Shown here: positions 1-64,000 of the stretch, piece after piece
Position numbering within the stretch: position 1 is the stretch's first letter
How the letters are laid out: every line of letters starts with the position of its first letter
Assembly: GCA_018268375.1 (NCBI GenBank)
Contig: JAFDWS010000002.1
Coordinates: 310,001 to 374,000, forward strand
Source: Armatimonadota bacterium
GTDB taxonomy: Bacteria; Armatimonadota; Fimbriimonadia; Fimbriimonadales; Fimbriimonadaceae
Reading direction: 5' to 3'
Length of the DNA stretch: 64,000 nucleotides
Position numbers and translations under genes: made by a program
Notes under the pieces: model-generated
What the model was told of the DNA's origin: nothing
The model's input: only the letters and a program-made list of their open reading frames with translations
Database searches by the model: none

Positions 1-3
1 CAC

Positions 4-189
4 ATGTGGTGGTTGATAGGACTCGTGCTCTATGTTTCGCTTGCTATAGGTCTTGTGGCCGCGCAGGACTCGTCGAACGAAATCGACTGGGCGTCATGGA
101 GCACACCAAAGCAACTTTGGTACCTGGTGTGTTGGCCAAAACACATGTGGGTCGAGATTCAGAAGTGGCGCCGGATTTTGGAAGACTAA
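4..189 (+). CDS. Small single-span membrane protein, unknown
   Basis: The 61-aa product starts with one hydrophobic segment (about residues 2-20, WWLIGLVLYVSLAIGLVAA), probably a membrane anchor or uncleaved signal, followed by a Trp-rich polar tail. The next gene appears to start 1 nt after its stop, so the two are probably co-translated. The start lies 3 nt from the window edge, so an earlier start cannot be excluded. I recognise no family. Confidence 0.55.
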   Translation: MWWLIGLVLYVSLAIGLVAAQDSSNEIDWASWSTPKQLWYLVCWPKHMWVEIQKWRRILED

Positions 190-190
190 T

Positions 191-532
191 TTGATTCGTT
201 TCGACAACTGCCTTGAAGACCCATTGTCCTACCCACCAGGGCACATACTGCACTTCGCTGCGGGTAGTCGTCCAGTCACTCTCAAGGTGGTTTGTGCGAC
301 TCGGTTAAAACGCAACAGCGAAGGTCAGCGGCGTTTAATGTTGACCACTAGGTGCGACCACACTTTGGTCGACAAGTGGTTGTTGGGGGTCAGCGACGAC
401 CTTTTTGACAGTGTGCATTGTGTCGACGCACGTTGGAGTCTACAAGAACTATGGCTCGACCAGGGCGAGGTCTTCTTCATGTTCGTTGAACAGCACTGTC
501 AGCTGCCGTTGCTTGACGCCATGCTGGACTAA
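191..532 (+). CDS. Unknown protein with C-terminal LD tag
   Basis: The reading frame is open from position 53, but the part before the previous gene's stop is a shadow of that gene. I start at TTG 191, one base after that stop, giving 113 aa. The C-terminus is LPLLDAMLD, matching the S/T-x-L-D-x-x-L tag found on more than twenty proteins here. No enzyme motif is visible. The 3' end overlaps the convergent gene at 449-778 by 84 bp. The TTG start is uncertain. Confidence 0.55.
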   Translation: MIRFDNCLEDPLSYPPGHILHFAAGSRPVTLKVVCATRLKRNSEGQRRLMLTTRCDHTLVDKWLLGVSDDLFDSVHCVDARWSLQELWLDQGEVFFMFVEQHCQLPLLDAMLD

Positions 533-778
533 TGGGACGCACTTAGCATCTCGGGTCAAACTACGGTACTCGCAACCTTCCTCTAGGCAAGTGTCTGTCG
601 TCCAATTGGCGTTGATGCCGTAGACTCCAAAGGATTCTGACAATCCCCAACGTTCCAGATACTGTCGGGCTACCGCTTCAGTCGGCCACACACTGCCGCC
701 GGCGAGTTTGTCAAAGCCGTCTGGATGTTCGGCGAAGAGTGGCTCGTAGACGTCTTTGCGGCCGACTGTGTAGAGCAT
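449..778 (-). CDS. Conserved phage/actinobacterial-type unknown protein
   Basis: A 109-aa protein. The central part (WPTEAVARQYLERWGL, then FGVYGINANWTTDT and a RSLTRDAKCVPL stretch) follows the pattern of a family of small unknown proteins in phages and bacteria with W-T/E-A-R-x-Y-L and YG-x-x-A-x-W-x-T-D-T signatures. This is recalled similarity, not a search. It begins 4 nt after the stop of the upstream gene (783-1322), so the two form an operon. The last ~28 residues run antisense to the neighbouring gene. Confidence 0.7.
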   Translation of the reverse strand: MLYTVGRKDVYEPLFAEHPDGFDKLAGGSVWPTEAVARQYLERWGLSESFGVYGINANWTTDTCLEEGCEYRSLTRDAKCVPLVQHGVKQRQLTVLFNEHEEDLALVEP

Positions 779-782
779 GGGA

Positions 783-1322
783 TTAGGCCTTAATCAACAC
801 GGCCACGACGGCATCGCTGTTGATGACTCCCATTCCTTCTCGAGACTTGTCAAATCCTGGTCTGGGACACGCACCGACGAAGGGTGCAGGGGCCAGCACG
901 TAAACGACGTTGGTAGGGCACCATTCGTTGACAATCAGTTCTTCCTTGTCCGAGCACCATTCACGTACTGCGGCCTCGTTGTCCGGGTGGGTGATGACGA
1001 CTCCAGTGACATATGCGCTGTTGTTCAGCATGGCGCTGGCTTTGTCCAGTGTGTCGTTCGTGAACACCTCTGCGTGTACTATCGACAGCGTCACCTCAGA
1101 GGCCTTGGCCAAGATGTCAAAAAACACCTTTTCCTTGTCCTCCACCGTCGCTTCTTCCCAGTCAAGGAACGGGACGATGATTTCCTCGTTGTCGCGATAG
1201 CTCCGGACTTCAGTCGGGCTCATGGCGATAGTGGCCACGCTGCCGCGGTCGATTTCATACCGGCCTAAGCCGGGTTGTGGGACTTCGTCCACCAACAGGG
1301 CGCGCTCGTAAACGGTGTGCAT
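783..1322 (-). CDS. Unknown 179-aa protein
   Basis: First gene of a two-gene leftward operon. The product is mixed alpha/beta with conserved-looking blocks (GRYEIDRGSVATI, YVTGVVITHPDNEAA, NVVYVLAPAPFVG) but no catalytic motif I can name. Its 5' flank (1323-1426) carries two related palindromes that could be operators. A CACAAT hexamer ends 6 nt before the ATG, fitting the leaderless pattern. Confidence 0.65.
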   Translation of the reverse strand: MHTVYERALLVDEVPQPGLGRYEIDRGSVATIAMSPTEVRSYRDNEEIIVPFLDWEEATVEDKEKVFFDILAKASEVTLSIVHAEVFTNDTLDKASAMLNNSAYVTGVVITHPDNEAAVREWCSDKEELIVNEWCPTNVVYVLAPAPFVGACPRPGFDKSREGMGVINSDAVVAVLIKA

Positions 1323-1426
1323 GAATGTATTGTGCCTAGAATTGCAAAAACAGAGTTCGGAACTCTATATTTGCCAAGCCCTTTCTATTTTTTCAAGCGA
1401 GTTCGAACTCAGCTTAGACTGAACAC
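1323..1426. promoter_or_regulatory. Intergenic region with two related palindromes
   Basis: This 104-bp gap between the array's distal end and the start of the 783-1322 gene holds AGAGTTCGGAACTCT (1352-1366, inverted repeat around CGG) and the perfect 12-bp palindrome GAGTTCGAACTC (1399-1410). They share the half-site GAGTT/AACTC and lie about 46 bp apart centre to centre. A pair of operators for a dimeric repressor is the simplest reading. The region could also act as a CRISPR leader or trailer. Confidence 0.4.
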
Positions 1427-2055
1427 CCTGTTAGAGTGCCACGTTTGACCAGTGGATACAACCAGTGGTGGAATGGTCATTGCCGACTTTGGCCTGTTAG
1501 AGTACCACGTTTGACCAGTGGATACAACGTGCATAGATTTGTATAAGTACACCTATGGCCTGTTAGAGTACCACGTTTGACCAGTGGATACAACAGGTCT
1601 TTATTCGCGTTCGGCTGAGCGGACCCTGTTAGAGTACCACGTTTGACCAGTGGATACAACTTCGGCAATGGTCAGTGTTGCGGTCACAGGCCTGTTAGAG
1701 TACCACGTTTGACCAGTGGATACAACTTGCCCGTTGGAAGCGTTGTCGCTCATAAGCCTGTTAGAGTACCACGTTTGACCAGTGGATACAACTTGCTGTG
1801 CAACACGGACACGAGCAAGCGACCTGTTAGAGTACCACGTTTGACCAGTGGATACAACCTTACATTGTCGGGCGCACACTGACCAAGTCCTGTTAGAGCA
1901 CCACGTTTGACCAGTGGATACAACCTCCTGGAAGGCGGAGCAACGATGTTGTCGCCTGTTAAAGTACCACGTTTGACCAATTGATACAACAGAGTACAAG
2001 AGACGACGTATCGACAAAAGTTGCGATTGTACCACGTTTGACTGATTGATACAAC
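1427..2055 (-). CRISPR. CRISPR array, 10 repeats and 9 spacers of 30 nt
   Basis: Repeats of 36 nt start at 1427, 1493, 1559, 1625, 1691, 1757, 1823, 1889 and 1955; a tenth, degenerate 35-nt copy lies at 2021-2055. Every spacer is exactly 30 nt. Read on the minus strand the repeat begins GTTGTATCCACTGG and ends CTCTAACAGG; GTTGTA is a common start for type II-C repeats. Repeats 2-7 counted from position 1427 are identical; the first and eighth each differ by one base, and the two nearest cas9 (1955 and 2021) are degenerate. On the minus strand each repeat holds TTGTAT-N17-TACTCT, a possible built-in promoter; the cas9-proximal copy improves the second box to TACAAT. No spacer obviously matches this window by eye. 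Confidence 0.97.
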
Positions 2056-2102
2056 GTACCGTTTCAAAACGAGGCTGCGGCATTCACCAACACCAAGGGC
2101 TA

Positions 2103-2220
2103 CAAACACAAGGGGCACCATTGCTGGCGCCCTTCGTCTAGAACCTTTTGTGAGGCCCGTGCGACCCTGTTTCCAGGCTCGTGTTTTTCTTTGTATCCAC
2201 TTGGTCAAACGTGGTACAAT
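2103..2220 (-). ncRNA. Predicted tracrRNA
   Basis: The anti-repeat occupies 2189-2220 on the minus strand and pairs with the crRNA repeat over about 26 bp with a single 1-nt bulge (repeat TTGTATCCACT/GGTCAAACGTGGTAC). It is followed by CGA-G-CCTG-GAAA-CAGG-G-TCG (about 2162-2181), a hairpin with a GAAA tetraloop, and GGGCGCCA-GCAA-TGGTGCCC (2113-2132), an 8-bp hairpin with a GCAA tetraloop. The second stem is fully paired only on the minus strand (a G-U pair there is an A-C mismatch on plus), which fixes the direction. A TTGACA-N18-TACATT promoter sits just upstream at the cas9 stop. The 3' end is a guess. Confidence 0.75.
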
Positions 2221-5200
2221 CAATGTACCGCAGTACCTACAAGCATGTCAAGGTCATAGGTCTCTTTTTGCGTTTTTTGTGCTGGAATTTTTTGTACGGG
2301 CACAGGTGTCGATATAGGCACTAAACACGTGGCGGCGATGACGCGGCCTGTAATGTCGCGCTGCACCTTCCAGAGTGACTTGTCACCCAGGCGCAGAGGC
2401 AGTTTGGTGACACGGACGGCTTTGTGCAGCAACAACCGTTCGGGGTCTGAGGTAGGCCGCAGAAGTTTACCATTTTGGTCTACTTCGTCTTCGCTTTTGA
2501 GGACTGGAGCAAAAATGACACGGTTCTCATTCGACCCTGCGAAACTGGCGGCATAGAACACGACGTCGGTCTCAAGGTCGAGCATGGTGTCCTTTGGCAC
2601 GGCAGTCCTTGTTGTGTACATCAGCTCGTCATGTCGCTTGAGGTATGTGACTGCGTCTGTGGCGCGTTGTGTTTGGCGTTGCAAGTGTTGGGCGGTGCAA
2701 ACAAAACGCACGTTGTCTTTGTCTAACACGACTGCCACGTCCTTGTATAGAGGATTGATTTCTAATACGCGAGTCCTTTGCCCATGGATGCCAGTCTGTG
2801 GCCGCTCTAAGTTGCTCAGTCCTCCACAGAACGTCTTTACCTTGTGTACCAATCCGTTCGGCGTGGCCACATGGTGCATTTTTTTGACTTCGACACCGTG
2901 CGTCTCGACAGTCGACAACATTAGTTCAAACATATTTCGCGAGAGTGGCAAGTCGGCAGCGGTATTGTTGTATCGAGAACCACCGAACACAGCGGTGACA
3001 AGTTCTGCGGCCGACGAAACGGTCTTTTCTCCCAACTTGTACCCATTGTTGTTTGCCATCTCATGCATCTTCCATATTTTCTTGAGCACGGTGTTCACCG
3101 AACGATACTGTGTGTGAATTGTGACCTTGTCCGGCGTGATAGTCTCTCCTATCGGGTTCGGGGCGTACTTTGGCTCTACTGGGTCAGGAGCGTACAGCCG
3201 GACGGGTGTGATGTGTTCAAACTTATCCAGGAGCCAGTAAACGTCAGTTGGTGGTGCTTGGACTTTGCGCTTGTCCTTCTTATAAGCCGCGTACGAGGCG
3301 TCGTCGACGTGGGCTATGACAAACGAGTCGACAATATGATGACGATGGTCGTTGCGGTCTTTACTGGTGCCGACAACACGACCACTTGCTGGCAAATTGA
3401 GGTTGTGCAACCCCCATGCTTGGCGCAAATAAGCCGTGTCATATCCCTTGACTATTTGGACTGTCACCTTGGCGCCAGGCAGGTACTGGGAGATTTTTAC
3501 CCTCATTGCTTGCGCAGTCTGCCGCGCGACAAGAGCGGAGACTTGACTTAGTGAACTCGGAGCAAGCGATTGTGCTTGCTGTCGGTCGAAGTCAATGCGC
3601 TCCAACAACACATCGAAGGACTTGTGTTTTCGTGCCCAGCCTTTCAGCCGTTTTTTGGCGTCTTTCAGCATCGAGGAGTCTAGTTCCGAGGGCAGTTTGT
3701 CGCCTTTGACCTTTTTATTGAACTGTTCGTCGTCCAGGACTATGTTCCAGTCGTCGTCTACTCCTGAGGATTTGCGGTTAAAGGCGTGGTCAAGGTTGAC
3801 TCCGTCGGCCAACAACGCCTGGGCAAGAGAGATACTACGACCCGTCCATGCACCAATCGCAGCAGAAGTTTCTTTACCATCTTTATCGACACTACCACCT
3901 TGCGCAAGGAACTTTTTGAACCGACGCCAGCTTTTATCCGCATGAGCACCGACTTGAGCGCATGCCTTTTCGTGCTTTTTGCGCAACATTCCGTTCATCA
4001 TGTTGGACTTCAATATGGCCGCTCTTTCGCTTTCACCTTTGGTCAGTTCGCGGGCCAACTCGACGCGCATCACAATTTCAAGGTCTTCGGGTGCTATCTC
4101 TCTGTTTGCAATAGCGTCTTTAACTCCTTTCAGACAACCTTGCACCTGTGCGGTGGCGGCATCAATGGCAAACCGTGCACTGGGAGCATTGACTTTCCCC
4201 AGCCTGGGGGTTTGTGGCCATTGAAGAAGGACTGTGGTTTGATAAAAGTCGAAACACGCGTCGTCTGGCTTGCGCGCAGCCAGAAACTGTCCATGTGCTT
4301 GCGCAGGTTGGTTGAGCATAACTTTGTTGAGCAATAGAATCGCCTTGCGCGAAAAAGCGCTCCGACCAGCGGCAGACCATGACGACAAGACCTTGTCCTG
4401 GTCGTCGTTCAAAGTGCGGTTCTGACCAGGAAAGACTGCCGCAAGCAAGTCTTCGACGGCCGAAGCATAATCGTCCACGAACGGAGTCAGCAACAAATCT
4501 TGGACTCGCTCTCGGGCTTTCAACACCTGTAAATCCGTGTCGTCTCCTGGGACCAAAGACTTGACGAACATTGCAGTATAAGGCACGTTCACTTTGACGT
4601 CTGCCGCTTTGACGGTAATGGCTGACGTTTTGGAACTAGGCAATATCCCAGCGATTTTCAGGAGAGGTCGAATGGAAATTTGTTTTCGAGGCTGGGTTTG
4701 AGACCACTGTGCGCACAAGGTGTCGTAAGCTGTTTGTAGTTGCTGGTTGGTCAATGGGCGTTCTTGGTCGTTTTGCACCAATCGCACGTTGGTCAACGTG
4801 TTGAGCGCAGAAAAAGTCTCAGCGTCAGGAAGCTTGGATTGTGCGACGGTCTTGAAAGAATACACCGAACACCGACGAGTACGCAAGGTCGTATTTCGAG
4901 GCTCTTCAAAGACAAACGCTTCAATCAACCTTTGTCTTTCCTGTTCGTCTAGCCAAGATTGTCCTTGTAGAACCAGCCTGACTTCCTCGACGACACTGTG
5001 CCGGGCCGCATTGCGGTGTCCTCTGATTTTGCCTGTGTCAGTCAAAATTTGCAAGAAAGCTTCGGACAAACCACCATTGGCAGTCTTTAAGTCTTCGATG
5101 TACTTGGTATTGGGTGCAATTTTGTCAGAGTCGAGTTTGGCCTGAGTCTTATCCAGCCTCCGTTGGCGAATTTTAACCCCTCGGTGGTTGTGCCAAAAGT

Positions 5201-5594
5201 GCAGAACGTCCATGACCTCTGCGACCGAAACAGGTCGCTGCTTGGCCGTGACGGACAGTTGGTATAGTCGCGTGGCTTGACAACCCTGGTCACGTCCTTT
5301 GGGAGGCAATGTGGGCACCCATTGTACTTTTTTAGTCTGAGCAACGACGGCCAATGCTTGCTCAAACTTGTGTCGTCGAGCTTTGCGTCGTTGGTAAGAC
5401 GTCCGTTGTCGCTGAATCACACGGTCTTTAGAAAACTCACACGAGCCGTCTTTGCCATTGACAACTGAACGAAAATGTGCCACAGCGGCCATTGGTGGAA
5501 CAACCGGGCGACCTGCGATAGAGACACCTTGTACGTAACAACTTGCTGACCCTGTGCCAGTGTCACAGCCGACGCGAACTTTTATCCGACCCAT
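2220..5594 (-). CDS. cas9: Cas9, compact type II-C-like RNA-guided DNA endonuclease
   Basis: A 1124-aa protein (NmeCas9 class size) with the Cas9 domain order. RuvC-I is VRVGCDTGTGSA with Asp11. An Arg-rich bridge helix follows at about 62-82 (QRRKARRHKF), then a long REC lobe. RuvC-II is IVMRVELARE with Glu512. The HNH domain has VNLDHAF (His603) followed by WNIVL (Asn617) and the N-x-K-x-K-G-D-K-L-P block. RuvC-III is DRNDHRHHIVDS with His753 and Asp756, then a C-terminal PAM-interacting region. All catalytic residues appear present. I start at ATG 5594 because TACACT ends 6 nt before it; a GTG at 5615 would add 7 residues. The C-terminus DLDMLV loosely resembles the LD tag. No cas1, cas2, csn2 or cas4 lies nearby, so it may use a fixed array, perhaps against rival phages or plasmids or for self-regulation. 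Confidence 0.95.
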   Translation of the reverse strand: MGRIKVRVGCDTGTGSASCYVQGVSIAGRPVVPPMAAVAHFRSVVNGKDGSCEFSKDRVIQRQRTSYQRRKARRHKFEQALAVVAQTKKVQWVPTLPPKGRDQGCQATRLYQLSVTAKQRPVSVAEVMDVLHFWHNHRGVKIRQRRLDKTQAKLDSDKIAPNTKYIEDLKTANGGLSEAFLQILTDTGKIRGHRNAARHSVVEEVRLVLQGQSWLDEQERQRLIEAFVFEEPRNTTLRTRRCSVYSFKTVAQSKLPDAETFSALNTLTNVRLVQNDQERPLTNQQLQTAYDTLCAQWSQTQPRKQISIRPLLKIAGILPSSKTSAITVKAADVKVNVPYTAMFVKSLVPGDDTDLQVLKARERVQDLLLTPFVDDYASAVEDLLAAVFPGQNRTLNDDQDKVLSSWSAAGRSAFSRKAILLLNKVMLNQPAQAHGQFLAARKPDDACFDFYQTTVLLQWPQTPRLGKVNAPSARFAIDAATAQVQGCLKGVKDAIANREIAPEDLEIVMRVELARELTKGESERAAILKSNMMNGMLRKKHEKACAQVGAHADKSWRRFKKFLAQGGSVDKDGKETSAAIGAWTGRSISLAQALLADGVNLDHAFNRKSSGVDDDWNIVLDDEQFNKKVKGDKLPSELDSSMLKDAKKRLKGWARKHKSFDVLLERIDFDRQQAQSLAPSSLSQVSALVARQTAQAMRVKISQYLPGAKVTVQIVKGYDTAYLRQAWGLHNLNLPASGRVVGTSKDRNDHRHHIVDSFVIAHVDDASYAAYKKDKRKVQAPPTDVYWLLDKFEHITPVRLYAPDPVEPKYAPNPIGETITPDKVTIHTQYRSVNTVLKKIWKMHEMANNNGYKLGEKTVSSAAELVTAVFGGSRYNNTAADLPLSRNMFELMLSTVETHGVEVKKMHHVATPNGLVHKVKTFCGGLSNLERPQTGIHGQRTRVLEINPLYKDVAVVLDKDNVRFVCTAQHLQRQTQRATDAVTYLKRHDELMYTTRTAVPKDTMLDLETDVVFYAASFAGSNENRVIFAPVLKSEDEVDQNGKLLRPTSDPERLLLHKAVRVTKLPLRLGDKSLWKVQRDITGRVIAATCLVPISTPVPVQKIPAQKTQKETYDLDMLVGTAVH
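2222..2251 (-). promoter_or_regulatory. Predicted tracrRNA promoter inside the cas9 3' end
   Basis: On the minus strand TTGACA (2246-2251) and TACATT (2222-2227) are separated by 18 bp, placing the start point around 2215, at the beginning of the anti-repeat. The -35 box is made by the codons for Leu-Asp-Met near the Cas9 C-terminus. TTGACA is a perfect sigma-70-type match. Confidence 0.6.
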
Positions 5595-5704
5595 CCAGCA
5601 AGTGTACCCGTGCACAGGAATGAAAAAATAGGCCTGACATACCTGTGGCTTTCAGTAGACAAGCCGTTTTTTCAATGAAGTTTGAACCCAAACAGGTGCA
5701 GGCC

Positions 5705-5740
5705 GTTGTAGTTGTACCACGTTTGACCGGTTGATACAAC
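5705..5740 (-). repeat. Solitary degenerate CRISPR repeat upstream of cas9
   Basis: Minus-strand GTTGTATCAACC-GGTCAAACGTGG-TACAACTACAAC, clearly the array repeat with the same GTTGTATCAA start as the degenerate array copies. It lies about 110 bp upstream of the cas9 start and carries TTGTAT-N17-TACAAC pointing toward cas9. It could be the cas9 promoter, a lone crRNA-like or regulatory RNA, or an array relic. The rest of the 5595-5760 gap holds only the TACACT box before cas9 and no gene. Confidence 0.8.
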
Positions 5741-5760
5741 TCATAGCTCCACCACAGACC

Positions 5761-6099
5761 TCACCAATCGAAGTCGTCTTGCATCGCTGACACGTCCCAC
5801 TGGTCTTCGTCGGCAATGCTGAGCGGGTTCCGCGGCGCCAGCTCTAGCGACCCAGGCGGCATGGCCATGACGCCGGCCGGCACGAACACAAAACCGTCGT
5901 CCAATTTGAGGACTTGCATGTACGGTGCGAGGCGGTACCTGATAACGTGGTGGTTGGTGGGCGCGTCAGACCGTGCGAACAGCTTGCGCAAGTGGTCTGA
6001 ATAGTCCGGGCCAGGGGCTTTGCCCCCATTGGCGTCCTCGAACGTCTTCCATGCGGCGTCCAGGTAATCCTTCATCGCGACAGCTTCGTCGTACGTCAT
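5761..6099 (-). CDS. Unknown acidic 112-aa protein
   Basis: I start at ATG 6099 because TATCAT ends 7 nt upstream; a start at 6126 would add 9 residues. The product (YDEAVAMKDYLDAAWKTFEDANGG at the N-terminus, very acidic C-terminus ending DDFDW) has no motif I recognise. It is the next gene upstream of cas9 on the same strand, with the solitary repeat between them. Confidence 0.6.
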   Translation of the reverse strand: MTYDEAVAMKDYLDAAWKTFEDANGGKAPGPDYSDHLRKLFARSDAPTNHHVIRYRLAPYMQVLKLDDGFVFVPAGVMAMPPGSLELAPRNPLSIADEDQWDVSAMQDDFDW

Positions 6100-6190
6100 G
6101 GACTTAATGATACCTTGTCGTGTCATAATGGTCGCACATGTCGAAGGCAGTCAATTCTTCCGGAATTCTTACAATCGAGGAGGTCGAGTG

Positions 6191-6412
6191 ATGTACCAGG
6201 CGAAGGTGTTCCATGCCCAGACTGGTGCGGTCATAAAGGACCTTGAGGTGGAGATGAACAAATGGCTCGAGGCGAACCCAGACATCGTTATTCATGCAAT
6301 GACGTCGATGGCCGAGTCGCACTTGTCGCTGTACGTCGTCACGATTTTGTACGAGAAGCGCAAGAAAGCGTCAGTGACCTCGTTGGACGACTGCCTGCCG
6401 CCGTACGATTGA
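6191..6412 (+). CDS. Unknown 73-aa protein with C-terminal LD tag
   Basis: One of the few genes here with a clear Shine-Dalgarno sequence (GGAGG at 6179-6183, 7 nt before ATG 6191) as well as a TACAAT box at 6170-6175. The product ends SVTSLDDCLPPYD, a good match to the shared tag. Otherwise it is a small alpha/beta protein of unknown role. Confidence 0.65.
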   Translation: MYQAKVFHAQTGAVIKDLEVEMNKWLEANPDIVIHAMTSMAESHLSLYVVTILYEKRKKASVTSLDDCLPPYD

Positions 6413-6420
6413 GGTGCCGG

Positions 6421-6726
6421 CTAGTTAGAAAGCCAGTCAGCAAATTTCTGAGCCAATGCTTGTGACCGAAATCGGTTCCAGGTCTTGCCTCCTAGTGACA
6501 CCACCAAGGGATGTTGTTCGGGAACCCTGTCGTCTTGTCTTACAACCCCAGACACTACAGCCAACACGCGCACTGTCCAATCAGTGTCATCCGAGCCACT
6601 GATGTTTACTTGTACGGGCTGGGCGCGCATTTGCTCGCGACATTCTTCTGCCTCTAATCGGTCGAGACGGTTCGTAATTCCCAATGACGTCAATATATCT
6701 TGCTCAGTGTCTTGTTCAGTGTTCAC
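6421..6726 (-). CDS. Unknown 101-aa protein
   Basis: GTG start at 6726, 7 nt after TATAAA, which belongs to a strong promoter built from a tandem repeat (6729-6762). The product has an acidic helical N-terminus (ILTSLGITNRLDRLEAEE) and a beta-rich middle. No family recognised. Confidence 0.6.
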   Translation of the reverse strand: MNTEQDTEQDILTSLGITNRLDRLEAEECREQMRAQPVQVNISGSDDTDWTVRVLAVVSGVVRQDDRVPEQHPLVVSLGGKTWNRFRSQALAQKFADWLSN

Positions 6727-6728
6727 GT

Positions 6729-6762
6729 CTAATTTTATACGTCAACTAATTTTATACGTCAA
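6729..6762 (-). promoter_or_regulatory. Promoter made by a 17-bp tandem duplication
   Basis: CTAATTTTATACGTCAA occurs twice in tandem (6729-6745 and 6746-6762). On the minus strand each copy holds TTGACG followed directly by TATAAA. The upstream copy's TTGACG and the downstream copy's TATAAA are exactly 17 bp apart, giving a near-consensus promoter for the 6421-6726 gene. Confidence 0.65.
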
Positions 6763-6772
6763 CACAACAAAA

Positions 6773-6800
6773 TTGTCGTACGACAAATCTGTCGTACAAG
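6773..6800 (+). promoter_or_regulatory. Palindromic operator and promoter for the HAD gene
   Basis: TTGTCGTACGACAA (6773-6786) is a perfect 14-bp palindrome, followed by a half-site TGTCGTACAA (6790-6799). TTGTCG and TACAAG, 16 bp apart, are the likely -35 and -10 of the gene starting at 6807, so a dimeric repressor on the palindrome would block it. Confidence 0.55.
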
Positions 6801-6806
6801 TCCTAG

Positions 6807-7187
6807 GTGGAACTCAAGAGCTACCTTATCGACATCGACGGCACTATCTGCGACGACATCCCGAACGAAGAGCCTGAGCGCATGGCCACCGCGGCCGTTT
6901 TTGAAGACGCCTTGGCGACCATCAACCAATGGTACGACGAAGGTCATGAAATCACCTTCTTTACTGCCAGGACGACCGAACATGCAGAAGTGACCGAAAC
7001 GTGGTTACAGGCGAACGGGTTCAAGTACCACGGGGTCATTTATGGTAAACCGCGTTTTGATGGACGCCCCTACCACTGGATTGACAACCGACCTGTCCGG
7101 GCCACGACCTATCTCGACCGTTTTACGCACATGAAGAAGACAGTGAAGGAAATCGAGGTCTTTGCGGACGAACCTGCTATAATCTGA
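6807..7187 (+). CDS. HAD-superfamily phosphatase
   Basis: A 126-aa HAD hydrolase. Motif I is DIDGTICDD (residues ~8-16, nucleophile in DxDGT), motif II is the Thr of FFTART, a Lys in YGKPRFD fits motif III, and WIDNRPV supplies a later Asp. It resembles the small cap-less phosphatases related to polynucleotide phosphatase and sugar-phosphate HADs; the substrate is unknown. GTG start at 6807 with TACAAG 6 nt upstream. A TATAAT promoter for the next gene lies inside its last codons. Confidence 0.85.
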   Translation: MELKSYLIDIDGTICDDIPNEEPERMATAAVFEDALATINQWYDEGHEITFFTARTTEHAEVTETWLQANGFKYHGVIYGKPRFDGRPYHWIDNRPVRATTYLDRFTHMKKTVKEIEVFADEPAII

Positions 7188-7191
7188 CCAA

Positions 7192-7587
7192 ATGTCGGTT
7201 AAAGAAGACACTTGGGTACAGTCCGAGTTTAAGGACTTGGACGAAGACACACGCGGCTTTTACCTCGAGCGCATACTGCGGCATTTGCAAATCCTGGGAC
7301 TCGAGCACGTGAAAGTGCATCTGCACTCTGGCCGGGAGTTCCCTCATCACGCTACTGCGTGGTGCGACACGACATGGTGTCCGTACAGTTTGGTAGGTCC
7401 ACAGGGTTGTGCCCCGAGGACACCGTTCGACCAAATTCTCACGAGTGTAAAAGCGTCTGACGACGCACTGGACTTTTACTGCACTCAGAGGGCGCTTGTC
7501 CAACCGTGGCGCGAACCTGGCCCCCCGGGGTCGTTCTACACTGGTGCGACATACGAACACTGGCGCGGGCTTTACACAATCAGGTAG
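7192..7587 (+). CDS. Unknown 131-aa protein
   Basis: TATAAT ends 8 nt before ATG 7192, so it is probably expressed from its own leaderless promoter within the tail of the HAD gene. The N-terminus is helical (EDTRGFYLERILRHLQILG); a His/Cys cluster (HPHHATAWCDTTWC-like, residues ~50-63) could bind metal. No family recognised. Confidence 0.65.
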   Translation: MSVKEDTWVQSEFKDLDEDTRGFYLERILRHLQILGLEHVKVHLHSGREFPHHATAWCDTTWCPYSLVGPQGCAPRTPFDQILTSVKASDDALDFYCTQRALVQPWREPGPPGSFYTGATYEHWRGLYTIR

Positions 7588-7596
7588 CATTGATTC

Positions 7597-7857
7597 ATGG
7601 ACGTCATCCTGAGTCTCATTGCCCACGACCAAGTCACATCTTCCAACCCAACCGAACAAGTGGGGTTTTTCCGTCGCCGTGGAGAGTTGCGCGAAAGCTC
7701 CGAGCTTGCGGCCGCGGGCACGTCCGTCGAGGCACCTTTGCGGACCTATTTGGCCGCGTTCTTCCACGATGGCACAGAAGAGTGCAAGAAGGCATACTTT
7801 GCGGCCAGGGACGCCCTCAAGACCGCTGTGGAAGAGCACAGGGCGGCAGTGGGTTAG
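7597..7857 (+). CDS. Unknown 86-aa helical protein
   Basis: TAGCAT ends 6 nt before ATG 7597. The product is predicted almost entirely helical with an Ala/Glu-rich C-terminal helix (AYFAARDALKTAVEEHRAA). The 3' end overlaps the convergent neighbour by 4 bp. No known family. Confidence 0.6.
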   Translation: MDVILSLIAHDQVTSSNPTEQVGFFRRRGELRESSELAAAGTSVEAPLRTYLAAFFHDGTEECKKAYFAARDALKTAVEEHRAAVG

Positions 7858-8252
7858 TCCTCTGCCAGTGTCAGGTAAGTGATGTGCCGCACTTCCAACA
7901 CCACTCCGTGGCCGTGGTGATAGGCGTACACCCCTGACAGTTTGAAGTGCGCCTCGCCTGATGCGATGTCAGAGTAGCAGGTGGTCATGACGCCCTTGGG
8001 CAGCGCGGAGTCTTCCAACCATTCGTCGACGTACGTGTCGTCGTCGTCTTCGAGCAAATGATAGTGTCCTGCTTCGGCAAAGACTTCGTCCGCTTGAGTG
8101 TACGTTTCACAAAGCCGGCCTGGCACCGACGTCAATGCCACTTCCTTGTGCCCAGAGGCTGCGTACAGCCTCAACGCTTCTTGATGGGCTTCGTCTGTCT
8201 TGTCGAACACCACGTAGCCCTGTTGGAGCAAATAAGGGTGCGTCAACTGCAT
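7854..8252 (-). CDS. Unknown 132-aa protein
   Basis: The first possible start is at 8291, but TACACT ends 7 nt before ATG 8252, so I start there. The sequence contains an acidic cluster (LLEDDDDTYVDEW) and a His-rich stretch (YAYHHGHGVV). No family recognised. Confidence 0.6.
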   Translation of the reverse strand: MQLTHPYLLQQGYVVFDKTDEAHQEALRLYAASGHKEVALTSVPGRLCETYTQADEVFAEAGHYHLLEDDDDTYVDEWLEDSALPKGVMTTCYSDIASGEAHFKLSGVYAYHHGHGVVLEVRHITYLTLAED

Positions 8253-8266
8253 GAGGCCTAGTGTAC

Positions 8267-8542
8267 CTAAGGCGGGGAGCCTTCGTCCCACCAGCCGTCG
8301 AACTGGCCTACGAACTTTGCGTAAGCGTCGTTCTCTCCTTGGGCCTCGTAGGTGTACGGTTTACCGTTGCTGTCTGTCGCGCTGCGGCCCTCCATCGGTA
8401 CGCCGCAGAGTGCTCGCACCATTTGGTCGATGACCCACATTTTGTGGTGCCCACCGTCGCAGACGCCAGCCTCAGCCAGGCCGAGTGCTTTGGCAATACG
8501 TTCCTGTAGTTCTTCGACAGTCGCCGTGCTCGTTTCTTTCAC
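8267..8542 (-). CDS. Conserved phage unknown protein (HHKMWVIDQMVR family)
   Basis: A 91-aa protein with GHHKMWVIDQMVRALCG in the middle and NDAYAKFVGQFDGWWDEGSPP at the C-terminus. This arrangement resembles a small protein family common in actinobacteriophages whose members end in a D-x-G-x-x-P block; function unknown. GTG start with TAGACT upstream. Confidence 0.75.
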   Translation of the reverse strand: MKETSTATVEELQERIAKALGLAEAGVCDGGHHKMWVIDQMVRALCGVPMEGRSATDSNGKPYTYEAQGENDAYAKFVGQFDGWWDEGSPP

Positions 8543-8552
8543 AGTGCCCAGT

Positions 8553-8768
8553 CTACCATTTCCCGAACTCTCCGCGCTGCTCTCGAACGTCCAAGTCTGT
8601 CTGTTCGGCCTGCCACTTTTTGACGTCTTGGACTTTTTGCCGAAGGCGCATCATTTCGCTGTCGAACCTATGCCTCATCTCCGGAAAGTCGTCGTCAACA
8701 ATTTCAGTCGAGCGGAAAGCGTAGGCCAGGTCGAGGAACCTTTCGATTTCGTCTTGTTCGATGCGCAT
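8553..8768 (-). CDS. Unknown 71-aa coiled-coil protein
   Basis: Short charged helical protein (IERFLDLAYAF, then MRLRQKVQDVKKWQAEQ). It sits 3 nt downstream of the 8772-9113 gene and 10 nt upstream of the next, so it belongs to a four-gene leftward cluster. Confidence 0.6.
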   Translation of the reverse strand: MRIEQDEIERFLDLAYAFRSTEIVDDDFPEMRHRFDSEMMRLRQKVQDVKKWQAEQTDLDVREQRGEFGKW

Positions 8769-8771
8769 GTT

Positions 8772-9113
8772 CTACCCCTCGCGGCCGAACAGTCGACCCC
8801 ACCAGCCACGGCGTCTTTCGGCAGTCTGGAACTTTTTTAGCGCACGAAGCGCCTCATCGCGCTCTTTGGCAATTTGGTCGCCGACTTTGACGTGTTCGCC
8901 GATAAGTCCCCACACGTCGGGGTAGCAAATGGTGCAATCGGCTGTTTTTTGTTGATGGCGTGAGCAGAAACTGGGATGGTCTTCGGGGTAAGCGCGCTTG
9001 ACAAGGGTCACACAGTCTTTCACCTTGTCAGCGAGTTCTGCGTGAGTGTACTTACCAGGCTCGAGGCCTAGTTCTTTGGCGATTTTGTCAAGCACTTTCG
9101 GTTGTGCGCCCAT
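8772..9113 (-). CDS. Unknown protein with His/Cys motif
   Basis: A 113-aa protein starting at ATG 9113 with TAGAAT 7 nt upstream. Residues ~49-64 (CSRHQQKTADCTICYP) form a C-x2-H-x6-C-x2-C pattern that could hold zinc. The C-terminus is basic (AERRRGWWGRLFGREG). First gene of the leftward cluster down to 7854. Confidence 0.65.
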   Translation of the reverse strand: MGAQPKVLDKIAKELGLEPGKYTHAELADKVKDCVTLVKRAYPEDHPSFCSRHQQKTADCTICYPDVWGLIGEHVKVGDQIAKERDEALRALKKFQTAERRRGWWGRLFGREG

Positions 9114-9147
9114 GAACGTTATTCTACCCTCTGTGCTACAATTTGAT
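9114..9147. promoter_or_regulatory. Divergent pair of leaderless promoters
   Basis: In 34 bp the minus-strand TAGAAT (9121-9126) lies 7 nt from ATG 9113 and the plus-strand TACAAT (9137-9142) lies 5 nt from ATG 9148. There is no room for a ribosome binding site on either side. This is the clearest illustration of leaderless transcription in the window. Confidence 0.7.
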
Positions 9148-10947
9148 ATGCCAATCTTGGCTGAGAAGACACGTTTCTGTGCCCCGTTGTGGTCTGAAGA
9201 GCGCAGCGCAGGCGCCCACGCCCTGCGTGCCCGACTAGACGGAATGGGGTACTCACACAAAACACTGTACTCGTTCGAGATGAGACGGGACAAACGGCAC
9301 GCCGAGCTCACCTTGTTGGCCAACCATCCTGCCGGTCCGGAGTGCGACCAGATGTTGCAGTTTTCGTGTCTGGAAGGCCATTTGCTGTTGCGATTCCAGT
9401 TGGGTTTCCAACTAGCCAGTTTGAACCCTTGGGCTCTTGACGCGGCCGCAGAAGAGGCAGACCCGGCAACTAGGGGACTGCGCTTGTTGCGCGAACTTGT
9501 CTCGGGCTTTGAAGTTTTTCCAAACACGAACCTGGCGTCAGAACTTGCACATTGTTTCATGGTGCACACCAGGGTGCTTGAGAACTATCCCAACCACTGG
9601 GTTTTGATGCACCAGTCTGGTGCATCCGACATCGAGTTGGCGTTTCTACTCAACACCAAAAAAACTGGCCGAGACCCGACTTTGGACGTTTCCATAGCTC
9701 ATTTGGAGCAGTTGGTCATAGACTGGTATCCCCGTTTTGTGTCCCAGCGCGCAAGTGACTTGGAAGCGTTGGACAAGGCGCTGGAGAAGTACCGCAAGGT
9801 GTACTGGCGCGGTGACGCTCCGCGGGTCTACGACCGCATGATTGTGGCACAACCAGAGTTTTACGGAGTGTCCCCCAAGGTCGTCGCTGACATCAACTTG
9901 TGCACCGGCCACGGCATGGACCCGTACATTGTTTTGGGGCTTGCAAAGGTTTTTGGCAAAGGTTGGCGCGACTACGTGCGCCGTTTTGTGGACAACCCAG
10001 ACGTACGCACGTTGTTGGCCAGGCCAGACTTGTGCGAACACTTGGCCAGTGGAGACATCAACCTCGTGAAAAGAGCGTTCGTCGGCACGCACCCAGGAAT
10101 GCACGAGTACCGTTGGATGGCATTGAACATTCATGACGCCGGGTATTGGCTGAGTGCCCCATTGGCCGATGCTGGAGGAAAAGAACTTGGCAAGTACATG
10201 ATGCGTTATGACTATGCAAAGAACCGCCCGTGGTCGCGCATTGTGGCGAAGAACTGGCATAACCTGACGCCCGAACAACGCAAAATGCATCCTAAAGAAA
10301 TTGGAGAAGTCCTGATGGCGCAAGCCAAAAAGGAACTGGATGCAGCATTGTCTGTACTGCCTACTGGTCTGCGCAACGAAGTGGAGAAGTGGGTGTTGTT
10401 GGAAGAGCCCGACGTCGAGCGGCTCGCGGCCGTCATCGAGTCTGTTTGGCAAACGTACACTGAGGCCAAAAAAGTCCCTCTGCCTTCCTGGGCCTCAGTG
10501 TCGGCACAAGCAGGCGACTGGTCGGCGCGGTTTTTTCCACGTTGTGACCCCAAGGTGCTCTTTATCGGTCACTACACCAATTGTTGTCAACACGTTTGTG
10601 GCTCCGCAGAGTCGTCAGCTGTACATTCGTGTTCGTCACCAAACGCTGCATTGTTGGGCATATACCGGCACAAGAAGCTCGTCGGCTGCAGTTGGGTCTG
10701 GGAAGGCAAAGACGGCCGAGTGTGCTTTGACAACGTGGAGGCTTTACGCGGTGAACGTGACCAAGAAGTCTTTCAAGCGCTCTTGACCAGCTTGGCAAAC
10801 CAACTTCCAGGCAAAGTCACCGCCGGCGTAGGGCACACGCACGCACCGTTCAAGGGGCACAAAAGGTACAAGAACGGGAAAAGGTTCTTGCCCGAGGGCT
10901 ACGACGGGTACTCAGACGCCGACACGTACGTGGTGCTTAAAGTATAA
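9148..10947 (+). CDS. Large protein with acetyltransferase-like (PcfJ-type) C-terminus
   Basis: A 599-aa protein. The first ~400 residues are helical and unassigned. The C-terminal ~150 residues contain GHYTNCCQHVCG, a SPNAALLGIYRHKKLVGCSWVW stretch and CFDNVEA. These match the pattern of a GNAT-like domain found in PcfJ-type plasmid and phage proteins, where TxCCQ is followed by a beta-hairpin ending SWVWR and a DN-x-E strand. The role of that family is unclear. Only TACAAT (5 nt upstream of ATG 9148) supports the start; translation could otherwise begin at 9046. Confidence 0.75.
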   Translation: MPILAEKTRFCAPLWSEERSAGAHALRARLDGMGYSHKTLYSFEMRRDKRHAELTLLANHPAGPECDQMLQFSCLEGHLLLRFQLGFQLASLNPWALDAAAEEADPATRGLRLLRELVSGFEVFPNTNLASELAHCFMVHTRVLENYPNHWVLMHQSGASDIELAFLLNTKKTGRDPTLDVSIAHLEQLVIDWYPRFVSQRASDLEALDKALEKYRKVYWRGDAPRVYDRMIVAQPEFYGVSPKVVADINLCTGHGMDPYIVLGLAKVFGKGWRDYVRRFVDNPDVRTLLARPDLCEHLASGDINLVKRAFVGTHPGMHEYRWMALNIHDAGYWLSAPLADAGGKELGKYMMRYDYAKNRPWSRIVAKNWHNLTPEQRKMHPKEIGEVLMAQAKKELDAALSVLPTGLRNEVEKWVLLEEPDVERLAAVIESVWQTYTEAKKVPLPSWASVSAQAGDWSARFFPRCDPKVLFIGHYTNCCQHVCGSAESSAVHSCSSPNAALLGIYRHKKLVGCSWVWEGKDGRVCFDNVEALRGERDQEVFQALLTSLANQLPGKVTAGVGHTHAPFKGHKRYKNGKRFLPEGYDGYSDADTYVVLKV

Positions 10948-10954
10948 TTCAGAC

Positions 10955-11344
10955 ATGTACGGCGCATTGAGTTTTTGCAGTTTCTTAGCATACTTTGGGC
11001 TGCACATTGTTGCGATACGGTGGAAATGGCTTAGGCAAGCACCACGACGACAGCACGTCGTTAGGATACTTGCCTATTTAATGCTTCTGCCGATGGTTTG
11101 GATGCTGTTCCAAATATCGGTCTGGTTAGACCATGAGGCTGACGAACGAGGTTACTGTGACTCCGTGTTCGGCAGCGAACTGCCCCGCAGTCTTTTTCGT
11201 GTCTGCATAGAACGGCTGCTCAGTGTAGACGTACTCTTTGAGGGTTGCCGCATATTTGCCGTTGGCGATTTTCTCAGCGATTTGCTGTGGCTTGCCTTCT
11301 GTGACGGCCTGTTCTGTGGCCGCAGCAATGAACTTCGCCCGTGA
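10955..11344 (+). CDS. Small membrane protein overlapping EF-Ts antisense
   Basis: TATAAT ends 6 nt before ATG 10955. The first ~65 residues hold two membrane spans (about 5-23 and 39-58). The remaining half lies antisense to the EF-Ts gene for 219 bp and has less convincing composition. Either the overlap is real or a small lysis-like membrane protein has been extended by read-through. Confidence 0.45.
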   Translation: MYGALSFCSFLAYFGLHIVAIRWKWLRQAPRRQHVVRILAYLMLLPMVWMLFQISVWLDHEADERGYCDSVFGSELPRSLFRVCIERLLSVDVLFEGCRIFAVGDFLSDLLWLAFCDGLFCGRSNELRP

Positions 11345-11923
11345 TAGCTGGTCGACGCTTTCGACATTGACCTCTCGTGGCGCCATGGCGACCACCTGTG
11401 CCGCAAGAGCAAGTTCCACCTCACGGGAGGCTGGTTTGTCGGCGGTGTACGTCAAATACGCCGCACGCCGGCCATCGTGGTGCAGGTACACGGCCCGGTA
11501 GTCCGTGGTCGGCTCTGGTCTGTAGACCTCGAGCCCGATTTCTTCTTTGAACTTCCAGACTGCGTCCTTGAAACGCTGGGTGACTTCGCCTTCGTCCCTG
11601 CCGACCGCAAAACTGTTGGCAGCCTGTTGTACTGCTTCCATGAAGTCTAGGTTTTTTGCGACAAAGTCGGTCTGACAACGACCCGTGACAAACACCAAAG
11701 CGTCGGTCTCAGCGTCCTGAGCAGCGGTGAGGTAACCGTTGTCAGGGCGAGAAGCCAGTTCAATAGACTGCCCCTTTTGCTTAAGCAGCTCTTTGGCGGC
11801 ATTTAGGTCGCCGTCTGACTCATTGACCGCCCAGACACAGTCTTGATAGGGCGCCAGCGTTTCTTCTCGAAGCTGTTTGACCAGCCCGCGGCGTACTTCT
11901 TGGGACAATTCGGCGGTTGACAT
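11126..11923 (-). CDS. tsf: Elongation factor Ts
   Basis: A 265-aa EF-Ts, the guanine nucleotide exchange factor of EF-Tu. The N-terminal UBA-like domain (VKQLREETLAPYQDCVWAV, then SDGDLNAAKELLKQKG) and the TDFVAK motif (residues 85-90, which contacts the EF-Tu G domain) are clear. The C-terminal module KPQQIAEKIANGK...FYADTKKTAGQF is also typical. Length is normal for the family. I start at ATG 11923 because TACACT lies 6 nt upstream. Phage-encoded EF-Ts is known from huge phages and probably boosts translation late in infection. Confidence 0.93.
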   Translation of the reverse strand: MSTAELSQEVRRGLVKQLREETLAPYQDCVWAVNESDGDLNAAKELLKQKGQSIELASRPDNGYLTAAQDAETDALVFVTGRCQTDFVAKNLDFMEAVQQAANSFAVGRDEGEVTQRFKDAVWKFKEEIGLEVYRPEPTTDYRAVYLHHDGRRAAYLTYTADKPASREVELALAAQVVAMAPREVNVESVDQLSRAKFIAAATEQAVTEGKPQQIAEKIANGKYAATLKEYVYTEQPFYADTKKTAGQFAAEHGVTVTSFVSLMV

Positions 11924-11937
11924 AAGACCAGTGTACC

Positions 11938-12276
11938 TCAACCAAGAATGTCAGAGGCCTTATAGTAGCCCACAAAGCGATTGTCTCCGACACTGATTTT
12001 TTGCGTCGGGCGCATGGGGACTAGCTCTGGGGCAAAGGCTTCATACGGTCCGACGCAGTATGGAGCATTGTCAAAAATGGCCACCAGGTCGTAGTTCTTA
12101 CCACCATACCACTGGTACACATGACCGTAAGGCTCAGGCAATCCGGCTCCATTGGGCCCCAAGTGATTCACAAGGGCACGAAGTTCGTCATCGCCGTTGT
12201 ACTCGACAATAGCGACACTGTAAGAGTGACTGTGTTGTTCAGTCGGGTGAGTGTGCCTGCTGAAGACTGCGTACAT
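11938..12276 (-). CDS. Unknown 112-aa protein
   Basis: ATG 12276 follows TATCCT by 6 nt. Upstream codons to 12357 overlap the next gene and are probably not used. The product has a His-rich start (SRHTHPTEQHSHSYSV) and a beta-rich body. No family recognised. Confidence 0.6.
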   Translation of the reverse strand: MYAVFSRHTHPTEQHSHSYSVAIVEYNGDDELRALVNHLGPNGAGLPEPYGHVYQWYGGKNYDLVAIFDNAPYCVGPYEAFAPELVPMRPTQKISVGDNRFVGYYKASDILG

Positions 12277-12290
12277 GTCTCCAGGATACC

Positions 12291-12887
12291 CTAATACCAA
12301 TCGAGCGCCGCATCCAATGCATTGGTCAACACTGGTTGCGACCAATGGACCTCCCACACTCTGAGGGGGTTTATTACCGCGAACCCTTTGTCTCCATTGC
12401 CGCTTCGGAAGCAGTGTATGCCAAGATGGTCAGCAGCAGGCAGTAAGTACAACGTATCTTTTTGCAGATGTGGGGAACAACAAGGCAAAACCGAGACGCG
12501 GTCTTCAGGCACAGGTAAAAAGTTCGCTATTGCTGGATGTGCCAGTACATGGCACCGGTCTTCTTCGTACATGTGCCTGTATTCGCTCACTAGTTCGACG
12601 TACACCCGCCACGTCAATTCTCGGTACGCATGTTTCAAACTAGTGGTTTGCACGACTTGTTGGAACACCCGCGGCAACAAGGCATCGAACTCCTCATCAG
12701 TCAGGCCTGAAACCATGGGCAATGAGAACGTGTCGTCGAAATTCTTTTTGTGACAAAAATGCGCGTCGCCTTGTGCGTTTGTTAGGCATACCGCAGGGTT
12801 GTCGTGCATGAATTGAAAGATAGGGTCGCAAAGCGCTGCGTCTCCTTCCCAAGTGTCCATGTCGGTACAAGCGACCAGGAATCTCAC
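12291..12887 (-). CDS. Unknown 198-aa protein with C-terminal LD tag
   Basis: I start at GTG 12887, 8 nt after the stop of the C39-like gene. The body contains NPAVCLTNAQGDAHFCHKKN and a GNGDKGFAVINPLRVWEVHW strand pair just before the C-terminus TNALDAALDWY, a strong match to the shared tag. The pre-tag strands resemble those of the 15296-15832 and 44648-45247 proteins, so these may be distant paralogues. Confidence 0.65.
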   Translation of the reverse strand: MRFLVACTDMDTWEGDAALCDPIFQFMHDNPAVCLTNAQGDAHFCHKKNFDDTFSLPMVSGLTDEEFDALLPRVFQQVVQTTSLKHAYRELTWRVYVELVSEYRHMYEEDRCHVLAHPAIANFLPVPEDRVSVLPCCSPHLQKDTLYLLPAADHLGIHCFRSGNGDKGFAVINPLRVWEVHWSQPVLTNALDAALDWY

Positions 12888-12895
12888 TAGGTGCC

Positions 12896-13558
12896 TCAAC
12901 AGTCCTCCAACTCCACTGTCGGATACTCTACTTGCCGGCGCAGGAACCAAAAGCTGCCCATGCCATGTTCATGCATCAGTTCTCCGGCTTCCTCCCAATA
13001 CGTCCTGCCACCTTGGGCCGAGCACACGACATGCAGCTCGACTCGCAAACCTTTTGCCTTGCCGTTTTCCCGTGCCCAATACCGTCGCACACCGTCGATA
13101 AGAACGATATGGTCACCATCGTTCCACTTGCCGTCTTTGGTCCGCGGTCCTTCACCATCGTACGCTATCGAAGTCCAACCGACGTATTCACGGCGCAGAT
13201 AGCCTTCGACCATGTCGGCGGTGTCATACGCAAGTCCTCCAAGCAGGCGGTGGTAGTTGTGCGGCCACCTCTCAGGCTCGTACTCTGGCCTAACGATGTC
13301 TGCTGTGTAATCCAGCCAATAGCCGGCCTGGTGCGCGTTTGAGAACGTCTTTCGGTATCCAGGCCAACTGTGTACGAACACGGGGTCTCCACTGTGCCCT
13401 TCTTGATAGAAGAACTCAAACGCTTGCTCGAACGTTATTGGTTTTTCTGGGTACATCCACCTCAGGGCAGCGACCAGCCCGCAGCAAAAACAATCCCCAC
13501 CCTCTGACTTGAACGGCACAGGCTGGGGAAAACACGCGATATTGTGGCAAAACTCCAT
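12896..13558 (-). CDS. Papain-like/C39-like cysteine peptidase, putative
   Basis: A 220-aa protein with GGDCFCCGLVAALRWMYP near residues 21-38 (Cys in a Gly-rich loop before a helix) and GDHIVLIDGVRRYW near residue 148 (His at the start of a strand, Asp after it). This Cys...His...Asp order fits the C39/papain-like fold used by small peptidases and transglutaminase-like proteins. Which Cys is catalytic is not certain. CATAAT lies 11 nt before the ATG. The next gene follows after 8 nt. Confidence 0.6.
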   Translation of the reverse strand: MEFCHNIACFPQPVPFKSEGGDCFCCGLVAALRWMYPEKPITFEQAFEFFYQEGHSGDPVFVHSWPGYRKTFSNAHQAGYWLDYTADIVRPEYEPERWPHNYHRLLGGLAYDTADMVEGYLRREYVGWTSIAYDGEGPRTKDGKWNDGDHIVLIDGVRRYWARENGKAKGLRVELHVVCSAQGGRTYWEEAGELMHEHGMGSFWFLRRQVEYPTVELEDC

Positions 13559-13628
13559 GTTGCACGTAAATTATGCCCGGCTACTGCTCGTAGATTGTGC
13601 TCACTTGACACCGAACATTTTCATGACT

Positions 13629-14621
13629 TCATAGGGTCAACCCTGCCACTCCTGCCGATGCAGGAATGGTGAACAGCCACGCCAGTCCCATGGTCTTTGC
13701 CACGCCCCAGTTCACAGACTTCCACCGCTTTGCCGTGCCGACGCCGAAAATACTGCCTGAGATGACATGAGTGGTCGAAACGGGCATGCCTGAGTGCGCA
13801 GTGGCGAACAAGACCGTCGCTGCTGCCGTCTCGGCCGCAAAGCCATTGACCGGCTCGAGGCGGACAATCTTGTGTCCCATAGTCTTGATGATTCTCCAAC
13901 CTCCGCCTGCCGTGCCCAATGCCATGGCAAGTGCGCACGCAATGACTACCCACACCGGTATGTTGGGTGCCGACAAGACGCCTGCTGCCACCAACGCCAT
14001 GGTAATGATGCCCATAGACTTCTGTGCGTCGTTCTGCCCATGGGTGAACGCCATAGCGGCCGCCGAAAGGACTTGGAGCCGTTTGAAGAACGTTGAGGTA
14101 CCAGCGTTCTTGGCCTTGTGGAACAACAGATAAATGACTGCCATGATGACGAAACCCACGACGAGTCCAATAAGCGGAGACGTGAACAAGGGAATGAGCA
14201 CCTTTGGCACAAGACCATCTTTGGGCTTAGTGCCGAACCACACGAGCGCAGCAGGGCCCCCTGCACAAAAGGCGGCACCCACCAAACCGCCGATAAGAGC
14301 GTGAGAAGAGCTACTTGGAATACCGTACTTCCACGTGATGAGGTTCCACACAATGGCCCCAATCAGAGCGGAGAAAACAACAGCCTGACTGGCCACGTGG
14401 GGGTCTACAAGTCCACTTGCGATTGTCTTCGCGACGTTGGTGGAGAACATGGCTCCAATGAAGTTTAAGCCGGCGGCCATGACAATCGCCATACGCGGGG
14501 TCATGACCCTGGTGGAAACGACAGTGGCGATGGCGTTTGCGCTGTCGTGAAACCCGTTGATGTAGTCGAAGGCCAAGGCCACTACCACAATCAATACAAG
14601 CAACACGCCGATACTAAGCAT
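13629..14621 (-). CDS. pit: PiT-family inorganic phosphate transporter
   Basis: A 330-aa integral membrane protein with about ten hydrophobic spans and both PiT signature repeats: GFHDSANAIATVVSTR near residue 23 and HGQNDAQKSMGI near residue 195 (the GANDxAN-type repeats that bind phosphate and the coupling ion). Slightly short for the family but complete. It overlaps the stop of the upstream DUF47 gene by 8 nt, so the two are translationally coupled. Phage PiT genes are thought to keep an infected, phosphate-limited cell supplied. Confidence 0.93.
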   Translation of the reverse strand: MLSIGVLLVLIVVVALAFDYINGFHDSANAIATVVSTRVMTPRMAIVMAAGLNFIGAMFSTNVAKTIASGLVDPHVASQAVVFSALIGAIVWNLITWKYGIPSSSSHALIGGLVGAAFCAGGPAALVWFGTKPKDGLVPKVLIPLFTSPLIGLVVGFVIMAVIYLLFHKAKNAGTSTFFKRLQVLSAAAMAFTHGQNDAQKSMGIITMALVAAGVLSAPNIPVWVVIACALAMALGTAGGGWRIIKTMGHKIVRLEPVNGFAAETAAATVLFATAHSGMPVSTTHVISGSIFGVGTAKRWKSVNWGVAKTMGLAWLFTIPASAGVAGLTL

Positions 14622-15237
14622 ATTTGACCACCATGCTCTCGACCACGTTGGACGCGTCTTCGCACTTGTCCACGGCGCGCTCGATGCGGTCGTACAGTTC
14701 CTTCCAGATAATGATTTGCACCGGTTGGTCTTGCATAGTCTCGAACAAGGTGCCTAACGCTGCGCGGAACATTTGGTCAGTGTCGTTCTCAATGCTGTGC
14801 AGTTGCACGAACATGTCCTTGATGTCATTGAGCTTGGAGCCCTCTCCTAGCGCCACGACCGTCGTCTGCAGCTTTTTGGTCATCGCCACCAGGTTGGCGG
14901 CCATCGGTGCCAAATCTGGCCTCAAAGACTGGACTTTATAGATGGAAATACGAGTAGACGCAGACTCCACACAGTCGACAATGTCGTCCAGCCTGTCGGC
15001 GAGAGCGGACAAGTCTTCCTTGTCCATGGGTGTGACGAAAGCTTCGTCAATCTTTGTGCCAAGTTCGTGACGCACTTGGTCGGCAGCGTGCTCAATGGCC
15101 TTGATTTCCTGCACGTAATTGTTTGCGTTGCCAAAGTCGGCCAGCATCGCTTGGAACTGCACTGCGGACGACACTACAAAGTCCGTCTGCTGTGTCAAAA
15201 GGTCGAAAAAAGCGTTTTTGCGTTTGATGCCCAACAT
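14614..15237 (-). CDS. DUF47 PhoU-like phosphate transport accessory protein
   Basis: A 207-aa all-helical protein. The start MLGIKRKNAFFDLLTQQTDFVV, the AIEHAADQVRHELGTKIDEAFVTPMDKEDLSALADRLDDIVDCVE block (E/D-rich metal sites) and the length match the DUF47/PhoU-like proteins that sit upstream of pit in bacteria and regulate it. I start at ATG 15237 with TACACT 9 nt upstream; earlier codons would add 27 unlikely residues. Acts in the cytoplasm with the PiT permease. Confidence 0.92.
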   Translation of the reverse strand: MLGIKRKNAFFDLLTQQTDFVVSSAVQFQAMLADFGNANNYVQEIKAIEHAADQVRHELGTKIDEAFVTPMDKEDLSALADRLDDIVDCVESASTRISIYKVQSLRPDLAPMAANLVAMTKKLQTTVVALGEGSKLNDIKDMFVQLHSIENDTDQMFRAALGTLFETMQDQPVQIIIWKELYDRIERAVDKCEDASNVVESMVVKYA

Positions 15238-15295
15238 GAGAGCACGAGTGTACCACGCATGCGTCAAGAAGCGTACGTCAACCGGAAAAAGTGAC

Positions 15296-15832
15296 TCACC
15301 AACAGTCAAGTGCGTCATCTAGTCTGCTTAATGTGGCCGGACGTATGGTCGGCCACGTCAGGCAAGCCACACTGTTTTGGTAGACCGCAAACCCCATGTT
15401 CCCATTTTTATAAACCAGCTGACCCAGTTTCCTAGGTTTAGTCAGTACGTAAGCAACGCCTGGGGGGCACTCAAGCGATGTAATGAGCGCCCAGTGACGG
15501 GGGAACAAACGGGTCATTTCAGCTTCTTGCGGGTGTGTCAAAGCGCACCACGGAGGAATCGACAAGTCTAAGACACCGGAAGGGTAGAGGGGTCGAACGT
15601 TGTTGGAGTAAAACACGGCCCGAGCCAAAGCGACACAAAACGCCTTGTCCACCAAGTCGTTGGTCGCTCGGGGCATCATGGGTATGTCAGCGTTGCCAGG
15701 CCCGATATGGTGGAACTCCCCCGACCAACCCCTAGGACAAACTGCCTGATGGTCTATATGTGGGGAATTCGATGCGTACAATAGTTGCTCCGGTAAATTT
15801 GAAGGGCGCGGGGTGCATACAGAGATATTCAC
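15296..15832 (-). CDS. Unknown 178-aa protein with C-terminal LD tag
   Basis: GTG 15832 overlaps the stop of the upstream gene (GTGA) and is preceded by GGAGG. The protein ends TLSRLDDALDCW, a textbook copy of the tag. Before it, LVYKNGNMGFAVYQNSVACLTW resembles the strand pairs in other tagged proteins. No catalytic motif visible. Confidence 0.65.
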   Translation of the reverse strand: MNISVCTPRPSNLPEQLLYASNSPHIDHQAVCPRGWSGEFHHIGPGNADIPMMPRATNDLVDKAFCVALARAVFYSNNVRPLYPSGVLDLSIPPWCALTHPQEAEMTRLFPRHWALITSLECPPGVAYVLTKPRKLGQLVYKNGNMGFAVYQNSVACLTWPTIRPATLSRLDDALDCW

Positions 15833-16164
15833 CTCCAATACTTCACCACTGCCCAGGCGACTTCGTGCGGCACTGGGATTTTTGCCAGTTCGTCTTTGGC
15901 AGCAGCGCTGAACCAATCGACGTCGTCCTGCATTTCAGGTGAGTACCAACTCGGGGCAACAGCGTTGTCGTTGGCCCAATTCCTGCTCTTGGCACATAGA
16001 GAGTTGGCGTTGGGCAACAAGACGTGGTGCGTGTCACAATCGTCTTCAGGCATCACCGTCAGTCGCTCGTTGCAGGTCTCGTAGCAAAAATCGTTGGGAT
16101 TAAAGCCTGGTGTCCTTTCAACCAAGACAACCGGGCCGGCATAAATGTGTAGGCGCATTCCCAT
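15829..16164 (-). CDS. Unknown 111-aa protein
   Basis: ATG 16164 follows TAAAAT by 6 nt. The sequence has Cys-rich DFCYETCNERL and CDTHHVLLP stretches that might bind metal. Translationally coupled to the tagged gene downstream. No family recognised. Confidence 0.6.
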   Translation of the reverse strand: MGMRLHIYAGPVVLVERTPGFNPNDFCYETCNERLTVMPEDDCDTHHVLLPNANSLCAKSRNWANDNAVAPSWYSPEMQDDVDWFSAAAKDELAKIPVPHEVAWAVVKYWR

Positions 16165-16200
16165 GCAGGCATTTTACCATGGTTTTTGGCATACTTGGGT

Positions 16201-16401
16201 ATGGAATATTTTGTGCTTGACGGTGCGCTGTACCGTATCGCCACCGAAGGACTGCCAATGATTTACGTCGGCAAAGATTCGTGGGTCCCCTATGCCGACC
16301 CTGCCCGGGTTTTGCTTTACGGTCAACCATTGGACGCCGAGGAGCTCCAGGAACTGAAGTCTGAAATCGACGACGACGTTGACGCGGAAATTGGGGGATA
16401 G
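16201..16401 (+). CDS. Unknown 66-aa acidic protein
   Basis: ATG 16201 lies 5 nt after CATACT. The product has a small beta-rich N-terminus and a very acidic helical tail (ELKSEIDDDVDAEIGG). Its stop codon is at 16399-16401, immediately before the CCA end of the tRNA-like gene on the other strand. Confidence 0.55.
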   Translation: MEYFVLDGALYRIATEGLPMIYVGKDSWVPYADPARVLLYGQPLDAEELQELKSEIDDDVDAEIGG

Positions 16402-16543
16402 TGGCGGTCGCGGGTGGGTCTTACACCAGCCTCCTGCTTTTCACACAGGTGCTCTCTCACTTGCGTAGAAAGTGCCGATGAACACGTCATATTCCCGGGC
16501 TGACTGCATCCATACGGGCTTTCGGTCTTTGAGCTACGCGACC
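16402..16543 (-). tRNA. tRNA-Phe(GAA)-like gene with a large D-loop insertion
   Basis: On the minus strand GGTCGCG (16537-16543) pairs with CGCGACC (16406-16412), followed by G and an encoded CCA (16402-16404). After the 5' acceptor strand come TA and GCTC, as in a normal D-arm start. The matching GAGC appears only about 75 nt later, followed by A, the anticodon stem CCTGT/GCAGG and the 7-nt loop GTGAAAA (U33, anticodon GAA). The T-arm is weak (GGTG-TAAGACC-CACC; 4 bp, non-canonical loop). Total length is 142 nt. It could be an intron-like insertion, a tRNA-like regulatory RNA or a decayed tRNA. Confidence 0.5.
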
Positions 16544-16582
16544 AAGTGTTAATTGTACCATCGTTTGTGGTACACTCGAGAC

Positions 16583-17272
16583 ATGAGGACTTTGTTCTTA
16601 TGTGCCATGTTGGTGGCTGCGCCAGCTTTCGCACAAAAAATGCCCCCAGGGTCTTTCTTGACCAAGCCGGCCACAAACTTGTCAGAGCTGCAGACTGACG
16701 CGCTGGTCGTACCGGCTTTGGGTCGCTACGAGTTCTTTTACGGCATCACGAAGCGCGAGCTGGCTGCTGGCCTGCAATTGTTGCGGCTTGTCCGCTCCAG
16801 TGAGGGCAAGCGCACCAAAGTCTGGTATTGTCGCCCAGGTCACTTTGGTTCGGCAAGCCGGTGGGTGCCCAAGGGGACTTTAGTGTGGGTCTGGCCGAGT
16901 GGAGAATGGGCGTTTTTGGCGTCGTGCGGCAATCCTGTTTCAAAGACGTGGCCGACCTTCCCATCGTCACCGTCCGTCGTTGTGCCAGTATCAGAACCTG
17001 TCGAAACACTGCGACCGACCGAGGCGAAGACGACAGTGGCACCTTTGTCCTTGACGGCCACAGAACCCAAGTTGCCCGGATTGAGCACAGATGCTTTTGC
17101 ACCCGTGACACCTAGTGTGCCTGGTATCAAACCAGAATATGGCGCAGTGGTCACTGCCGCTTTGTTCTTTTCTGGTAGCGGCAACACGCAAGTCGTGCCA
17201 GAACCTGGCACCTTGACAGTGTTCGCAGTATTGACAGGAAGTTTGCTCGCTGGAAGACGGAGGTCAAAATGA
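16583..17272 (+). CDS. Exported protein with PEP-CTERM sorting signal
   Basis: A 229-aa protein with an N-terminal signal peptide (MRTLFLCAMLVAAPAFAQ, likely cut after AFA) and a C-terminal VPEPGTL motif at residue 205, a hydrophobic stretch and a final RRR, the three-part PEP-CTERM signal recognised by exosortase in Gram-negative, exopolysaccharide-making bacteria. The middle is proline-rich and of unknown function. TACACT lies 6 nt before ATG 16583. It heads a rightward operon (16583-20354) and overlaps the lipoprotein gene by 4 nt. The signal implies the protein is displayed on the infected host's surface. Confidence 0.75.
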   Translation: MRTLFLCAMLVAAPAFAQKMPPGSFLTKPATNLSELQTDALVVPALGRYEFFYGITKRELAAGLQLLRLVRSSEGKRTKVWYCRPGHFGSASRWVPKGTLVWVWPSGEWAFLASCGNPVSKTWPTFPSSPSVVVPVSEPVETLRPTEAKTTVAPLSLTATEPKLPGLSTDAFAPVTPSVPGIKPEYGAVVTAALFFSGSGNTQVVPEPGTLTVFAVLTGSLLAGRRRSK

Positions 17273-17511
17273 AGTGGCTGCTCTTGGTGGCTTGCGTCTT
17301 GATGGCAGGGTGTGCCAGCACGCCGTCGAGGTCACAGTTGTCCGAGGTGTTCGGACACCGTACTTACTTGTACGACCCAGTGTCCAAACAGTGCTTTTTA
17401 TACGCATGGCCTAACGACGCAGGCATGCGCAGTCCTGTCATGAGTCCTGTCCGATGCTCCAATGTGCCTCGCGACATGCTACAAGACATGCCTCCTGTCA
17501 CTCCGCGTTAA
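17269..17511 (+). CDS. Small lipoprotein
   Basis: An 80-aa protein with a short signal peptide and the lipobox LMAGC (Cys15 would be lipidated), so it is probably anchored in a membrane. The mature part is about 65 residues with two more Cys. Its ATGA overlap with the PEP-CTERM gene and TAATG overlap with the next suggest one coupled operon. A spanin-like or superinfection-exclusion role is possible but unsupported. Confidence 0.75.
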   Translation: MKWLLLVACVLMAGCASTPSRSQLSEVFGHRTYLYDPVSKQCFLYAWPNDAGMRSPVMSPVRCSNVPRDMLQDMPPVTPR

Positions 17512-17903
17512 TGGCAGCCAGAGACATTAGTTTGCGTCATTTGTACACGCCGCGGTCTGGTCTGGACGCAGCGTTGGTGCCACCTTTTAAGTCCATGTTG
17601 CACCCAGTCAGACTGGCCGTGATGCAAAAGCAGCGGTCAATGATAGAATGGCGCAAAGGCCAGTCTATAGGAGTCATTCAGGACAAGCGCGATGCCTTCT
17701 ATTGGGTGATACGCCTAGAAGGATTCAACTTCGTGGAACAAGACGAAGCTTGCATCAGCTGCAGTCTGGTGAAGGACGAAGAGCGTTACTATCCCGCAGG
17801 TCGCTACGACCACTGGCGGCAAGGTGACTCTGTGTTCCTTATCTTAGAGTGTGATTTGGACAAAGACGCTTCCTGTCTCGACACTCTTCTCCACAGGTCA
17901 TGA
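17511..17903 (+). CDS. Unknown 130-aa protein with C-terminal LD tag
   Basis: ATG 17511 shares a base with the previous stop (TAATG). The body has DKRDAFYWVIRLEGFNFVEQDE and a CDLDKDASCLDTLLHRS C-terminus that carries the tag (S-C-L-D-T-L-L). It overlaps the next tagged gene by ATGA. The two neighbours look like diverged duplicates, with YDHW in both (YPAGRYDHWRQ and CYDHWCHD). Confidence 0.65.
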   Translation: MAARDISLRHLYTPRSGLDAALVPPFKSMLHPVRLAVMQKQRSMIEWRKGQSIGVIQDKRDAFYWVIRLEGFNFVEQDEACISCSLVKDEERYYPAGRYDHWRQGDSVFLILECDLDKDASCLDTLLHRS

Positions 17904-18322
17904 GTTGTTGGCGGAACGATAAGTTGCAAGGACTGTACCGTCCAGTAAAACGGCCATCGACCATAGACTATTGTCTTCAGTCTGCTGACGCAGTCACTGA
18001 ATACATCACACTTACATGCACGAGCCAGCTGCGCGAGTCAGAACCCGAGGCAGAGTTTGAATATGAAGGCTTGTTGGCGTCAGTAAAACAACTTGACGAC
18101 ACCAGATGGGTGTACGTGTTTTTGACAAAACACGGCTTTTGCCTAGGACTGCACTCTATGAGCTTCGTGCATGGCGTCCACAGATACGAGGCAGTGTGTT
18201 ACGACCATTGGTGCCACGACATAGACGACAGCAAGTTGGGGTACACATTTTTCACCTATGGTGTGGCTGTCGTTTGCACTAGGCAAAGTGTCCTGGACGA
18301 TTCGTTGAGAAGTCTGTCATAA
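17900..18322 (+). CDS. Unknown 140-aa protein with C-terminal LD tag
   Basis: Probable paralogue of the preceding gene (shared length and YDHW block). It ends RQSVLDDSLRSLS. Beta-rich with several Cys, cytoplasmic by composition. CATAAT for the following gene lies inside its last codons. Confidence 0.65.
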   Translation: MSCWRNDKLQGLYRPVKRPSTIDYCLQSADAVTEYITLTCTSQLRESEPEAEFEYEGLLASVKQLDDTRWVYVFLTKHGFCLGLHSMSFVHGVHRYEAVCYDHWCHDIDDSKLGYTFFTYGVAVVCTRQSVLDDSLRSLS

Positions 18323-18329
18323 TCAAGGT

Positions 18330-18710
18330 ATGGACTTCGTGACGGACAACTGGTCGGGACAGGCCACTTTCCTCAAAGCCAACGAGCCTGTGTTCGAATG
18401 CCCTGCTCACTTCCGCGCCAGAGACTACGAACCTGGAAACGAGCCCCTTCACATGTACGACACTGTGACAATGTGGGCTGATTTTGAAATGCAGGGCGGC
18501 AAAGCTGAGCTGACATTGAAGTTCGCGCAGTCTGACACCATCAGGTTGCACAACGACACCTGTGCCATGGCGCTGAAACACCGCTTCATTGAAGCGAGTG
18601 ACGGTCATAGCTTGTGCGCTAAATTTACAGGAGACATCGTCGAGTGGAAGGAACTGAGCGCCCTTGACCGTTATTTGACAGCGGACACAGCAGAGGACTC
18701 AAAACCATGA
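18330..18710 (+). CDS. Unknown 126-aa protein with internal-type LD tag
   Basis: CATAAT ends 6 nt before ATG 18330. The product is rich in aromatic and acidic residues and ends ELSALDRYLTADTAEDSKP, so the tag (S-A-L-D-R-Y-L) is followed by 12 residues. ATGA overlap with the dihydroorotate-dehydrogenase-like gene downstream. Confidence 0.65.
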   Translation: MDFVTDNWSGQATFLKANEPVFECPAHFRARDYEPGNEPLHMYDTVTMWADFEMQGGKAELTLKFAQSDTIRLHNDTCAMALKHRFIEASDGHSLCAKFTGDIVEWKELSALDRYLTADTAEDSKP

Positions 18711-19570
18711 GTCTTGTTTTGCGCGGCACAAACTTTGGAAAGGCGTTCAACGGTGCCGGAGCCAGGGGTTTTTTCGGGCACGGCAACCCGTTCCAAAAGA
18801 ACGTACGGGTCGATTGGTCCGGCGCGACGTTCGTAAGCAAAAGTGTCACTAGGTACCCTAACACGGGGAACCCGGATGCTTTTGAGACCTTGCCGGACGG
18901 CGGGTTGGTCAACGCCGTGGCCTTGGACAATCCTGGCTTAGACCAATTGTTGTCAGAAGGAACGTGGCAAGCACTGCGACAGCCGTTCGTCATCTCGCTT
19001 GGGTTCGCCGGCACGGAAGACTGGCAACACCTCAAAGACGCGGAGGCGATGTCGACGTTGTTGCAGAGGCACCGGTCTTACTTTCAGGCTCCGTTCGCAG
19101 TAGAGTTGAACGTCCAATGCCCGAACAAACGGTATGTCTCAGAGAAGGTATTGTCCCGTCTGACGCTCGCACTCCAGCCATTGGACGTGCCGGTCATTGT
19201 GAAGGTCGGGTTGCACAACACCGTGGACGAGGTGTGCAACATGCTTTACGGCTGTGTGTTCGACGCGCTCAATATTGGCAACAGTGTCCGGTGGGGCAGC
19301 AAGAACGTCAACTACGATTGGTCTGAGTCATCTGGGCTCGAAGGCGCAGTGTCGGGCGCAAGGTGCTTGTTCGACCGATTATTGGCGTTAGTCACCGAAC
19401 TGCGACCGCGCATTGACATACCTTTGTGCGCAAACGGCGGTGTCAGCACAGTCGAAGACATTGAGCAACTTGCAGCTGCTGGAGCCGACGCGGTGGCTTT
19501 CTGGTCGGTGTCGTACCATCACCCAGACAGAGTTCCTGCGCTGGTGGCCAAGGCCAAACAGGTGTTTTGA
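18707..19570 (+). CDS. Dihydroorotate dehydrogenase-like flavoprotein
   Basis: A 287-aa TIM-barrel protein of the PyrD type. ELNVQCPNK (residues ~131-139) matches the N-x-S-C-P-N block that contacts FMN and orotate. PVIVKVGL gives the FMN-binding Lys strand, SSGLEGAVSGAR resembles the G-G-L-S-G loop, and CANGGVSTVEDIEQLAAAGADAVAFWS is the C-terminal phosphate-binding GG-I-x-x-x-x-D motif. Expected reaction is oxidation of dihydroorotate to orotate in pyrimidine synthesis; the catalytic base is not certain, so a related flavin oxidoreductase is possible. It sits in the PEP-CTERM operon, between ATGA-coupled small genes. Confidence 0.85.
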   Translation: MSLVLRGTNFGKAFNGAGARGFFGHGNPFQKNVRVDWSGATFVSKSVTRYPNTGNPDAFETLPDGGLVNAVALDNPGLDQLLSEGTWQALRQPFVISLGFAGTEDWQHLKDAEAMSTLLQRHRSYFQAPFAVELNVQCPNKRYVSEKVLSRLTLALQPLDVPVIVKVGLHNTVDEVCNMLYGCVFDALNIGNSVRWGSKNVNYDWSESSGLEGAVSGARCLFDRLLALVTELRPRIDIPLCANGGVSTVEDIEQLAAAGADAVAFWSVSYHHPDRVPALVAKAKQVF

Positions 19571-19911
19571 TGAAACAAGAACTCATCGCCCTTCGTACGA
19601 CTATGGAAAGAGCGGCCTCGGTGGACACTGCCTACGACGGAGTGTACAACCCAGGCCGAGGAGCGTTGCACGGACATTGTGGTGCGGTGGCGCACGTCGT
19701 GCAGTTGAAATATGGCGGAGAGCTTGTCGGTGCGACAGTCATGGGTGAGAGACACATATGGAACCGTCTGCCGGACGGGAAAGAATACGACTTGACCAGT
19801 GCGCAGTTCGGCGGCGATGGCCTGACGCCAGTGTGCCGAGGCCGTTTGTTGAAAAAACGGTCGAGCACCAATGACCGGTTTGTGCGGTTTGCGACACTAG
19901 TTGGCGTATGA
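19570..19911 (+). CDS. YunG-like protein
   Basis: A 113-aa protein with ALHGHCGAVAHVVQLKYGGELVG, then RHIWNRLPDGKEYDLTSAQFGGDG. This matches the YunG family pattern (G-Q/H-C-x-V-x-A-x-V-V-Q, GGE, H-x-WNRLPDG-x-E-x-DLT-x-x-QF). The Cys, His and Asp could form a papain-like site, but YunG function is unknown. ATG 19570 overlaps the previous stop (TGATG). Confidence 0.8.
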   Translation: MKQELIALRTTMERAASVDTAYDGVYNPGRGALHGHCGAVAHVVQLKYGGELVGATVMGERHIWNRLPDGKEYDLTSAQFGGDGLTPVCRGRLLKKRSSTNDRFVRFATLVGV

Positions 19912-20354
19912 ACGAAGAAGCCCACTGTCTAAACGAACTGTTGAGACCAGGCAAGTTATTCATCGTAAGCACTGGCAACCCCAACGCTTTGGAGTTCGGC
20001 GTCACACCCTTGAGCGCCGAAATCAACCAGCGTCAACAGCACGACAATTGGTTGGTGAACTGGAACACTTATTTACAGACCGTTTTAGACCAAGAAATGT
20101 TTTTGCTGACATATCAGCACGCACAGTCCATAGTGTATGTGACAGACAGATACGAAATCGAGTTGTCGTGCGGTGGTGCCAGTACTGCGCCAGCGAAGGC
20201 TGCGCATGTGCAAAGAGACGTTGCCGCCTACGGCGGCCCTCCGCATATGGTCACATACTTGCAAGAACAAATTCAATGCCGGTTTTTCTGCAACGTGTTG
20301 CACGCACTACCGCTACATCGTCTCGACCGGTATTTGGCCTTGTGCGGAGACTAA
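19908..20354 (+). CDS. Unknown 148-aa protein with C-terminal LD tag
   Basis: Last gene of the rightward operon, ATGA-coupled to the YunG-like gene. The C-terminus LPLHRLDRYLALCGD carries the tag in the same R-Y variant as the 18330-18710 protein, suggesting common descent. A GGASTAPAKAAHVQRDVAAYGGPPHMV segment precedes it. Overlaps the convergent neighbour by 4 bp. Confidence 0.65.
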   Translation: MNEEAHCLNELLRPGKLFIVSTGNPNALEFGVTPLSAEINQRQQHDNWLVNWNTYLQTVLDQEMFLLTYQHAQSIVYVTDRYEIELSCGGASTAPAKAAHVQRDVAAYGGPPHMVTYLQEQIQCRFFCNVLHALPLHRLDRYLALCGD

Positions 20355-20686
20355 CCTGTTTCACAAAATTGTCTCAATCGCTCGAGGCTTTGTTCTAGCT
20401 TGTTGAGCGATTCTTGGAATTCAGGTCCGTCCGTAGAGTGGTTCAGGCACTCCCGACATGCACACATGACGTCTCGCAGTTTGTTCGAAAGAGTCCAGCG
20501 CATCAGGGTCGGAACAACCATCATGGCCTCGGTGCATACCAAAAGTTTGTCGACCATGTCCAGTTGGGCTTGATGAGTGTCGTGTGACATGAAGACACCA
20601 ACGACACGTTTAAGCAACCCTTTCTGCACTCCCTCTCGCACTTCCCATGGTGTCTCTTGGTTGCATATCATCACGATGCCTTGCAT
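20351..20686 (-). CDS. Unknown 111-aa helical protein
   Basis: ATG 20686 follows TATCAT by 6 nt; the frame is open upstream to 20941 but that part is antisense to the next plus-strand gene. Mostly helical, with a four-Cys segment (VMCACRECLNHS plus others) and a C-terminal coiled coil (SLNKLEQSLERLRQF). No family recognised. Confidence 0.6.
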   Translation of the reverse strand: MQGIVMICNQETPWEVREGVQKGLLKRVVGVFMSHDTHQAQLDMVDKLLVCTEAMMVVPTLMRWTLSNKLRDVMCACRECLNHSTDGPEFQESLNKLEQSLERLRQFCETG

Positions 20687-20776
20687 AGTCGCATGATACC
20701 TAGTTCTCTGTATAAATGAAAGTGCCAGCGGCTCGTCCCTGAGGCTAGTCGCGGCAAAACTAGGAGTAACCAGGAA

Positions 20777-21625
20777 ATGAGTACCCAAGCCATTTCGCCG
20801 GCTGACGCGGCCGGCGCAAAACTCGCGAAGCGCGAGAACAACTTCGACAACATCGTCTCTAAAATCAACCAACGCTTGGTTGACGGGACATACGGCCCGG
20901 ATGGGACGCGTGACCAGAACAAGGCAGAGTTCACCTTCCACAGCGGGACTGACTATTCACTCGTCAGTCGAGTCGTCGATGCCTTTGAGGCACAAGGCTG
21001 GCACACTGAACTTTGCGGTCCGCTAGATGACTCGGGCGAGCCTCGGTACACGTTGCAAGTCAAATCCAAGCCGGTTGAAGAAACGGCCGACAAGGCCACT
21101 TTGCCAGAAAACGGTGATGAGCTGTTCAGGTATTTCGCCGAACACTATCCATGGGCAAAACTAGACTTGACCTATGCCACCAACTCAGAGTCACGGCCTG
21201 CGTCCAATGACTGTCACTGCGCTCCAGAAAGGAAGTGCTATAAGGCGCACATCACTGGAGCCCCAGTGCACGGTGTTGCTGGTGACGGCAGCGGCCAGTC
21301 CGAGGAAGAACGCGTGGACATCAACATTGCTATCGCGGCGAACGATTGGCCTACCCTTGTTTCAAGGTGCATCTCTGCCGTAGACCGTTGCAACGCATGG
21401 GTGAAGTCTCCGCTCGAGGTCGAGCGCGGTGTGTTCGACGCGTTTGAGCAAGGCATGCACGCCATGCAACGTGCCATCGACAGGATGGAAGCGTTTGCAG
21501 GTTTCCCCACTGTGAGGTCGTTGGTGTCCCACGACACGTTCCGCGACCAAGTGCGGGCCTTATGGGCACCGCACGCTTGGCCGAACACTATGCTGGCCAG
21601 CTTGTTCCACGACAAGAAAAAGTAA
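20777..21625 (+). CDS. Unknown 282-aa protein
   Basis: This start has a Shine-Dalgarno-like AGGAG/AGGAA (20761-20776) and a TATAAA box about 60 nt upstream (20711-20716), so this transcript has a leader, unlike most neighbours. The N-terminal third (NNFDNIVSKINQRLVDG, FTFHSGTDYSLVSRVVDAFEAQGW) looks like a small alpha/beta domain repeated in phage structural or DNA-binding proteins, but I cannot name it. The last third is helical. A strong hairpin follows the stop. Confidence 0.6.
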   Translation: MSTQAISPADAAGAKLAKRENNFDNIVSKINQRLVDGTYGPDGTRDQNKAEFTFHSGTDYSLVSRVVDAFEAQGWHTELCGPLDDSGEPRYTLQVKSKPVEETADKATLPENGDELFRYFAEHYPWAKLDLTYATNSESRPASNDCHCAPERKCYKAHITGAPVHGVAGDGSGQSEEERVDINIAIAANDWPTLVSRCISAVDRCNAWVKSPLEVERGVFDAFEQGMHAMQRAIDRMEAFAGFPTVRSLVSHDTFRDQVRALWAPHAWPNTMLASLFHDKKK

Positions 21626-21634
21626 GAAGCCGTT

Positions 21635-21658
21635 CCGTGGCCGTCTAGGCGGCCACGG
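21635..21658. terminator. Bidirectional hairpin between convergent genes
   Basis: CCGTGGCCG (21635-21643) and CGGCCACGG (21650-21658) form a perfect 9-bp stem with a 6-nt loop, 9 nt after the 20777-21625 stop and overlapping the stop of the convergent gene at 21645. No U-run follows on either strand, so termination strength is uncertain. Confidence 0.55.
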
Positions 21659-21932
21659 ACTCCGTCGATGGCTCGGGAAGCGCTTCCCAATTGTCCTCAA
21701 AAGCCTGCCAACTGGCATACGGGCAATATCCCATGCCAAAACTGCCATTGCCTTTGGCGCGCAACACCGTTGGTTCTTCGACCAACTTGAGCCATCCGTT
21801 CTTGTGGAAACCCAGCCACTTGAGTTTTTTCTTTGTGGCGATGTACAGAGTGTACACAGTCCCGTTGTCATATCCCATGCTTCCCTGTTTACCAACGAAC
21901 CTGCGCTCCATTACCTTCGTCGCTTTTTGCAT
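21645..21932 (-). CDS. Unknown 95-aa basic protein
   Basis: ATG 21932 lies 2 nt after the upstream stop. Basic N-terminal half (MQKATKVMERRFVG...TKKKLKWLGFHKNGWLKLV) and an acidic tail. Last gene of the 21645-23735 leftward operon. No family recognised. Confidence 0.6.
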   Translation of the reverse strand: MQKATKVMERRFVGKQGSMGYDNGTVYTLYIATKKKLKWLGFHKNGWLKLVEEPTVLRAKGNGSFGMGYCPYASWQAFEDNWEALPEPSTESVAA

Positions 21933-21934
21933 TG

Positions 21935-23071
21935 TCAATTTCCCTTCGCGCCCATGACACTGTCCAATAAACTGGTTTTCTTCGTTCCCAAGTGTTGGAA
22001 CTCTGACAAGTCCATTTCGCTGACAGTCCCAGGCGCAAACCCCACAGCCACGTCGAGCGTGCCGTCAGGTCTCAATAAGAATTCTACCATCATCGGGGCT
22101 GCGAGTGTGTAACACTTTGCTTTGTCCCGGTTTACAGTCCCACTGTAATCGAACGTCAAAACATGCCTGGGTGGTTTTGAGCCACCAACCGCTGCCCGGG
22201 ACGCAGCGTACATGACGGGTCTTGCTGAAGAAGTCTTTCGTTGCGAGGCGTTTGCTAAAGCCTTGGGTAGCTGGACTTGGATTGCGAGCCACAACTCTTC
22301 TGGAGAATAGTCTGCTCCGAGCACCGTTCGAGCAGTGGTGTGACGAGGTTCTTTGTGCCAATGCAACATGGCGGCCTGTGGTGTAAAAGTGACGGGGCAA
22401 AACGGCATGACTGCGTTCCAGGCGTCATAAAGGTCGACTTGTGTGTCGGCCCAAAGGTGAGACAGTGCAGCGTACCTCGTGTGTAAACTTTCGCGGTCAA
22501 AATTGATACACCCCTCAATGTGCGACTCGCCTACATCTAACAGAATCTCTACTTCGCCCAGTTCCTCCGGCAGGCTTCCGGTATTGTGCCTTAACAAGTG
22601 CAGGCACTTTTCAGCAAGCTTATGTTCGTTGCTGTACAGTCCAGCATACCAATCAAACGGATGGCTTCCAGTCACGTCGTTCACAAAACGCACATTGAAA
22701 GGCTTAGGCCAATAAGTCTTGAGCCTTGTGGCGTATTCTTCATGCGACGTCCCGTGTATCGAGAGCAATTGTTGGCACAGGTGCACTTGGCGCTGCAAGC
22801 GGTTGGAGACTTGCTGTACCTTGTGCAACAACTTCGGCCTGTGGGCACTGACCACAAACTCACCGCACTCGACCACATTTTCGGTCAATTGCAGCAAAGT
22901 GACGCCTTCGGGCAGTGAGACACGAGTCAGGCGGTCAGACTCGAGGTACAGGCCACTGCGGTTTTTCAACAAATAGCTGGCCCATATCTCCAAGCGTTCA
23001 CTGTCGAACACCCATATAGGAGTATGGGCGACCGGAGTCTTACTTGCTTTCAGTGTGTGATGGCGCCTCAC
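21935..23071 (-). CDS. Unknown 378-aa protein with C-terminal LD tag
   Basis: GTG start overlapping the previous stop (GTGA). One of the larger tagged proteins, ending KKTSLLDSVMGAKGN. The C-terminal region has strands (VEFLLRPDGTLDVAVGFAPG) like those before the tag in other members. A central region holds W, H and C residues (HWHKEPRHT) but no recognisable active site. Confidence 0.65.
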   Translation of the reverse strand: MRRHHTLKASKTPVAHTPIWVFDSERLEIWASYLLKNRSGLYLESDRLTRVSLPEGVTLLQLTENVVECGEFVVSAHRPKLLHKVQQVSNRLQRQVHLCQQLLSIHGTSHEEYATRLKTYWPKPFNVRFVNDVTGSHPFDWYAGLYSNEHKLAEKCLHLLRHNTGSLPEELGEVEILLDVGESHIEGCINFDRESLHTRYAALSHLWADTQVDLYDAWNAVMPFCPVTFTPQAAMLHWHKEPRHTTARTVLGADYSPEELWLAIQVQLPKALANASQRKTSSARPVMYAASRAAVGGSKPPRHVLTFDYSGTVNRDKAKCYTLAAPMMVEFLLRPDGTLDVAVGFAPGTVSEMDLSEFQHLGTKKTSLLDSVMGAKGN

Positions 23072-23391
23072 TGTATGTGTTTTGACAACCCTATGAAGTG
23101 TTTGGACAGCTCGTCTTGCTCAGCTTGCACTTGGGCCTGATATGCCGAACAGCGTGGCCAATTTCGTTGTACGCTCACATGGACACTGCCATATTGGTCG
23201 TGCCCAAAAGTAAGTTCGAAGTGATTGGGGCTGTTCGGTTCTCGGAACACAGCTTCTGCAGCGCGACCAACAAGACCAAGAGTTCTGGCAAGGTTGGACG
23301 GTCGCCGGTTTATTGCCACCTTTTGTATCATCAGTGGAGTGTTCTTCCGTCCCTGGAACCACACCCTGATGCGCTGTGCCCAAAACCTCAT
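23068..23391 (-). CDS. Unknown 107-aa protein
   Basis: I chose ATG 23391 because it overlaps the upstream stop as ATGA; the frame continues open to 23634 antisense to other sequence. Basic N-terminus (MRFWAQRIRVWFQGRKN), then a beta hairpin (HFELTFGHDQYGSVHVSV). No family recognised. Confidence 0.6.
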   Translation of the reverse strand: MRFWAQRIRVWFQGRKNTPLMIQKVAINRRPSNLARTLGLVGRAAEAVFREPNSPNHFELTFGHDQYGSVHVSVQRNWPRCSAYQAQVQAEQDELSKHFIGLSKHIQ

Positions 23392-23735
23392 GCAGTTGCA
23401 AGGGTTTTTTTGGAAACCCGGCCTTTGGGCTTTGTCCAGCGGCAAGACTGACCATAAGTCGTCAATAAGCGGGCGCGGAGCCCCATCGGCACCTGGTCCG
23501 CCAGTTTCAACAATGCCTGTTTGCGCGCTTCGTACTTGTTGTGCACATCGGCGACATTGCGTTTGACGACCACATCGGCAAGCGTGCGTTTGTCCTCGTC
23601 GCGTGAACCGACGACACCAACCCAAAGCTGGCAACGTGTGGATTCGACGTCGCGCGTGAATTTGGCGTGCTTGCTCTGACCGGTGCCATAGCTGAAAACG
23701 AGGGAGTATTCTTGGTTTTCGTACACGAATCTCAT
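23388..23735 (-). CDS. Unknown 115-aa protein
   Basis: First gene of the operon. It has a Shine-Dalgarno AAGGAAA 8 nt before ATG 23735 and TACAAT about 22 nt upstream, so it carries a short leader. The N-terminus is beta-rich (YSLVFSYGTGQSKHAK), followed by a basic helical half (HNKYEARKQALLKLADQVP). The pattern recalls small phage proteins taking parameters such as T-x-C-x-L, but I cannot name it. Confidence 0.6.
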   Translation of the reverse strand: MRFVYENQEYSLVFSYGTGQSKHAKFTRDVESTRCQLWVGVVGSRDEDKRTLADVVVKRNVADVHNKYEARKQALLKLADQVPMGLRARLLTTYGQSCRWTKPKGRVSKKTLATA

Positions 23736-23772
23736 GTTAGATGTTTCCTTGTCAATTGTAGCATTTTAGGAT

Positions 23773-24309
23773 TTATGCTTCGTCACCAGGTTCAGACTGA
23801 AAACCGCCCACGGCAGTCTTCAGTTGCTGTACCAGGCCGCCGAGTTGTGGGTCAGCAGCCAGTTCTTCGGCCGTCATTGACCCGATGCGCTCGCAAGCGT
23901 TCATGGTTTTTTCTTGCAAGCTTTGCGGCTCTTGGCCAGACGCCCATGAACGGGTCTGTTCCAAGAATTCGACTGGCACGTTGAACACAGTGATGGCGAA
24001 CGTAGAGTCGAAGTCGTCGTCACTGTCCGAGACATACTGCGGATGCTTTGGCAGTACGTATTCCTGTATGCAACCAGGGCAAGGACACTCAGGCCCTTCT
24101 TCGGTCTCGTAGGAGAACGACCAGTGTTCGCGGTTGCCACCACCATTGCGGGTCAACAGATGGATTTGCGTACCGTCAGCGTTTAGTTCGATGTCGCGGA
24201 ACCTGCCGACAGGCGTGCCTGGCTGGTTCTCAGCGATAGAGAGGCCGAGAATGTGCGCCAGGATTGGCGTCAACGGGTTGAACCCGTGCATCATGTTGTA
24301 AAGACTCAT
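23773..24309 (-). CDS. Unknown 178-aa protein with Cys pair
   Basis: ATG 24309 follows TACACT by 6 nt. PECPCPGCIQEY (residues ~74-85) is a compact C-x-C-x2-C cluster. The C-terminus is acidic and helical. Monocistronic-looking, with its own promoter. No family recognised. Confidence 0.6.
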   Translation of the reverse strand: MSLYNMMHGFNPLTPILAHILGLSIAENQPGTPVGRFRDIELNADGTQIHLLTRNGGGNREHWSFSYETEEGPECPCPGCIQEYVLPKHPQYVSDSDDDFDSTFAITVFNVPVEFLEQTRSWASGQEPQSLQEKTMNACERIGSMTAEELAADPQLGGLVQQLKTAVGGFQSEPGDEA

Positions 24310-24324
24310 GGCGACAGTGTACTC

Positions 24325-24537
24325 CTATTTGACACCCAATTGCCCTGACAGGGTCGGTGCGACAGTTTTTAGGAAACACTCAATACACAAGACGACGCGA
24401 CCGCCGAGGTCAGGACAGTCTGAGACCATCGCACTAGGACGTTGACACTTCCTCGTCCCACAGCGCATGGCGCCGATGTGCTCTTTGTTGTCAAAATCAA
24501 GTTCTCGCCAGTCGGTCCAGGCTTGTTTTTGGGGCAT
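24325..24537 (-). CDS. Small zinc-binding-type protein
   Basis: A 70-aa protein with MRCGTRKC, then CPDLGG and VVLCIECF, giving paired Cys (C-x4-C ... C ... C-x2-C) typical of a zinc ribbon. ATG 24537 follows TATCCT by 6 nt. Function unknown. Confidence 0.65.
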   Translation of the reverse strand: MPQKQAWTDWRELDFDNKEHIGAMRCGTRKCQRPSAMVSDCPDLGGRVVLCIECFLKTVAPTLSGQLGVK

Positions 24538-24552
24538 AGGCCCAGGATACCC

Positions 24553-24858
24553 TCAACGGGCTATGTCAAGCAAGTCAAGAGCCTCACGCTCGCTGTACGC
24601 TACTGCAAAGTCTTCCAACTTGGTTTCTGGCCAAGCTTGGGCAAGTGCTTTTTCAAAGATGCTGCGGTGCCAGAACCGGCTGATGTTTTCAAGCCGAGGC
24701 CAGACCAAAACGGCCTTGACAGTGTTCTTGTCCTCGTCGCAGACAACGTAAATGTCAGGACGCGGGTCGTCTGACGACCCCTTTTGAAGTTCGAGCGTCA
24801 AAGACTCTATCAAAGAGTCTATGTCCTCAGGTATTTCTTTTGTGTCATGAACAGGCAT
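24553..24858 (-). CDS. Unknown 101-aa protein
   Basis: ATG 24858 lies 7 nt after TATAAA, itself formed across the end of the upstream Lar-type gene. Acidic N-terminus, then alternating strands and helices (IYVVCDEDKNTVKAVLVW). The C-terminus REALDLLDIAR only weakly resembles the tag. Confidence 0.6.
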   Translation of the reverse strand: MPVHDTKEIPEDIDSLIESLTLELQKGSSDDPRPDIYVVCDEDKNTVKAVLVWPRLENISRFWHRSIFEKALAQAWPETKLEDFAVAYSEREALDLLDIAR

Positions 24859-24866
24859 GCAAGTAT

Positions 24867-25169
24867 TTATACGCGTTTGTTCCACATGTCAACCGCTGAC
24901 TGCAGCGCGGTCTCGTGCACACGTCGGAACTCGTCTTCGGTGTCAAGGCGGTAACGGTCTGGGTCGTAGTCACCGTGGATTTCTGCCGAGCACTCGCAAG
25001 CCACCCAGTAGTAAGGCGTGTGAGTGTTACAGACCTCGAGTTCGTCTGAACCACAAAACGGACAGGGCAACAAGTTGCCGTGTTCGGCCTCATCGTAGGC
25101 AAGTCCGCCAGAGAACCCTCCGTGCTCCGGACCCCCGTAAACTTCTTCTCTTTGTGCTGTGGTGGGCAT
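24867..25169 (-). CDS. Lar-family restriction alleviation protein
   Basis: A 100-aa protein with LLPCPFCGSDELEVC in its centre, VACECSAEIHGD after it, and a C-terminal ALQSAVDMWNKRV. This is the Lar_restr_allev pattern: CPFCG, a second Cys pair and a final A-x-x-x-WN-x-R. Members modulate type I restriction enzymes or are otherwise phage-borne zinc-ribbon proteins, so an anti-restriction role is likely but not proven. ATG 25169 has TAATAT 6 nt upstream and overlaps the previous stop as TAATG. Confidence 0.8.
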   Translation of the reverse strand: MPTTAQREEVYGGPEHGGFSGGLAYDEAEHGNLLPCPFCGSDELEVCNTHTPYYWVACECSAEIHGDYDPDRYRLDTEDEFRRVHETALQSAVDMWNKRV

Positions 25170-25378
25170 TAGTAGATATTACCGTATTCGTCAAGGGCGG
25201 CGTCAAGTCTCGAGACAGTTCGAGCGTGCGCAGGTTCCGTCATATGTGCTTGACGTGGCACAATTTTGAAGTCATGAGACAATGCTGCTTGCAATGATTT
25301 AAGCTGGCACTGATTACATCGCTGCATGGCTGGTGTAATTGGGTAGAACACAACCCCACAAGTCAAGCACGTCTTCAT
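25169..25378 (-). CDS. Small zinc-ribbon protein with C-terminal LD tag
   Basis: A 69-aa protein: MKTCLTCGVVF and RCNQCQLK give two CxxC pairs, one zinc ribbon. It ends RTVSRLDAALDEYGNIY, one of the best copies of the tag, so tag and ribbon make up almost the whole protein. ATGA-coupled to the upstream gene and TAATG-coupled to the Lar-type gene. Confidence 0.75.
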   Translation of the reverse strand: MKTCLTCGVVFYPITPAMQRCNQCQLKSLQAALSHDFKIVPRQAHMTEPAHARTVSRLDAALDEYGNIY

Positions 25379-25611
25379 TGAAGTTCCAAAGCCATGTCCA
25401 ACAAAGTTTGTGACGGCAATGGCTTTAACTGCGACTCGGCCGACCAACGGACGTGCGGTTCGTTGGGAAAATACATTCGACAAAATCGAGCCCCCGACAC
25501 GTTGCGCATGTCGTTCCGTACTTCCACAATCCGGCCAACCTTGCCGTCCATGACAGTGCTGCCCTGAGTCTCGACCACGACCAACATGCCCGGCTGCACC
25601 CACTCATTCAC
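25375..25611 (-). CDS. Small KOW/SH3-like beta protein with LD-type C-terminus
   Basis: A 78-aa protein. VQPGMLVVVETQGSTVMDGKVGRIVEVRND looks like a small SH3-like barrel (G-x-x-V-x-V, G-x-V-G-x-I-V-E-V). It ends SQTLLDMALELQ, a version of the tag. GTG start overlapping the previous gene's stop by 8 nt. Confidence 0.65.
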   Translation of the reverse strand: MNEWVQPGMLVVVETQGSTVMDGKVGRIVEVRNDMRNVSGARFCRMYFPNEPHVRWSAESQLKPLPSQTLLDMALELQ

Positions 25612-26176
25612 TATTTTCTTGGGCCTCGAACCCTTTGAGGAGTTCCACTTCCAGTGCGGCCAGGGATTCCTTCAAATCAGTCTCTCGTTCCTCAGGAGTG
25701 CGAGTGTCTTCGACTTGTGCGTACCGCGCAGGGACTGCTTCGTCCCACTCCCTGGCCTCCTGTGGAAATGCTTCTCGCATGACTTTTTGCGCGTGCAGAG
25801 TGTTGCCTTGTGTCCATTCGTTCCACGGGGCTTTGGGGTCAGGGTCGGCCAGCAAGTTAGAGTCTCCAAAAACGAACCATTCAGCTTGTCGTTGGTTGCC
25901 CAACGCTATGAAGCCGTGAGTTTTGACCAACTCTTTGACCGTGTCTCTGTGAAAGTACGAATAGTGCGAATGCCATTCGTACGTCTTGTCCATTCCTTTA
26001 GTCCACTTTTTGTGCCGGCGTTGGTCTTTTTTGGCCGCCACAATCATAGCGGTCTCTACGAGGTGGGAAAACTTTTCTTGGGTGAACTTGGTCTTGTGCA
26101 AAAGGACTTCGCGACAGCCACTTTCGTAACCACCGTGTCCCATTACGTACACGTAATACTCATTAACTTTCTTCAT
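25604..26176 (-). CDS. Unknown 190-aa protein
   Basis: ATGA-coupled on its upstream side. Contains YYVYVMGHGGYESGCREVLLHKTKFTQEKFSHLVETAM at the N-terminus (a beta strand, His/Cys, then helix) and a long acidic helical tail. No family recognised. Confidence 0.65.
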   Translation of the reverse strand: MKKVNEYYVYVMGHGGYESGCREVLLHKTKFTQEKFSHLVETAMIVAAKKDQRRHKKWTKGMDKTYEWHSHYSYFHRDTVKELVKTHGFIALGNQRQAEWFVFGDSNLLADPDPKAPWNEWTQGNTLHAQKVMREAFPQEAREWDEAVPARYAQVEDTRTPEERETDLKESLAALEVELLKGFEAQENSE

Positions 26177-26445
26177 GCTGCTCCGCCAGTTTCGGGCTCT
26201 GACAAAGGAAAACCAGTCATTTGTTCAAATTGTTCTCGCCGGCCGACGGGCAAAGACAATCGGACGATTATGGGCTCGTGACCTGGCTGGTTGCCACCGC
26301 GGTCGACGAACACTCCGTGCATTGTCCCGTGTAACTCAATGAGCGCACGAAAGACTTTGGCCAGCACCGCGTCGTTGTACCTCGGCCACTGATTGGTCGA
26401 GCTGGGTTCTGTACCCAGTTCCCAGGTTTCATAGTGCGCACTCAC
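26173..26445 (-). CDS. Unknown 90-aa protein
   Basis: GTG 26445 follows CATAAT by 5 nt. Helix (YNDAVLAKVFRALIELHG), then a strand (PIIVRLSLPVGRREQF). Heads the leftward operon down to 24553. No family recognised. Confidence 0.6.
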   Translation of the reverse strand: MSAHYETWELGTEPSSTNQWPRYNDAVLAKVFRALIELHGTMHGVFVDRGGNQPGHEPIIVRLSLPVGRREQFEQMTGFPLSEPETGGAA

Positions 26446-26451
26446 AGTAGA

Positions 26452-26742
26452 TTATGTCACAGGTGTGACTTCGCCGTCTCTGACTTTTACTTTGTCTGTC
26501 GCCTTGTGGCCGGCCAACACACTGAGTGCCACTCGGTCTTTGAAGCCACAAAAAATGCAATGGTCGTCGTGTCCGGCGTCCACGACCGCGCGCAAGCCGC
26601 TGGAGAACCTGTCGAGGTCTGGGTTTTTCAAGGCCTCGATGACGACATTGACGTCTGTCAACAACGTGCGCAAGTCTCCTGTGGGAGTTTGTAGCACAGC
26701 TTGTGCCAAGCGGCGCTGTACGTCTGCTATAATCTCGTTCAT
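26452..26742 (-). CDS. Unknown 96-aa protein
   Basis: ATG 26742 follows TATCCT by 6 nt; its promoter overlaps the divergent one at 26745. Helical N-terminus, then DAGHDDHCIFCGFKD, an H-x-C-x2-C cluster that could bind zinc. No family recognised. Confidence 0.6.
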   Translation of the reverse strand: MNEIIADVQRRLAQAVLQTPTGDLRTLLTDVNVVIEALKNPDLDRFSSGLRAVVDAGHDDHCIFCGFKDRVALSVLAGHKATDKVKVRDGEVTPVT

Positions 26743-26744
26743 AA

Positions 26745-27071
26745 ATGAAGGATACCTCCAACCGACGAAACACCCCGGACTGCTTCGTCGCAGCTGGAAA
26801 GACCAGGAAACTGACGCTGTTCAAGAACGGGCATTATATGTTCAACGCGTACAGGGTGTGGTTGTACGCTTATCCTTCGTGCCCCGATTGTCGCGGCTGG
26901 GGATGGGTCAGCAACGTTGGTCTATGCCGCCGCTGTTACCGCAGAGCACCGGACATGTCTCCTGCGATATGGGAATATGTGACAGCGGCTTTTGAAGAAA
27001 AACACCCAGGTATGAACGTAGAAAAAATGCTTCAGTTTCCATCGACTCTGGACGTGATGCTGGTTGACTGA
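26745..27071 (+). CDS. Small zinc-finger-type protein
   Basis: A 108-aa basic protein with CPDCRGWGWVSNVGLCRRCY (residues ~46-65), a clear C-x2-C...C-x2-C zinc ribbon. TATAAT lies 11 nt before ATG 26745. Overlaps the convergent neighbour by 40 bp. Confidence 0.65.
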   Translation: MKDTSNRRNTPDCFVAAGKTRKLTLFKNGHYMFNAYRVWLYAYPSCPDCRGWGWVSNVGLCRRCYRRAPDMSPAIWEYVTAAFEEKHPGMNVEKMLQFPSTLDVMLVD

Positions 27072-27616
27072 GCCAGCATGATGTCCAACAGGTTTTCGCG
27101 AACTTGGGGCAGAGCGCACAAACGCACTTTCCACACCACATGGAACTCCCTGGCAAGCGGATGAAACTCGCTTGAGCGTTCATCGAATGTCAGTCCCAAA
27201 AACTCAAAGGACACAAACGTGCCAGAACAAAAAACCCGTGTCATCGACACATACTCTTTCAACCGTTGAGACAAGTTGTGCACCGTTTGCCTGCCACACC
27301 ACTGTATGGTGCTGTTTCGTGCGTCGAGGCACACTGCAGACTCGAGCTCGACCGCCGGTAACATCCAATCCACGCTGCTTGTGACTGTAACGGCTTTGAC
27401 CTCACGCGCCGGAAAGGCAAAAGGGTCTTTGGTCGGAATTATCCTTTCATGCAACTCGATGGCCGAACAAAGCTGTCCAGGAGGCGACAAAGTTGCTTGC
27501 AACAACGTTGACATGTCCCACAAGTGGGGTTCTACCAATGTGGCCAAGTGAGCAATGGAACATTCGTCTTCTGGCGACCATTGGACCGCATTGTAATACT
27601 GCGGCGACAGGCTCAC
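27032..27616 (-). CDS. Unknown 194-aa protein with near-C-terminal LD tag
   Basis: GTG 27616 overlaps the previous stop (GTGA). RENLLDIMLAQ near the end matches the tag core L-L-D-x-x-L and is followed by 14 further residues. Beta-rich body (VFCSGTFVSFEFLGLTFDE). Related in style to the other tagged proteins. Confidence 0.65.
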   Translation of the reverse strand: MSLSPQYYNAVQWSPEDECSIAHLATLVEPHLWDMSTLLQATLSPPGQLCSAIELHERIIPTKDPFAFPAREVKAVTVTSSVDWMLPAVELESAVCLDARNSTIQWCGRQTVHNLSQRLKEYVSMTRVFCSGTFVSFEFLGLTFDERSSEFHPLAREFHVVWKVRLCALPQVRENLLDIMLAQSTSITSRVDGN

Positions 27617-28041
27617 TCGTCTGTGTCCCTCGCCGCGTAGTGTTCTTCGGCGCTATAGGGCAGTGCCGGCGCCTCAAGCGCCCGGCGTTCGTGCATGCAC
27701 GTCACTCCAAAGGCATGGCATTCCTCAAGGAACATTTCGCCTAGCGCCACAGTGACTGGGTGCTTTTCTAAACCGTCTGGCACATTGAGCAAAAGCGCCT
27801 TCACGTCTTCGCGGTACAACCAGCCGGCACAACAAATCAACACACTGCCAGGCATCACGCTGCAGTCCACGACGAGCCCGGCAGGAGTGGCGTACAAATA
27901 CGCTGTCGAGCGGTGTTCGAGAGCGCGACCTACTAACAGTGCGGCGTAAGGCTCAATGTGCTCCGGCGCAAAAGAGTCAAGTGTTTTTTTGACGGCGGCG
28001 ATGGTCGCTGCCGTCTGCGTTTCGAACACACTGCACAACAT
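27613..28041 (-). CDS. Unknown 142-aa protein
   Basis: A hydrophobic beta-rich core (AYLYATPAGLVVDCSVMPGSVLICCAGW) flanked by helices; several Cys and His (CHAFGVTCMHERR). GATAAC precedes ATG 28041. No family recognised. Confidence 0.6.
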   Translation of the reverse strand: MLCSVFETQTAATIAAVKKTLDSFAPEHIEPYAALLVGRALEHRSTAYLYATPAGLVVDCSVMPGSVLICCAGWLYREDVKALLLNVPDGLEKHPVTVALGEMFLEECHAFGVTCMHERRALEAPALPYSAEEHYAARDTDE

Positions 28042-28064
28042 GCACTAGTTATCGCGCCGAGCAC

Positions 28065-28673
28065 TTAGTCTGTCACGGCTCCGTGCCAAATTGGCACGAC
28101 CACATAAAAGTCCCTGGATGCACGGTCCATCGCCTCGGCGATTGTGTCCCGGTTCATGTACTCCAAGAACCCAGCGCGTGTGAACGTCTTAAAACGGGCT
28201 TTGTGCCAAGAGGTGTTTCCTTCGTCGTCATAATAACGCTCTCTTCGGATGTCTCTTGCATCGTTCCACATAGGTTCGTTGTTGTGCTCGGCACCGCTGG
28301 CCCACATGACCAGGAAGGCCGGCGCGTTTTCTGGGTCAGGAACCAACATACTAGTGGCTTCTGCCTTGGCCTGCGACAATGCCTCGATGATGGATGATGA
28401 CCTTTCGGCCATTTCCTGTACTTGCTCTACGCCAGAGTGAATACCAATGAGTTGGTCTTCCACAGACGCAGCGACGGTCTGTAGGGCTTTGTACGCTGTT
28501 TCGGCAGCCCCCTTGCCCGTGTCTATACCCTTCAACACGGCAGCGGCCCCTTGCGACACTTTCTCATCCAGTTCCTTGGCGGCCTGTTGTGCGTCGTCCC
28601 GCGCGCGCCAGTACAGCGCGGCCCCGGCCACCAAAAATATGAACCCCACGAAACCGCCGATGAATTCTAACAC
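28065..28673 (-). CDS. Membrane-anchored coiled-coil protein
   Basis: A 202-aa protein with an N-terminal membrane span (residues ~4-22, FIGGFVGFIFLVAGAALYW), then a long Ala/Glu/Lys/Gln-rich coiled coil (~23-105) and a C-terminal soluble part. GTG 28673 follows TAAAAT by 6 nt. An inner-membrane tether or lysis-related protein is possible. Confidence 0.65.
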   Translation of the reverse strand: MLEFIGGFVGFIFLVAGAALYWRARDDAQQAAKELDEKVSQGAAAVLKGIDTGKGAAETAYKALQTVAASVEDQLIGIHSGVEQVQEMAERSSSIIEALSQAKAEATSMLVPDPENAPAFLVMWASGAEHNNEPMWNDARDIRRERYYDDEGNTSWHKARFKTFTRAGFLEYMNRDTIAEAMDRASRDFYVVVPIWHGAVTD

Positions 28674-28710
28674 GACAGTATTTTACCATGTTGGGGTACA
28701 CTTGTCAACA

Positions 28711-29187
28711 ATGCGTTGGCTGCGCTATCGTTGGTATAGACTGAGGCTGTTGTTGCGACCTGGCAAGACTTGTGTCTTGCTTCGCGGCCTACCCGGGTCG
28801 GGCAAGTCGACCTTGGCTGCCGAATATCCCAAAGACCATGTGTTCAGTACGGACGCCTTTTGGGGACCAAACTACGACTACGACAGAGAACGTCTGCGCG
28901 AGGCACATTTGTGGAACCAAGAACGGGCGCGAAACGCCATGGCGCAAGGTGTGACGCCTGTCGTAATCGACAACACCAATGTGACCTTTGGTCAAATGCG
29001 TGCTTACGTTGAAATGGCAGTCCAATACGGTTACAGTGTCGAGTTCCGTGAAACGCAGACACCATGGAGGTTCGACGCTGCCGAGTTAGAAAGACGCACA
29101 GTCCATGGTGTGCCGCTGGAAATCATCGAGCAAATGTTGGTCAGTTGGCAAAAAGAACCAACTGTCGAGAAAGTACTGCAAGCTTGA
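28711..29187 (+). CDS. Polynucleotide-kinase-like P-loop kinase (AAA_33)
   Basis: A 158-aa P-loop protein: Walker A is GLPGSGKST (residues ~24-32), followed by VFSTDAFW and PVVIDNTNVTFGQMRAYVEMA. The S-T-D-A and V-I-D-N-T-N blocks are typical of the T4-Pnkp/N4BP2-type kinases that phosphorylate 5'-OH ends of RNA or DNA. No phosphatase domain is attached; an RNA ligase lies at 34645-35328, and the HAD phosphatase at 6807 could supply the 3' step. TACACT lies 8 nt before ATG 28711. Confidence 0.82.
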   Translation: MRWLRYRWYRLRLLLRPGKTCVLLRGLPGSGKSTLAAEYPKDHVFSTDAFWGPNYDYDRERLREAHLWNQERARNAMAQGVTPVVIDNTNVTFGQMRAYVEMAVQYGYSVEFRETQTPWRFDAAELERRTVHGVPLEIIEQMLVSWQKEPTVEKVLQA

Positions 29188-29214
29188 TTAGCTTTAGTCT
29201 GTACAAGCTTTCTC

Positions 29215-29769
29215 GTGAACTACCTCGAGAAAGTCCCATTGGCAGACCCATCGGCGTTCAACACCGGTCTGAGCGTCCCCTCACCCTCTTACATGGAACA
29301 TGTTCTTGGGTGGCCTCGACCCTCGGGACAAATGTCCAGTAACTGCCGCCCTGTCACCCATCCTCAGCTCAAAAAACGTCTGAAGACCATAGATTTTGGC
29401 CCGTTTCGAGCTACATGTTTTGATTTATTCGGCAAAGTATTCAAGCGCGCACTGGACAAAGTACAAGTCGACCATCCAGAGTTGCACAGGATGCTTGGCA
29501 CTGAGGGTGCTCTTTGCTGCCGTTTTATCCGTGGTACTCATGTGCCTTCCAACCATTCGTGGGGGTGTGCCATCGACATGAAAGTTGGGAACGTCCTTGT
29601 GCCTCTTGGGGCTGATTGGACGTTGCGCGGCATGCTCGTCCTTTATCCATACTTACACGAGGAAGGATTGTACTCTGGCATGGGTTACAAGCACCGCAAG
29701 GACAGTATGCACTTCGAGGCGTCCGAAGAACTTATTGAGAAGTGGCGCAAGCTTGGAATGCTTTACTGA
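29215..29769 (+). CDS. M15-family D-Ala-D-Ala carboxypeptidase, likely endolysin
   Basis: A 184-aa VanY/M15_4-type metallopeptidase. FIRGTHVPSNHSWGCAIDMK gives the zinc His and Asp (S-x-H-S-W-G-x-A-I-D) and KDSMHFEAS gives the second zinc His and catalytic Glu. The N-terminal DPSAFNTGLSVPS and CRPVTHPQLKKRL stretches are also usual for phage members. It would cut peptidoglycan stem peptides at lysis. No signal peptide, so it needs a holin. GTG start with TACAAG 7 nt upstream. Confidence 0.9.
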   Translation: MNYLEKVPLADPSAFNTGLSVPSPSYMEHVLGWPRPSGQMSSNCRPVTHPQLKKRLKTIDFGPFRATCFDLFGKVFKRALDKVQVDHPELHRMLGTEGALCCRFIRGTHVPSNHSWGCAIDMKVGNVLVPLGADWTLRGMLVLYPYLHEEGLYSGMGYKHRKDSMHFEASEELIEKWRKLGMLY

Positions 29770-30217
29770 GCCTCAACTGTTGAATGTACGATATCACCAC
29801 TGACGCAGGGTCGTTACCGTACTTGTAGGCGTTGGAAGTCAAGCGTAGTCCGCGGCCGGGCGCATATCGCTCGATGTTCGCCTTAATAAGGGTATGGTGA
29901 AAGACAAGTTCCCACAAGGCGGTCGCATTTTTCCACGGACGCAAAGGTTGACTCAAGCACCGTGTCAACGCGCGACCGAAACAAACGTGCCAGGGATAGT
30001 CCAGGTACACCCACAAATCGGCACACTGAACCAGTGTATAGAACTCACTGCCGATTCCTGATGCCACCCATTCTCTGCCCTCGATGAGTTCTTGCGGCCA
30101 AAACTTAAACCCACTCCACTCGTCCGTGTCCACCCAAGCGCAACCCAAAAGCTGGGACAACTGATTGGCCAGCCGGGACTTACCAGCACCGGGCAAACCC
30201 ACTACGGTGACCCTCAT
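29732..30217 (-). CDS. P-loop nucleotide kinase-like protein
   Basis: A 161-aa protein starting with VTVVGLPGAGKSRLANQLSQLLG (Walker A residues 7-14) and WVDTDEW, as in FlaR/topology-modulation-type and shikimate/adenylate-kinase-like proteins that phosphorylate small substrates. The rest (YLDYPWHVCFGRALTRCL) fits that fold. The substrate cannot be predicted. ATG overlaps the upstream stop; the 3' end overlaps the M15 gene tail to tail by 38 bp. Confidence 0.8.
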   Translation of the reverse strand: MRVTVVGLPGAGKSRLANQLSQLLGCAWVDTDEWSGFKFWPQELIEGREWVASGIGSEFYTLVQCADLWVYLDYPWHVCFGRALTRCLSQPLRPWKNATALWELVFHHTLIKANIERYAPGRGLRLTSNAYKYGNDPASVVISYIQQLRLSKAFQACATSQ

Positions 30218-30819
30218 ACAGCCGTGTCACATATTTCCCTGAATCGCTGCGTGGTCAGCCATGACAATTTCACCTTCTTGTACTTGCGCCATCTAAACCA
30301 TAGGAATTGTCCTGACTTCCAATAATGGACATGCGTCTCCTCGTACAGGCCGCCATAACAACCTTGGTAAAAGTTGGCACTAAGCTCGACCTTTTCGCCA
30401 AAACGACCGCGAATGCTTCCCAGTCCTTTGGGGTCGTAAGGAAACGAGTCTGCAATGGCACACTGTGCGTGCAACAACTTGCCCAACTCTTCGTTCAATG
30501 TTGTGCGCAATGTCGCGGCTTTTTGTTGGTGGGCTTGCTCGAGTTCGAGTTCGGCGGCCTTGCTTGCGGCCAATAACACAGGTAAGACATCCACACCTTC
30601 ACTCACTGGGGCATCAGTGGGCGACCAACGCAACAGAATGCGACCCTCGTCGACCGTGTCATCGGCACACATTTGCTGGTCTAACCAACTGACGCCAGGC
30701 TCCACATACCCTTGAGCCTTGAACAGTGTCACCAGCCTCTTCACCTCGTTGAACTGGCTTGGGTTGCGTGAGTCCCACTGCAGTTCGACCTGGACGTCAC
30801 CAACGTTCATCTGCGTCAC
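30214..30819 (-). CDS. Unknown 201-aa protein
   Basis: GTG 30819 overlaps the upstream stop. N-terminal strand and helix (VQVELQWDSRNPSQFNEVKRLVTLFKAQG) resemble a small ferredoxin-like domain; a central helical region (AAELELEQAHQQKAATLRTTLNEELGKLL) and a C-terminal beta-rich aromatic domain follow. No family recognised. Confidence 0.6.
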   Translation of the reverse strand: MTQMNVGDVQVELQWDSRNPSQFNEVKRLVTLFKAQGYVEPGVSWLDQQMCADDTVDEGRILLRWSPTDAPVSEGVDVLPVLLAASKAAELELEQAHQQKAATLRTTLNEELGKLLHAQCAIADSFPYDPKGLGSIRGRFGEKVELSANFYQGCYGGLYEETHVHYWKSGQFLWFRWRKYKKVKLSWLTTQRFREICDTAV

Positions 30820-31775
30820 CCGTTGACTGCGTCACCCTCGCCGGCTGCAATGTCCTTGTCCACGTATTTGATTTTGGGACAGAACCTCTGTTTGAACACC
30901 TGGGAGAAAATGGCAAGGACGCCAAAGATAGCCATGAACTGCTCCCAGAACGAGTCATAAGACGCCATATGGGCCCAATCATATTTTGCCTCTACGACCG
31001 GGTCGTTCGATGTAGACACGATGGTTGCGTCTTTGGCGATGTGCTTGATGTACGCCATGGAAACCAACATGATGAGGGTGGCAAAGACAGCAAACACCAG
31101 AAGCCCTCCCAGTATCACGCCGAGTACTCGTATGAAGCCAGGGTTATGGAACAGACTCACCACTCCCCATACCAACAGACCGAGAAGGCTTAAAATCACG
31201 CAATACCAACCCGGGGCTTTCCAAAGACCGCGTTTTGTAAACTGAGTGTCCATGTATGGAAACTGGCCGGCTTTCATCATTTCCTGACTGAACGCCCAAA
31301 CATTTTGTCCGGTGAAAAAACAAACCACAAGGCTGGCCAGTGTGCACATGGTCGCCCAAAGCGCCATGACCACCGGCATGAACATAATGAGCACAGCACC
31401 AAGCCACGAGATGCTACACAGGCTCCTGCCTTCAAACTTGAGTGGCAGACGCTTTAACAGCTTGAAGTATTGGTTGTTCTGATTGATGCACAACTCGCCG
31501 TCACACATCTGCATCGCACCAGAGCAAACAAAAGAGCTGCCAAAGAAAAAGGCGCACAAAGGAATGAACTCCAACGCGTAAGTCACGACCAACGGCAGGT
31601 CTCTCACCGGCGACAGCCAAAAAGCGAGGTGCCAGAGGGCAAAAAACAACACCGAGAACGTCAGGGCGACTGGCGGTGGTTGGAATTTGCGCTTGACCAT
31701 TCTGGCCAAGTACATGGCGTATACGGTTTCAAGGCCCAACAAGAGTGTGAGCGACCACGGTGTGGCTTGTCCCAT
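30816..31775 (-). CDS. Polytopic membrane protein, unknown
   Basis: A 319-aa protein with about seven predicted membrane spans spread over the first 250 residues and a soluble charged C-terminus. It is not a recognised transporter family. I start at ATG 31775, 6 nt after TACCAT; the frame remains open to 31802. Followed by GTGA-coupled genes. Confidence 0.65.
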   Translation of the reverse strand: MGQATPWSLTLLLGLETVYAMYLARMVKRKFQPPPVALTFSVLFFALWHLAFWLSPVRDLPLVVTYALEFIPLCAFFFGSSFVCSGAMQMCDGELCINQNNQYFKLLKRLPLKFEGRSLCSISWLGAVLIMFMPVVMALWATMCTLASLVVCFFTGQNVWAFSQEMMKAGQFPYMDTQFTKRGLWKAPGWYCVILSLLGLLVWGVVSLFHNPGFIRVLGVILGGLLVFAVFATLIMLVSMAYIKHIAKDATIVSTSNDPVVEAKYDWAHMASYDSFWEQFMAIFGVLAIFSQVFKQRFCPKIKYVDKDIAAGEGDAVNG

Positions 31776-31806
31776 GGGTTCATGGTACCACACACATTGC
31801 ATCTTG

Positions 31807-32334
31807 TCAAGACTGGGTCAAACGCCGGCAATATTCGTACATTACGATACCAGACGCGGTACCGACATTGAGGCTGCGGACACTGCCAAACTGCTTGATA
31901 TAAACAGTCTTTTCGCAAAGGGCTAGAAGTTCCGGGCTTACACCGGTCCCTTCTTCGCCAAATACGAAAATGACATGCCTGTCCAGTGGCAAGTCTGCTG
32001 TCGCAACGTCTTCGGCACCAGGCACGTTGTCGACAGCGACGAGCATTGCGCTTTCCGTCAATGCCGTCACGTCTTCAATGGTCTGCACATGCTTGAAGTG
32101 TGTGTAATGCTGAGTACCGACCGCACCATTGCGGTTGTATTTGCGTCGACCGTACAAATAAACCATCGACGCCAAGAAGGCGTTCGCGTTGCGAATGACT
32201 GTGCCAACGTTGAAGTCTCCCTGGACATTGGCGCACAAGACCGAGAAATTGTGGCGTTTGGTGTCCAAGTCGGCCACAATTGCCTCGGTAGTCCAGTACT
32301 TATAGTAATCGACGACATTGCGGTCATCAGTCAC
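31807..32334 (-). CDS. SPOUT (TrmH/SpoU-type) RNA methyltransferase
   Basis: A 175-aa SPOUT methyltransferase. Motif 1 is NVGTVIRNANAF (Arg and Asn conserved), motif 2 is FVFGEEGTGVSPELL (SAM-binding knot entry) and motif 3 is RSLNVGTASGIVMYE (knot and catalytic loop). These are the TrmH-family hallmarks for 2'-O-ribose methylation of tRNA or rRNA; the target is not predictable. Length is near the minimal catalytic domain. GTG 32334 overlaps the DUF262 stop. Confidence 0.9.
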   Translation of the reverse strand: MTDDRNVVDYYKYWTTEAIVADLDTKRHNFSVLCANVQGDFNVGTVIRNANAFLASMVYLYGRRKYNRNGAVGTQHYTHFKHVQTIEDVTALTESAMLVAVDNVPGAEDVATADLPLDRHVIFVFGEEGTGVSPELLALCEKTVYIKQFGSVRSLNVGTASGIVMYEYCRRLTQS

Positions 32335-32816
32335 TTTAATCGCTCCAACACGCCTTCAGCCCGCGGACCATCCGGGTCGTTGGGGGTGCCACCGTAGGCG
32401 AGACGGTCGAACAGTTCGCGTTTTTCTTCCTCACTGAACCGCTCTGCCCAGTAGGCCGGAAACGGCATGTACTCAATTTGTCGACGTTCGCCCACGGTCA
32501 AGTCATCGTGATAAAGTCCAAATACTGGCACCTTGTTGTCAAAGAAGGCAAAAATAGCTGTCCATCTTTGTAAACCATCGAGCAATTCGACTGTCACATC
32601 GTGTTCTAAGTCTTGGTGCACGCAATATACTCCCACGGGCATGCCCGTGGCCAAAGACTCCATGAACCGCACTTGCTGCTCAAACGACCAGACCTGCTGA
32701 CGTTGATAAGGTGGGATTACAAAACCACCATACTTACTGCGGATTTGTAGTCCTTCACCCACGACACAATCGACACGGCGGGCACGAGACAGGATGGTAC
32801 GAGGAATACGCGTCAC
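32331..32816 (-). CDS. DUF262-domain (ParB/Srx-like) protein
   Basis: A 161-aa protein with VIPPYQRQQVWSFEQQVRFMESLATGMPVG and ELLDGLQRWTAIFAF, the DUF262 signature (P-x-Y-Q-R-x-x-V-W and D-G-x-Q-R). Only the N-terminal DUF262 domain is present; no DUF1524 HNH domain is fused, unlike GmrSD-type defence nucleases. Function may be nucleotide hydrolysis in DNA processing or counter-defence. GTG 32816 overlaps the upstream stop. Confidence 0.85.
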   Translation of the reverse strand: MTRIPRTILSRARRVDCVVGEGLQIRSKYGGFVIPPYQRQQVWSFEQQVRFMESLATGMPVGVYCVHQDLEHDVTVELLDGLQRWTAIFAFFDNKVPVFGLYHDDLTVGERRQIEYMPFPAYWAERFSEEEKRELFDRLAYGGTPNDPDGPRAEGVLERLK

Positions 32817-33163
32817 CCTGCTCTCCCACACGCTGAGCAACCTTGGTCGCGTGCCTCTTCTGCGACTTCTCGCTTGGCGATGGCGCGCGAGTTGTCATAA
32901 CCGGCCAATCGGTAAATCCGCGCGATGACCGTGACCTTCGCGTTTGTCCCAAACTTGTCGATGAAACAATTTCGGCACCGCCGAGTCTTGTTCCGGACGA
33001 ACGAGCAGTTTCGGCACACAGGTTGACCACAGTCGTCACAAATCGGCAACGTGCGGGGCAACCGGTCGTTGGCACCACAGCGGCCGCCGACACCATAGCC
33101 CGCAGGCGCCAGGCAGTGCTGGTCTACGACTGTGCAAGACTCTCTTGTGCGCTTTTTTCTCAC
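32813..33163 (-). CDS. Zinc-finger protein
   Basis: A 116-aa basic protein with ICDDCGQPVCRNCS and RRCRNCFIDKFG, a B-box/RING-like treble-clef Cys array, plus CSACG at the C-terminus. GTG 33163 follows AATAAT by 6 nt. A nucleic-acid-binding or adaptor role is likely. Confidence 0.65.
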   Translation of the reverse strand: MRKKRTRESCTVVDQHCLAPAGYGVGGRCGANDRLPRTLPICDDCGQPVCRNCSFVRNKTRRCRNCFIDKFGTNAKVTVIARIYRLAGYDNSRAIAKREVAEEARDQGCSACGRAG

Positions 33164-33189
33164 GTGTCAATTATTACACATTATCACAG

Positions 33190-33468
33190 CTATTTTGGGA
33201 CCATTACTGAAATTGTTCCGTGCTCAGTGAGTTCGTTCACCATTTTCTCCCCATGGGCCTTTCCGGCCAGCTTGTTCCAGTGGGCGAAGTGCGTCCAACC
33301 GTCCTCGGGAGGAAAATCGCGCCAAATGAACGATTGACGATGCGCCCAACCCTCCGCTTGTCCTGCGGCATCAGGCCCGTCAAAGTCAGTGAACAAGATT
33401 TCTTGTGTGAGCCAGTTATAGGACACTACTATGGCTCGTTCGATGTCGGTTTCTGCGTTTGTCGGCAT
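33190..33468 (-). CDS. Unknown 92-aa protein
   Basis: Starts 3 nt after the upstream stop. Beta-rich with aromatic clusters (RQSFIWRDFPPEDGWTHFAHW). No family recognised. Confidence 0.6.
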   Translation of the reverse strand: MPTNAETDIERAIVVSYNWLTQEILFTDFDGPDAAGQAEGWAHRQSFIWRDFPPEDGWTHFAHWNKLAGKAHGEKMVNELTEHGTISVMVPK

Positions 33469-33471
33469 GTT

Positions 33472-34140
33472 TTAGTCTCCTGGGTGAGCGTCTCGGCGTT
33501 GGGACAGTTTCTCTGGTGCTGGTTGTGCGGTTGGGTCGACGCACTCTAACAGCTCATAGTCTTGTCGCAATTGACCTGCGAAACTGCCAGCTCTGTCGTG
33601 TGGCGGAGTAAACCACGTTTGCACGGAGTACCATTCGGGGTTTTCGAGTAACTCTTTGTTCCAATTTACGTCGGGATTTTTGCGTTCTGCGTCTTCAAAG
33701 GCCTCCACGACGCGCCTATAGGTGTCCTTTTGTGCTTGAGTGACCAGCCTTGAACCTGTGGCATACCCGCCTTTGACTACCAACCAACCTTTTGTGTCCA
33801 GTGAACCGTACAGTTGATAAATGCCGTTTAGAATCGCCTCTAAATCATTGTGCGCGCAATATGCGCAGGGATAAAATTCACCCGTCGGTGCAATAAATCC
33901 CATGCGCGCACATGGTTCTTGGGGTTGTGGAGCAAAATCACGCTGAAGTTCCTCATAAGCCATATCGACACCGTCTTCGTCGCCCTCATAGGTGCGCACA
34001 ACGTCGTACTTGTCGGGTTCCCAAGGGCCATGAGAAAAGCCAGCAGACCAATGTGCCCATTCGCCACGCAAGCCGACGACCATCGGTCGGCCGTTGCTGC
34101 CCTTGGGTCGAATTAAGCAAACACTATCAAACTCAAGCAT
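33472..34140 (-). CDS. Unknown 222-aa protein
   Basis: ATG 34140 overlaps the methyltransferase-like stop by 8 nt. N-terminal strands (SVCLIRPKGSNGRPMVVGLRGEW), a possible zinc site (GEFYPCAYCAHND), then a helical C-terminal half. No family recognised. Confidence 0.6.
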   Translation of the reverse strand: MLEFDSVCLIRPKGSNGRPMVVGLRGEWAHWSAGFSHGPWEPDKYDVVRTYEGDEDGVDMAYEELQRDFAPQPQEPCARMGFIAPTGEFYPCAYCAHNDLEAILNGIYQLYGSLDTKGWLVVKGGYATGSRLVTQAQKDTYRRVVEAFEDAERKNPDVNWNKELLENPEWYSVQTWFTPPHDRAGSFAGQLRQDYELLECVDPTAQPAPEKLSQRRDAHPGD

Positions 34141-34648
34141 TTTTTGTCACCAACCAGACCGACTCGCCGTCGGCCCCTGCGCCGTCCATCACGTGTTCAA
34201 TTTTGTACGGCAGTGGCTCGAGGTCGCTCGCGTAGTGCGACTGCTTACCAACGTACACGACTGGGCAACCACTTTCGACAGCACGCATGATTGTAGCGTG
34301 TATCCACTCTCCGCGACAAGGCCGGCACACGAAGGCCGTCATGTGCGCGGAGTAAGCGAACAATGGAGCGTCGATTGCCAAGACATCGTCCACGAATGCG
34401 TCAGTCGGCGGACAAATGTCGAGTCCGAAGGCGTCTAGGCCTCGGTGCCGCAACAACGAGACCAGCAAGCCTTTGCCGCATCCGCAGTCTATACATGTCG
34501 ACTTGTCGAAGGTGGCCGCGCACCACTCAATAAACTCTGGCCTTGGTTCAAAGAACACACTCCAGGTCGGCATACTGTTTTGGAAGGCCATCAACCTAAT
34601 GCTACGGCGCACGTAATCTTCTATCACTGCCGCGGGCTTAAGAGTCAT
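34133..34648 (-). CDS. SAM-dependent methyltransferase-like protein
   Basis: A 171-aa Rossmann-type protein: CIDCGCGKGLLVSLLRHRG (residues ~53-71) is motif I (D/E-x-G-x-G-x-G), followed by AFGLDICPP (acidic end of beta 2) and FAYSAHMTAFVCRPC near motif IV. It is short and lacks an N-P-P-Y motif, so not a standard DNA adenine methyltransferase. Substrate unknown; could be inactive. ATGA-coupled to the RNA ligase gene. Confidence 0.7.
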   Translation of the reverse strand: MTLKPAAVIEDYVRRSIRLMAFQNSMPTWSVFFEPRPEFIEWCAATFDKSTCIDCGCGKGLLVSLLRHRGLDAFGLDICPPTDAFVDDVLAIDAPLFAYSAHMTAFVCRPCRGEWIHATIMRAVESGCPVVYVGKQSHYASDLEPLPYKIEHVMDGAGADGESVWLVTKNA

Positions 34649-35328
34649 ACTGACTGCTCACTTAGGTTCAAAAAGTCTTTGTGCTTGATTTTGGTCAAAA
34701 TGCGCTCACCCTTGCGAGAATACAGTTCGGTCGGCGTCTTTGCCACGATGCCTTCGGCGAAGAAGTTGCCCCATTGACTTTTGAACCCTGCCTTGACCAG
34801 CTTGATAGCATCGTAAAGTGTGTGCAGACCCAGGCCTGGAACAATTTCCAGTCCTAGTTTGTTTGCCACGTCCTCGCAATTGTGACGATGCAACCACCAA
34901 CCGTCAACATACGTGCCGGCACTAGGATTGCGCAGAGTAGGTACGTACACATCGAACAGTACGAACGTGTGTTGTTGGGCGTACTTACCACCACCACAAA
35001 TACCAGGACCGATGCCTTCGCCGTACAAGACGGCCTCTCCGCCCTTGAAAGTCTTTTCAAGAGCAGACAACATTGTAGGCGTGTCAAAAATGGCTTTCAA
35101 GGCAGCATCCATGTCAACAGAGAACACAGCGTCTTTTGTGCGACCAGTGATGTCCACTTGGCCATCTTTGTACTCGACACGAATGTTTTGACCGTCTAGT
35201 TTTTCACTCAGTAGCCACTTGCAACACGCTAGGTGCTCAATCTCGGGAAGTGACCATTTGCCGAATATCACCTTGTTTTGTTCATCGCGCTGAAACAGTG
35301 TGTGTATTTTACTGTACTCGCCAATCAT
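34645..35328 (-). CDS. RNA ligase (nucleotidyltransferase superfamily)
   Basis: A 227-aa ligase. Motif I is SEKLDGQN with the adenylated Lys43; motif III/IIIa is near FVLFDVYVP; motif IV is FFAEGIVAK; motif V is ILTKIKHKDF. This is the Rnl2-like minimal catalytic core without an obvious C-terminal domain. It would seal RNA breaks, for example tRNAs cut by host anticodon nucleases, with the PNK-like kinase at 28711. I start at ATG 35328 because TATGAT lies 6 nt upstream. Confidence 0.88.
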   Translation of the reverse strand: MIGEYSKIHTLFQRDEQNKVIFGKWSLPEIEHLACCKWLLSEKLDGQNIRVEYKDGQVDITGRTKDAVFSVDMDAALKAIFDTPTMLSALEKTFKGGEAVLYGEGIGPGICGGGKYAQQHTFVLFDVYVPTLRNPSAGTYVDGWWLHRHNCEDVANKLGLEIVPGLGLHTLYDAIKLVKAGFKSQWGNFFAEGIVAKTPTELYSRKGERILTKIKHKDFLNLSEQSV

Positions 35329-35382
35329 GCGCTTATCATACCACGCCTCTGTGATACGTGTGATACTTTGGTCGAAAGGCAC

Positions 35383-35410
35383 AAAAAATGGGTCTGCGTC
35401 AGCAGACCCA
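35383..35410 (-). terminator. Intrinsic terminator after the 3D-domain gene
   Basis: On the minus strand TGGGTCTGC-TGAC-GCAGACCCA (35389-35410) is a perfect 9-bp stem with a 4-nt loop, followed by a run of T (35383-35388). This is the best intrinsic terminator in the window and ends the transcription unit begun at 36027. Confidence 0.9.
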
Positions 35411-35435
35411 ATGACCCATACTTGGTTAAAAGTCT

Positions 35436-35906
35436 TTAACGCCCCAAAATCTGAATGGTCAACCGACGCTTGCCCCAGCGATTGACTTCGCCCTTCGTGT
35501 CAAACGCTACGTCGATGATGTTGCCCTTGATGAGTCCGCCCGTGTCGCAGGCGACTCCTTCCCCATACCCTGGAATGTACATCCGCGTGCCAAACGGGAT
35601 GACTCGAGGGTCTACGGCGATTGCGCCTTTGGTCACCCTGTTCCCCAAAGCAGTCCTCAGGCCGCCTTCTCGCCAATAATAGGCAGTCACGGTCACCTCC
35701 ATGGTCGCCGGCAGTCGCACTCCGTGACGAGACGAGAGCACTCGGGTGCTCCTGTTCGACTTGTGTTTGGTCTTGTGTTTTGCTTTCTGGTTGGTTGCAT
35801 GCACGCCGTGTTTCACGGTCTTGTGCTGCGAGTGGTTTGTTTTGCCCGTCTGTGCGCCTGCCAAAGCAAAGGCGAGGCACAGCAGTGCGGTGAGTGTAGT
35901 TCTCAT
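35436..35906 (-). CDS. Secreted 3D-domain peptidoglycan hydrolase
   Basis: A 156-aa protein with a signal peptide (MRTTLTALLCLAFALAGAQ), a very basic His/Lys-rich linker (~20-60), and a C-terminal 3D domain: VTVTAYYW, AVDPRVIPFGTRMYIPGYG, ACDTGG and NIIDVAFDT supply the three conserved Asp. The fold is the MltA/RlpA double-psi barrel of lytic transglycosylase-type wall enzymes. It is a separate transcription unit with consensus promoter, structured leader and terminator, so it is probably strongly or specially regulated. Confidence 0.9.
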   Translation of the reverse strand: MRTTLTALLCLAFALAGAQTGKTNHSQHKTVKHGVHATNQKAKHKTKHKSNRSTRVLSSRHGVRLPATMEVTVTAYYWREGGLRTALGNRVTKGAIAVDPRVIPFGTRMYIPGYGEGVACDTGGLIKGNIIDVAFDTKGEVNRWGKRRLTIQILGR

Positions 35907-35992
35907 GGTGTTTCCCGTGCCCTATAAACAGGGCAGGGCGCTAGAAATGCGCCCTTGAGTCCGGTCGCGCCACATCCGGCGCGTGTGTAAGC
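35907..35992 (-). ncRNA. Structured 5' leader with three hairpins
   Basis: Between the TATAAT promoter and the 3D-domain gene the RNA can form CGCGCC/GGCGCG (35966-35983), AGGGCGC/GCGCCCT (35935-35955) and GCCCT/AGGGC (35919-35934), the last two directly stacked. A riboswitch or RNA thermometer controlling the wall hydrolase is plausible (ydaO/c-di-AMP switches often precede such genes) but I do not see the ydaO consensus. Confidence 0.5.
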
Positions 35993-35998
35993 ATTCTT

Positions 35999-36027
35999 AT
36001 TATACGGCAAGAACGACCAAATGTCAA
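35999..36027 (-). promoter_or_regulatory. Perfect consensus sigma-70 promoter
   Basis: On the minus strand TTGACA (36022-36027) and TATAAT (35999-36004) are separated by exactly 17 bp, an exact match to the vegetative consensus. The start point falls near 35992, about 86 nt before the 3D-domain start. Confidence 0.9.
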
Positions 36028-36036
36028 GGGCTTGGT

Positions 36037-36645
36037 CTAAAAATAGGTTCCCTTCTTGCCTCGTGAGTCTGAAAATCCAGCGTTGGCAGGGTGCTCCGCG
36101 ACCCAAACGTCGTCATCGTAAAAGCCTGTGATTGCGCTCAAATAGAAAGGCACTCTGTCAGCGGCCAGAGGGCGCATGTGGTTGACGTCGACTCCAATGT
36201 TCAACATGTTCTTCTGCACCTTCCACGACGAATGAATGTGCCCCACCAGGTTGAACCGGTCTGGGCGGGCAAGGTGCGGATAGTGCGTCGCATAGCACAA
36301 GACACCACCGACCTCCAGCTCGACACCCTCACCTTCGGGCACGATGTGTTCAAAGTACGGGGCAAGTTGCTCGTCGGTCAAATCCCTGTCATGGTTGCCA
36401 CGAATAAGGGTCTTAACACCGTTGAACCTGTCCACTTGAGGCAAGAACTCGAGTGCTTCTTTGAAACAAACGTCTCCGCCCATCAAGACCTTGTCACTAG
36501 GCTTGACTAAGGCGTTGTGCTTGGCGACGAGGTCGTCGACCATTTCTTGTTGAGACCCGTAAGCCGGTCGGCCCATAATTTCGAACCGCGATTCTCCGAT
36601 GTGCCAATCGGCAGTCAAAAAGTCGAATTCCACAATCATATTCAC
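36037..36645 (-). CDS. Calcineurin-like metallophosphoesterase
   Basis: A 202-aa metallophosphoesterase: TADWHIG (D-x-H), MGGDVCF (GD), IRGNHDRD (GNHD), CYATHYP (H) and VGHIHSS (GH-x-H) provide the full dinuclear metal site. Likely a cytoplasmic phosphodiesterase or nucleotide phosphatase. GTG 36645 overlaps the homing endonuclease stop. A second, distantly similar enzyme is at 39637-40245. Confidence 0.9.
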   Translation of the reverse strand: MNMIVEFDFLTADWHIGESRFEIMGRPAYGSQQEMVDDLVAKHNALVKPSDKVLMGGDVCFKEALEFLPQVDRFNGVKTLIRGNHDRDLTDEQLAPYFEHIVPEGEGVELEVGGVLCYATHYPHLARPDRFNLVGHIHSSWKVQKNMLNIGVDVNHMRPLAADRVPFYLSAITGFYDDDVWVAEHPANAGFSDSRGKKGTYF

Positions 36646-37400
36646 AGCCTTTCCTGTCTGATGAACCGGCCTAGTGTAGGCTTGGTCATCTGAAGTATAT
36701 CACAAATAGACCTGCGCTTATGACCTTCGGCCAACAGAGTAACTACTGCTTGCCTCAAAGCTTCCCTTTTCTTCCTACGAGTAGTTAGATGACTGTCACC
36801 GACCAGCGACCACTTTCTTGCCATGACTGGTAGGCTTAAGCACTCGACGCGAGACTTCATGACCTCTAGTAAGGAACTGTTGCTTAAAACTAGGCGCGCA
36901 TATCCCAAATCATTGAGTCTAGCAAAAGTTGGCTTACTTTTTTTGAGACCACAATACTGGTGTAAAAAATCATCGGTCTGCTCTAAGAATCCCAACCACG
37001 AGCCATGCATTTTGATGTCTATAGAGTATGCTTTTTCCCTTCTGACCCTTATATGACCATCTCCATCAATTAGACCCACAATCAACGCGAACACCAAGTC
37101 ATCATTGGCTTGAGGAAAAGGACAAGGCTTATATGTTTTTTGGTTGCTGATACTGAACTTGGCCATGATTTGAGTCACCACTTCGGGGTTTCTCAAGTTG
37201 ACGCATGCACTTCGACATGTTCCACGGTAAGATACAAACTGAGCGTATTGCGATAGATGCGCTGCATCTTTCTCTGACAAGTGCAGTTTCACGGCGCTGC
37301 CCGAAAAATAACCGTCTGCCATCAAAAAACCCACCCAATAGTAAGCCTCTGCGGTTTCGTCAAGAAGAGACGTCAAGTTTCCCACACACAAGTGATGCAT
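36642..37400 (-). CDS. LAGLIDADG homing endonuclease
   Basis: A 252-aa single-chain LAGLIDADG endonuclease with two motifs, YWVGFLMADGY (residues ~21-31) and ALIVGLIDGDGHI (~105-117), each with the catalytic acidic residue. The C-terminus has a helix-turn-helix (GHKRRSICDILQMTKPTLGRFI). It is free-standing, not inside an intron or intein that I can see. Base composition is AT-richer than its neighbours, suggesting recent arrival. TACAAG lies 7 nt before ATG 37400. Confidence 0.92.
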   Translation of the reverse strand: MHHLCVGNLTSLLDETAEAYYWVGFLMADGYFSGSAVKLHLSEKDAAHLSQYAQFVSYRGTCRSACVNLRNPEVVTQIMAKFSISNQKTYKPCPFPQANDDLVFALIVGLIDGDGHIRVRREKAYSIDIKMHGSWLGFLEQTDDFLHQYCGLKKSKPTFARLNDLGYARLVLSNSSLLEVMKSRVECLSLPVMARKWSLVGDSHLTTRRKKREALRQAVVTLLAEGHKRRSICDILQMTKPTLGRFIRQERL

Positions 37401-37428
37401 GTGTGAACTTGTACAGCCTTGGTGCCAA

Positions 37429-38424
37429 TCACAAGTGAGCCAAGTGGGAGTTACTACGGGAGCCCGCGGTTGGGAGATGCTTCAAGGCCTTCCGCAGCTC
37501 GTCTTGAGCGTTGTGGTACGGGCCTACGAGCTTCATTTGATTGCGAGGAACTTGATTGGCCTGTTTTGTGTATCTTTTTGGGTCTCTCTTTATCATCAAC
37601 GCTTGAGCGATAAGCTGGTCGACCACTGGGTATTCTTCCCCGAAATGGCCGCAATAAGCCCTCACTGGTTGCCAGCGGCGCCCTTTCACCTTCTTGGCAG
37701 GGTCGTACACTGCAATGTTGCCGTGGCGAGAGTAAAACAACCGGTACATGAGTCCGTCAGCACCTTCGACCCAAAACTCGCTTTGTTTCAACAGCCTGTT
37801 GTAGGCCTTGGTGCCAAAAAGCTTCTTGAACAACACGAGCGCCTTAGCGTTGGCCAACGGTTGTTGCTCTTTGAAGCGCTCGTACTCATATTGAAACTGG
37901 CGCACCATGTCGTGCACGTCGCCGTCTTCCTTGAAAAAGTACACCATGGCCCGGAACACGTCCTCGACGCCACAGAAAAACGGGTGTTTTTCGCCCAGTA
38001 GCACCAAATACGCGGCTCGAGAGGCTTCCAAGCCTAAATATTCCCGGTCACAGTTGTAACACAGGTTCATCTTCGAGATACGGACCAACCGTGGGCAAAA
38101 CGAGAGGCAATAAGGACAAACGTACACATGGGTGCCGTGACAGTAAAACCAATATGTACTGGCTTCGAGCTGGTCTGGCGTCTCCATGTCTTCGTACAAC
38201 TCTGCGACGCGCGGTATCGCCATCCACCGCAAGTGCTGAGCCCGCCAGTCTTCAGGCCTGGTATTGGCGTTGGGCTCTTCCTCGACCTCGGGCACGATAA
38301 GGTGTTCAGCGAGCAGGTAGTCGACCGACTCTTGCAGTGAGTCACTCATCGGCCCTGACGTTAAAGGGAACGGAACACGGACTGGTGGTTCCAACCCGGG
38401 CATCGGGTCGTGTTCGTCAGGCAT
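37429..38424 (-). CDS. Unknown 331-aa Cys-rich protein
   Basis: ATG 38424 follows TAAAAT by 6 nt. A zinc-ribbon-like region (VYVCPYCLSFCPRLVRISKMN, then LCYNCDREY; residues ~100-128) sits between a helical N-terminus and a large C-terminal domain with RLFYSRHGNIAVYDPAKKVKG. No family recognised. Confidence 0.65.
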   Translation of the reverse strand: MPDEHDPMPGLEPPVRVPFPLTSGPMSDSLQESVDYLLAEHLIVPEVEEEPNANTRPEDWRAQHLRWMAIPRVAELYEDMETPDQLEASTYWFYCHGTHVYVCPYCLSFCPRLVRISKMNLCYNCDREYLGLEASRAAYLVLLGEKHPFFCGVEDVFRAMVYFFKEDGDVHDMVRQFQYEYERFKEQQPLANAKALVLFKKLFGTKAYNRLLKQSEFWVEGADGLMYRLFYSRHGNIAVYDPAKKVKGRRWQPVRAYCGHFGEEYPVVDQLIAQALMIKRDPKRYTKQANQVPRNQMKLVGPYHNAQDELRKALKHLPTAGSRSNSHLAHL

Positions 38425-38452
38425 GGAGCGATTTTACCATAATATTTCTGTA

Positions 38453-38788
38453 ATGGGCGACCCTGCCACCAACCCGCCGGACGGGCCAAGGACTTTACAA
38501 GCAATGGTACCAAACAACGCACAATCCGCAGTCTCAGTCACTCCAGGCCGGCAGACGAACCCGAGACGTGGCAGCAGCTTGTATTTGGACAACAAGCACT
38601 TTTGCAGTCATGGTGAAGGAAGCGGTTACATTCTGGACGTGTGCAAACGAGGCTTGGTGTTGTTAGACCAATACGGCGAAGAAGTATTCTGCGTGAATGA
38701 AAGTGGAATGTTCATTTGTGGTCGCAAAGTGGAATTTGTCACACAGTCCAAGGTCGTGACTTCACTCGACGCTGTGTTAGAGCCGTGA
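38453..38788 (+). CDS. Unknown 111-aa protein with C-terminal LD tag
   Basis: CATAAT lies 9 nt before ATG 38453. Disordered polar N-terminal third, then small beta domain (SGYILDVCKRGLVLLDQYGEEVFCVN). It ends VVTSLDAVLEP, a clear tag. The 3' end overlaps the convergent neighbour by 12 bp. Confidence 0.65.
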   Translation: MGDPATNPPDGPRTLQAMVPNNAQSAVSVTPGRQTNPRRGSSLYLDNKHFCSHGEGSGYILDVCKRGLVLLDQYGEEVFCVNESGMFICGRKVEFVTQSKVVTSLDAVLEP

Positions 38789-39100
38789 TTCGTTCATACC
38801 AGGTGTAGGAAAACCACCCTGGACCTTTCCTGGTGCCAACACAGTGTGCTTGTTGAACATCAATCGACCCAAGCGCACATCAATTGTCTCGACGGGCGAC
38901 TTGCCGTACACACAACCAATGGCCTCGTCGAGCCTACTGCCGACCTCTGTCACTTCATAAGCCTCGAAGCCCATTTCAAGGAACTTTTGGAAGACTTCGC
39001 GGGCGTTGTCACAGTCCGCTTTGTTGTCAGGGTCCCAAACCAGTTCGAGGTCGCCTTCTGCAGTCAGTGCGTTCAACGTATGCAGTTCTTTCTTGCCCAT
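38777..39100 (-). CDS. Unknown 107-aa phage-type protein
   Basis: ATG 39100 follows CATTAT by 6 nt. KKELHTLNALTAEGDLELVWDPDNKADCDNAREVFQ at the N-terminus has the look of small phage proteins whose conserved core takes numerical updates (D-P-x-x-x-x-E...A-R-x-x-F). No function known. Confidence 0.6.
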   Translation of the reverse strand: MGKKELHTLNALTAEGDLELVWDPDNKADCDNAREVFQKFLEMGFEAYEVTEVGSRLDEAIGCVYGKSPVETIDVRLGRLMFNKHTVLAPGKVQGGFPTPGMNESRL

Positions 39101-39104
39101 ACTG

Positions 39105-39386
39105 CTATAATGGTACCACAGTGTTCGACCGTAGTGCACCATGGTTGTACTCAACTGAAAGACCTGCAGCAAACTGTCGGCCGAGACCGGTCAGTGTGCC
39201 AATTGCGCTCATCAAGTTGTCACCCGGCAACCATTCCATGAGCCCGAGTCGGAACAATGGCGCCAACACTTCTTCTGCGACAGGTGTACCGGACGGATAC
39301 CATACATAGTGTCCTGGTGTCTCTGAGAAGACAGTGTTTCCGGCATGTGCCAACAACAATGCCATGTATGGCTGACCAATGACCAT
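39105..39386 (-). CDS. Unknown 93-aa protein
   Basis: I start at ATG 39386, with CATAAT 9 nt upstream, because the upstream frame is antisense to other sequence. Hydrophobic N-terminus (IGQPYMALLLAHAGNTVF), then helices. Ends 4 nt before the next gene's start. Weakest of the genes in this stretch. Confidence 0.45.
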   Translation of the reverse strand: MVIGQPYMALLLAHAGNTVFSETPGHYVWYPSGTPVAEEVLAPLFRLGLMEWLPGDNLMSAIGTLTGLGRQFAAGLSVEYNHGALRSNTVVPL

Positions 39387-39428
39387 ATAGTCAGCATTAT
39401 GGCACACACTCAAGGTATCCTCGTGCGT

Positions 39429-39677
39429 ATGCCGCGAGAAAGACGAAAGCTCAAAGCACACGAGGCTCGTGTCTTGGCTGCTATTGAGGAACTGCAAACC
39501 GCACTCGACGGGCTCACCAAAGGCGAGCGCAGACACATGGTGGGCAGTGATGAAATCGAAGGTTACTTGGGCCTGCGGTTGACAAAAGCCGGTCAGGCCA
39601 AACTGGAGGCCTTTCGCACTGATGGGACTGCCCTCTTTACACCGACTGGCAAATCCGGCCTGAGTCGTCGAACGTGA
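39429..39677 (+). CDS. Unknown 82-aa basic helical protein
   Basis: ATG 39429 follows TATCCT by 7 nt. Very basic helical product (RERRKLKAHEARVLAAIEELQTAL, then a winged-helix-like TKAGQAKLEAFR). It could be a small DNA-binding protein. Convergent overlap of 41 bp with the phosphoesterase gene. Confidence 0.55.
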   Translation: MPRERRKLKAHEARVLAAIEELQTALDGLTKGERRHMVGSDEIEGYLGLRLTKAGQAKLEAFRTDGTALFTPTGKSGLSRRT

Positions 39678-40245
39678 CTTGTTGTGCGTTCATATAGGCC
39701 TCGACTTCCTCAAACGACACGGGTGCCAGGCCACAAGGGTCGACGCCAACGTCCATGGCGCGCTCGGCAACATGGACTAAGTTGCCATGATTGTGGCCAT
39801 GCAAATGGTAAGACCCGTAATGTGAGCGATTCCAATGCCGCATCGGATAATGGCACAACACAACGTGGTGTTCTTCAACCTGTATTTCGTGCAAAGGGGG
39901 CAAAATGGTGTGCACAACGTCTGCGTACAACTTGAATGTGCGCCGATGGTCGTGGTTGCCACCCACCCACAAAATCCGGCCGTTCAATCTTTGGACATAC
40001 TCTTTAGTGGCCGGAGAACCCAATGCGAGGTCGCCAAGATGGTACACGACGTCTTCGGGTTTGACACGGGCGTTCCACCGTTGCACCAGGACCTCGTTCA
40101 TTTCATCCACGTCGGTAAACCCACGGTACTCAAGCAAGCGACCAAGTTTGTGACCAAAGTGGGTGTCAGAGGTGAACCACACTTCTGCAGCACCAGCATT
40201 GGTCAACGTACCAACCACTTTGTCCTTGACGCTTGTGAAGACCAT
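39637..40245 (-). CDS. Calcineurin-like metallophosphoesterase
   Basis: A 202-aa phosphoesterase with FTSDTHFGH (D-x-H), HLGDLAL (GD), VGGNHDHRR (GNHD), LCHYPMRHW (H) and LHGHNHG (GH-x-H). This is the YfcE/phage-type subclass seen in many large phages. TATAAT lies exactly 6 nt before ATG 40245. Unlike the enzyme at 36037 it is not in an operon. Confidence 0.92.
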   Translation of the reverse strand: MVFTSVKDKVVGTLTNAGAAEVWFTSDTHFGHKLGRLLEYRGFTDVDEMNEVLVQRWNARVKPEDVVYHLGDLALGSPATKEYVQRLNGRILWVGGNHDHRRTFKLYADVVHTILPPLHEIQVEEHHVVLCHYPMRHWNRSHYGSYHLHGHNHGNLVHVAERAMDVGVDPCGLAPVSFEEVEAYMNAQQVTFDDSGRICQSV

Positions 40246-40265
40246 GAAGGTATTATAGCACCGTC

Positions 40266-40715
40266 ATGGACTCGAGGACGATACCACTGCCAAGGAACTC
40301 ATTGTTCTTGATTGGCGCCAATCAGTCTTGTCCAGGGTTTGTAGACTTGAGGCCGGCATGTGGACACTTGCACTGCCGCCACCATTTATGGGTGTTGGTT
40401 TTAGACGAAGACAACGTCGACAAATTACTGGCAAGTGTGCGAGGCGGCCCTGATTGCACTGTCATCGACGACACACACAATGTGTTGTGCGCGGGTAGGC
40501 CTTGGGTGGTCAAGTGTCCAGAATATAAATCGTTGAGCATACAAGGCATCGTGCCGCAAAAATCACCTAAGGGTATTTTGAGCACCAACCCATGCAGTGA
40601 GATGGCACTCAGAACGGACATGCAGGCCGCAATAGTGGAGATTTGCCTTTGGAGCGCCCTCGACGCTTACTTAGACGTCGACACCCCTGCGCTTATTGAC
40701 CAGTTTGTCCTCTAA
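40266..40715 (+). CDS. Unknown 149-aa protein with near-C-terminal LD tag
   Basis: Divergent from the phosphoesterase, sharing a 20-bp promoter region (TATTAT/TATAGC). CPGFVDLRPACGHLHCRHHLW is a Cys/His cluster that could bind zinc. The C-terminus has LWSALDAYLDVDT, the tag followed by ten more residues. Overlaps the convergent nuclease gene by 45 bp. Confidence 0.6.
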   Translation: MDSRTIPLPRNSLFLIGANQSCPGFVDLRPACGHLHCRHHLWVLVLDEDNVDKLLASVRGGPDCTVIDDTHNVLCAGRPWVVKCPEYKSLSIQGIVPQKSPKGILSTNPCSEMALRTDMQAAIVEICLWSALDAYLDVDTPALIDQFVL

Positions 40716-41165
40716 ATCAGCATACTTGGCCTGCACGTCCAAACCGCAGAGCATTGCTTTGCGCACCATTGAGTACAAAAATACAACCTCGTTCCAAGCC
40801 ACGGCCTTTTCACGCACCCTTGGGGCAGAGTTCACGACCACCTCGACTTTCTTGGGATGGCAATACAACAACCCCCAACCCTTGGGGAGCTCTTTGGGAG
40901 CCACCAAACCAGGCGGAGTCATAAAAAACCGGGATTGACCCACGCCGGCCGCCCAAGTCGAGCGAAACACCTTTTTTCGGTCTTTAAGAAAGTCCGCCCT
41001 TGATGTTTTGCACTCGACCAACACAGTATCATGCGCGTTGCGCCAGCCCAAGGCATCTGGGCGCTCCATTGACGCAGTGCATGACGTTTCACAGATGACC
41101 ACCGCGCACTTTTTAGTGCCACGAAGCCAACGCCCAGCGCGTTCAACCAATTCTGTATGTGTCAT
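40671..41165 (-). CDS. PD-(D/E)XK nuclease-like protein
   Basis: A 164-aa protein. MTHTELVERAGRWL at the start, ERPDALGW (Asp) and TVLVECKTSRADFLKDRKK (E-x-K) give the Glu...Asp...Glu-x-Lys order of the restriction-endonuclease fold, as in MmcB/VRR-like phage nucleases that are often misnamed. GVGQSRFFMTPPGLV follows, also usual there. Likely DNA repair or host DNA processing. ATG 41165 follows TACATG by 5 nt. Confidence 0.75.
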   Translation of the reverse strand: MTHTELVERAGRWLRGTKKCAVVICETSCTASMERPDALGWRNAHDTVLVECKTSRADFLKDRKKVFRSTWAAGVGQSRFFMTPPGLVAPKELPKGWGLLYCHPKKVEVVVNSAPRVREKAVAWNEVVFLYSMVRKAMLCGLDVQAKYADLEDKLVNKRRGVDV

Positions 41166-41184
41166 AGGCACATGTATTGTGCCG

Positions 41185-42291
41185 TTATTTTTCAGTAAGA
41201 ACACTGTCCAACAACCCGCCAAGTTGTTCCGAGCACAACTCGTCCAAGGCCATAGTCCGCACTGTTCCGGCCGGCAACCACGTCGACATCCACAATTTAC
41301 GGTCTGGGCGCACGAAGACACACAGCTCGAACGGGGCTTCCAGCCCAAAACACGTTTTGTGCCCTCTCTTTGCGTACGAGACTGGGATGACACCGTGTTG
41401 TCTAACAGAGTGCGCGTGTTCTCTCGGCACCAAGTAACCACAGGTCTTCCTTGCCGACGGTCGATAGTCCCTGGTGCCAGAACTCAAAGACTTTTTCAAG
41501 GTCGCACTAATGCGCTGCTGAATATCGGCAAGAAAACTCGGACTGTCCATCGTGCACAATTCGTCCAAGTCAAACACGTAAGTGGGTTTGCGATAAATGC
41601 GCAATCGACAAAAATCAATCCCAAGTTTTTGCAACGAAACATTCATCAACTCGCGCACTTCTGTTTCTTGTGGGCACTTCCTTTCATAAAGGTCGCGAAG
41701 CTGTCGACCGTCTAGCTGTGCCCAAACATTCAGTAATTGTGCGTATGGTTGGTGTTCACAGTAGACCAAAATAGACGAAAAACTGCGTGGCGACAAACCT
41801 GTTTTGGCAGTCAAATCGAACATGACTTGCTTGACCACACGCTTGGCATGAATCTGGTCTGCCGTGTATTTGAACACGTACCGCCACCAATATGGCCTGC
41901 CTGCGTGTTGCCGTTCCAGTGGCGAACTGGAGAGTGTGACAAAATTGTTGGGCCAAACCAAGTTGTCCACCACCTCGCTTAGAGAGTCATGTTTGGCAAG
42001 CTGCCCTAGGTAATGCCTGCTTTGGCAAACAGCGTTGTCATAAGCGTTCCTGAGCCATTCCAACATGGCCTTTTCGTCAGTGAACACATGACACTCAGGG
42101 TGTTCATAAGGCTGTGGAGAACCCGGCACAAACCTAACGACTTCACCAGAGGGGCTGACCTGGTTAAGCCGGCTTTGGAAATGTTGAAGGACAACGCCGC
42201 ACTCTGCCCCGTCCTCTACCAGAGGTTCGAACGTGCATTCAGACACATATCCGTGTCGTTTGTTTACCGTCCAAGCCGGCTGTTCTGCCAT
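41185..42291 (-). CDS. Unknown 368-aa protein with C-terminal LD tag
   Basis: The largest tagged protein apart from 21935-23071, which it matches in size and general layout. It ends EQLGGLLDSVLTEK. The C-terminal part has strands around LCVFVRPDRKLWMSTWLPAG, comparable to the pre-tag strands of its relatives. No catalytic motif. Confidence 0.65.
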   Translation of the reverse strand: MAEQPAWTVNKRHGYVSECTFEPLVEDGAECGVVLQHFQSRLNQVSPSGEVVRFVPGSPQPYEHPECHVFTDEKAMLEWLRNAYDNAVCQSRHYLGQLAKHDSLSEVVDNLVWPNNFVTLSSSPLERQHAGRPYWWRYVFKYTADQIHAKRVVKQVMFDLTAKTGLSPRSFSSILVYCEHQPYAQLLNVWAQLDGRQLRDLYERKCPQETEVRELMNVSLQKLGIDFCRLRIYRKPTYVFDLDELCTMDSPSFLADIQQRISATLKKSLSSGTRDYRPSARKTCGYLVPREHAHSVRQHGVIPVSYAKRGHKTCFGLEAPFELCVFVRPDRKLWMSTWLPAGTVRTMALDELCSEQLGGLLDSVLTEK

Positions 42292-42326
42292 CAAACACTA
42301 TTTTGGCATATGGGCATAATCAAACC

Positions 42327-42593
42327 GTGGGCAACGAACGCAACCATGCCGCAAAACACCATTTAGGACGTATTTTCGACAGCACCACGTCACAAGCCGT
42401 CAAAAACATAGACTCTGGACTGCAGTGGCATTCAGAGACGGCAGCTGTCAACCACATTAACGCGCTCGACGTCAGATTGCGCCAGGCCGGCAACAATGAC
42501 GAAGAAATCGCATCACTGTTAAGAGACCAGATAGAGAATTGCGCGAGGCTGTTGGTCATGATGCAGCGCCGGACCGGCAACTTCAATTTGTGA
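42327..42593 (+). CDS. Unknown 88-aa helical protein
   Basis: GTG 42327 follows CATAAT by 6 nt. Helical, ending in a coiled coil (EEIASLLRDQIENCARLLVMMQRR). No family recognised. Confidence 0.55.
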   Translation: MGNERNHAAKHHLGRIFDSTTSQAVKNIDSGLQWHSETAAVNHINALDVRLRQAGNNDEEIASLLRDQIENCARLLVMMQRRTGNFNL

Positions 42594-42598
42594 CCTTC

Positions 42599-42985
42599 TT
42601 AGGGCAATGGTTTGGGGTAGTCGAAAGGCAATCCTGCCGTTTCACTCGTGGCCGCCAACATATAGGCTGAGGCGTAATAAGCAACGGCGGTCGTGAGTTT
42701 CTTCAATTCTTCTAATGTCATGTCTGGACAGCTGCACGAAACGACGACAGTCGCTGAGCCGTGAGGCTTTTTCCACTTGGCCGAGTGTGTCTCGGTGCCA
42801 TTGTGCAAACGGCGGATTTTGCCCTCCAAAGTCGGGCTTGGCCGGCGTTTGCCAGCCATGAGCATACTGACATGAGATTGACTGACGCCAAGTTCCTTGG
42901 CCAGTTCGACCTGGTTATAGTGTTGACCTAACGCGACGAGTTCTTCCATGAATCCCGGCCTGTCGTCCAATTGTATCACAGCCAT
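42599..42985 (-). CDS. XRE-type helix-turn-helix regulator
   Basis: A 128-aa protein with an N-terminal Cro/C1-type HTH (YNQVELAKELGVSQSHVSMLMAGKRRPS, residues ~24-51) and a C-terminal part with a CSCPD motif that may bind a ligand or metal. A candidate for the repressor acting on palindromes elsewhere in the window. ATG 42985 is 1 nt after the upstream stop. Confidence 0.85.
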   Translation of the reverse strand: MAVIQLDDRPGFMEELVALGQHYNQVELAKELGVSQSHVSMLMAGKRRPSPTLEGKIRRLHNGTETHSAKWKKPHGSATVVVSCSCPDMTLEELKKLTTAVAYYASAYMLAATSETAGLPFDYPKPLP

Positions 42986-42986
42986 A

Positions 42987-43472
42987 CTAGTTTTCCACAC
43001 ATAAGTCTAAAATACTGGTGTTCTTTGGGCCAAAGTCGGCCTCACAAGCCACCTGCATCTCCGCACGATAATACAACTGTGAGGGGAAGCGATTTTCATG
43101 TTGTACCACGAAATTCCGAAACTTGACCACTGCCCGAACAGTTTTGGGCAATTTTAGGCCGGAACGTGCCTCAAACCAGTTAAGCAGACGGCGACGTTCA
43201 CTGTCAACTTTGCGGTGTAAAGCGGCGCACAGGTCGACGTACAAACGGTTTTCCATCTTGTATACCCCCGTAAGATTGCCTGATGCTTTCATCCACTGAC
43301 TATGCCAGGGTTCTCCAGGGCGACAATAGACAACTCGATTCGACACGCTCTGCACCATGACGGCCGTGTCGCGGGGTTGTAAATACACCCCCCGAAGTTC
43401 GGCAACGACGTCGGCCCGGAGCCTTTGTAGCTCATTGGGAGGAATCGAGGTGGTTTCAATTCCAATTTCCAT
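42987..43472 (-). CDS. Unknown 161-aa protein with C-terminal LD tag
   Basis: ATG 43472 overlaps the upstream stop (TGATG). Helix and strand mixture; ends KNTSILDLCVEN, matching the tag with Val at the last hydrophobic position. Between the XRE gene and another tagged gene. Confidence 0.65.
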   Translation of the reverse strand: MEIGIETTSIPPNELQRLRADVVAELRGVYLQPRDTAVMVQSVSNRVVYCRPGEPWHSQWMKASGNLTGVYKMENRLYVDLCAALHRKVDSERRRLLNWFEARSGLKLPKTVRAVVKFRNFVVQHENRFPSQLYYRAEMQVACEADFGPKNTSILDLCVEN

Positions 43473-43921
43473 CAAACACATTCTCCCAGAGTCGTGTCTA
43501 ACACGTTGTCGTGACCTGGTTTTTTGGCGAAACAACTGACACCAGCGTCTACGACAAGTTCCACATATCCGTTGCTTAATTTGCAGCGCAAGTCGTACAC
43601 GCGCACGTGTGTCATGTCTATAGAGCGACCGGCCGCGTCAGCCACGGCCTTTCTAGCGGCGGCAATGCGTTCCATGGCCAGGGTCACGCACTGGTTCGCC
43701 AACGTATGGACAGAGGCTCCAGGCTGGACGGGTGTGTCGCTTAAAACACTGAACGTCCAATAGTAGGCATGAGGTTCATAGGGGACTGGGCCGTAAACGC
43801 CCGCAGACGTGTAGAGGAGCATATGGTCTCCAACCGTAGGCTCGTACAACGTACTGTCCGAGACTAGCTTGGACTTAACCAGGCGCATCAAATCGCCCGT
43901 CAATGGGAGTTCGGCGTCCAT
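43472..43921 (-). CDS. Unknown 149-aa protein with C-terminal LD tag
   Basis: ATG 43921 overlaps the upstream stop (TAATG). Beta-rich (HAYYWTFSVLSDTPV, then LSNGYVELVVDAGVSCF). Ends HDNVLDTTLGECV. Adjacent tagged genes here (42987, 43472, 44648, 45254, 45929) suggest tandem duplication and divergence. Confidence 0.65.
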   Translation of the reverse strand: MDAELPLTGDLMRLVKSKLVSDSTLYEPTVGDHMLLYTSAGVYGPVPYEPHAYYWTFSVLSDTPVQPGASVHTLANQCVTLAMERIAAARKAVADAAGRSIDMTHVRVYDLRCKLSNGYVELVVDAGVSCFAKKPGHDNVLDTTLGECV

Positions 43922-44625
43922 TAGGCGATTGACAAAGGTCGGTCGAATACTTGCGGTACAAACTCTCGGCACATTTTTTCGTTCGCGTCACGCATTTGGC
44001 GCAAAGAATCCGCCAGTTCAGACTTTTCATCCCCCATGTCCTGTAAAGCACGGCGGGCGAACTGGTCGAGACAATCCGCGGGTTCAAAAAACGGGTCGCC
44101 GAACGCCAACTGCATCAAAGCTGTGTAGGAGTCCTTGAGGAACACCATTGCCGAACGATTGACGCCCGTGTCTGCTGCCCGCCAGAGGTACCACGGATAG
44201 TCCTCCGTGTCGACCAGGGCGATTCTGCGGACGGCGGCTGCAGGAACCTCGCCACAATAAGCACAGGTGCCTAAAGCCATCAACGAAAGCCCCCAGAGGG
44301 CTTGGTGTGCCTGGACGAGGTCTCGCGGGGCTTGTCCGGCGTCAATAAGCTGCTTTGTGACGTCGATGTAGTTCAAAGCGTCTTCGTCGGGGACGAACTT
44401 GTCCCTGTCTAGAACAGTGCTGTCGATTTCGACAAGACCCATGACTGGGTCTGCGTCTGTGACGGCGCACGATGCGTAATATGGAGCCAGCCAGCCGTCA
44501 CTCAGGTACACCCTTCCCGGCAGTGGTGGCTTGTCCCATTTACCGAGGTCTTCGGTGCCTGGACGCAGACCGTCACTTAATGCCGCTCGCGCGAGCTGAC
44601 CACTGGTTCCGTAGTATAGGGTCAT
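43921..44625 (-). CDS. Possible ADP-ribosyltransferase-fold protein
   Basis: A 234-aa protein. LYYGTSGQLARAALSDGLRPG, GRVYLSD and APYYASCAVTDADPVMGLVEID resemble the opening of ART/Tpt1-fold enzymes (H-G-T-S, VYL, A-x-x-Y-A). The usual first His is Tyr here, and a catalytic Glu is not identified, so the assignment is tentative. A Cys pair (CAYCGEV) follows. CATAAA lies 5 nt before ATG 44625. Confidence 0.5.
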   Translation of the reverse strand: MTLYYGTSGQLARAALSDGLRPGTEDLGKWDKPPLPGRVYLSDGWLAPYYASCAVTDADPVMGLVEIDSTVLDRDKFVPDEDALNYIDVTKQLIDAGQAPRDLVQAHQALWGLSLMALGTCAYCGEVPAAAVRRIALVDTEDYPWYLWRAADTGVNRSAMVFLKDSYTALMQLAFGDPFFEPADCLDQFARRALQDMGDEKSELADSLRQMRDANEKMCREFVPQVFDRPLSIA

Positions 44626-44647
44626 CCTAGTTTATGTATACCACAAA

Positions 44648-45247
44648 TCAGGACTGCAGCACTGAGTCTAAAAGACTGACGGTAGGTTCAGATTGAGTCC
44701 GAAACGGCACCTGTATGCCGGACAAGGCCCCGTTTTGGACTGCATAGTACCACGGGCCATTTTTAGCCAAATACACTTCGATGCTCGGTCGTTCAAAGAA
44801 GTACCAGGCGCTCGATGGACATAGGATGGAGCGGTTAGAAACGACGCTGTAGGGTGTCTCCACGTCTCTTGGAAGCTCCAACACGCGGTCAAAAACCAGG
44901 AAGTTAGCATCGGCACACAATTGCGGTGGAAAGGCCTTTTGTGCATCGTTGTTAGACAGAGGTCGAAACTCGAGTCTTGTGACCTGGTGTTCCAACAGGT
45001 GCAACTGCAAGCTTTCAAGCACCCATTCCAGGGGAGCCCTGGTGCTGAACCGAGAGTATCTAGACGCATTCCTACGGCCCCAATCGTCCTCGACGTGTAT
45101 GTCAGTGAGTTGGAACGCCAAAGGATTTTTGCTTTTTTGACTTGTCAATGCACAAAACCTGGTCAGTATCTTGGCCAGTTCCGTGTCATGCTTCGCAGTA
45201 GTGCTGCATTGACCCATTTCAGCTACAAAAAGCTCTTTCAACGTCAT
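44648..45247 (-). CDS. Unknown 199-aa protein with C-terminal LD tag
   Basis: Helical N-terminal half; C-terminal strands IEVYLAKNGPWYYAVQNGALSGI, then EPTVSLLDSVLQS, the tag. The Y-L-A-K-N-G-x-W strand resembles LVYKNGNMGFAVYQN in the 15296-15832 protein, good evidence that tagged proteins share a C-terminal module. It starts 6 nt after the upstream stop. Confidence 0.65.
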   Translation of the reverse strand: MTLKELFVAEMGQCSTTAKHDTELAKILTRFCALTSQKSKNPLAFQLTDIHVEDDWGRRNASRYSRFSTRAPLEWVLESLQLHLLEHQVTRLEFRPLSNNDAQKAFPPQLCADANFLVFDRVLELPRDVETPYSVVSNRSILCPSSAWYFFERPSIEVYLAKNGPWYYAVQNGALSGIQVPFRTQSEPTVSLLDSVLQS

Positions 45248-45253
45248 TTGAGG

Positions 45254-45895
45254 TCACGCTAGTTCAGTCACAGCGGTGTCGATTCGACTCGGCTTTGAAC
45301 GATGGACGACCGCAGACTGAGTGCGTACGCGTGGCACATTGGTCACGCGGTACATCATTCTCCACACTGGCACTACTTTCTTGTCCTCTGTGGAGACTAA
45401 ATGAATTGTGACAGGGCGGACCTTTTCGATTGCAATGACGGCCGCCTTCCGCTTTTGTAGACGGGGCGACAAATGCACGGCACGGCCAGACATGTCGGCT
45501 GGAATGACAGTGGCAACTGTCCTGTTGTAAACCAAGACCTCGGGCTCAAACTTGAAACACGTATCGTCGAACGCCCAGCGTTGGTTGGCAGACACTCGCT
45601 TGTCTTTCTCGACCAAAGCACCAAACGCCAGCGAGCACATCCAATGAAAATTGTCCTGCAGCTCTCGCAGCGATACTGTTTTTCCTTTAATGGACATACT
45701 ATAAGCCACTCGCTTCTGTGTGCCTTTTTTGATTGGCTTCTGTACACCGGGTAGTTTTAACAACGACCATGGTAGTAGCGTGGCCGCCTTGCGGTAAACC
45801 CGTGCGACTTTGTTGACCGGACACCGTTCTGCGCCAGGCACTACGGCCTCGAGTGCTGCTGCCACCGCTCCTTCAGCGATTTGCCAAAGTGTCAT
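45254..45895 (-). CDS. Unknown 213-aa protein with LD-type C-terminus
   Basis: ATG 45895 follows TATACT by 6 nt. Basic protein with a helical N-terminus and beta-rich middle (RVAYSMSIKGKTVSLRELQDNFHWM). Ends KPSRIDTAVTELA, a weaker form of the tag (I-D in place of L-D). Confidence 0.6.
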   Translation of the reverse strand: MTLWQIAEGAVAAALEAVVPGAERCPVNKVARVYRKAATLLPWSLLKLPGVQKPIKKGTQKRVAYSMSIKGKTVSLRELQDNFHWMCSLAFGALVEKDKRVSANQRWAFDDTCFKFEPEVLVYNRTVATVIPADMSGRAVHLSPRLQKRKAAVIAIEKVRPVTIHLVSTEDKKVVPVWRMMYRVTNVPRVRTQSAVVHRSKPSRIDTAVTELA

Positions 45896-45928
45896 GCGCG
45901 CAGTATACCACATGACAACGACCGGCGC

Positions 45929-46720
45929 TCAAGGCTCGTTGACCCACATATCCAACGGACTCTCTTTGCGCGCTGGTACTAACACCACTGGCCGCACTGT
46001 GAATGTGTCAGGCAAGGCGCAACGAAAGGCCAGTCCAGGCTTGCCTGCGTTGGCCATTTCTTGTTTGGAGAACATTGAGGTCAATAATGCCTTTGTCTCG
46101 GGGGTGTCACTGTTTTTACTCAAGTCTTGAGTGTAAATCTCTAGTGGTTTTTTGGCCTCTGTCGGAATTTCCAACACTAAAGCCTGATAGGTGGTGTCGT
46201 CCTCTTGTGACAGCTTCGCCAAAAGGTTTTGTGTCCGTTCTTCAACGGTCGGCGGGCCTGCTGCCTCATCTTTTGGCGACGGACACGCGAACATAGGGAC
46301 TACGGCCGCAAAGTCGTCGTACACTTCTTGGTTGTTGTCACTCAACCATTGCAGAAACTCAACGCCGGCAAGCAAGACTGATTGGGCGGAAAACGCAAGA
46401 GGGTCAAAAGCACGTTTGCACACGATTGGAGGACCAAGTCTGCCGCCTAGGTTGCAAAGTCGCGCTATGTACGTTTGCGCGGCCTTGATGGACATTGAGG
46501 CCGCAGCACGGGTTGCTGCGACCTCCCTGGTGCTCCACATTTGTCCCAGGTAATCGGAGTTATAGTTGTTTTTGAACTCACCAGACAACTGTGGCGGCCC
46601 GAACACCCTGCATAAAGGTTCTTCGTACACACCTTTGACGGCGGCTTCGGACAAATCCTTGTTGTAGGCCTTGTTCAGCACATCAAGCGACTGTGACAAG
46701 CTTGTTCTCTTGATGTTCAT
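45929..46720 (-). CDS. Unknown 263-aa protein with LD-type C-terminus
   Basis: Mostly helical, with a long acidic central segment, ending RKESPLDMWVNEP, a tag variant. ATG 46720 overlaps the end of the protease gene by 38 bp, an unusually long overlap, so a later start is possible. Confidence 0.6.
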   Translation of the reverse strand: MNIKRTSLSQSLDVLNKAYNKDLSEAAVKGVYEEPLCRVFGPPQLSGEFKNNYNSDYLGQMWSTREVAATRAAASMSIKAAQTYIARLCNLGGRLGPPIVCKRAFDPLAFSAQSVLLAGVEFLQWLSDNNQEVYDDFAAVVPMFACPSPKDEAAGPPTVEERTQNLLAKLSQEDDTTYQALVLEIPTEAKKPLEIYTQDLSKNSDTPETKALLTSMFSKQEMANAGKPGLAFRCALPDTFTVRPVVLVPARKESPLDMWVNEP

Positions 46721-48695
46721 TAAGACTCTTTTGCACTTCGGCTAGTTTGGCCTTGTGAGAGAACCGTGGTTGCTCTGTGAGTCCGTGCTTGCTCGCGTAG
46801 TCCAAAAATGTCTCCTGGGACATGCTCGAGTGTTCGGCCAAATAGCTTGCCACATCTACCAACAGAGCAAAATGCTCTTCCAAAACCTGCGTGGTTTCGC
46901 TTTCACAATCGGACATTATTGTCGTAGCGATTTGACTCACCTTTTCACTGTGTGCGTGGTCGACCACGAACTCAGCGTTTGCCTCGTTCAAATAGCCGAG
47001 CCAATGCTCAGGAAAAAGACCTGCTTTACCAACAGCCGCCTTCAGAGTCGACAAAACCCTGCGCAAGTCTCCTCCAGCACCGTTCGAGACGTTGTCTTCG
47101 CCAAACACCAACGCCTCTGCTTTGAACCCGGCCAGACCCCACCGTGCTTCGTCCAGAATCTCTTGGCGCGTCTTGTAATCGTCTGAAGACTGCGGAAGCA
47201 TGTACCCTCCGGCCGATGATGCGGTGCGAGAGCGTATTTGCTTAGGTGGCCGCCCATAAAACTGCATGTACGCCACAGCGTGCCCGGCCTCGTGCACCGC
47301 GACCACACATTGTTTTTCAGACTCGTCAGAACGCCGCAGGTATTCCACAAGCAACTGTACGTGGCAACGGTGCTCCTTGCTGCCTCGTGCAAAAACGTAA
47401 GACTGTTCCGCAGCATCGTAACGCCACGATATGACCCCTTTCGCTTCACAAAGTTCACACATCGCCTCGGCCAAAAATGAATCGAACAATGGCCCGAATG
47501 AGGTGACGACAGGCCGGGCTCCCTGAGTGGGGAACACACTTTCGTTGAATACCAGCTCGCGCACTGACGGGTCGATGTCCAACTTTACTTGATAGTGTTC
47601 TTGTGCTCGCTGGGCGGTGGCGGCAATTTGATTGTCGATGATGCGCCAATAACACTCACGGTCAAGACTAGGGTATATCACGTGGTTGTTGCCCAGCCTG
47701 GCGATTTGTTCTGGGCGGAACCGTTCGGCCAAAGCGTCTTTTACTTGGGCCAAGGTGATTTTTTCGGTTTCGGCGCGCAGTTCTTCAATGTCGATGTCTG
47801 GATTGGCCTCGTGGCTGTGCAAGTACACTTCGTCCAAGTTCCCTACACAGAAAACTATGCACCGCGACAAATCCTTGGGTTCACAAAGTTTGAAACCGGC
47901 GTGAACTTGTTCCACAAGTTCGATGGCCGCATCAATGTCTGTGACTTCAGCTGCCAACTGTGACTGCCAATACTCATAGTTTTCATTAAAACGAAAACGC
48001 GCCGGGTTGGCTTTGTACAAATTGGCGAACCTGAATTCGTCGATGCACAAGACTTGAGAATCTGACTTGTTCTTGCGGGACGAACCTGGTGGTTCTTGAT
48101 AGTTTGGAAAGAGCCTGCGGAATTGGTTTTCGCACTCTACGACTGCGTTCTTCTCGACCTTTCCACCCATGTCCTTGAACCTTTGCAGTTTTTGGAGATA
48201 CTCCAAAGGAAGATTGCTCACGTGACGTTTTCTTGCCAGTGGCGCTCCATCCAGCAAGTCCCAAATCAAACGCGCTGCAGGGCGGTCGACCTCAGAGCCT
48301 TGTTCATTGATGAAACGAATCGTCTGAAACTCGTCAAACACCAACACGCCCCGACCATCCGGAATGCAGTCGGCATAATCTTCCATTTGGTACCGCAGGG
48401 CATAGTCCGAGAAGTTGCCGGCGTATTCGCCCATGTCAAAATGCCCATACGCGTTCTCGAGGCCCATCAAGGCAACAAGGCGCCTAATAAGGTGGGTTTT
48501 ACCCACCCCTGTCATTCCCCATAAACAAATGATGGTCGGTCGCGTCATCAACTCTGGCGTCACGTAAAAAGGCTTTACGTAACGCAGAATAGAGTCAATT
48601 TCTTTGTCAATACTGGCGAACTCTGTCTTGAGCTGGTTTCCAATAGCACGCAGATGCTCGACTCGTTGTTTTACTGTGTTGGTGGATGATTGCAT
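46683..48695 (-). CDS. Clp-type AAA+ ATPase fused to an FtsH-type (M41) peptidase
   Basis: A 670-aa protein. Walker A is GMTGVGKT (60-67) and Walker B is VLVFDEFQT (Asp121-Glu122). LAERFRPEQIARL (~322-334) matches the Clp/Hsp100 F-R-P-E-x-x-x-R-I arginine-finger block, and QGARPVVTSFG (~391) matches the Clp small domain Y-G-A-R-P-L. The C-terminal third is an M41 zinc peptidase: AVHEAGHAVAYM (zinc His468 and His472) and NGAGGDLRRV with the third ligand Asp543. True FtsH uses a different AAA type and has membrane helices; neither is seen here. Probably a soluble ATP-dependent protease. ATG 48695 preferred; a TTG at 48704 overlaps the previous stop. Confidence 0.85.
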   Translation of the reverse strand: MQSSTNTVKQRVEHLRAIGNQLKTEFASIDKEIDSILRYVKPFYVTPELMTRPTIICLWGMTGVGKTHLIRRLVALMGLENAYGHFDMGEYAGNFSDYALRYQMEDYADCIPDGRGVLVFDEFQTIRFINEQGSEVDRPAARLIWDLLDGAPLARKRHVSNLPLEYLQKLQRFKDMGGKVEKNAVVECENQFRRLFPNYQEPPGSSRKNKSDSQVLCIDEFRFANLYKANPARFRFNENYEYWQSQLAAEVTDIDAAIELVEQVHAGFKLCEPKDLSRCIVFCVGNLDEVYLHSHEANPDIDIEELRAETEKITLAQVKDALAERFRPEQIARLGNNHVIYPSLDRECYWRIIDNQIAATAQRAQEHYQVKLDIDPSVRELVFNESVFPTQGARPVVTSFGPLFDSFLAEAMCELCEAKGVISWRYDAAEQSYVFARGSKEHRCHVQLLVEYLRRSDESEKQCVVAVHEAGHAVAYMQFYGRPPKQIRSRTASSAGGYMLPQSSDDYKTRQEILDEARWGLAGFKAEALVFGEDNVSNGAGGDLRRVLSTLKAAVGKAGLFPEHWLGYLNEANAEFVVDHAHSEKVSQIATTIMSDCESETTQVLEEHFALLVDVASYLAEHSSMSQETFLDYASKHGLTEQPRFSHKAKLAEVQKSLNEHQENKLVTVA

Positions 48696-48700
48696 GATGG

Positions 48701-49384
48701 TCAACTAAGGGCTTGGTCGATTCTCAACCAATTGTCCAAATCGCTGGTGATGTGTTCGGAGTCAATTTTGCGCACACGCAACTGTCCACACACAGCAGCA
48801 CCGACATGTACTTGTATTATGCCCTGACGTTTGACGAACAATGCAACACCGCCGACTAAACTGGCCTTGTTGACTAAACCGAGAAAACTCACAGCCGAGC
48901 GCGGGTCTGTTGTAACGAACCGGTCGGGAAAACTCTCGATAAAATCTGTGGGCACGGAACCACCGACGCAGAGTAAAAACTCGTCGTCTTTAGGTCTGAC
49001 GACAGTCGGGTCATAGTGTGAACGACCGTTCGCACTCACGTTTTCGAAGACAAAACTGTCTCCATACGACTCTGGCGCGTCCAGTTTTTGGTAGTACATT
49101 TGACAAACGACCCGGGCAGCAGCCAAAGCGAAAGCTTGTTGACACTGGATGTTGAGCTGGCTGAACGCTGTCTGCCAATAGGCCTCAAAACTGTGGTAGT
49201 TGACTCCGTGCATGCCACTCACGTCGTTCCTGACGACCTTTGGCATCTGTGGTTCTAAGAACTTGGACAACTGGTCCTTGTCCTGAAAGCACTGCAAGTA
49301 CTGCCCCATTCCAGGAAGCGGAGAGGCGCAAATTACTCTTCTGGCGTCGTGAAAAAGTGCGTACTTCGCCATATCTCGGCGCAT
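48701..49384 (-). CDS. Unknown 227-aa protein with near-C-terminal LD tag
   Basis: I start at ATG 49384, directly after the upstream stop. Contains PKDDEFLLCVGGSVPTDFIESFPD and strands VGGVALFVKRQGIIQVHVGAA before ITSDLDNWLRIDQALS, the tag plus six residues. It lies immediately upstream of the Clp-FtsH gene, so it could be its substrate adaptor or target. Confidence 0.65.
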   Translation of the reverse strand: MRRDMAKYALFHDARRVICASPLPGMGQYLQCFQDKDQLSKFLEPQMPKVVRNDVSGMHGVNYHSFEAYWQTAFSQLNIQCQQAFALAAARVVCQMYYQKLDAPESYGDSFVFENVSANGRSHYDPTVVRPKDDEFLLCVGGSVPTDFIESFPDRFVTTDPRSAVSFLGLVNKASLVGGVALFVKRQGIIQVHVGAAVCGQLRVRKIDSEHITSDLDNWLRIDQALS

Positions 49385-49385
49385 T

Positions 49386-49865
49386 TTACCCGAGATTGGC
49401 GAGCCTCGTTGGAGAGAAGACCACCGCGTCTGCCTGAGTGTTCGGACACAGGAAGGCCATGTGCTTCCCATTATTGGCGTGCAACACGGACAAGACAAAC
49501 GGCGTTGCCGTGAAAATGATGCAAGTGCGTTCTCGAGACGGCACGCCCAGTTCTTCAAAAGTACAGACAGTACAAGCTTGACGCATCTCTTCTGACAACT
49601 CCTCGACCATGTCGCTTGAAATAACGACATACCCGCCCTTGTAGGCTAAAGCGACGTATTTGCCGTTCGGCAAGTTGCGCACTGCCACGCCAGAGTTTTC
49701 CAGCATCCACAACGCCATGGCGACCCATTCCTGAAAATGGCCGGCCTTTGGCGGCTCATCGCCGGAATACACAAGGGCCCCGCTGGCCCGCGGGTCTTCG
49801 GCCACGGTCAAAACCGGACATGCCTGAGCAGCTGCAAGCTCAGTGTACACTGCCGCTGCCTCCAT
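49386..49865 (-). CDS. Unknown 159-aa protein
   Basis: Start uncertain (ATG 49865 overlaps the upstream gene by 26 bp; a GTG about 15 nt later is possible). Alternating strands and helices (KYVALAYKGGYVVISSDMVEEL, then RTCIIFTATPFVLSVLH). Ends PTRLANLG without a tag. No family recognised. Confidence 0.6.
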   Translation of the reverse strand: MEAAAVYTELAAAQACPVLTVAEDPRASGALVYSGDEPPKAGHFQEWVAMALWMLENSGVAVRNLPNGKYVALAYKGGYVVISSDMVEELSEEMRQACTVCTFEELGVPSRERTCIIFTATPFVLSVLHANNGKHMAFLCPNTQADAVVFSPTRLANLG

Positions 49866-50277
49866 CCAAGGCGAACAACTCAAAGTCTTTTTTGAGGTCT
49901 CCGAACAAAACGAACGCGAGCATCGTCGTGTGTTGAACGAACAAGGCAGAGTTCTTCTTTTCTGTTTTGGCAGTGACCTTCTTGGTGGGTTTAGTCGGCT
50001 TGGGCTTACACTTGATGGTGTATTTGTCGCACAGTGCGTCAGACACAGCGTCGCACACGATAGAGCGGCCTTGGGCCGTCAGCACGTCGGTGTCCTTACT
50101 GGCGTCGAGCAACATCCACATGCCCTCTTCGGACATGACAATCAAGTCTTCTTTCTTTGCCTTTGGCCAAACATGTTCCATGGCACTTGACAATTGGCTG
50201 GCCAAAGTCTTGACCCGGTCTGCGTCAAAAAAGTTGACAACTCCGTTTGCGTCCACGCATTGGCACGTCGTACTCAT
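49840..50277 (-). CDS. Unknown 145-aa protein
   Basis: TATAAT lies 10 nt before ATG 50277. Helical with a Lys/Pro/Thr-rich linker (KCKPKPTKPTKKVTAKTEKK) and a hydrophobic C-terminal helix (MLAFVLFGDLKKDFELF). No family recognised. Confidence 0.6.
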   Translation of the reverse strand: MSTTCQCVDANGVVNFFDADRVKTLASQLSSAMEHVWPKAKKEDLIVMSEEGMWMLLDASKDTDVLTAQGRSIVCDAVSDALCDKYTIKCKPKPTKPTKKVTAKTEKKNSALFVQHTTMLAFVLFGDLKKDFELFALDGGSGSVH

Positions 50278-50305
50278 CGCTGACAGAATTATACCGGTCG
50301 ACGGC

Positions 50306-50872
50306 TCACGCGTCAAATTGGTACACACGCCAGTGTGTCGTCTGTTCTTCTACCAACTCTTTGGGTGCCACCAGGGTACAAGTCGTGTGAAGGTACTTGC
50401 CTGCTTTGTACGTCTTGGGATAGGTCAATTTCAATTTTTGACCACGCCAAGTAACTGTAGTCTTTTCAGTCGGCAAGAATTCTTCACGGCGGTCGTAGAG
50501 TTCGGACAGCACCGAATCACGTACGGGTTTACAGTCAAAAACGCAAGCCAGATTGTCCGCCTTCATATAGTGAAGAAAGTAGTCGTTTTCAAACTGTATG
50601 TGTTTGCCAGGAGTTTGCTGACCGACGTTGTGAACCAGCTCTAGTGCCAAGTTGATAAATTGCCAACGCTCACTTTTAACCTCGACGTGCACGGGCTCTT
50701 CAGCCCCATTGTCGAAGGACACCAAAAAATCTCGCTGTTTTGCCTGCTCGACGCCCGCGTACTTTTCCTCGTAGTGGTGGATGTGCCCGGCCGCTTTCAT
50801 TTTTTGCATGACGACGCGTGCGTCACTCACACCGCTGTTGTGGCATGACTGCCAATCATAGGAGCGCGACAT
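50306..50872 (-). CDS. Putative PD-(D/E)XK nuclease-like protein
   Basis: A 188-aa protein. RDFLVSFDNGAEEPVHVEVKSERWQFINLALEL (residues ~48-80) has Asp...Glu-x-Lys separated by one strand, the core of restriction-like nucleases, followed by a helix. No confident family. ATG 50872 overlaps the upstream stop (TAATG). Confidence 0.5.
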   Translation of the reverse strand: MSRSYDWQSCHNSGVSDARVVMQKMKAAGHIHHYEEKYAGVEQAKQRDFLVSFDNGAEEPVHVEVKSERWQFINLALELVHNVGQQTPGKHIQFENDYFLHYMKADNLACVFDCKPVRDSVLSELYDRREEFLPTEKTTVTWRGQKLKLTYPKTYKAGKYLHTTCTLVAPKELVEEQTTHWRVYQFDA

Positions 50873-51342
50873 TATACGCCCTTGACCGTGAACGACGACG
50901 CATCCGCGGCTTCTGGCACTCCTATTTCTATTGGTCCTGTGTTGTCGAAAGCACCACCGTTGTAGCACGAAATAAATTCTGCGCCGGCATAGCCTTGGCC
51001 AGCTGCCCATTTCTTGGCTTGTTCTTCGTTCAGCCACCCGTTAGTGGAGGCCCCGTCGGCGTACGCGGCCGCAGAAGGCCCGATGAACCACATTCTTTGT
51101 CCGTTCACTGGTGGGGCACCATGGGCAATAATGACTGTTTTGCCATTGTTGAGGCGCACCGGTGTGGCGATGCCGCTCTGCATAAAGTCGTTACGAATGT
51201 GCGCGAGTTGGCCAGGGTCGTGCGCCTGGACGTCGACGGGTTGAGTGCCCAAATGCACACCGCCCGCACTCGGGTCTACCATCTGATTTTGGCCTAGGCG
51301 ACGCATTGCCAAGGCCTGGCGCACACTGTCTAAACCCCGCAT
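50872..51342 (-). CDS. Unknown protein with His-Gly / Cys motif
   Basis: A 156-aa protein. KTVIIAHGAPP and AEFISCYNGGAF, each a strand followed by H-G or C, recall the His-Gly...Cys dyad of caspase-like (clan CD) peptidases, and FIGPSAAAYADG lies between. The resemblance is by eye only; no such family is confirmed. AATAAT precedes ATG 51342. Confidence 0.5.
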   Translation of the reverse strand: MRGLDSVRQALAMRRLGQNQMVDPSAGGVHLGTQPVDVQAHDPGQLAHIRNDFMQSGIATPVRLNNGKTVIIAHGAPPVNGQRMWFIGPSAAAYADGASTNGWLNEEQAKKWAAGQGYAGAEFISCYNGGAFDNTGPIEIGVPEAADASSFTVKGV

Positions 51343-51395
51343 TGATTATATTATTGCGGTTTGACACGTGTTTGCACTGCAAACAACGTCAAAAT

Positions 51396-51797
51396 TTACT
51401 GCGTTGCGTTGCCTAAATAGTCATCGAGCGGGCTTCGGGCCGCTAGTCTGGTCTCAATCTCGTCTACCGTCAGTGGCACGGCTTGGCTCATATAACTGGC
51501 CAAGCAAGCGTCTTCACAGCCTGGTTCAGGTGGGAACTTCAATCTGGAGGACACGTCCTTCTTCAGTTGTTTTTTGCCTCGTTCAGTCAATTCGATGATG
51601 CACTCCATGCGTTTGACGACGGGTGCGGACACGCTGTACGCACGCACGAGCCGGTTGCATACGGCACCGACCAGCTCCATGCTCAATGGGGCCACGCGCA
51701 AGTCTGAGTCTTGTTCGCGACCATGGTACAACGCATGGAACCACGCCAAAATCTCATCGTTGTAATGGACCTTGTGTTTTGGCACTGGCCTAGGCAT
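51396..51797 (-). CDS. Unknown 133-aa protein with LD-type C-terminus
   Basis: TATAAA lies 6 nt before ATG 51797. Possible winged-helix (VVKRMECIIELTERGKKQLKKDV). Ends AARSPLDDYLGNATQ, the tag followed by five residues. Confidence 0.65.
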   Translation of the reverse strand: MPRPVPKHKVHYNDEILAWFHALYHGREQDSDLRVAPLSMELVGAVCNRLVRAYSVSAPVVKRMECIIELTERGKKQLKKDVSSRLKFPPEPGCEDACLASYMSQAVPLTVDEIETRLAARSPLDDYLGNATQ

Positions 51798-51950
51798 AGG
51801 TTCTTTATACCCCCGGGCGGCCTTTTGATTCGGTCAAAGCACCGGGACGTGGCACAAACGAACAATACTTTTCAGTATAATCTGGCCAGGTGTTCGTCAA
51901 ATGAACATGACAGGTTAGAAAGGTGACAGACATATGGATGGAGGCGATAC
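51798..51950. promoter_or_regulatory. Divergent promoter region with leader for DUF1003 gene
   Basis: A TATAAT box (51877-51882) for the rightward gene gives a leader of about 60 nt ending in GGAGG (51939-51943) before ATG 51951. TATAAA for the leftward gene lies next to 51797. No gene is seen in the gap. Confidence 0.6.
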
Positions 51951-52439
51951 ATGCAAATACGACGAACCCCTGCCTCCACCCGCAATTCTGGCCGGTGGGA
52001 CGAGCTCTTCGCCCAAAGCGACCCGCGTCTCCTCGAGGCGATGGAAGAGTTCGAGCGCGCTAAGACGTTCGGCGACAAACTTGCTGACTTTGTGACCGCT
52101 GCCGTGGGCAGCTGGTGGTTCGTCACCAGCTTCATGGTGTTGATGATTGGTTGGTTCACATGCAACTTATTGAAGTTTTGTTGGCATTTTGACCCCCCGC
52201 CGTTCGTGCTCTTGAACTTGGTCTTGTCGACCATCGCCGCGTTCCAGGCTTCTGTAATTCTCAAGAGTCAGGCACGTCAAGGCGACCGTGACCGTCTGCG
52301 AGCCCAACACGAGTACTTGATGAACCTGGCCACCAACCGCGAGCTGCAAGAACTCAGAGAGGAAATTGGCGAGCTAAAAGACGAAATCCGGGCATTGGCC
52401 CGGACTCGGTCGTCACGTGCGCGCGACGAGGCTTCTTAA
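51951..52439 (+). CDS. DUF1003 membrane protein
   Basis: A 162-aa protein: two membrane spans (about 63-80, FVTSFMVLMIGWFTCNLL; about 85-105, PFVLLNLVLSTIAAFQASVI), the K-F-G-D-K-x-A-D-F-V lead-in and the QARQGDRDRLRAQHEY block after the second span are the DUF1003 signature. The C-terminus is a coiled coil. Function unknown; occurs in bacteria and phages. Good Shine-Dalgarno GGAGG. Confidence 0.88.
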   Translation: MQIRRTPASTRNSGRWDELFAQSDPRLLEAMEEFERAKTFGDKLADFVTAAVGSWWFVTSFMVLMIGWFTCNLLKFCWHFDPPPFVLLNLVLSTIAAFQASVILKSQARQGDRDRLRAQHEYLMNLATNRELQELREEIGELKDEIRALARTRSSRARDEAS

Positions 52440-52996
52440 GCCTCGTCCGTGCTTTGTTCAGAGTCTGTCGCGTTGATTTCTTTCATCAAGGCCTTCAACT
52501 TGTCTGGTGAGGGCATGTCAATGCAAGCATCTTCAGTGCTCGAGCGCAACTTGGCGGCCTCTTCTTTTGCCGCATCGACAAGCTGCTGCACCGTTTCGGC
52601 GGCGACCGAGGGTGTTGATTGAACCACAGACACTACATTGATTGGTGTGGCGTCTTCGGGTTCCATCGCAATGTTGCAACCTCGAGCGAATGAGGGTCTG
52701 ACCGAAGAAACGGAGTTGTGTCCCGAACCAGTCCAGAATGAAGTGTTACCGGCCCGGTTTAAGTGTGCCAGAAGATTTTGGCCTCTGGGGAACCATCCCG
52801 TGGCACGCTCTTGTCCGCACAGCACAAAGAAGCTGTATGGTCTTTGCAGAGCGTACAGACCGTACGCGTAGTAGTAACGTGACTTGAACCGCTTGTCTTT
52901 CAACGAGAACGTATTGCCGCGGATTCCGCGAGCGCGGTGAAAAAGTGCTGCACAAGCAGCTTTGGTGCCTAGCATGAGGCAGACTAGTTGTGTCAT
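52436..52996 (-). CDS. Unknown 186-aa protein
   Basis: AAGGAG lies 7 nt before ATG 52996, a strong Shine-Dalgarno. Hydrophobic N-terminus (LVCLMLGTKAACAALFH) may be a membrane anchor; a basic Tyr-rich region (RFKSRYYYAYGLYALQRPY) and an acidic helical tail follow. No family recognised. Confidence 0.6.
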   Translation of the reverse strand: MTQLVCLMLGTKAACAALFHRARGIRGNTFSLKDKRFKSRYYYAYGLYALQRPYSFFVLCGQERATGWFPRGQNLLAHLNRAGNTSFWTGSGHNSVSSVRPSFARGCNIAMEPEDATPINVVSVVQSTPSVAAETVQQLVDAAKEEAAKLRSSTEDACIDMPSPDKLKALMKEINATDSEQSTDEA

Positions 52997-53046
52997 ATGG
53001 GCTCCTTTTGTTTTTTTGAGAGCGAAGACTGAGTCTTCTAAGGACA

Positions 53047-53235
53047 CATCTTAGACACCGGGCGCCGTGTTACCTAGTAAAACGATACAGGACGGTCGTC
53101 ATCGACCATCCTGTATCGCAAAAGCAGGCGACGCGACCCTCTCGGCCTTGTCGCAACCTTGTCAGTGCCACCGGTCACACATGCAGTGGCTCGGCCCTTG
53201 CGGACCCGAACTGCCGTTGTTTTTATACAATGCGC
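53047..53235 (-). other. Structured 3' region of the ABC operon
   Basis: No gene is visible in this gap. Read on the minus strand it can form GCCAC/GTGGC and GCGAC/GTCGC hairpins before the long terminator hairpin at 53083-53118. I see no tRNA in it. It could be a stable 3' UTR or a small RNA. Confidence 0.45.
53079..53118 (-). terminator. Intrinsic terminator of the ABC-transporter operon
   Basis: CGATACAGGA...TCCTGTATCG (53083-53118) forms a 10-bp stem extended by GGTCG/CGACC after one C-A mismatch, with a TCAT loop, followed on the minus strand by TTTT (53079-53082). It closes the operon starting at 58879. Confidence 0.75.
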
Positions 53236-54024
53236 TCAGGTTTTGCTGGCTTCTACAGGCGCAGGTGGAGCGTACTTGCTCCCGCCTTGGTCAAGGGAGA
53301 AGAACTCGGTCACGTCATCGAGTTTGTCAATTTCCTCCAAGCAAGCCTTGCTGACCTCGTCAGAGCGTTTGCGCGCTCCTTCGATGCTGGTTTGCGTGTC
53401 TTGGATTTTTTTCTGGAGGTCGGCTATAGCCTGGGTGGCTTTGACTTCGTACTCCTTAAACTTGCCCTCGACCTTGCTTTGAAAGTCGTGCACAGCGGCT
53501 ATTTTCAAAGCAGCGTCAGCGGCAATGACATCTGGGGTGACCCCTAGTGTCTGACCAATGGCACTGATGGCCTTGCTGACCGTTTGGCGACGAATGTCCA
53601 GCCCTAACGACTCAGGCAAACTCGCAATGATTTCTCTTGCTTGCTCTGCCGTGAATGGCGGCGGCACCAAGTTTGAACTCAAGTAAATCGGAGCAAAGTC
53701 CCAGGTGCCGTCTGGTTTTTGCTTGGGCATGACGAACTCGTCCACAGGTTTGTCGGTCGGTGCGGCCGGGACGTTCACGCGGACGGTGTCCAGGTTTGGG
53801 CCGGGTTGGGCCGCAATCACATTGGTCAAGGGAACTGGATTGGCCGAGGCTCCACCTTCTCCTTTGGCAAGTTTTTCCCATTGGTCCCAGGCATTGCCTG
53901 AACCAGTCAGTTTGGTCAATTCGGCCAGTTCGGCGTCCACACCCTTGGGTGCAGGCGAAGGCTTGGCCTCGTCATCGTCCTTGTTGACGAATATAGATGC
54001 AAGTTTGCTCAGTTTGTCGTGCAT
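53236..54024 (-). CDS. Coiled-coil protein of the ABC-OmpA operon
   Basis: A 262-aa protein: disordered N-terminal third, then FTAEQAREIIASLPESLGLDIRRQTVSKAISAIGQTLGVTPD (helical domain), a long coiled coil (~175-235) and a short tail FFSLDQGGSKYAPP. The S-L-P-x-x-L-x-x-x-x-R-x-x-T-V block and F-F-S-L-D end resemble an unknown bacterial protein family encoded beside TelA/XpaC-type genes and ABC transporters (recalled, not searched). Last gene of the operon. Confidence 0.7.
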   Translation of the reverse strand: MHDKLSKLASIFVNKDDDEAKPSPAPKGVDAELAELTKLTGSGNAWDQWEKLAKGEGGASANPVPLTNVIAAQPGPNLDTVRVNVPAAPTDKPVDEFVMPKQKPDGTWDFAPIYLSSNLVPPPFTAEQAREIIASLPESLGLDIRRQTVSKAISAIGQTLGVTPDVIAADAALKIAAVHDFQSKVEGKFKEYEVKATQAIADLQKKIQDTQTSIEGARKRSDEVSKACLEEIDKLDDVTEFFSLDQGGSKYAPPAPVEASKT

Positions 54025-54036
54025 GTTAGTTGTGGG

Positions 54037-54918
54037 TTAGGTCGTCACCGTCAAGGTTTGTTCTGCCGGTGTAAATTCGTCGATGGCCTGCGTTAAAATA
54101 GTGCTTTGGAACACCGCTTCATCAATGTCGGCTAAAATCTGCTGGGGCGGTCGGCTTTGGGCCTCATCGGCGATGAGGCCGAAGGTGTCTTCGAGCAAAC
54201 GCATTTGATGGTGTACGCTCGTCAACATGCGCCCCACCTTGCCGGCGTATTCGCCGCGACGTTGAATCAACTCGACGCGCTTTTGCAAAATGGACAAAGT
54301 CGGGTCAGACGGTGGGGTGCCCGCAATTTTTTCGTTGACTTCGGCCGCGTCAGTCTGATATTGCGCAACAATCGCGTCCACAGTCTGTTTGGTCCAGGAT
54401 TCGATACTGTCAAGGTCTGTGTCTTCCAATTGTGGCGCACGGCGGTTTTTCTTGCCTGTGACGCGATTAAGATTGTCCAACGTGTCGGACAAGTGTGTCC
54501 TAAACTGCCGCTCTTTGACACCAAAATTCAAGAAGGCGACCAAAAGCTGGTCGAGTTTTTTTACCACGTCCGCATACCAAGGGTCTTTTGCGGCCGAAGA
54601 CACTGCGACTTGTTGTCGGATGTGCTCCAGCGTATAGAACCTTTCAGTTACCGATGATGACATCTGGTTCAAGGCCTGACTGCGCGTCGCACGAAACGTC
54701 TCCGCAAACTCGCTGTCGCTCAAAAGGCGGTCGCGGTCTTTTAGCCGCTGTTGGTACCAACGACTGTCTGGCACGCACACCAAGTAGATGACCTCCGCGA
54801 CAAAGCCTATGATGGCAGGGATTGGATTGCCTGCAATGAGAGAAGTGGCAACTATGCTGGCCATGCCGAGCATGTTGCCTTGCTCCTTGAACGCCTCGAC
54901 ATATCCGTTGAACCTCAC
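54037..54918 (-). CDS. Membrane-anchored helical protein (XpaC/TelA-like context)
   Basis: A 293-aa protein with two hydrophobic segments near the N-terminus (~18-50) and a long helical, coiled-coil-rich body. Similar layout to the 5-bromo-4-chloroindolyl phosphate hydrolysis (XpaC)/TelA neighbours of bacterial ABC-OmpA operons, but I see no diagnostic motif. GTG 54918 overlaps the NADAR-like stop. Confidence 0.6.
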   Translation of the reverse strand: MRFNGYVEAFKEQGNMLGMASIVATSLIAGNPIPAIIGFVAEVIYLVCVPDSRWYQQRLKDRDRLLSDSEFAETFRATRSQALNQMSSSVTERFYTLEHIRQQVAVSSAAKDPWYADVVKKLDQLLVAFLNFGVKERQFRTHLSDTLDNLNRVTGKKNRRAPQLEDTDLDSIESWTKQTVDAIVAQYQTDAAEVNEKIAGTPPSDPTLSILQKRVELIQRRGEYAGKVGRMLTSVHHQMRLLEDTFGLIADEAQSRPPQQILADIDEAVFQSTILTQAIDEFTPAEQTLTVTT

Positions 54919-55376
54919 TGGGAATTCTCCTGCTTTAATTTCTCGCGCAACTTCATAAGTCGTGAGCAGAACTCCGTCCTTGTCAGGATGGTCTCTTTAG
55001 GGTCTGTCCGACCGATGCTGTGCTTCAACACAGCGTCACCAGTGCGCTCAAGGGCGTTGCGAAAACTGGACGACTGCTCGCACAAGGCGGTATAAGCCCG
55101 GTCGAGCAACGCCTGATAGTCCTCGCCATGGCGGTCAAACTCGAGTCCTTGCCAGTACAGCTTCTGTTCTCGGCGCCAATCTTTTGCCTTTCCAGCTTTC
55201 TTGGCAGCAAAACCCACCAACGAGCAAATGTATTCTTGCATATCGGGGTTTTTGAACTTAAGGCTCTGCAACCACCCCTCCATGGAGGCACACTCCACTC
55301 CGTCAAACACGAACTTGTGCGGAGAAAAGTTGCTCAACGATGCTGCTGGGTAGCCACAACCAGATTTGATGTCCAT
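54915..55376 (-). CDS. NADAR (YbiA-like) domain protein
   Basis: A 153-aa protein with LSNFSPHKFVFDGVECASMEGWLQSLKFK (S-N-F, then D-G, E-x-x-x-Q-x-x-K-F), AAKKAGKAK and a C-terminal ALERTGDAVLKHSIGRTDPKET, the NADAR/DUF1768 pattern. Members hydrolyse N-glycosidic bonds in riboflavin intermediates or remove ADP-ribose from DNA guanine. A phage NADAR could reverse ADP-ribosylation used in host defence. AGGAG lies 7 nt before ATG 55376. Confidence 0.8.
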   Translation of the reverse strand: MDIKSGCGYPAASLSNFSPHKFVFDGVECASMEGWLQSLKFKNPDMQEYICSLVGFAAKKAGKAKDWRREQKLYWQGLEFDRHGEDYQALLDRAYTALCEQSSSFRNALERTGDAVLKHSIGRTDPKETILTRTEFCSRLMKLREKLKQENSQ

Positions 55377-55385
55377 AAAGTTCTC

Positions 55386-56201
55386 CTATAGTGTAGCAAA
55401 CCTCGTTCGAATGGCGTTTAGCGTGGCAAAGAATTGAGGACTGTTCTCAATCTCGTCGTGCCAAGCCAAACCTGCGTCGATGAGGTTGTAAGACTCCTGA
55501 ATCCGCGCCCCAGGAACAACGTCGCCGTTCTCGTCGCGGTCGCGTCCAAGAAGCAGAATGGTGTCACAGACTGCAAGCGCGGCGGCAACGTCATGGGTCA
55601 CAAGAATAATGGTAGCCAAGTCGTCATGCGTAGCAATGTCCTGGATGAACGCTGCCACTTTTTTCAAGGCGACGTAATCCAACCCCGAGAACGGTTCGTC
55701 CATCAGCAAGAAGTGCTCGCTGCACATGAACTGCTGAGCGATGGCCGCACGTTGTCGCTGGCCTCCGGACAGTTGCGCCGGAAACTTCGCAGCATGCTCA
55801 GTGAGGCCGAATTGCTCGAGCAACGATTGAGCGCGCTGTTCATTTGCGTCACCGTCCTTGCGGCCAGCAATGACCAGGTTGCTCAACACAGTCCGGTGTT
55901 GGAACAAGGGGTAGTTCTGAGCGACGACACCGACGTCTCCGCGGGCCACTGGCTTTTGTTCAACACCGACACAAACACTGCCAGAGTCAGGTTCGTTAAG
56001 TCCTGAGATGATGCGGAACAATTGTGTCTTTCCGATGCCACTCGGACCCAACAACCCCACAACTTGACCTTGTTGCATGTCCGGACGTTTGATGTCTTTA
56101 ATGTCGAAGCTCACATCGCGCAGGATGGTCTTGCCCCCAAGCGCGAGGTTCACCCCCTGCACAGACAACAGTGTTTCAGCAAGTTCGTATACAGGCGTCA
56201 T
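55386..56201 (-). CDS. ABC transporter ATP-binding protein
   Basis: A 271-aa ABC ATPase: Walker A GPSGIGKT (52-59), Q-loop VAQNYPLF (~93-100), signature LSGGQRQR (144-151), Walker B FLLMDEP (164-170) and H-loop His203. Family is that of NitT/TauT/SsuB-type importers. ATG 56201 overlaps the permease stop. Works with the permease and the OmpA-fused binding protein as one complex. Confidence 0.93.
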   Translation of the reverse strand: MTPVYELAETLLSVQGVNLALGGKTILRDVSFDIKDIKRPDMQQGQVVGLLGPSGIGKTQLFRIISGLNEPDSGSVCVGVEQKPVARGDVGVVAQNYPLFQHRTVLSNLVIAGRKDGDANEQRAQSLLEQFGLTEHAAKFPAQLSGGQRQRAAIAQQFMCSEHFLLMDEPFSGLDYVALKKVAAFIQDIATHDDLATIILVTHDVAAALAVCDTILLLGRDRDENGDVVPGARIQESYNLIDAGLAWHDEIENSPQFFATLNAIRTRFATL

Positions 56202-57046
56202 TTGCGCTCCAGGGTCAAGTAGGCGTACGGGCACACAATGCGCCTGATAAATCCAAGTACGTAGTCTTGGCACAGTCCGACAAAAAGAATAGCAAGCTGG
56301 ATGGCGAAGACCTCGGCAATATGAAAATGCTTCTGTTGGTTGAGCAACATCGCTCCAATTCCACCTTCGGAACGAGAAATGCCCTCCACCATTGTCAGCA
56401 TCATCCAACCGATGGCAGCGTTCTGGCGCAATACCTCGAACGCCTTGTCGGCCGTGCCAAGCACCACTACCTCCCATACGACGCGCCATTCCGACATGCG
56501 GAGTGTGCGAGCGTGGTCGAACGTCTCTTTGGGAATCTCCGAGACCACAGAGGCCATGGACGTCAAAAAGAACACAGTCATGCCCAAAACGAGAAGGCAC
56601 ATTTTGAGCGGACCACCTCCACCCACCATGAGGGTGAACACGAACGTGAACCCCACCAAGCTGAGAAAACGTCCCTTTGACATTGCTGTCACCACCGGTC
56701 GGAAAAACGGCATGACTGTCAAATAGGCACACCCCAAACCAAGCACCGACATGGCCAGAAGGGCCTTGACGTTCAACTCCATGCTGGTCATGATTTCCGC
56801 GAAGAGTCCTTCGTGCTGTGCCAAATGACCGAAAGCCGCGACGACTTCTTGTGGTCTTGGCAGTATGGCAAACGGTGAGTTCAGCCACACCGCGACAAAA
56901 GCTGCCACTTGCAACAGTACGATAAGTCGCACCGCGTTAGGAGACAACACCTTGTTGGGCGAAAAAGCCGCAGCAATCCCCGCAAGCCCGGGGCGTTTCC
57001 GCCCCAGCTTAACGGGGTTGCTGGCTGCATTGGATGGAAGTTGCAT
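56198..57046 (-). CDS. ABC transporter permease (NitT/TauT-like)
   Basis: A 282-aa membrane protein with about six spans and a cytoplasmic coupling helix around GGGPLKMCLLVLGMTVFFLTSMASVV and RMSEWRVVWEVVVLGTADKAFEVLRQN. Resembles SsuC/TauC-type permeases. Both spans and context support it; substrate unknown. Confidence 0.88.
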   Translation of the reverse strand: MQLPSNAASNPVKLGRKRPGLAGIAAAFSPNKVLSPNAVRLIVLLQVAAFVAVWLNSPFAILPRPQEVVAAFGHLAQHEGLFAEIMTSMELNVKALLAMSVLGLGCAYLTVMPFFRPVVTAMSKGRFLSLVGFTFVFTLMVGGGGPLKMCLLVLGMTVFFLTSMASVVSEIPKETFDHARTLRMSEWRVVWEVVVLGTADKAFEVLRQNAAIGWMMLTMVEGISRSEGGIGAMLLNQQKHFHIAEVFAIQLAILFVGLCQDYVLGFIRRIVCPYAYLTLERK

Positions 57047-57055
57047 GAGGGGTTC

Positions 57056-58879
57056 TTAGCGAGTGCCCAACACGATTTCGACGCGACGGTTCATCTTGCT
57101 TCCCTCGACGCTGTTTGGTTCGAGCGGGTTGCTGCTACCGAAAGACGTCACCTTGATGCGGCCTGCCGGGAAGTTCACGGGGGCTTGCTTCTCAAACCAC
57201 CGCTTCACGGCGAACGCCCTCTCTTCTGACAATTGGTCAGCCGAGTTACGCTCTTTCGCACCATCGGCGTAGCCGCGGATTTCGACGACAGCACCAGAGG
57301 CGACCAGCAAGTCGTTCAAAGTCGCCCGCAAGACCCGAGAGCCTTCGTCGGGGATGAACGTCTGTCCAGGCGTGAAGAAGACGCGCCAACTCGACTTAGA
57401 GCCGATAGGCTGGATGGGTGCGCCAGAGTCCTCGTAATGCGGAGAAGCCTGGGCGACCTGCGCCGAACGGAGAGTAGGATTGGCGCGAGACGCCACTGCC
57501 TTGACATAACTGGTGTCGAGGATGCTTTCGACAGGGTCGTAGCTTGGCACCAGATTGGGGTATTGCTGCACGACAACGTCGCCAAATGTCGAATAGGTCG
57601 CGGCAAATAGGTTCTGTGAACCAGGCACAAGACCGTACAACAGCATGTTGTCTGCGAGGTTGTTGACCGACGAACCACCCAATTCGACCATCAGGCCTTG
57701 AGCGTCGCGCTTCGTCGTGCCTTTGAAGTACGTGTACCAATAGCTGGCGTCAGCACCCTGCTCTTGGTAGACCTCGGCACTGATTTGCGCCGCTTTCTGC
57801 AACGCAGCGTCAGACGACTTGATGGCGTCACCGCCGGCAAAGATGCCAGCTAGGTAGGACTCGACCGACTTTCGGTTGTCCTTCATCCACTTGTCGATGC
57901 CAATAATGGTGTTCGGCATCTGCGACGCGTACTCACGGGTGGAGATAATCGAGACAATACCGCCTTTCTTGTCAGCAACGTTGACGTCTCCAGGCGTCCA
58001 CGTTACAACACCTTGCACCGTAATGCGCTTGGTCTCTCCTGTGGGTTTCCCGTTCTTCACGACTTTTCGTTCTTCGCTGTAGCCAGCGATGTACTTTTCC
58101 GCCGCGTCAATGTAGTCGTTCGCGGCGACCCAGTTAAGGGCGTCGGGGTCCCACGTCTTTTCGTCGGGGTTGTTTTTGATGTTGTTGTCACCGCACCATT
58201 TCAACGCAATGTTCCAGTCGCCGTCACGCAGATATCCCGAGACGACACCGCCGCGGGCAAGCTGAGGGTTGTTCTTCCACTCACGAGGGCCCATGAACTT
58301 GTCTTCGCCACGAGAATAGCCACAAGAACCAATGACCTTTGCCGTGTACTCGGGGCCAAGCCGTCGCAGCTGTGCGTTCAAAGGAGTCAAAAACGCCGCG
58401 GCACCATCACCCATGATGGCCACAAAGTGCGCACCCTTGCTGGGGTTGGGATTGCCGTTTTTCAGTTCTTGTGCAAAAGCCACAAGCGCTTCTTGCATCT
58501 TGGTGGCGTCGTCTTGTCGAGTCAACTTAAGGTTGACACCGAGTTGTTCCATCAAGGAACCACGAGTCGTCTTTGCACCGCCGTTGGCGAGCATGAGGCC
58601 AGATTGTGCGTTCCATGCCCACACCAGCATACGCATCTGTTGGCCAGTGACAGGCGCGGGGTCGTCACTGATTGTGTTCAGTTGAAGGTTGGTGCCCTCG
58701 CCGGCCGACACGGTCAGTGCCGGCAAGTCCACATGTTTGGGAACCACCGAGGCAGTGGAACCACCGCCTAAGAGCGTCTTAACCTTGTCGCCGAACATTC
58801 GGTAAGCACCGAACGCAAGGCCAATGGCCAAGACCACGAACGTGATTTTGCCAACGGGGGTCAGTTTAGAAGCAGCCAT
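57056..58879 (-). CDS. Membrane-anchored substrate-binding protein fused to OmpA domain
   Basis: A 607-aa protein. One N-terminal membrane span (~10-27) is followed by a long type-2 periplasmic-binding-protein-like region (~60-500; e.g. LVWAWNAQSGLMLANGG near residue 84). The C-terminal ~95 residues are an OmpA domain: VVEIRGYADGAKERN, LSEERAFAVKRWF and MNRRVEIVLG carry the Asp/Arg that bind diaminopimelate in peptidoglycan. So an importer binding subunit is tethered both to membrane and cell wall. First gene of the leftward operon; AATAAA lies 5 nt before ATG 58879. Confidence 0.88.
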   Translation of the reverse strand: MAASKLTPVGKITFVVLAIGLAFGAYRMFGDKVKTLLGGGSTASVVPKHVDLPALTVSAGEGTNLQLNTISDDPAPVTGQQMRMLVWAWNAQSGLMLANGGAKTTRGSLMEQLGVNLKLTRQDDATKMQEALVAFAQELKNGNPNPSKGAHFVAIMGDGAAAFLTPLNAQLRRLGPEYTAKVIGSCGYSRGEDKFMGPREWKNNPQLARGGVVSGYLRDGDWNIALKWCGDNNIKNNPDEKTWDPDALNWVAANDYIDAAEKYIAGYSEERKVVKNGKPTGETKRITVQGVVTWTPGDVNVADKKGGIVSIISTREYASQMPNTIIGIDKWMKDNRKSVESYLAGIFAGGDAIKSSDAALQKAAQISAEVYQEQGADASYWYTYFKGTTKRDAQGLMVELGGSSVNNLADNMLLYGLVPGSQNLFAATYSTFGDVVVQQYPNLVPSYDPVESILDTSYVKAVASRANPTLRSAQVAQASPHYEDSGAPIQPIGSKSSWRVFFTPGQTFIPDEGSRVLRATLNDLLVASGAVVEIRGYADGAKERNSADQLSEERAFAVKRWFEKQAPVNFPAGRIKVTSFGSSNPLEPNSVEGSKMNRRVEIVLGTR

Positions 58880-59032
58880 GTTTGTTTATTCCGGGCGGGT
58901 TTACCGCCGAGCGAGGCCAGAATACCTGAGGCCGTCGCGTTGGTGCATTATCACACATATCACTTTGTCAAAAACAAGGGGCCTGAGCACTTTTTTCAAC
59001 ATCGCTGGCATAATTGTGTACAGTAGGTTCAA
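58880..59032. promoter_or_regulatory. Divergent promoter region
   Basis: Holds the AATAAA box of the ABC operon, a small hairpin (GGCGG-TAAAC-CCGCC) on its leader side, and CATAAT/TACAGT boxes for the DUF3307 gene (TACAGT 8 nt before ATG 59033). No gene seen. Confidence 0.5.
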
Positions 59033-59488
59033 ATGTTCACACTCGAAGCTGTCGGCGGAGCACTCGCAATTCTTTTTGGGGTAGGCCATATGGTAGGTGA
59101 CTGGTTGCTGCAGTCGGACGAAATGGCCATGAACAAAACCACTAACATCAAAGTCAGGGCAGTGCACTGTCTGATTTACACCATGGTGTTGGCCGGCGTC
59201 ATGTTCTTTTGGCGTTCAGACCCAATCGTGTGGGCTGGCAAATGGCCGGAGTATTTCTTGGCCGTCGCATGGTTGTACGCAAGCCATTTCGTCATCGACA
59301 GTTACAAGCCATTGTTCAAATTTAGACAACTCACAGGCGACAAATGTGCCAAGACGATTGACGACTTTAAGGCTAATTTTGGCACTACGCGTGGCTTTGT
59401 AGTGTACGTGACACTCGACCAATTATTCCACTTGTTGTGTTTGTTGCCAGTGGCCAAGCTTGTCGTCACACTGCCATTGCCAGTTTGA
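59033..59488 (+). CDS. DUF3307 membrane protein
   Basis: A 151-aa polytopic protein: FGVGHMVGDWLLQSDEMAMNK, AVHCLIYTM, ASHFVIDSYK and LDQLFHLLCL are the H-x-x-x-D-W-x-x-Q, H-x-x-x-Y, H-x-x-I-D and D-Q-x-x-H blocks of DUF3307, with four membrane spans. Common in phages and plasmids; function unknown, the conserved His/Asp suggest metal binding in the membrane. Confidence 0.88.
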   Translation: MFTLEAVGGALAILFGVGHMVGDWLLQSDEMAMNKTTNIKVRAVHCLIYTMVLAGVMFFWRSDPIVWAGKWPEYFLAVAWLYASHFVIDSYKPLFKFRQLTGDKCAKTIDDFKANFGTTRGFVVYVTLDQLFHLLCLLPVAKLVVTLPLPV

Positions 59489-59492
59489 AACA

Positions 59493-59527
59493 GTCGACCG
59501 CCCGCGATATCAACACAGGCGGTCGAC
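59493..59527. terminator. Bidirectional hairpin between convergent genes
   Basis: GTCGACCGCC (59493-59502) and GGCGGTCGAC (59518-59527) form a perfect 10-bp stem with a 15-nt loop, 5 nt after the DUF3307 stop and 15 nt from the stop of the gene at 59542. No U-run follows. Confidence 0.55.
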
Positions 59528-59541
59528 ACGCAACAGCAACA

Positions 59542-59844
59542 TTACCCCGACGCAGCCGTGGAGTGCTTCCGCGCCAGTGCTGCGCGGTCAGACACAAAGT
59601 TCCTCTCGTACAGACCGCAAACTTCAAGAGAAGCAACGCCGGTCGCGACCGCTTGCAGAATTTTGCGCTGGGACTCGCCCGGACCACCGCACAACCAGTG
59701 GTTTTCTGCCTCGTGCAACAATGAGCGCATGATGAGCAACCAGGCCGGCAGGTCGTGCTTTTCGTCGTGGCCGCGACCCCAGACTTCGTCTTGGTACTCC
59801 CTTTCGCGGTCGATGGCGTCGTAAATTGTTTGTCGTGTATCCAC
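59542..59844 (-). CDS. Conserved phage unknown protein (DREREYQDEVWG family)
   Basis: A 100-aa protein with IYDAIDREREYQDEVWGRGHDEKHDLPAWLLIM at the N-terminus and a second helix. The R-E-x-x-Y-Q-x-E-x-W...H-D pattern is common to small phage proteins near nucleotide metabolism and may be MazG-like. GTG 59844 follows GATAAC by 6 nt. Confidence 0.7.
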   Translation of the reverse strand: MDTRQTIYDAIDREREYQDEVWGRGHDEKHDLPAWLLIMRSLLHEAENHWLCGGPGESQRKILQAVATGVASLEVCGLYERNFVSDRAALARKHSTAASG

Positions 59845-59863
59845 GACAAGGTTATCGCACCTT

Positions 59864-60112
59864 TCAGGTCTTTCGACCAAATTTAGCCACGAGACTAACA
59901 AGCTTGTCGAACTGCGTGTCGTACACCCAGATTAAGAAAGTATCGTCTTGACCCTGGTGTGACTCGAGCGATAAAACACCCAGCTCGTTCAAGGCTTGGG
60001 TGAACCCGACCGGGTCACTGACTCGCCATTGGCGCATCAAATTGTGCAAATGGGATGGGACAGGCCTGGCGTTTTCTCCCCCAAACCTGACAATCCTGGG
60101 CTTGCTAGGCAT
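59864..60112 (-). CDS. Unknown 82-aa protein
   Basis: ATG 60112 overlaps the HD-hydrolase stop by 8 nt. Basic N-terminus, then helix and strands (DDTFLIWVYDTQFDKLVSLVAKFG). No family recognised. Confidence 0.6.
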   Translation of the reverse strand: MPSKPRIVRFGGENARPVPSHLHNLMRQWRVSDPVGFTQALNELGVLSLESHQGQDDTFLIWVYDTQFDKLVSLVAKFGRKT

Positions 60113-60704
60113 TGGCCGACAAATCGGACACCAAATCTCTGAACTGTTCGACCTGATGCTTCAACTCGTCGACTTGCGGGCTGACGCCGCGTACGTCAAC
60201 AGAGGCGTTGCCCAAAGCAGCGGCCATGCTTTCCGCATACCAGACCATTGCTTCGGCGGGCGCATTGAATTTAGCAAGGAAAGAAATTCCTCCGTAGTCC
60301 ACCAATGTGGTCAGACTCCGGCAGTTGTCCAACTTGTCTGCGATTGTAATGCGCACGGCGTCTTCCGACATCCCGGCCACAGCGTCGATATGGGCTAGTT
60401 TGCGCGATTTCCAATCTGGTTTGTTCCCTGGCTCGTCTGTGTCCGAACACTCTTCCACGAGTGCGACCATATCGTCGCCGAACGCTGCCCGAATGACTTC
60501 TCGACCCGCAGGCACGTCTTCAATGACATCGTGCAACAATGCGCCTATTTGAGCACGCAGAGACCCGTGTCCCTCCATCACAGTCCCCGTCACGCGGAGC
60601 AAATGTCCAAGGTAGGGTGAACCATCCCCCTTGCGCACCTTGTCACTAAAATTGTCGACTGCGATATTGAACGCCTTGTTCAGGTCTGCTATTGTGTATT
60701 CCAT
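60105..60704 (-). CDS. MESH1/SpoT-like HD hydrolase
   Basis: A 199-aa HD-domain protein: RKGDGSPYLGHLLRVTGTVM, IGALLHDVIEDV (H-D and E-D) and RITIADKLDN (D) match the hydrolase half of SpoT/MESH1, which removes pyrophosphate from ppGpp (or phosphate from NADPH). The usual first metal His before RKG is not present, so activity is uncertain. It sits 4 nt after the NadD-like gene, suggesting linked nucleotide metabolism. Confidence 0.8.
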   Translation of the reverse strand: MEYTIADLNKAFNIAVDNFSDKVRKGDGSPYLGHLLRVTGTVMEGHGSLRAQIGALLHDVIEDVPAGREVIRAAFGDDMVALVEECSDTDEPGNKPDWKSRKLAHIDAVAGMSEDAVRITIADKLDNCRSLTTLVDYGGISFLAKFNAPAEAMVWYAESMAAALGNASVDVRGVSPQVDELKHQVEQFRDLVSDLSANA

Positions 60705-60708
60705 AGTC

Positions 60709-61371
60709 CTATGGACAGTATAACCCGCGTGCCTTTATATAGTCAATGACCCGGGGAGAAATACATTTGTCGTCAAACTGCCCTTTAGCCATTTGGGCAC
60801 GCAGGTCGACTGCGTGAAAATCGAGCTTGTCCGACACTTGCGCGTAGCCGACGTGCCTTCTAATCCATGGCGGAAGCTTGGCGCGTTTTGCTTCTACATT
60901 CGGACCAATGGCATACACGTCTGCAAAGAGGAACAAGTCAGAAAGGTTCTTCCACAAACCTAAGTTAGGCAGACAGTCCTCGCCGACCAAGACGTGGTAA
61001 TAAGCTGGCTGGCGCTCTTCCATGAACAGGCTGAACACAGTCCTGTACGTGTACGTAGGGGCCACGACCTCACGTTCATGACCGTCGACCTCGACGCGCG
61101 CCATGCCGGCGAACATCAGCTCGCACATTTCAATACGTTGTTCTAACGATGCCACGGGCGCGCCTTTGAAAGGATTGCCGTTGCACGGCCTCACCAGTAC
61201 CTTGTCAAATTTGAAAGCATCGAGTGCTGTTTGCACCATCCATCGGTGTCCTGCGTGTGGCGGGTCGAACGTACCCCCGAACACGGCAATGTGTTGCCAG
61301 CCATTCGAGTCTTCAGTTTGGTCAAACTGGCCGACATATTTTGCTAGTGAGTCTTCGGCAGCGACTTCCAT
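60709..61371 (-). CDS. Nicotinate/NMN adenylyltransferase-like protein
   Basis: A 220-aa nucleotidyltransferase: HIAVFGGTFDPPHAGHRWMV holds the G-G-T/S-F-D-P-x-H-x-G-H motif, with MELF-type helices and a C-terminal ISPRVIDYIKARGLYCP as in NadD. The usual I-S-S-T-x-I-R before it is altered to VDLRAQMAKGQF. It would make NaAD/NAD from the mononucleotide and ATP. TACAAT lies exactly 6 nt before ATG 61371. About 30 extra N-terminal residues. Confidence 0.87.
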   Translation of the reverse strand: MEVAAEDSLAKYVGQFDQTEDSNGWQHIAVFGGTFDPPHAGHRWMVQTALDAFKFDKVLVRPCNGNPFKGAPVASLEQRIEMCELMFAGMARVEVDGHEREVVAPTYTYRTVFSLFMEERQPAYYHVLVGEDCLPNLGLWKNLSDLFLFADVYAIGPNVEAKRAKLPPWIRRHVGYAQVSDKLDFHAVDLRAQMAKGQFDDKCISPRVIDYIKARGLYCP

Positions 61372-61373
61372 GT

Positions 61374-61892
61374 CTAAATTGTACCTTCGGTCAACACGTC
61401 TTCCAGGACTTTGTCCAAGGCCGCCATGACAGGCTCTCGAGGGGCAGGAAGTACCTTAGACGCTTGTTGACAAACCCGGTACAAACCATCGTCGGCTTTG
61501 TCACACTCCTTCCAAGGTTGGTCTGCGACAGAAGCGACGTCAAAAGCAGACGCCGGCAACTGACGCTGGCATTTAGTACACACAAAAGCGAACACACGAA
61601 ACCCATTGGAGTTTCCATTAAAATCAATTGGGACAACGTGTGTCAATGAGAACACCACCTTTCCACCAGCAGTCGTGGCCATTAGTCCTCCTGTGTCTTC
61701 TGGTTGGATGTCATAAATAGACAAGTCTACCGAAGTCAGGCACCAAACGTGGTCGCACACCACATTGTCAGCGTGTAAAATTTGCAGATACTCCTGTAGT
61801 CGGTCGTGTCTTTTTCTCAACGCGGCCAAGGTGGCACGACAAGCACGAAGCTGGTTTTTGAGGCTTATGAATTGATGTATCTTGCTGAACAT
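61374..61892 (-). CDS. Unknown 172-aa protein with LD-type C-terminus
   Basis: Start ambiguous (ATG 61892 or GTG 61904). N-terminal coiled coil (LRACRATLAALRKRHDRLQEYL), then C-T-K-C and C-D-H-x-W pairs that may hold zinc. Ends AALDKVLEDVLTEGTI, the tag followed by nine residues. Two nt upstream of the NadD-like gene in the operon order. Confidence 0.6.
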   Translation of the reverse strand: MFSKIHQFISLKNQLRACRATLAALRKRHDRLQEYLQILHADNVVCDHVWCLTSVDLSIYDIQPEDTGGLMATTAGGKVVFSLTHVVPIDFNGNSNGFRVFAFVCTKCQRQLPASAFDVASVADQPWKECDKADDGLYRVCQQASKVLPAPREPVMAALDKVLEDVLTEGTI

Positions 61893-61936
61893 TGTCCTGA
61901 GCACCTGGATGGCGGATGGGCTATACTGCTCTGATT

Positions 61937-63616
61937 ATGGCACACCAAAGTTTGTCTCAAGCGGTCACGAACGCCGTGGCACAGGCAATCCAACTCGCAG
62001 TCGTCGACGGCGAGTTGCCCACAAGTGTGCTCGACGTGCCCGTCGATATTAAGCGGCCAAGTCAAAACGTGGCTGGTGACTATGCCACCACTTTTTGCCT
62101 ACAAGCGGCCAAAACCTCCGGATTGTCCACCTCTGTAATCTTTGAGGCTCTTTTGCCTTACCTGGAGCAGACCGGCTTCTTTACGTCTGCCGCGTTCGCA
62201 CAACCAGGCTTTATCAACTTTGAACTGTCCCCTGCGGCCATCGACACCTACGCCTCCTATGCGCTGCACGACAACGCTCCAACCATGGTCGAAGACCCAC
62301 ACACCTACAACGTAGAGTATGTCTCTGTCAACCCGAACGGACCTATTACAGTCGCAGCGGCACGGGGTGCTGTCATCGGCGACGTTTTGTCCCGCGTGCT
62401 AAAAACGGTAGGCCACGATGTCACAAGGGAATACTATGTGAACGATGGCGTGAACAGCGAGCAAATGCGCTTGTTCGGCAAATCGGTCAAGCACCATGCC
62501 TGGACAGCATTGGAAATTCCTTCTTCAATGCCGGCCAACGGATATCAAGGCGCATATGTCGAAGCCATTGCGAAGGCCATGGTCTCGAAGTACGGAAAAG
62601 ACTTCCTACTTGAACAAGACGTCGCTTTTTTCCAGTCCACGGCACAGGCAATGATGATAGCGCAACAAAAGTCGGAACTCGCTGGGTTTGGAGTGGAATT
62701 CGATGTGTGGAGCCATGAACAAGAACTGTACGAGTCAGGAAAGGACATCGCAACGCTTGCAAAAATGAAAGAGTCTGGCGCGCTGGTCGAAAAAGAAGGA
62801 GCGCTTTGGTTGAACTCTTCCGCGTTCGGAGACCAGGAAAACCGGGTAGTCCTACGGTCTGACGGCCGTCCGACTTACGTCGCGGGCGACATTGCCTACC
62901 ACTGGGACAAGTATCAACGCGGACACGACAGGCTCATCGACTTATTAGGGCCCGACCATCATGGCTATATTCCGCGGTTAAAGGCCGGAGTTGCCGCCGT
63001 GGGCGAAGACCCTGACACGCTTTTTGTGCTCATCTTCCAAGCCGTAAGGTTCATCAAGGACGGAGAGGCCGTATTGATGCGAAAGCGAGACGGCAACTTG
63101 TACACCTTGAGCGACCTGACAGAAGAACTCGCCATCGAGCTTGGAAGCGCACAGGCCGCCAAAGACGTCGTGCGGTTCTTTTACCTGTACATGTCGGCAA
63201 ACAAGCATGTAGACTTCGACCTAAGCCTGGCAGTCAAACAGGCCGCAGAAAACCCGTGCTTCTACGCTCAGTACGCGCATGCGCGCTGCTGCTCCGTATT
63301 GACAAAAGCAGGCGAGCCCGAACCAGGTGCTCAGTGGGCGTTATTGTCAACAGCACAAGAAAAAACCTTGTTGTTCAAGTGTCTTGAACTGCCGGCCGAA
63401 ATCACACGGGTGGCCGAAGACTATGGTGTCCATCGTTTGGCGCATTACGCGGTCGACACTGCAAAGCTGTACCACGCCTTTTACGAGCACTGCAAAGTAA
63501 TTTTGCCAGACAATCCCAAACTGTCGAACGCTCGGAAAGCATTAGTCTTATTGGTCAAACAGACATTGGCCAGCGTGCTTGGTATATTGGGCGTCTCGGC
63601 GCCCGAGACCATGTGA
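61937..63616 (+). CDS. argS: Arginyl-tRNA synthetase with altered HIGH and KMSKS motifs
   Basis: A 559-aa class I synthetase. The N-terminal Add-1 domain (~1-100), the Rossmann core (GALWLNSSAFGDQENRVVLRSDG, then DIAYHWDKYQRG and LLGPDHHGYIPRLKAG), and the DALR anticodon-binding domain at the C-terminus are all present. In the HIGH motif position the sequence is NPNGPITVAAARGAVIGD (usual H-x-G-H replaced by T-V-A-A), and the KMSKS-type motif is LMRKRDGN. Both are atypical, so activity may be altered, although some bacteria also have variant HIGH motifs in ArgRS. TATACT lies 9 nt before ATG 61937. Confidence 0.9.
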   Translation: MAHQSLSQAVTNAVAQAIQLAVVDGELPTSVLDVPVDIKRPSQNVAGDYATTFCLQAAKTSGLSTSVIFEALLPYLEQTGFFTSAAFAQPGFINFELSPAAIDTYASYALHDNAPTMVEDPHTYNVEYVSVNPNGPITVAAARGAVIGDVLSRVLKTVGHDVTREYYVNDGVNSEQMRLFGKSVKHHAWTALEIPSSMPANGYQGAYVEAIAKAMVSKYGKDFLLEQDVAFFQSTAQAMMIAQQKSELAGFGVEFDVWSHEQELYESGKDIATLAKMKESGALVEKEGALWLNSSAFGDQENRVVLRSDGRPTYVAGDIAYHWDKYQRGHDRLIDLLGPDHHGYIPRLKAGVAAVGEDPDTLFVLIFQAVRFIKDGEAVLMRKRDGNLYTLSDLTEELAIELGSAQAAKDVVRFFYLYMSANKHVDFDLSLAVKQAAENPCFYAQYAHARCCSVLTKAGEPEPGAQWALLSTAQEKTLLFKCLELPAEITRVAEDYGVHRLAHYAVDTAKLYHAFYEHCKVILPDNPKLSNARKALVLLVKQTLASVLGILGVSAPETM

Positions 63617-63635
63617 CGACCAAGGTAACCAATCG

Positions 63636-63665
63636 GTCGGCTCAGAAATTCAAGTATGAGCCGAC
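63636..63665 (+). promoter_or_regulatory. Inverted repeat abutting the next start
   Basis: GTCGGCTCA (63636-63644) and TGAGCCGAC (63657-63665) are a perfect 9-bp inverted repeat whose right arm touches ATG 63666. It may terminate argS, be an operator over the TATGAG box, or fold over the start. Confidence 0.55.
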
Positions 63666-64000
63666 ATGATTACCGTAACCCCAAAACTACTTGGATTTCA
63701 GCTGCCACCAGGGTATTCAGGCACCGATTCTGATTCTCCTAACGAGGCCATTCATTCTCGGTGCATCGTGTCCGCAGCCACAAACAAGGCGCAAGTGGTA
63801 AGGCTCGAGGCAGCGTTGCTACAAGCAGGCTTCAATGGTCCAGAAGACTATGCGTCCCGCAACATTCACAGGCATATCGCCCATGAACTGGCATCAAGAA
63901 AAATTGGCGTAGTACTTCAGTTGAACACTGGCATCGCCAACCAACAAGCATGGCGGATACACTATGCCGAGTTCAATAACATTGAGTTCACCCCCGACCT
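63666..64000 (+). CDS. Unknown protein, cut by the window end
   Basis: Open from ATG 63666 to the last base. N-terminus MITVTPKLLGFQLPPGYSG, then a helix (NKAQVVRLEAALLQAGF) and a His-rich segment (NIHRHIAHELASRKIG). No family recognised; the C-terminus is outside the window. Confidence 0.55.
   Translation, partial: MITVTPKLLGFQLPPGYSGTDSDSPNEAIHSRCIVSAATNKAQVVRLEAALLQAGFNGPEDYASRNIHRHIAHELASRKIGVVLQLNTGIANQQAWRIHYAEFNNIEFTPD

What the first reader, a model, noticed from the sequence alone, without database searches (positions are those of the whole stretch)
1427..5740. Phage-borne minimal Cas9 CRISPR locus without adaptation genes
The 1124-aa Cas9 has all RuvC and HNH catalytic residues (Asp11, Glu512, His603, Asn617, His753, Asp756 from ATG 5594), a tracrRNA-like element and a 10-repeat array with strictly 30-nt spacers, inside a region otherwise full of phage genes. 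No cas1, cas2, csn2 or cas4 is in the window. Compact Cas9 in huge phages is rare; its targets may be rival phages, plasmids or host genes. Seen: residues, repeats, gene order. Inferred: active nuclease and phage ownership.
Basis: partly seen in the sequence, partly recalled or inferred. Interest (0 to 1): 0.88.

Follow-up and report, generated by a model that had tools for sequence, protein, structure and literature searches.

The report
Cas9 CRISPR cassette in a megaphage
A 531-kilobase bacterial virus carries its own complete RNA-guided DNA-cutting kit (a very divergent Cas9, its guide RNA partner and nine fixed guides) but not the genes needed to learn new targets; such viruses have been reported before, but this Cas9 is unlike any in the collections searched and its targets remain unknown.

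Summary
On the minus strand the window holds cas9 (2220-5594; 1124 aa, RuvC and HNH catalytic positions intact), a tracrRNA whose anti-repeat pairs over 26 bp with the repeat, and a 36/30-nt array with nine spacers. The window lies on a 1.36-Mb contig of a bacterial bin. Its first 531,103 bp (GC about 53%) are a huge phage: terminase, head maturation protease, phage DNA polymerase, dense tRNA arrays. The rest is bacterial chromosome (GC about 61%). The join lies inside groEL at a shared 24-mer, and closing the phage segment on itself restores an intact 539-aa phage groEL. The phage is therefore a complete circular or circularly permuted genome, and the link to the chromosome is probably an assembly chimera. 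Phage ownership, which the window alone does not show, is supported. No cas1 was found in the phage; the bin's only cas1 is in a separate II-C locus on contig C3. The Cas9 has the fold of compact II-C/II-A Cas9s but no close relative and no resolved subtype. No spacer target was found. Adaptation-free Cas9 systems in huge phages were reported in 2020 (PMC7162821): a new, divergent member of a known kind.

The parts
5711..5740 (-). Lone CRISPR-repeat copy upstream of cas9 (GTTGTATCAACCGGTCAAACGTGGTACAAC); possible repeat-derived cas9 promoter (TTGTAT-17-TACAAC with TGn) or remnant repeat
   Evidence: the only repeat copy outside the array in C5:1-454000 (up to 7 substitutions) or, at up to 3 mismatches, in the whole bin and 84 other family genomes; promoter reading is mine, not from the promoter scan
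2220..5594 (-). cas9, 1124 aa from ATG at 5594 (GTG at 5615 possible)
2222..2251 (-). Promoter-like site of the tracrRNA (TTGACA-18-TACATT)
   Evidence: 10 of 12 matches; best in the region
2103..2216 (-). tracrRNA: anti-repeat 2191-2216, internal stem-loops, terminator-like stem 2113-2132
   Evidence: ends are inferred
2021..2055 (-). Degenerate tenth repeat; carries TTGTAT-17-TACAAT with TGn, likely array promoter
   Evidence: promoter reading from the sequence; precedent in II-C repeats, PMC7038990
1427..2020 (-). Nine 36-nt repeats (crRNA sense GTTGTATCCACTGGTCAAACGTGGTACTCTAACAGG, 1427-1990) and nine 30-nt spacers (the ninth at 1991-2020)
1344..1366 (-). Terminator-like hairpin after the array (AGAGTTCCGAACTCT followed by GTTTTTGC)
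   Evidence: sequence reading; not listed by the scan

Best explanation
This is a self-contained, interference-only type II CRISPR cassette of a 531-kb huge phage. cas9, tracrRNA and array lie on one strand in that order. During infection Cas9, the tracrRNA and a precursor of nine crRNAs are made; the crRNA repeat pairs with the tracrRNA, host RNase III probably trims the duplex, and Cas9 cuts DNA that matches one of nine fixed spacers. Without cas1, the guide set cannot be updated by the phage itself. The likely targets are competing phages or plasmids in the same host. Shown: gene and RNA anatomy, catalytic positions, Cas9 fold, phage location, absence of cas1. Inferred: expression, processing, cleavage, targets.
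For: Cas9 family scores and catalytic positions; Foldseek E 1.6e-23 to SaCas9 and 2.3e-23 to NmeCas9, VIA-align Z about 19; 26-bp repeat/anti-repeat duplex and significant tracrRNA fold; tracrRNA promoter and terminator sites. Phage: terminase large subunit at C5:164894-165982, phage DNA polymerase E 4e-219 and head maturation protease, head decoration and tail-fibre domains, isoacceptor tRNA arrays, terminase 76% identical to one on a 478,840-bp viral contig, GC step at the join, intact groEL across the circle. Cas9 synonymous codon usage correlates with phage genes (r 0.74) much more than with the host (0.25). The only cas1 of the bin is on C3. Precedent: PMC7162821.
Against: No expression data. 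No protospacer found. The structure model is only moderate (mean pLDDT 61; residues beyond about 780, including the PAM-interacting part, mostly below 50). The tenth repeat is degenerate. No major capsid protein was named. Read coverage across the groEL join is not available.
Confidence: 0.78

Rival explanations
1. The 531-kb element is integrated in the bacterial chromosome at groEL (single crossover or site-specific), so the Cas9 works as prophage-borne immunity of the lysogen.
For: The contig runs from phage into chromosome; the host groEL N-terminal part is fused in frame to the phage groEL C-terminal part, and the host C-terminal part starts contig C11, the layout a Campbell-type integration would leave.
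Against: The join sits at the same codon of two homologous genes, at a 24-bp identity, as a mis-join would; C5 begins exactly there; about 390 bp of host groEL are missing between C5 and C11; prophages over 200 kb are very rare (one case in PMC7162821). Not tested: integrase genes, read coverage.
Confidence: 0.12
2. The cassette acts as a regulator: Cas9 binds without cutting, or represses host promoters or its own promoter (tracr-L-like autoregulation, with the lone repeat as part of the switch).
For: Lone repeat upstream of cas9; it can pair with the tracrRNA (-37.7 kcal/mol); self-repression by a long tracrRNA is known in S. pyogenes (PMC11417352); phage-encoded spacers against host genes are known (PMC7162821).
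Against: All catalytic positions are kept. No spacer resembles the cas9 upstream region or other held phage sequence at 6 or fewer mismatches. No long tracrRNA form was identified.
Confidence: 0.12
3. The phage cassette is updated in trans by the host's Cas1-Cas2 (the II-C locus on contig C3).
For: The bin holds a complete II-C locus with cas1, cas2 and 22 repeats; the phage array keeps a strict 66-nt period.
Against: The repeats share little beyond the GTTGTA start, the two Cas9s are about 28% identical over 264 aa, and C3 has not been shown to belong to the phage's host.
Confidence: 0.07

Closest known systems
Cas9-based type II systems of huge phages (Al-Shayeb et al. 2020, PMC7162821)
   Same: Huge phage genome, Cas9 with conserved catalytic residues, no spacer-acquisition genes, tRNA-rich genome
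Type II-C Cas9 (NmeCas9, GeoCas9, CjeCas9)
   Same: Size class, fold, 36-nt repeat beginning GTTGTA, extended -10-like element in the degenerate repeat, no csn2 or cas4 seen next to it
   Different: No cas1-cas2; array on the same strand as cas9 with the tracrRNA between them; best identity 23-30% over part of the protein; subtype clade unresolved
CRISPR arrays and Cas proteins of landfill megaphages (PMC12607003)
   Same: 508-678-kb phages with CRISPR arrays, one labelled II-B/unknown; a 421-kb phage with a predicted Cas9
   Different: There the effector calls were labelled speculative and the 421-kb phage's cas9 was not near an array; here cas9, tracrRNA and array are contiguous

Membership tests
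Type II CRISPR-Cas | Cas9 with RuvC and HNH nuclease motifs | tested here: met
   TIGR01865 109.6 bits over cut-off 100; catalytic positions kept in 29-row alignment; fold matches
Type II CRISPR-Cas | tracrRNA with anti-repeat to the array's repeat | tested here: met
   26-bp duplex, -45.1 kcal/mol; z -4.40 and -11.75
Type II CRISPR-Cas | Array of regular repeats and unique spacers | tested here: met
Subtype II-C | cas1-cas2-cas9 operon and no fourth gene (csn2, cas4) | tested here: not met
   No cas1 in the phage; ten flanking proteins match nothing in PADLOC
Subtype II-C | Cas9 falls within the II-C clade | tested here: inconclusive
   End branch 3.05 changes per column, no starred clade holds it
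Subtype II-D (Cas9d) | Match to the Cas9d model above its curated cut-off | tested here: not met
   NF049971 58.5 bits, cut-off 375
Subtypes II-A and II-B | csn2 or cas4 in the locus | tested here: not met
   No PADLOC match in ten flanking proteins; the whole phage was not searched for these families
Phage-encoded, adaptation-free CRISPR-Cas of huge phages | Locus lies in a phage genome over 200 kb | tested here: met
   531,103-bp self-closing phage segment with hallmark genes
Phage-encoded, adaptation-free CRISPR-Cas of huge phages | No Cas1 | tested here: met
   PF01867 rings only on contig C3
Phage-encoded, adaptation-free CRISPR-Cas of huge phages | Spacers match other mobile elements or host genes | tested here: inconclusive
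   No match in phage and plasmid records, 85 family genomes, or (4 of 9 spacers, exact seeds only) viral contigs

The most novel reading that the evidence does not exclude
A phage-specific, deep-branching Cas9 lineage (a candidate new type II subtype) whose cas9 and array promoters are both repurposed CRISPR repeats, so that expression of the whole cassette is wired to repeat sequences whose transcripts the tracrRNA can also pair with.
Probability: 0.18. Interest if true: 0.72.

Novelty: new member of a known kind. Interest (0 to 1): 0.52.

Why it matters
It adds a contiguous cas9-tracrRNA-array cassette in a complete megaphage genome, with a Cas9 far from all others searched and therefore of interest for PAM and guide diversity. 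It can be tested at once because all RNA and protein parts lie in 4.4 kb. It also shows a practical trap: a bacterial bin and a 1.36-Mb 'chromosome' contig can contain a whole megaphage joined through a shared housekeeping gene, so 'chromosomal' Cas9s in genome collections may be phage-borne.

Tried and rejected
First judged the contig bacterial from PHO4, ArgRS, OmpA, M41 and ABC hits in the window and from the 1.36-Mb contig length; rejected after PHROG hits, tRNA arrays and the GC step. A 1.36-Mb phage was considered and rejected: the part right of 531,103 has higher GC, dispersed single tRNAs, host-type GroES/GroEL N-terminus and ordinary bacterial genes. Concatenation of a smaller phage: no long self-repeat in the phage part. 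Stop-codon reassignment (a CUA-anticodon tRNA is predicted): TAG still ends 72 of 483 called genes. Spacer 1 partial hits in several family genomes lie in unrelated genes and are taken as chance. Host II-C spacers against the phage: best 8 mismatches, like shuffled controls. Cas9 in the 478,840-bp relative: no match, and no DNA-level synteny with the flank; that record may be a fragment. phmmer of the Cas9 alone against PDB: nothing. Rfam: no hit.

Full report
1. The locus. On the minus strand the window holds, in transcription order, an isolated CRISPR repeat (5711-5740), cas9 (5594-2220), a tracrRNA (about 2216-2103) and an array (2055-1427). The array has nine 36-nt repeats in exact 66-nt register and a degenerate 35-nt tenth repeat at the end nearest the tracrRNA; all nine spacers are 30 nt. 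The repeat in crRNA sense is GTTGTATCCACTGGTCAAACGTGGTACTCTAACAGG. The anti-repeat pairs with it over 26 bp with one bulge (-45.1 kcal/mol); a fused repeat-tracrRNA folds with z -11.75, the tracrRNA stretch alone with z -4.40. A TTGACA-18-TACATT promoter-like site and a GC-rich terminator-like stem bound the tracrRNA.

2. The protein. The ORF scores 109.6 bits with TIGR01865 (cut-off 100) and 58.5 with the Cas9d model (cut-off 375). Pfam finds RuvC_III. D11, E512, H603, N617, N626, H753 and D756 are invariant or nearly so among 29 Cas9s. The best relatives are 23-30% identical, mostly over the HNH and RuvC-III region. In a 100-row tree it sits on an end branch of 3.05 changes per column (median 0.47) and no supported clade holds it; the tree therefore does not assign a subtype. 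An AlphaFold2 model (mean pLDDT 61) matches SaCas9 and NmeCas9 (Foldseek E about 2e-23; VIA-align Z about 19 over residues 2-845). The C-terminal part is poorly modelled.

3. Whose is it? The window is G000:C5:310001-374000 of a 3.83-Mb, 12-contig bin; C5 has 1,363,254 bp. GC is 51-57% up to about 531 kb and about 61% beyond, with the step within a few kilobases. The left part carries a terminase large subunit, a phage DNA polymerase at E 4e-219 and a head maturation protease domain, head decoration and tail-fibre domains, topoisomerase II, PhoH, clamp loader, Dda and DprA families, and tRNA arrays grouped by amino acid (seven Leu in a row, five Thr, four Gln). Its terminase is 76% identical to that of a 478,840-bp viral contig and 27% to a 485-kb uncultured phage record. 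Cas9 codon usage follows the phage (r 0.74), not the host (0.25).

4. The join. C5:1-204(-) encodes residues 1-68 of a phage GroEL, next to a phage GroES-like gene. C5:529,688-531,304(-) encodes a GroEL whose C-terminal part continues the phage gene and whose N-terminal part is the host's, next to a host GroES. The host GroEL C-terminal part begins contig C11. The first 24 bases of C5 equal C5:531,104-531,127, and joining C5:531,103 to C5:1 gives an uninterrupted 539-aa GroEL. The phage is therefore complete at 531,103 bp and circular or circularly permuted; the link to the chromosome is most simply an assembly chimera at a shared sequence. A real recombination at groEL is not excluded, because read data are not available here.

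5. Adaptation and context. cas1 occurs once in the bin, on contig C3 (6,444 bp) with cas2, another Cas9 and a 22-repeat array. That locus has a different repeat, its Cas9 is about 28% identical to the phage's over 264 aa, and its spacers do not match the phage. None of ten proteins around the phage cassette matches a PADLOC family. The repeat core, at up to 3 mismatches, occurs nowhere in the bin or in 84 other genomes of its family except the ten copies at this locus.

6. Targets. No convincing protospacer was found in 50,697 phage records, 72,556 plasmid records, 85 family genomes including the bin, or 1.67 Mb held locally; exact seeds of four spacers gave none in IMG/VR.

7. Mechanism. The parts suffice for RNA-guided cleavage of fixed targets. 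Expression is inferred: the degenerate tenth repeat contains TTGTAT-17-TACAAT with a TGn, the lone repeat TTGTAT-17-TACAAC with a TGn. Transcription from extended -10 elements inside II-C repeats has precedent (PMC7038990). This is a sequence reading; the promoter scan did not list these two sites. Processing by host RNase III and cleavage follow from what is known of type II systems, not from tests here.

8. Novelty. [quoted passage not shown] PMC12607003 adds megaphages with CRISPR arrays. So the kind is known. New here are the complete genome hidden in a bacterial bin, the very divergent Cas9 and the lone-repeat arrangement.

Noticed in passing
L023 (G000:C3:1-6444): A complete II-C locus (Cas9, Cas1, Cas2, 22 repeats with a 2-N gap in the array) as a small separate contig, probably of the bin's bacterium.
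   Followed up: partly
C5:1-204 and C5:529688-531304; C11:1-1005: Phage and host groES-groEL operons recombined or mis-joined at a 24-bp identity inside groEL; the bin's 1.36-Mb contig is a phage-chromosome fusion, so the bin's genome statistics include the phage.
   Followed up: partly
L020:18019-19580, L021, L038, L039 (C5 about 432-520 kb): Large tRNA arrays sorted by amino acid, including one predicted CUA-anticodon tRNA (L038:10178-10252), although TAG still ends about 15% of the called phage genes.
   Followed up: partly
window 13629-14621(-): Full-length PHO4 phosphate transporter (325.9 bits) in a phage genome.
   Followed up: no
window 61916-63616(+): Divergent arginyl-tRNA synthetase; its only PHROG match is a phage family (phrog_15344).
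   Followed up: no
window 46683-48704(-): AAA+ protein with a peptidase M41 (FtsH-like) domain and a ClpB-type small domain, an unusual combination.
   Followed up: no
window 1352-1366 and 1399-1410: Two near-identical palindromes (GAGTTCGGAACTC, GAGTTCGAACTC) that occur only beside the array within C5:1-454000.
   Followed up: partly

Follow-up and report, generated by a model that had tools for sequence, protein, structure and literature searches.

A predicted tracrRNA starting at the cas9 stop codon in a type II-C-like CRISPR-Cas9 module of a huge phage

The window, the whole stretch of 64,000 nucleotides that was analysed, is C5:310001-374000 of a 3.83-Mb assembly; coordinates below are those of the window unless a contig is named. 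It contains a cas9 gene, a predicted tracrRNA and a CRISPR array that follow each other in this order on the same strand. The anti-repeat begins 3 bp past the cas9 stop codon, and about 45-50 bp separate the tracrRNA from the array. A further, solitary repeat lies upstream of cas9. The features are collected in Table 1.

Table 1 Features of the phage cas9 locus, in window coordinates; energies and sequence features as predicted.
Feature	Position	Strand	Remarks
Matching leader-like stretch	1388..1411	-	15 nt past last array repeat
CRISPR array	1427..2055	-	10 repeats of 36 nt, 9 spacers; period 66, first 65
Second repeat R2	1955..1990	-	partly degenerate; -38.4 vs -45.1 kcal/mol
First repeat R1	2020..2055	-	degenerate in tracrRNA-pairing half; -33.3 kcal/mol
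Predicted tracrRNA	2100..2217	-	inferred start about 2217-2215, inferred 3' end about 2105-2095
Closing helix, 3' side	2105..2112	-	CTTGTGTT; pairs with 2185-2178
Terminal hairpin	2113..2132	-	GGGCGCCA-GCAA-TGGTGCCC; weak terminator-like tail CTTGTGTTTG
Middle hairpin	2141..2158	-	GGGCCT-CACAAA-AGGTTC
First hairpin after anti-repeat, nexus-like	2160..2182	-	CGA-G-CCTG-GAAA-CAGG-G-TCG
Closing helix, 5' side	2178..2185	-	AACACGAG; pairs with 2112-2105
Anti-repeat	2191..2217	-	26 pairs with repeat, one bulged A on tracrRNA side
cas9	2220..5615	-	1131 aa from GTG at 5615; alternative start ATG at 5594
-10 of putative tracrRNA promoter	2222..2227	-	TACATT; overlaps first base of cas9 stop codon
-35 of putative tracrRNA promoter	2246..2251	-	TTGACA; within last cas9 codons
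Terminator- or attenuator-like fold	5622..5704	-	U6 tract; between solitary repeat and cas9 start; z -2.71
Leader-like stretch	5667..5690	-	14 nt past solitary repeat; 19/24 identical to 1411-1388, p ~0.001
Solitary (eleventh) repeat	5705..5740	-	upstream of cas9, facing it; extended -10 TGGTACAAC

GC content is near 0.53 from C5:1 to about 531 kb and then rises to 0.60. The low-GC part of C5 encodes a terminase, a portal, a head protease and tail proteins as well as many tRNA genes and is therefore a huge phage, of about 531 kb, which continues on the same contig into a bacterial chromosome. The nearest phage, found through its TerL (best segment 76% identical), is IMGVR_UViG_3300044957_000763 (478,840 bp). 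Its gene order stays collinear over the two ends of the low-GC part, so the phage genome is close to complete. Neither a Cas9 match nor a comparable array was found in this relative. Around the cas9 locus, about 18 kb of phage sequence share almost no genes with the roughly 7 kb at the matching place in the relative, so that the stretch reads as variable cargo. The TerL match in the relative is split into two segments, residues 1-240 and 229-701 of the query, which lie about 970 bp apart, as expected from an intron, intein or other insertion. At the boundary, a 58-bp stretch (C5:531,104-531,160) that is 88% identical to the start of C5 (C5:1) borders the bacterial sequence of GC 0.60. Since its translation resembles GroEL by eye (ITKDGVSVAREIELEDPYE), misassembly or recombination at groEL may have fused phage and host.

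The cas9 product passes the curated cut-off of TIGR01865 (E 1.4e-31; 109.6 bits, cut-off 100), and its score against the type II-D (Cas9d) profile NF049971 is 58.5 bits, with a cut-off of 375. The RuvC and HNH catalytic residues D18, E519, H610, N633, H760 and D763, all in invariant alignment columns, are intact. The nearest Cas9 sequences belong to bacterial II-C-type loci and are about 20% identical. Searching with three Cas9 sequences returned only bacterial II-C loci and one IMG/VR contig. No close Cas9 relative was found in INPHARED, PLSDB, IMG/VR or 291 genomes of the phylum, a PDB sequence search gave no match, and the profile built from all 15 Cas9s contained no searchable motif. Foldseek placed the model of the protein nearest to Nme1Cas9; structural details were set aside, as the model is of low confidence (mean pLDDT 57). 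We describe the phage Cas9 as very divergent and, tentatively, as type II-C-like, on the basis of these nearest sequences and of the low-confidence model. That it cuts DNA, and which targets it would choose, follows by inference from its family.

The array consensus repeats share CCAC/GTGG with the anti-repeat, and R1, R2 and the solitary repeat have CAA instead. Mutation of the first, oldest repeat in its tracrRNA-pairing half is common in II-C arrays, whose repeats also carry promoters (PMC12080349), and the mutated R1 fits this pattern. R1 contains an extended -10, TGGTACAAT, at 2034-2026 (TACAAT at 2031-2026), in place of which ordinary repeats have TACTCT and would make poor promoters. 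R1 is therefore probably the array promoter, with a predicted transcript start at about 2019, which lies some 7 nt beyond the -10 and is the first base of spacer 1. Spacers had no matches in plasmids or elsewhere in the assembly and only chance-level matches in phages, and two 22-nt spacer ends were not found in IMG/VR. Downstream of the last repeat, at about 1345-1370 on the minus strand, AGAGTTC-CG-AACTCT followed by GTTTTT resembles an array terminator.

The solitary repeat sits about where related loci carry their tracrRNA anti-repeat. Its extended -10 faces cas9, a leader-like stretch follows both it and the array, and the fold behind it, with its U6 tract, recalls the type II scaRNA (PMC6199352), which is likewise repeat-like, lies outside the array and is followed by a terminator-like fold. 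Three roles can be proposed from these features: the repeat (5740-5705) may be the cas9 promoter, may give rise to a scaRNA-like RNA ended by the terminator-like fold, or may be what is left of a second array and its leader. The difference from the scaRNA is that transcription of the solitary repeat is putative and that the role of cas9 promoter is equally possible; the leader match reaches only p ~0.001, and the three roles are not separable from sequence. Taken together we regard such roles as a serious possibility, at somewhat less than even odds. With any of them, the level of tracrRNA could feed back on cas9.

On the minus strand between 2260 and 2090, TTGACA-N18-TACATTGA is followed by the anti-repeat and the tail of the predicted tracrRNA. 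The TTGACA-N18-TACATT promoter that the initial annotation had placed in the last cas9 codons is present at 2251-2222 with a spacing of 18. The final codons read GTA CAT TGA, and the stop codon (2222-2220) shares its T with the -10. In a promoter scan of 1300-6300 this was the top sigma-70-like site (10/12), its weakness being a -10 that matches at only 4/6 and lacks a TG extension. Sites with a perfect -35 and a -10 of at least 4/6 number 26 in the 1.07 million strand-bases of the phage, and the chance of such a promoter in a given 10-nt slot is P ~2e-4. Promoter-like sites are concentrated in the intergenic sequence of the phage: -35/-10 pairs reach 0.31 per kb there and 0.12 per kb in genes, extended -10 sites 0.39 and 0.065 per kb. 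The phage therefore probably uses sigma-70-like promoters.

The tracrRNA could also lack a promoter of its own and be released by RNase III, either as the 3' end of the cas9 mRNA or as the 5' end of a tracrRNA-array transcript. The short gaps between cas9, tracrRNA and array on a single strand would suit such processing, as would the weak terminator tail of the terminal hairpin. As this hairpin has no clean U-run, read-through from the tracrRNA into the array is possible. The occurrence of a near-consensus promoter at exactly the right spot speaks against release from a longer transcript, which we consider unlikely.

The predicted tracrRNA itself is well defined. The consensus repeat GTTGTATCCACTGGTCAAACGTGGTACTCTAACAGG pairs with 2217-2191 at -45.1 kcal/mol; the initial annotation had counted the 26 pairs correctly but overlooked the bulged A. 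The 118-nt RNA from 2217 to 2100 folds at -46.1 kcal/mol (z -4.79), a value that none of 200 shuffles matched, and the plus strand has no comparable structure, so the RNA folding that had been proposed as a check agrees with the claim. For the tail alone, z is -3.52 on the minus and -1.66 on the plus strand. The CCTG-GAAA-CAGG hairpin (2177-2166) and the hairpin with the GCAA loop were both recovered on the minus strand. The cues that had been given for direction also hold, since both loops are of the GNRA type and the plus strand would have a C-A mismatch in place of the G-U pair. The description of the scaffold as compact does not stand: the RNA is about 115 nt long, with a third hairpin and a closing helix that had been missed. 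No close relative of the Cas9, the repeat or the tracrRNA was available for covariation in the collections searched, and a search of IMG/VR with the exact repeat pattern gave no match.

Because the minus-strand folds surpass those of the plus strand, and the would-be plus-strand tail (2219-2316) is unstructured (z +0.70), the minus strand can be taken as settled as far as sequence allows. A structure on the other strand or a chance fold, with the anti-repeat an inverted stray repeat, would fit the promoter-like extended -10 TGGTACAAT on the plus strand of the anti-repeat (2212-2220, antisense into cas9), but it is very improbable given that plus-strand tail and a minus-strand fold that beat every shuffle. 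Complementarity to the repeat, the folding statistics and the rarity of the promoter at this spot jointly support the tracrRNA, its strand and its start at the cas9 stop, as had been claimed, and as a prediction a real tracrRNA is convincing.

A phage Cas9 whose RuvC is dead has been proposed to act as an anti-CRISPR (PMC11656645), a precedent for a phage Cas9 and tracrRNA that capture host crRNAs, and the host has a II-C locus of its own on contig C3. We nevertheless find this reading hard to credit for the present locus: the catalytic residues of RuvC and HNH are conserved, a matching array is present on the phage itself, and the host repeat pairs no more strongly with the tracrRNA than shuffled repeats do. 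Sharing or sequestering of host II-C guides was rejected on that measurement (host repeat GTTGTAGCTCCCTCTCTCACCCCGGATAGCTACACTC against the tracrRNA, -19.2; shuffled mean, -24.3).

The placement of the tracrRNA was compared with 46 related loci that have a CRISPR array and cas9 in view, 39 of which gave a candidate anti-repeat. In 38 of these 39 (counted by hand) the anti-repeat lies 5' of cas9, usually at a distance of 40-350 bp from the predicted start; in a few it is more distant, or just inside cas9 where the start is misplaced. The single exception is a weak 13-nt match beside a truncated gene (locus L131). The link between the end of cas9 and the start of the tracrRNA was thus rightly called unusually direct, and the order cas9-tracrRNA-array is rarely seen in related bacterial systems. 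As the place and direction of the tracrRNA differ among type II groups (PMC3936727), the present layout is a variant, not a new kind. In a Bacteroidetes contig (L126), the array starts 3 nt past the called cas9 stop, with no cas1 or cas2 between.

The locus resembles type II-C systems (Neisseria meningitidis and the related bacterial loci) in the nearest Foldseek match of its low-confidence Cas9 model, in 36-nt repeats that start with GTTGTA, in spacers of about 30 nt, and in a degenerate first repeat and an extended -10 within a repeat. It differs from them in several respects. The anti-repeat of the II-C relatives is 5' of cas9 and divergent, whereas the phage tracrRNA follows the gene. The relatives have cas1 and cas2. 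On the phage neither was detected: the assembly has a single cas1, which lies in the host's II-C locus, the ten ORFs neighbouring cas9 gave no Pfam cas match, and the type II-C layout of cas9-cas1-cas2 without csn2 or cas4 is not present here. Type II-C is further defined by an array transcribed against the cas operon (PMC3936727), as is usual in the relatives, whereas array, tracrRNA and cas9 of the phage all run one way. As an effector module free of adaptation genes on a phage of more than 200 kb, the locus resembles the CRISPR-Cas systems of huge and jumbo phages (review, PMC11656645; jumbo-phage survey, PMC13037316; landfill phages, PMC12607003). The cas9 of the landfill jumbo phage is not near any array, whereas in the present phage cas9, tracrRNA and array are packed into a single compact locus.

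We conclude, with a probability of about 0.88, that the tracrRNA of a type II-C-like CRISPR-Cas9 effector module carried by the phage is encoded on the minus strand from 2217 to 2100. Transcription of this RNA would start at about 2217-2215, and that of the array probably at the extended -10 within the degenerate R1, a start that would avoid a useless guide from R1. The tracrRNA would pair over 26 bp with each crRNA of the array, and the duplex would be trimmed by the RNase III of the host, which we propose because RNase III was detected only in the bacterial part of the assembly. Cas9 would then load the dual RNA and cut DNA that matches the spacers, with rival phages or plasmids as the most plausible targets. 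As no cas1 or cas2 was found on the phage, its spacers would be fixed or added only with outside help.

A wider reading takes cas9, the tracrRNA promoter in its C-terminal codons, the array promoter in the decayed first repeat and the repeat-derived element before cas9 as a phage-specific one-way Cas9 module, in which repeat-derived sequences would drive and tune the transcripts and expression would balance itself without adaptation genes or outside regulators. We put this forward as speculative and rather improbable in its full extent. The locus contributes a complete phage Cas9 guide scaffold that is very divergent and whose tracrRNA, repeat and protein are all defined; its order departs from the rule that its bacterial relatives follow. 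Should the promoter reading be correct, a Cas9 effector module would be fitted into about 4.3 kb of phage DNA, its control signals hidden in coding sequence and decayed repeats.

The phage carries a large tRNA set at about 432-520 kb of C5, including a predicted tRNA with a CTA anticodon (L044:10178-10252) that could read amber codons. Elsewhere in the window it encodes a phosphate transporter (PHO4; 13629-14621), an M41-peptidase/AAA protein (46683-48704), an ABC-transporter ATPase (55386-56888), an OmpA-domain protein (57056-58879) and an arginyl-tRNA synthetase-like protein (61916-63616).
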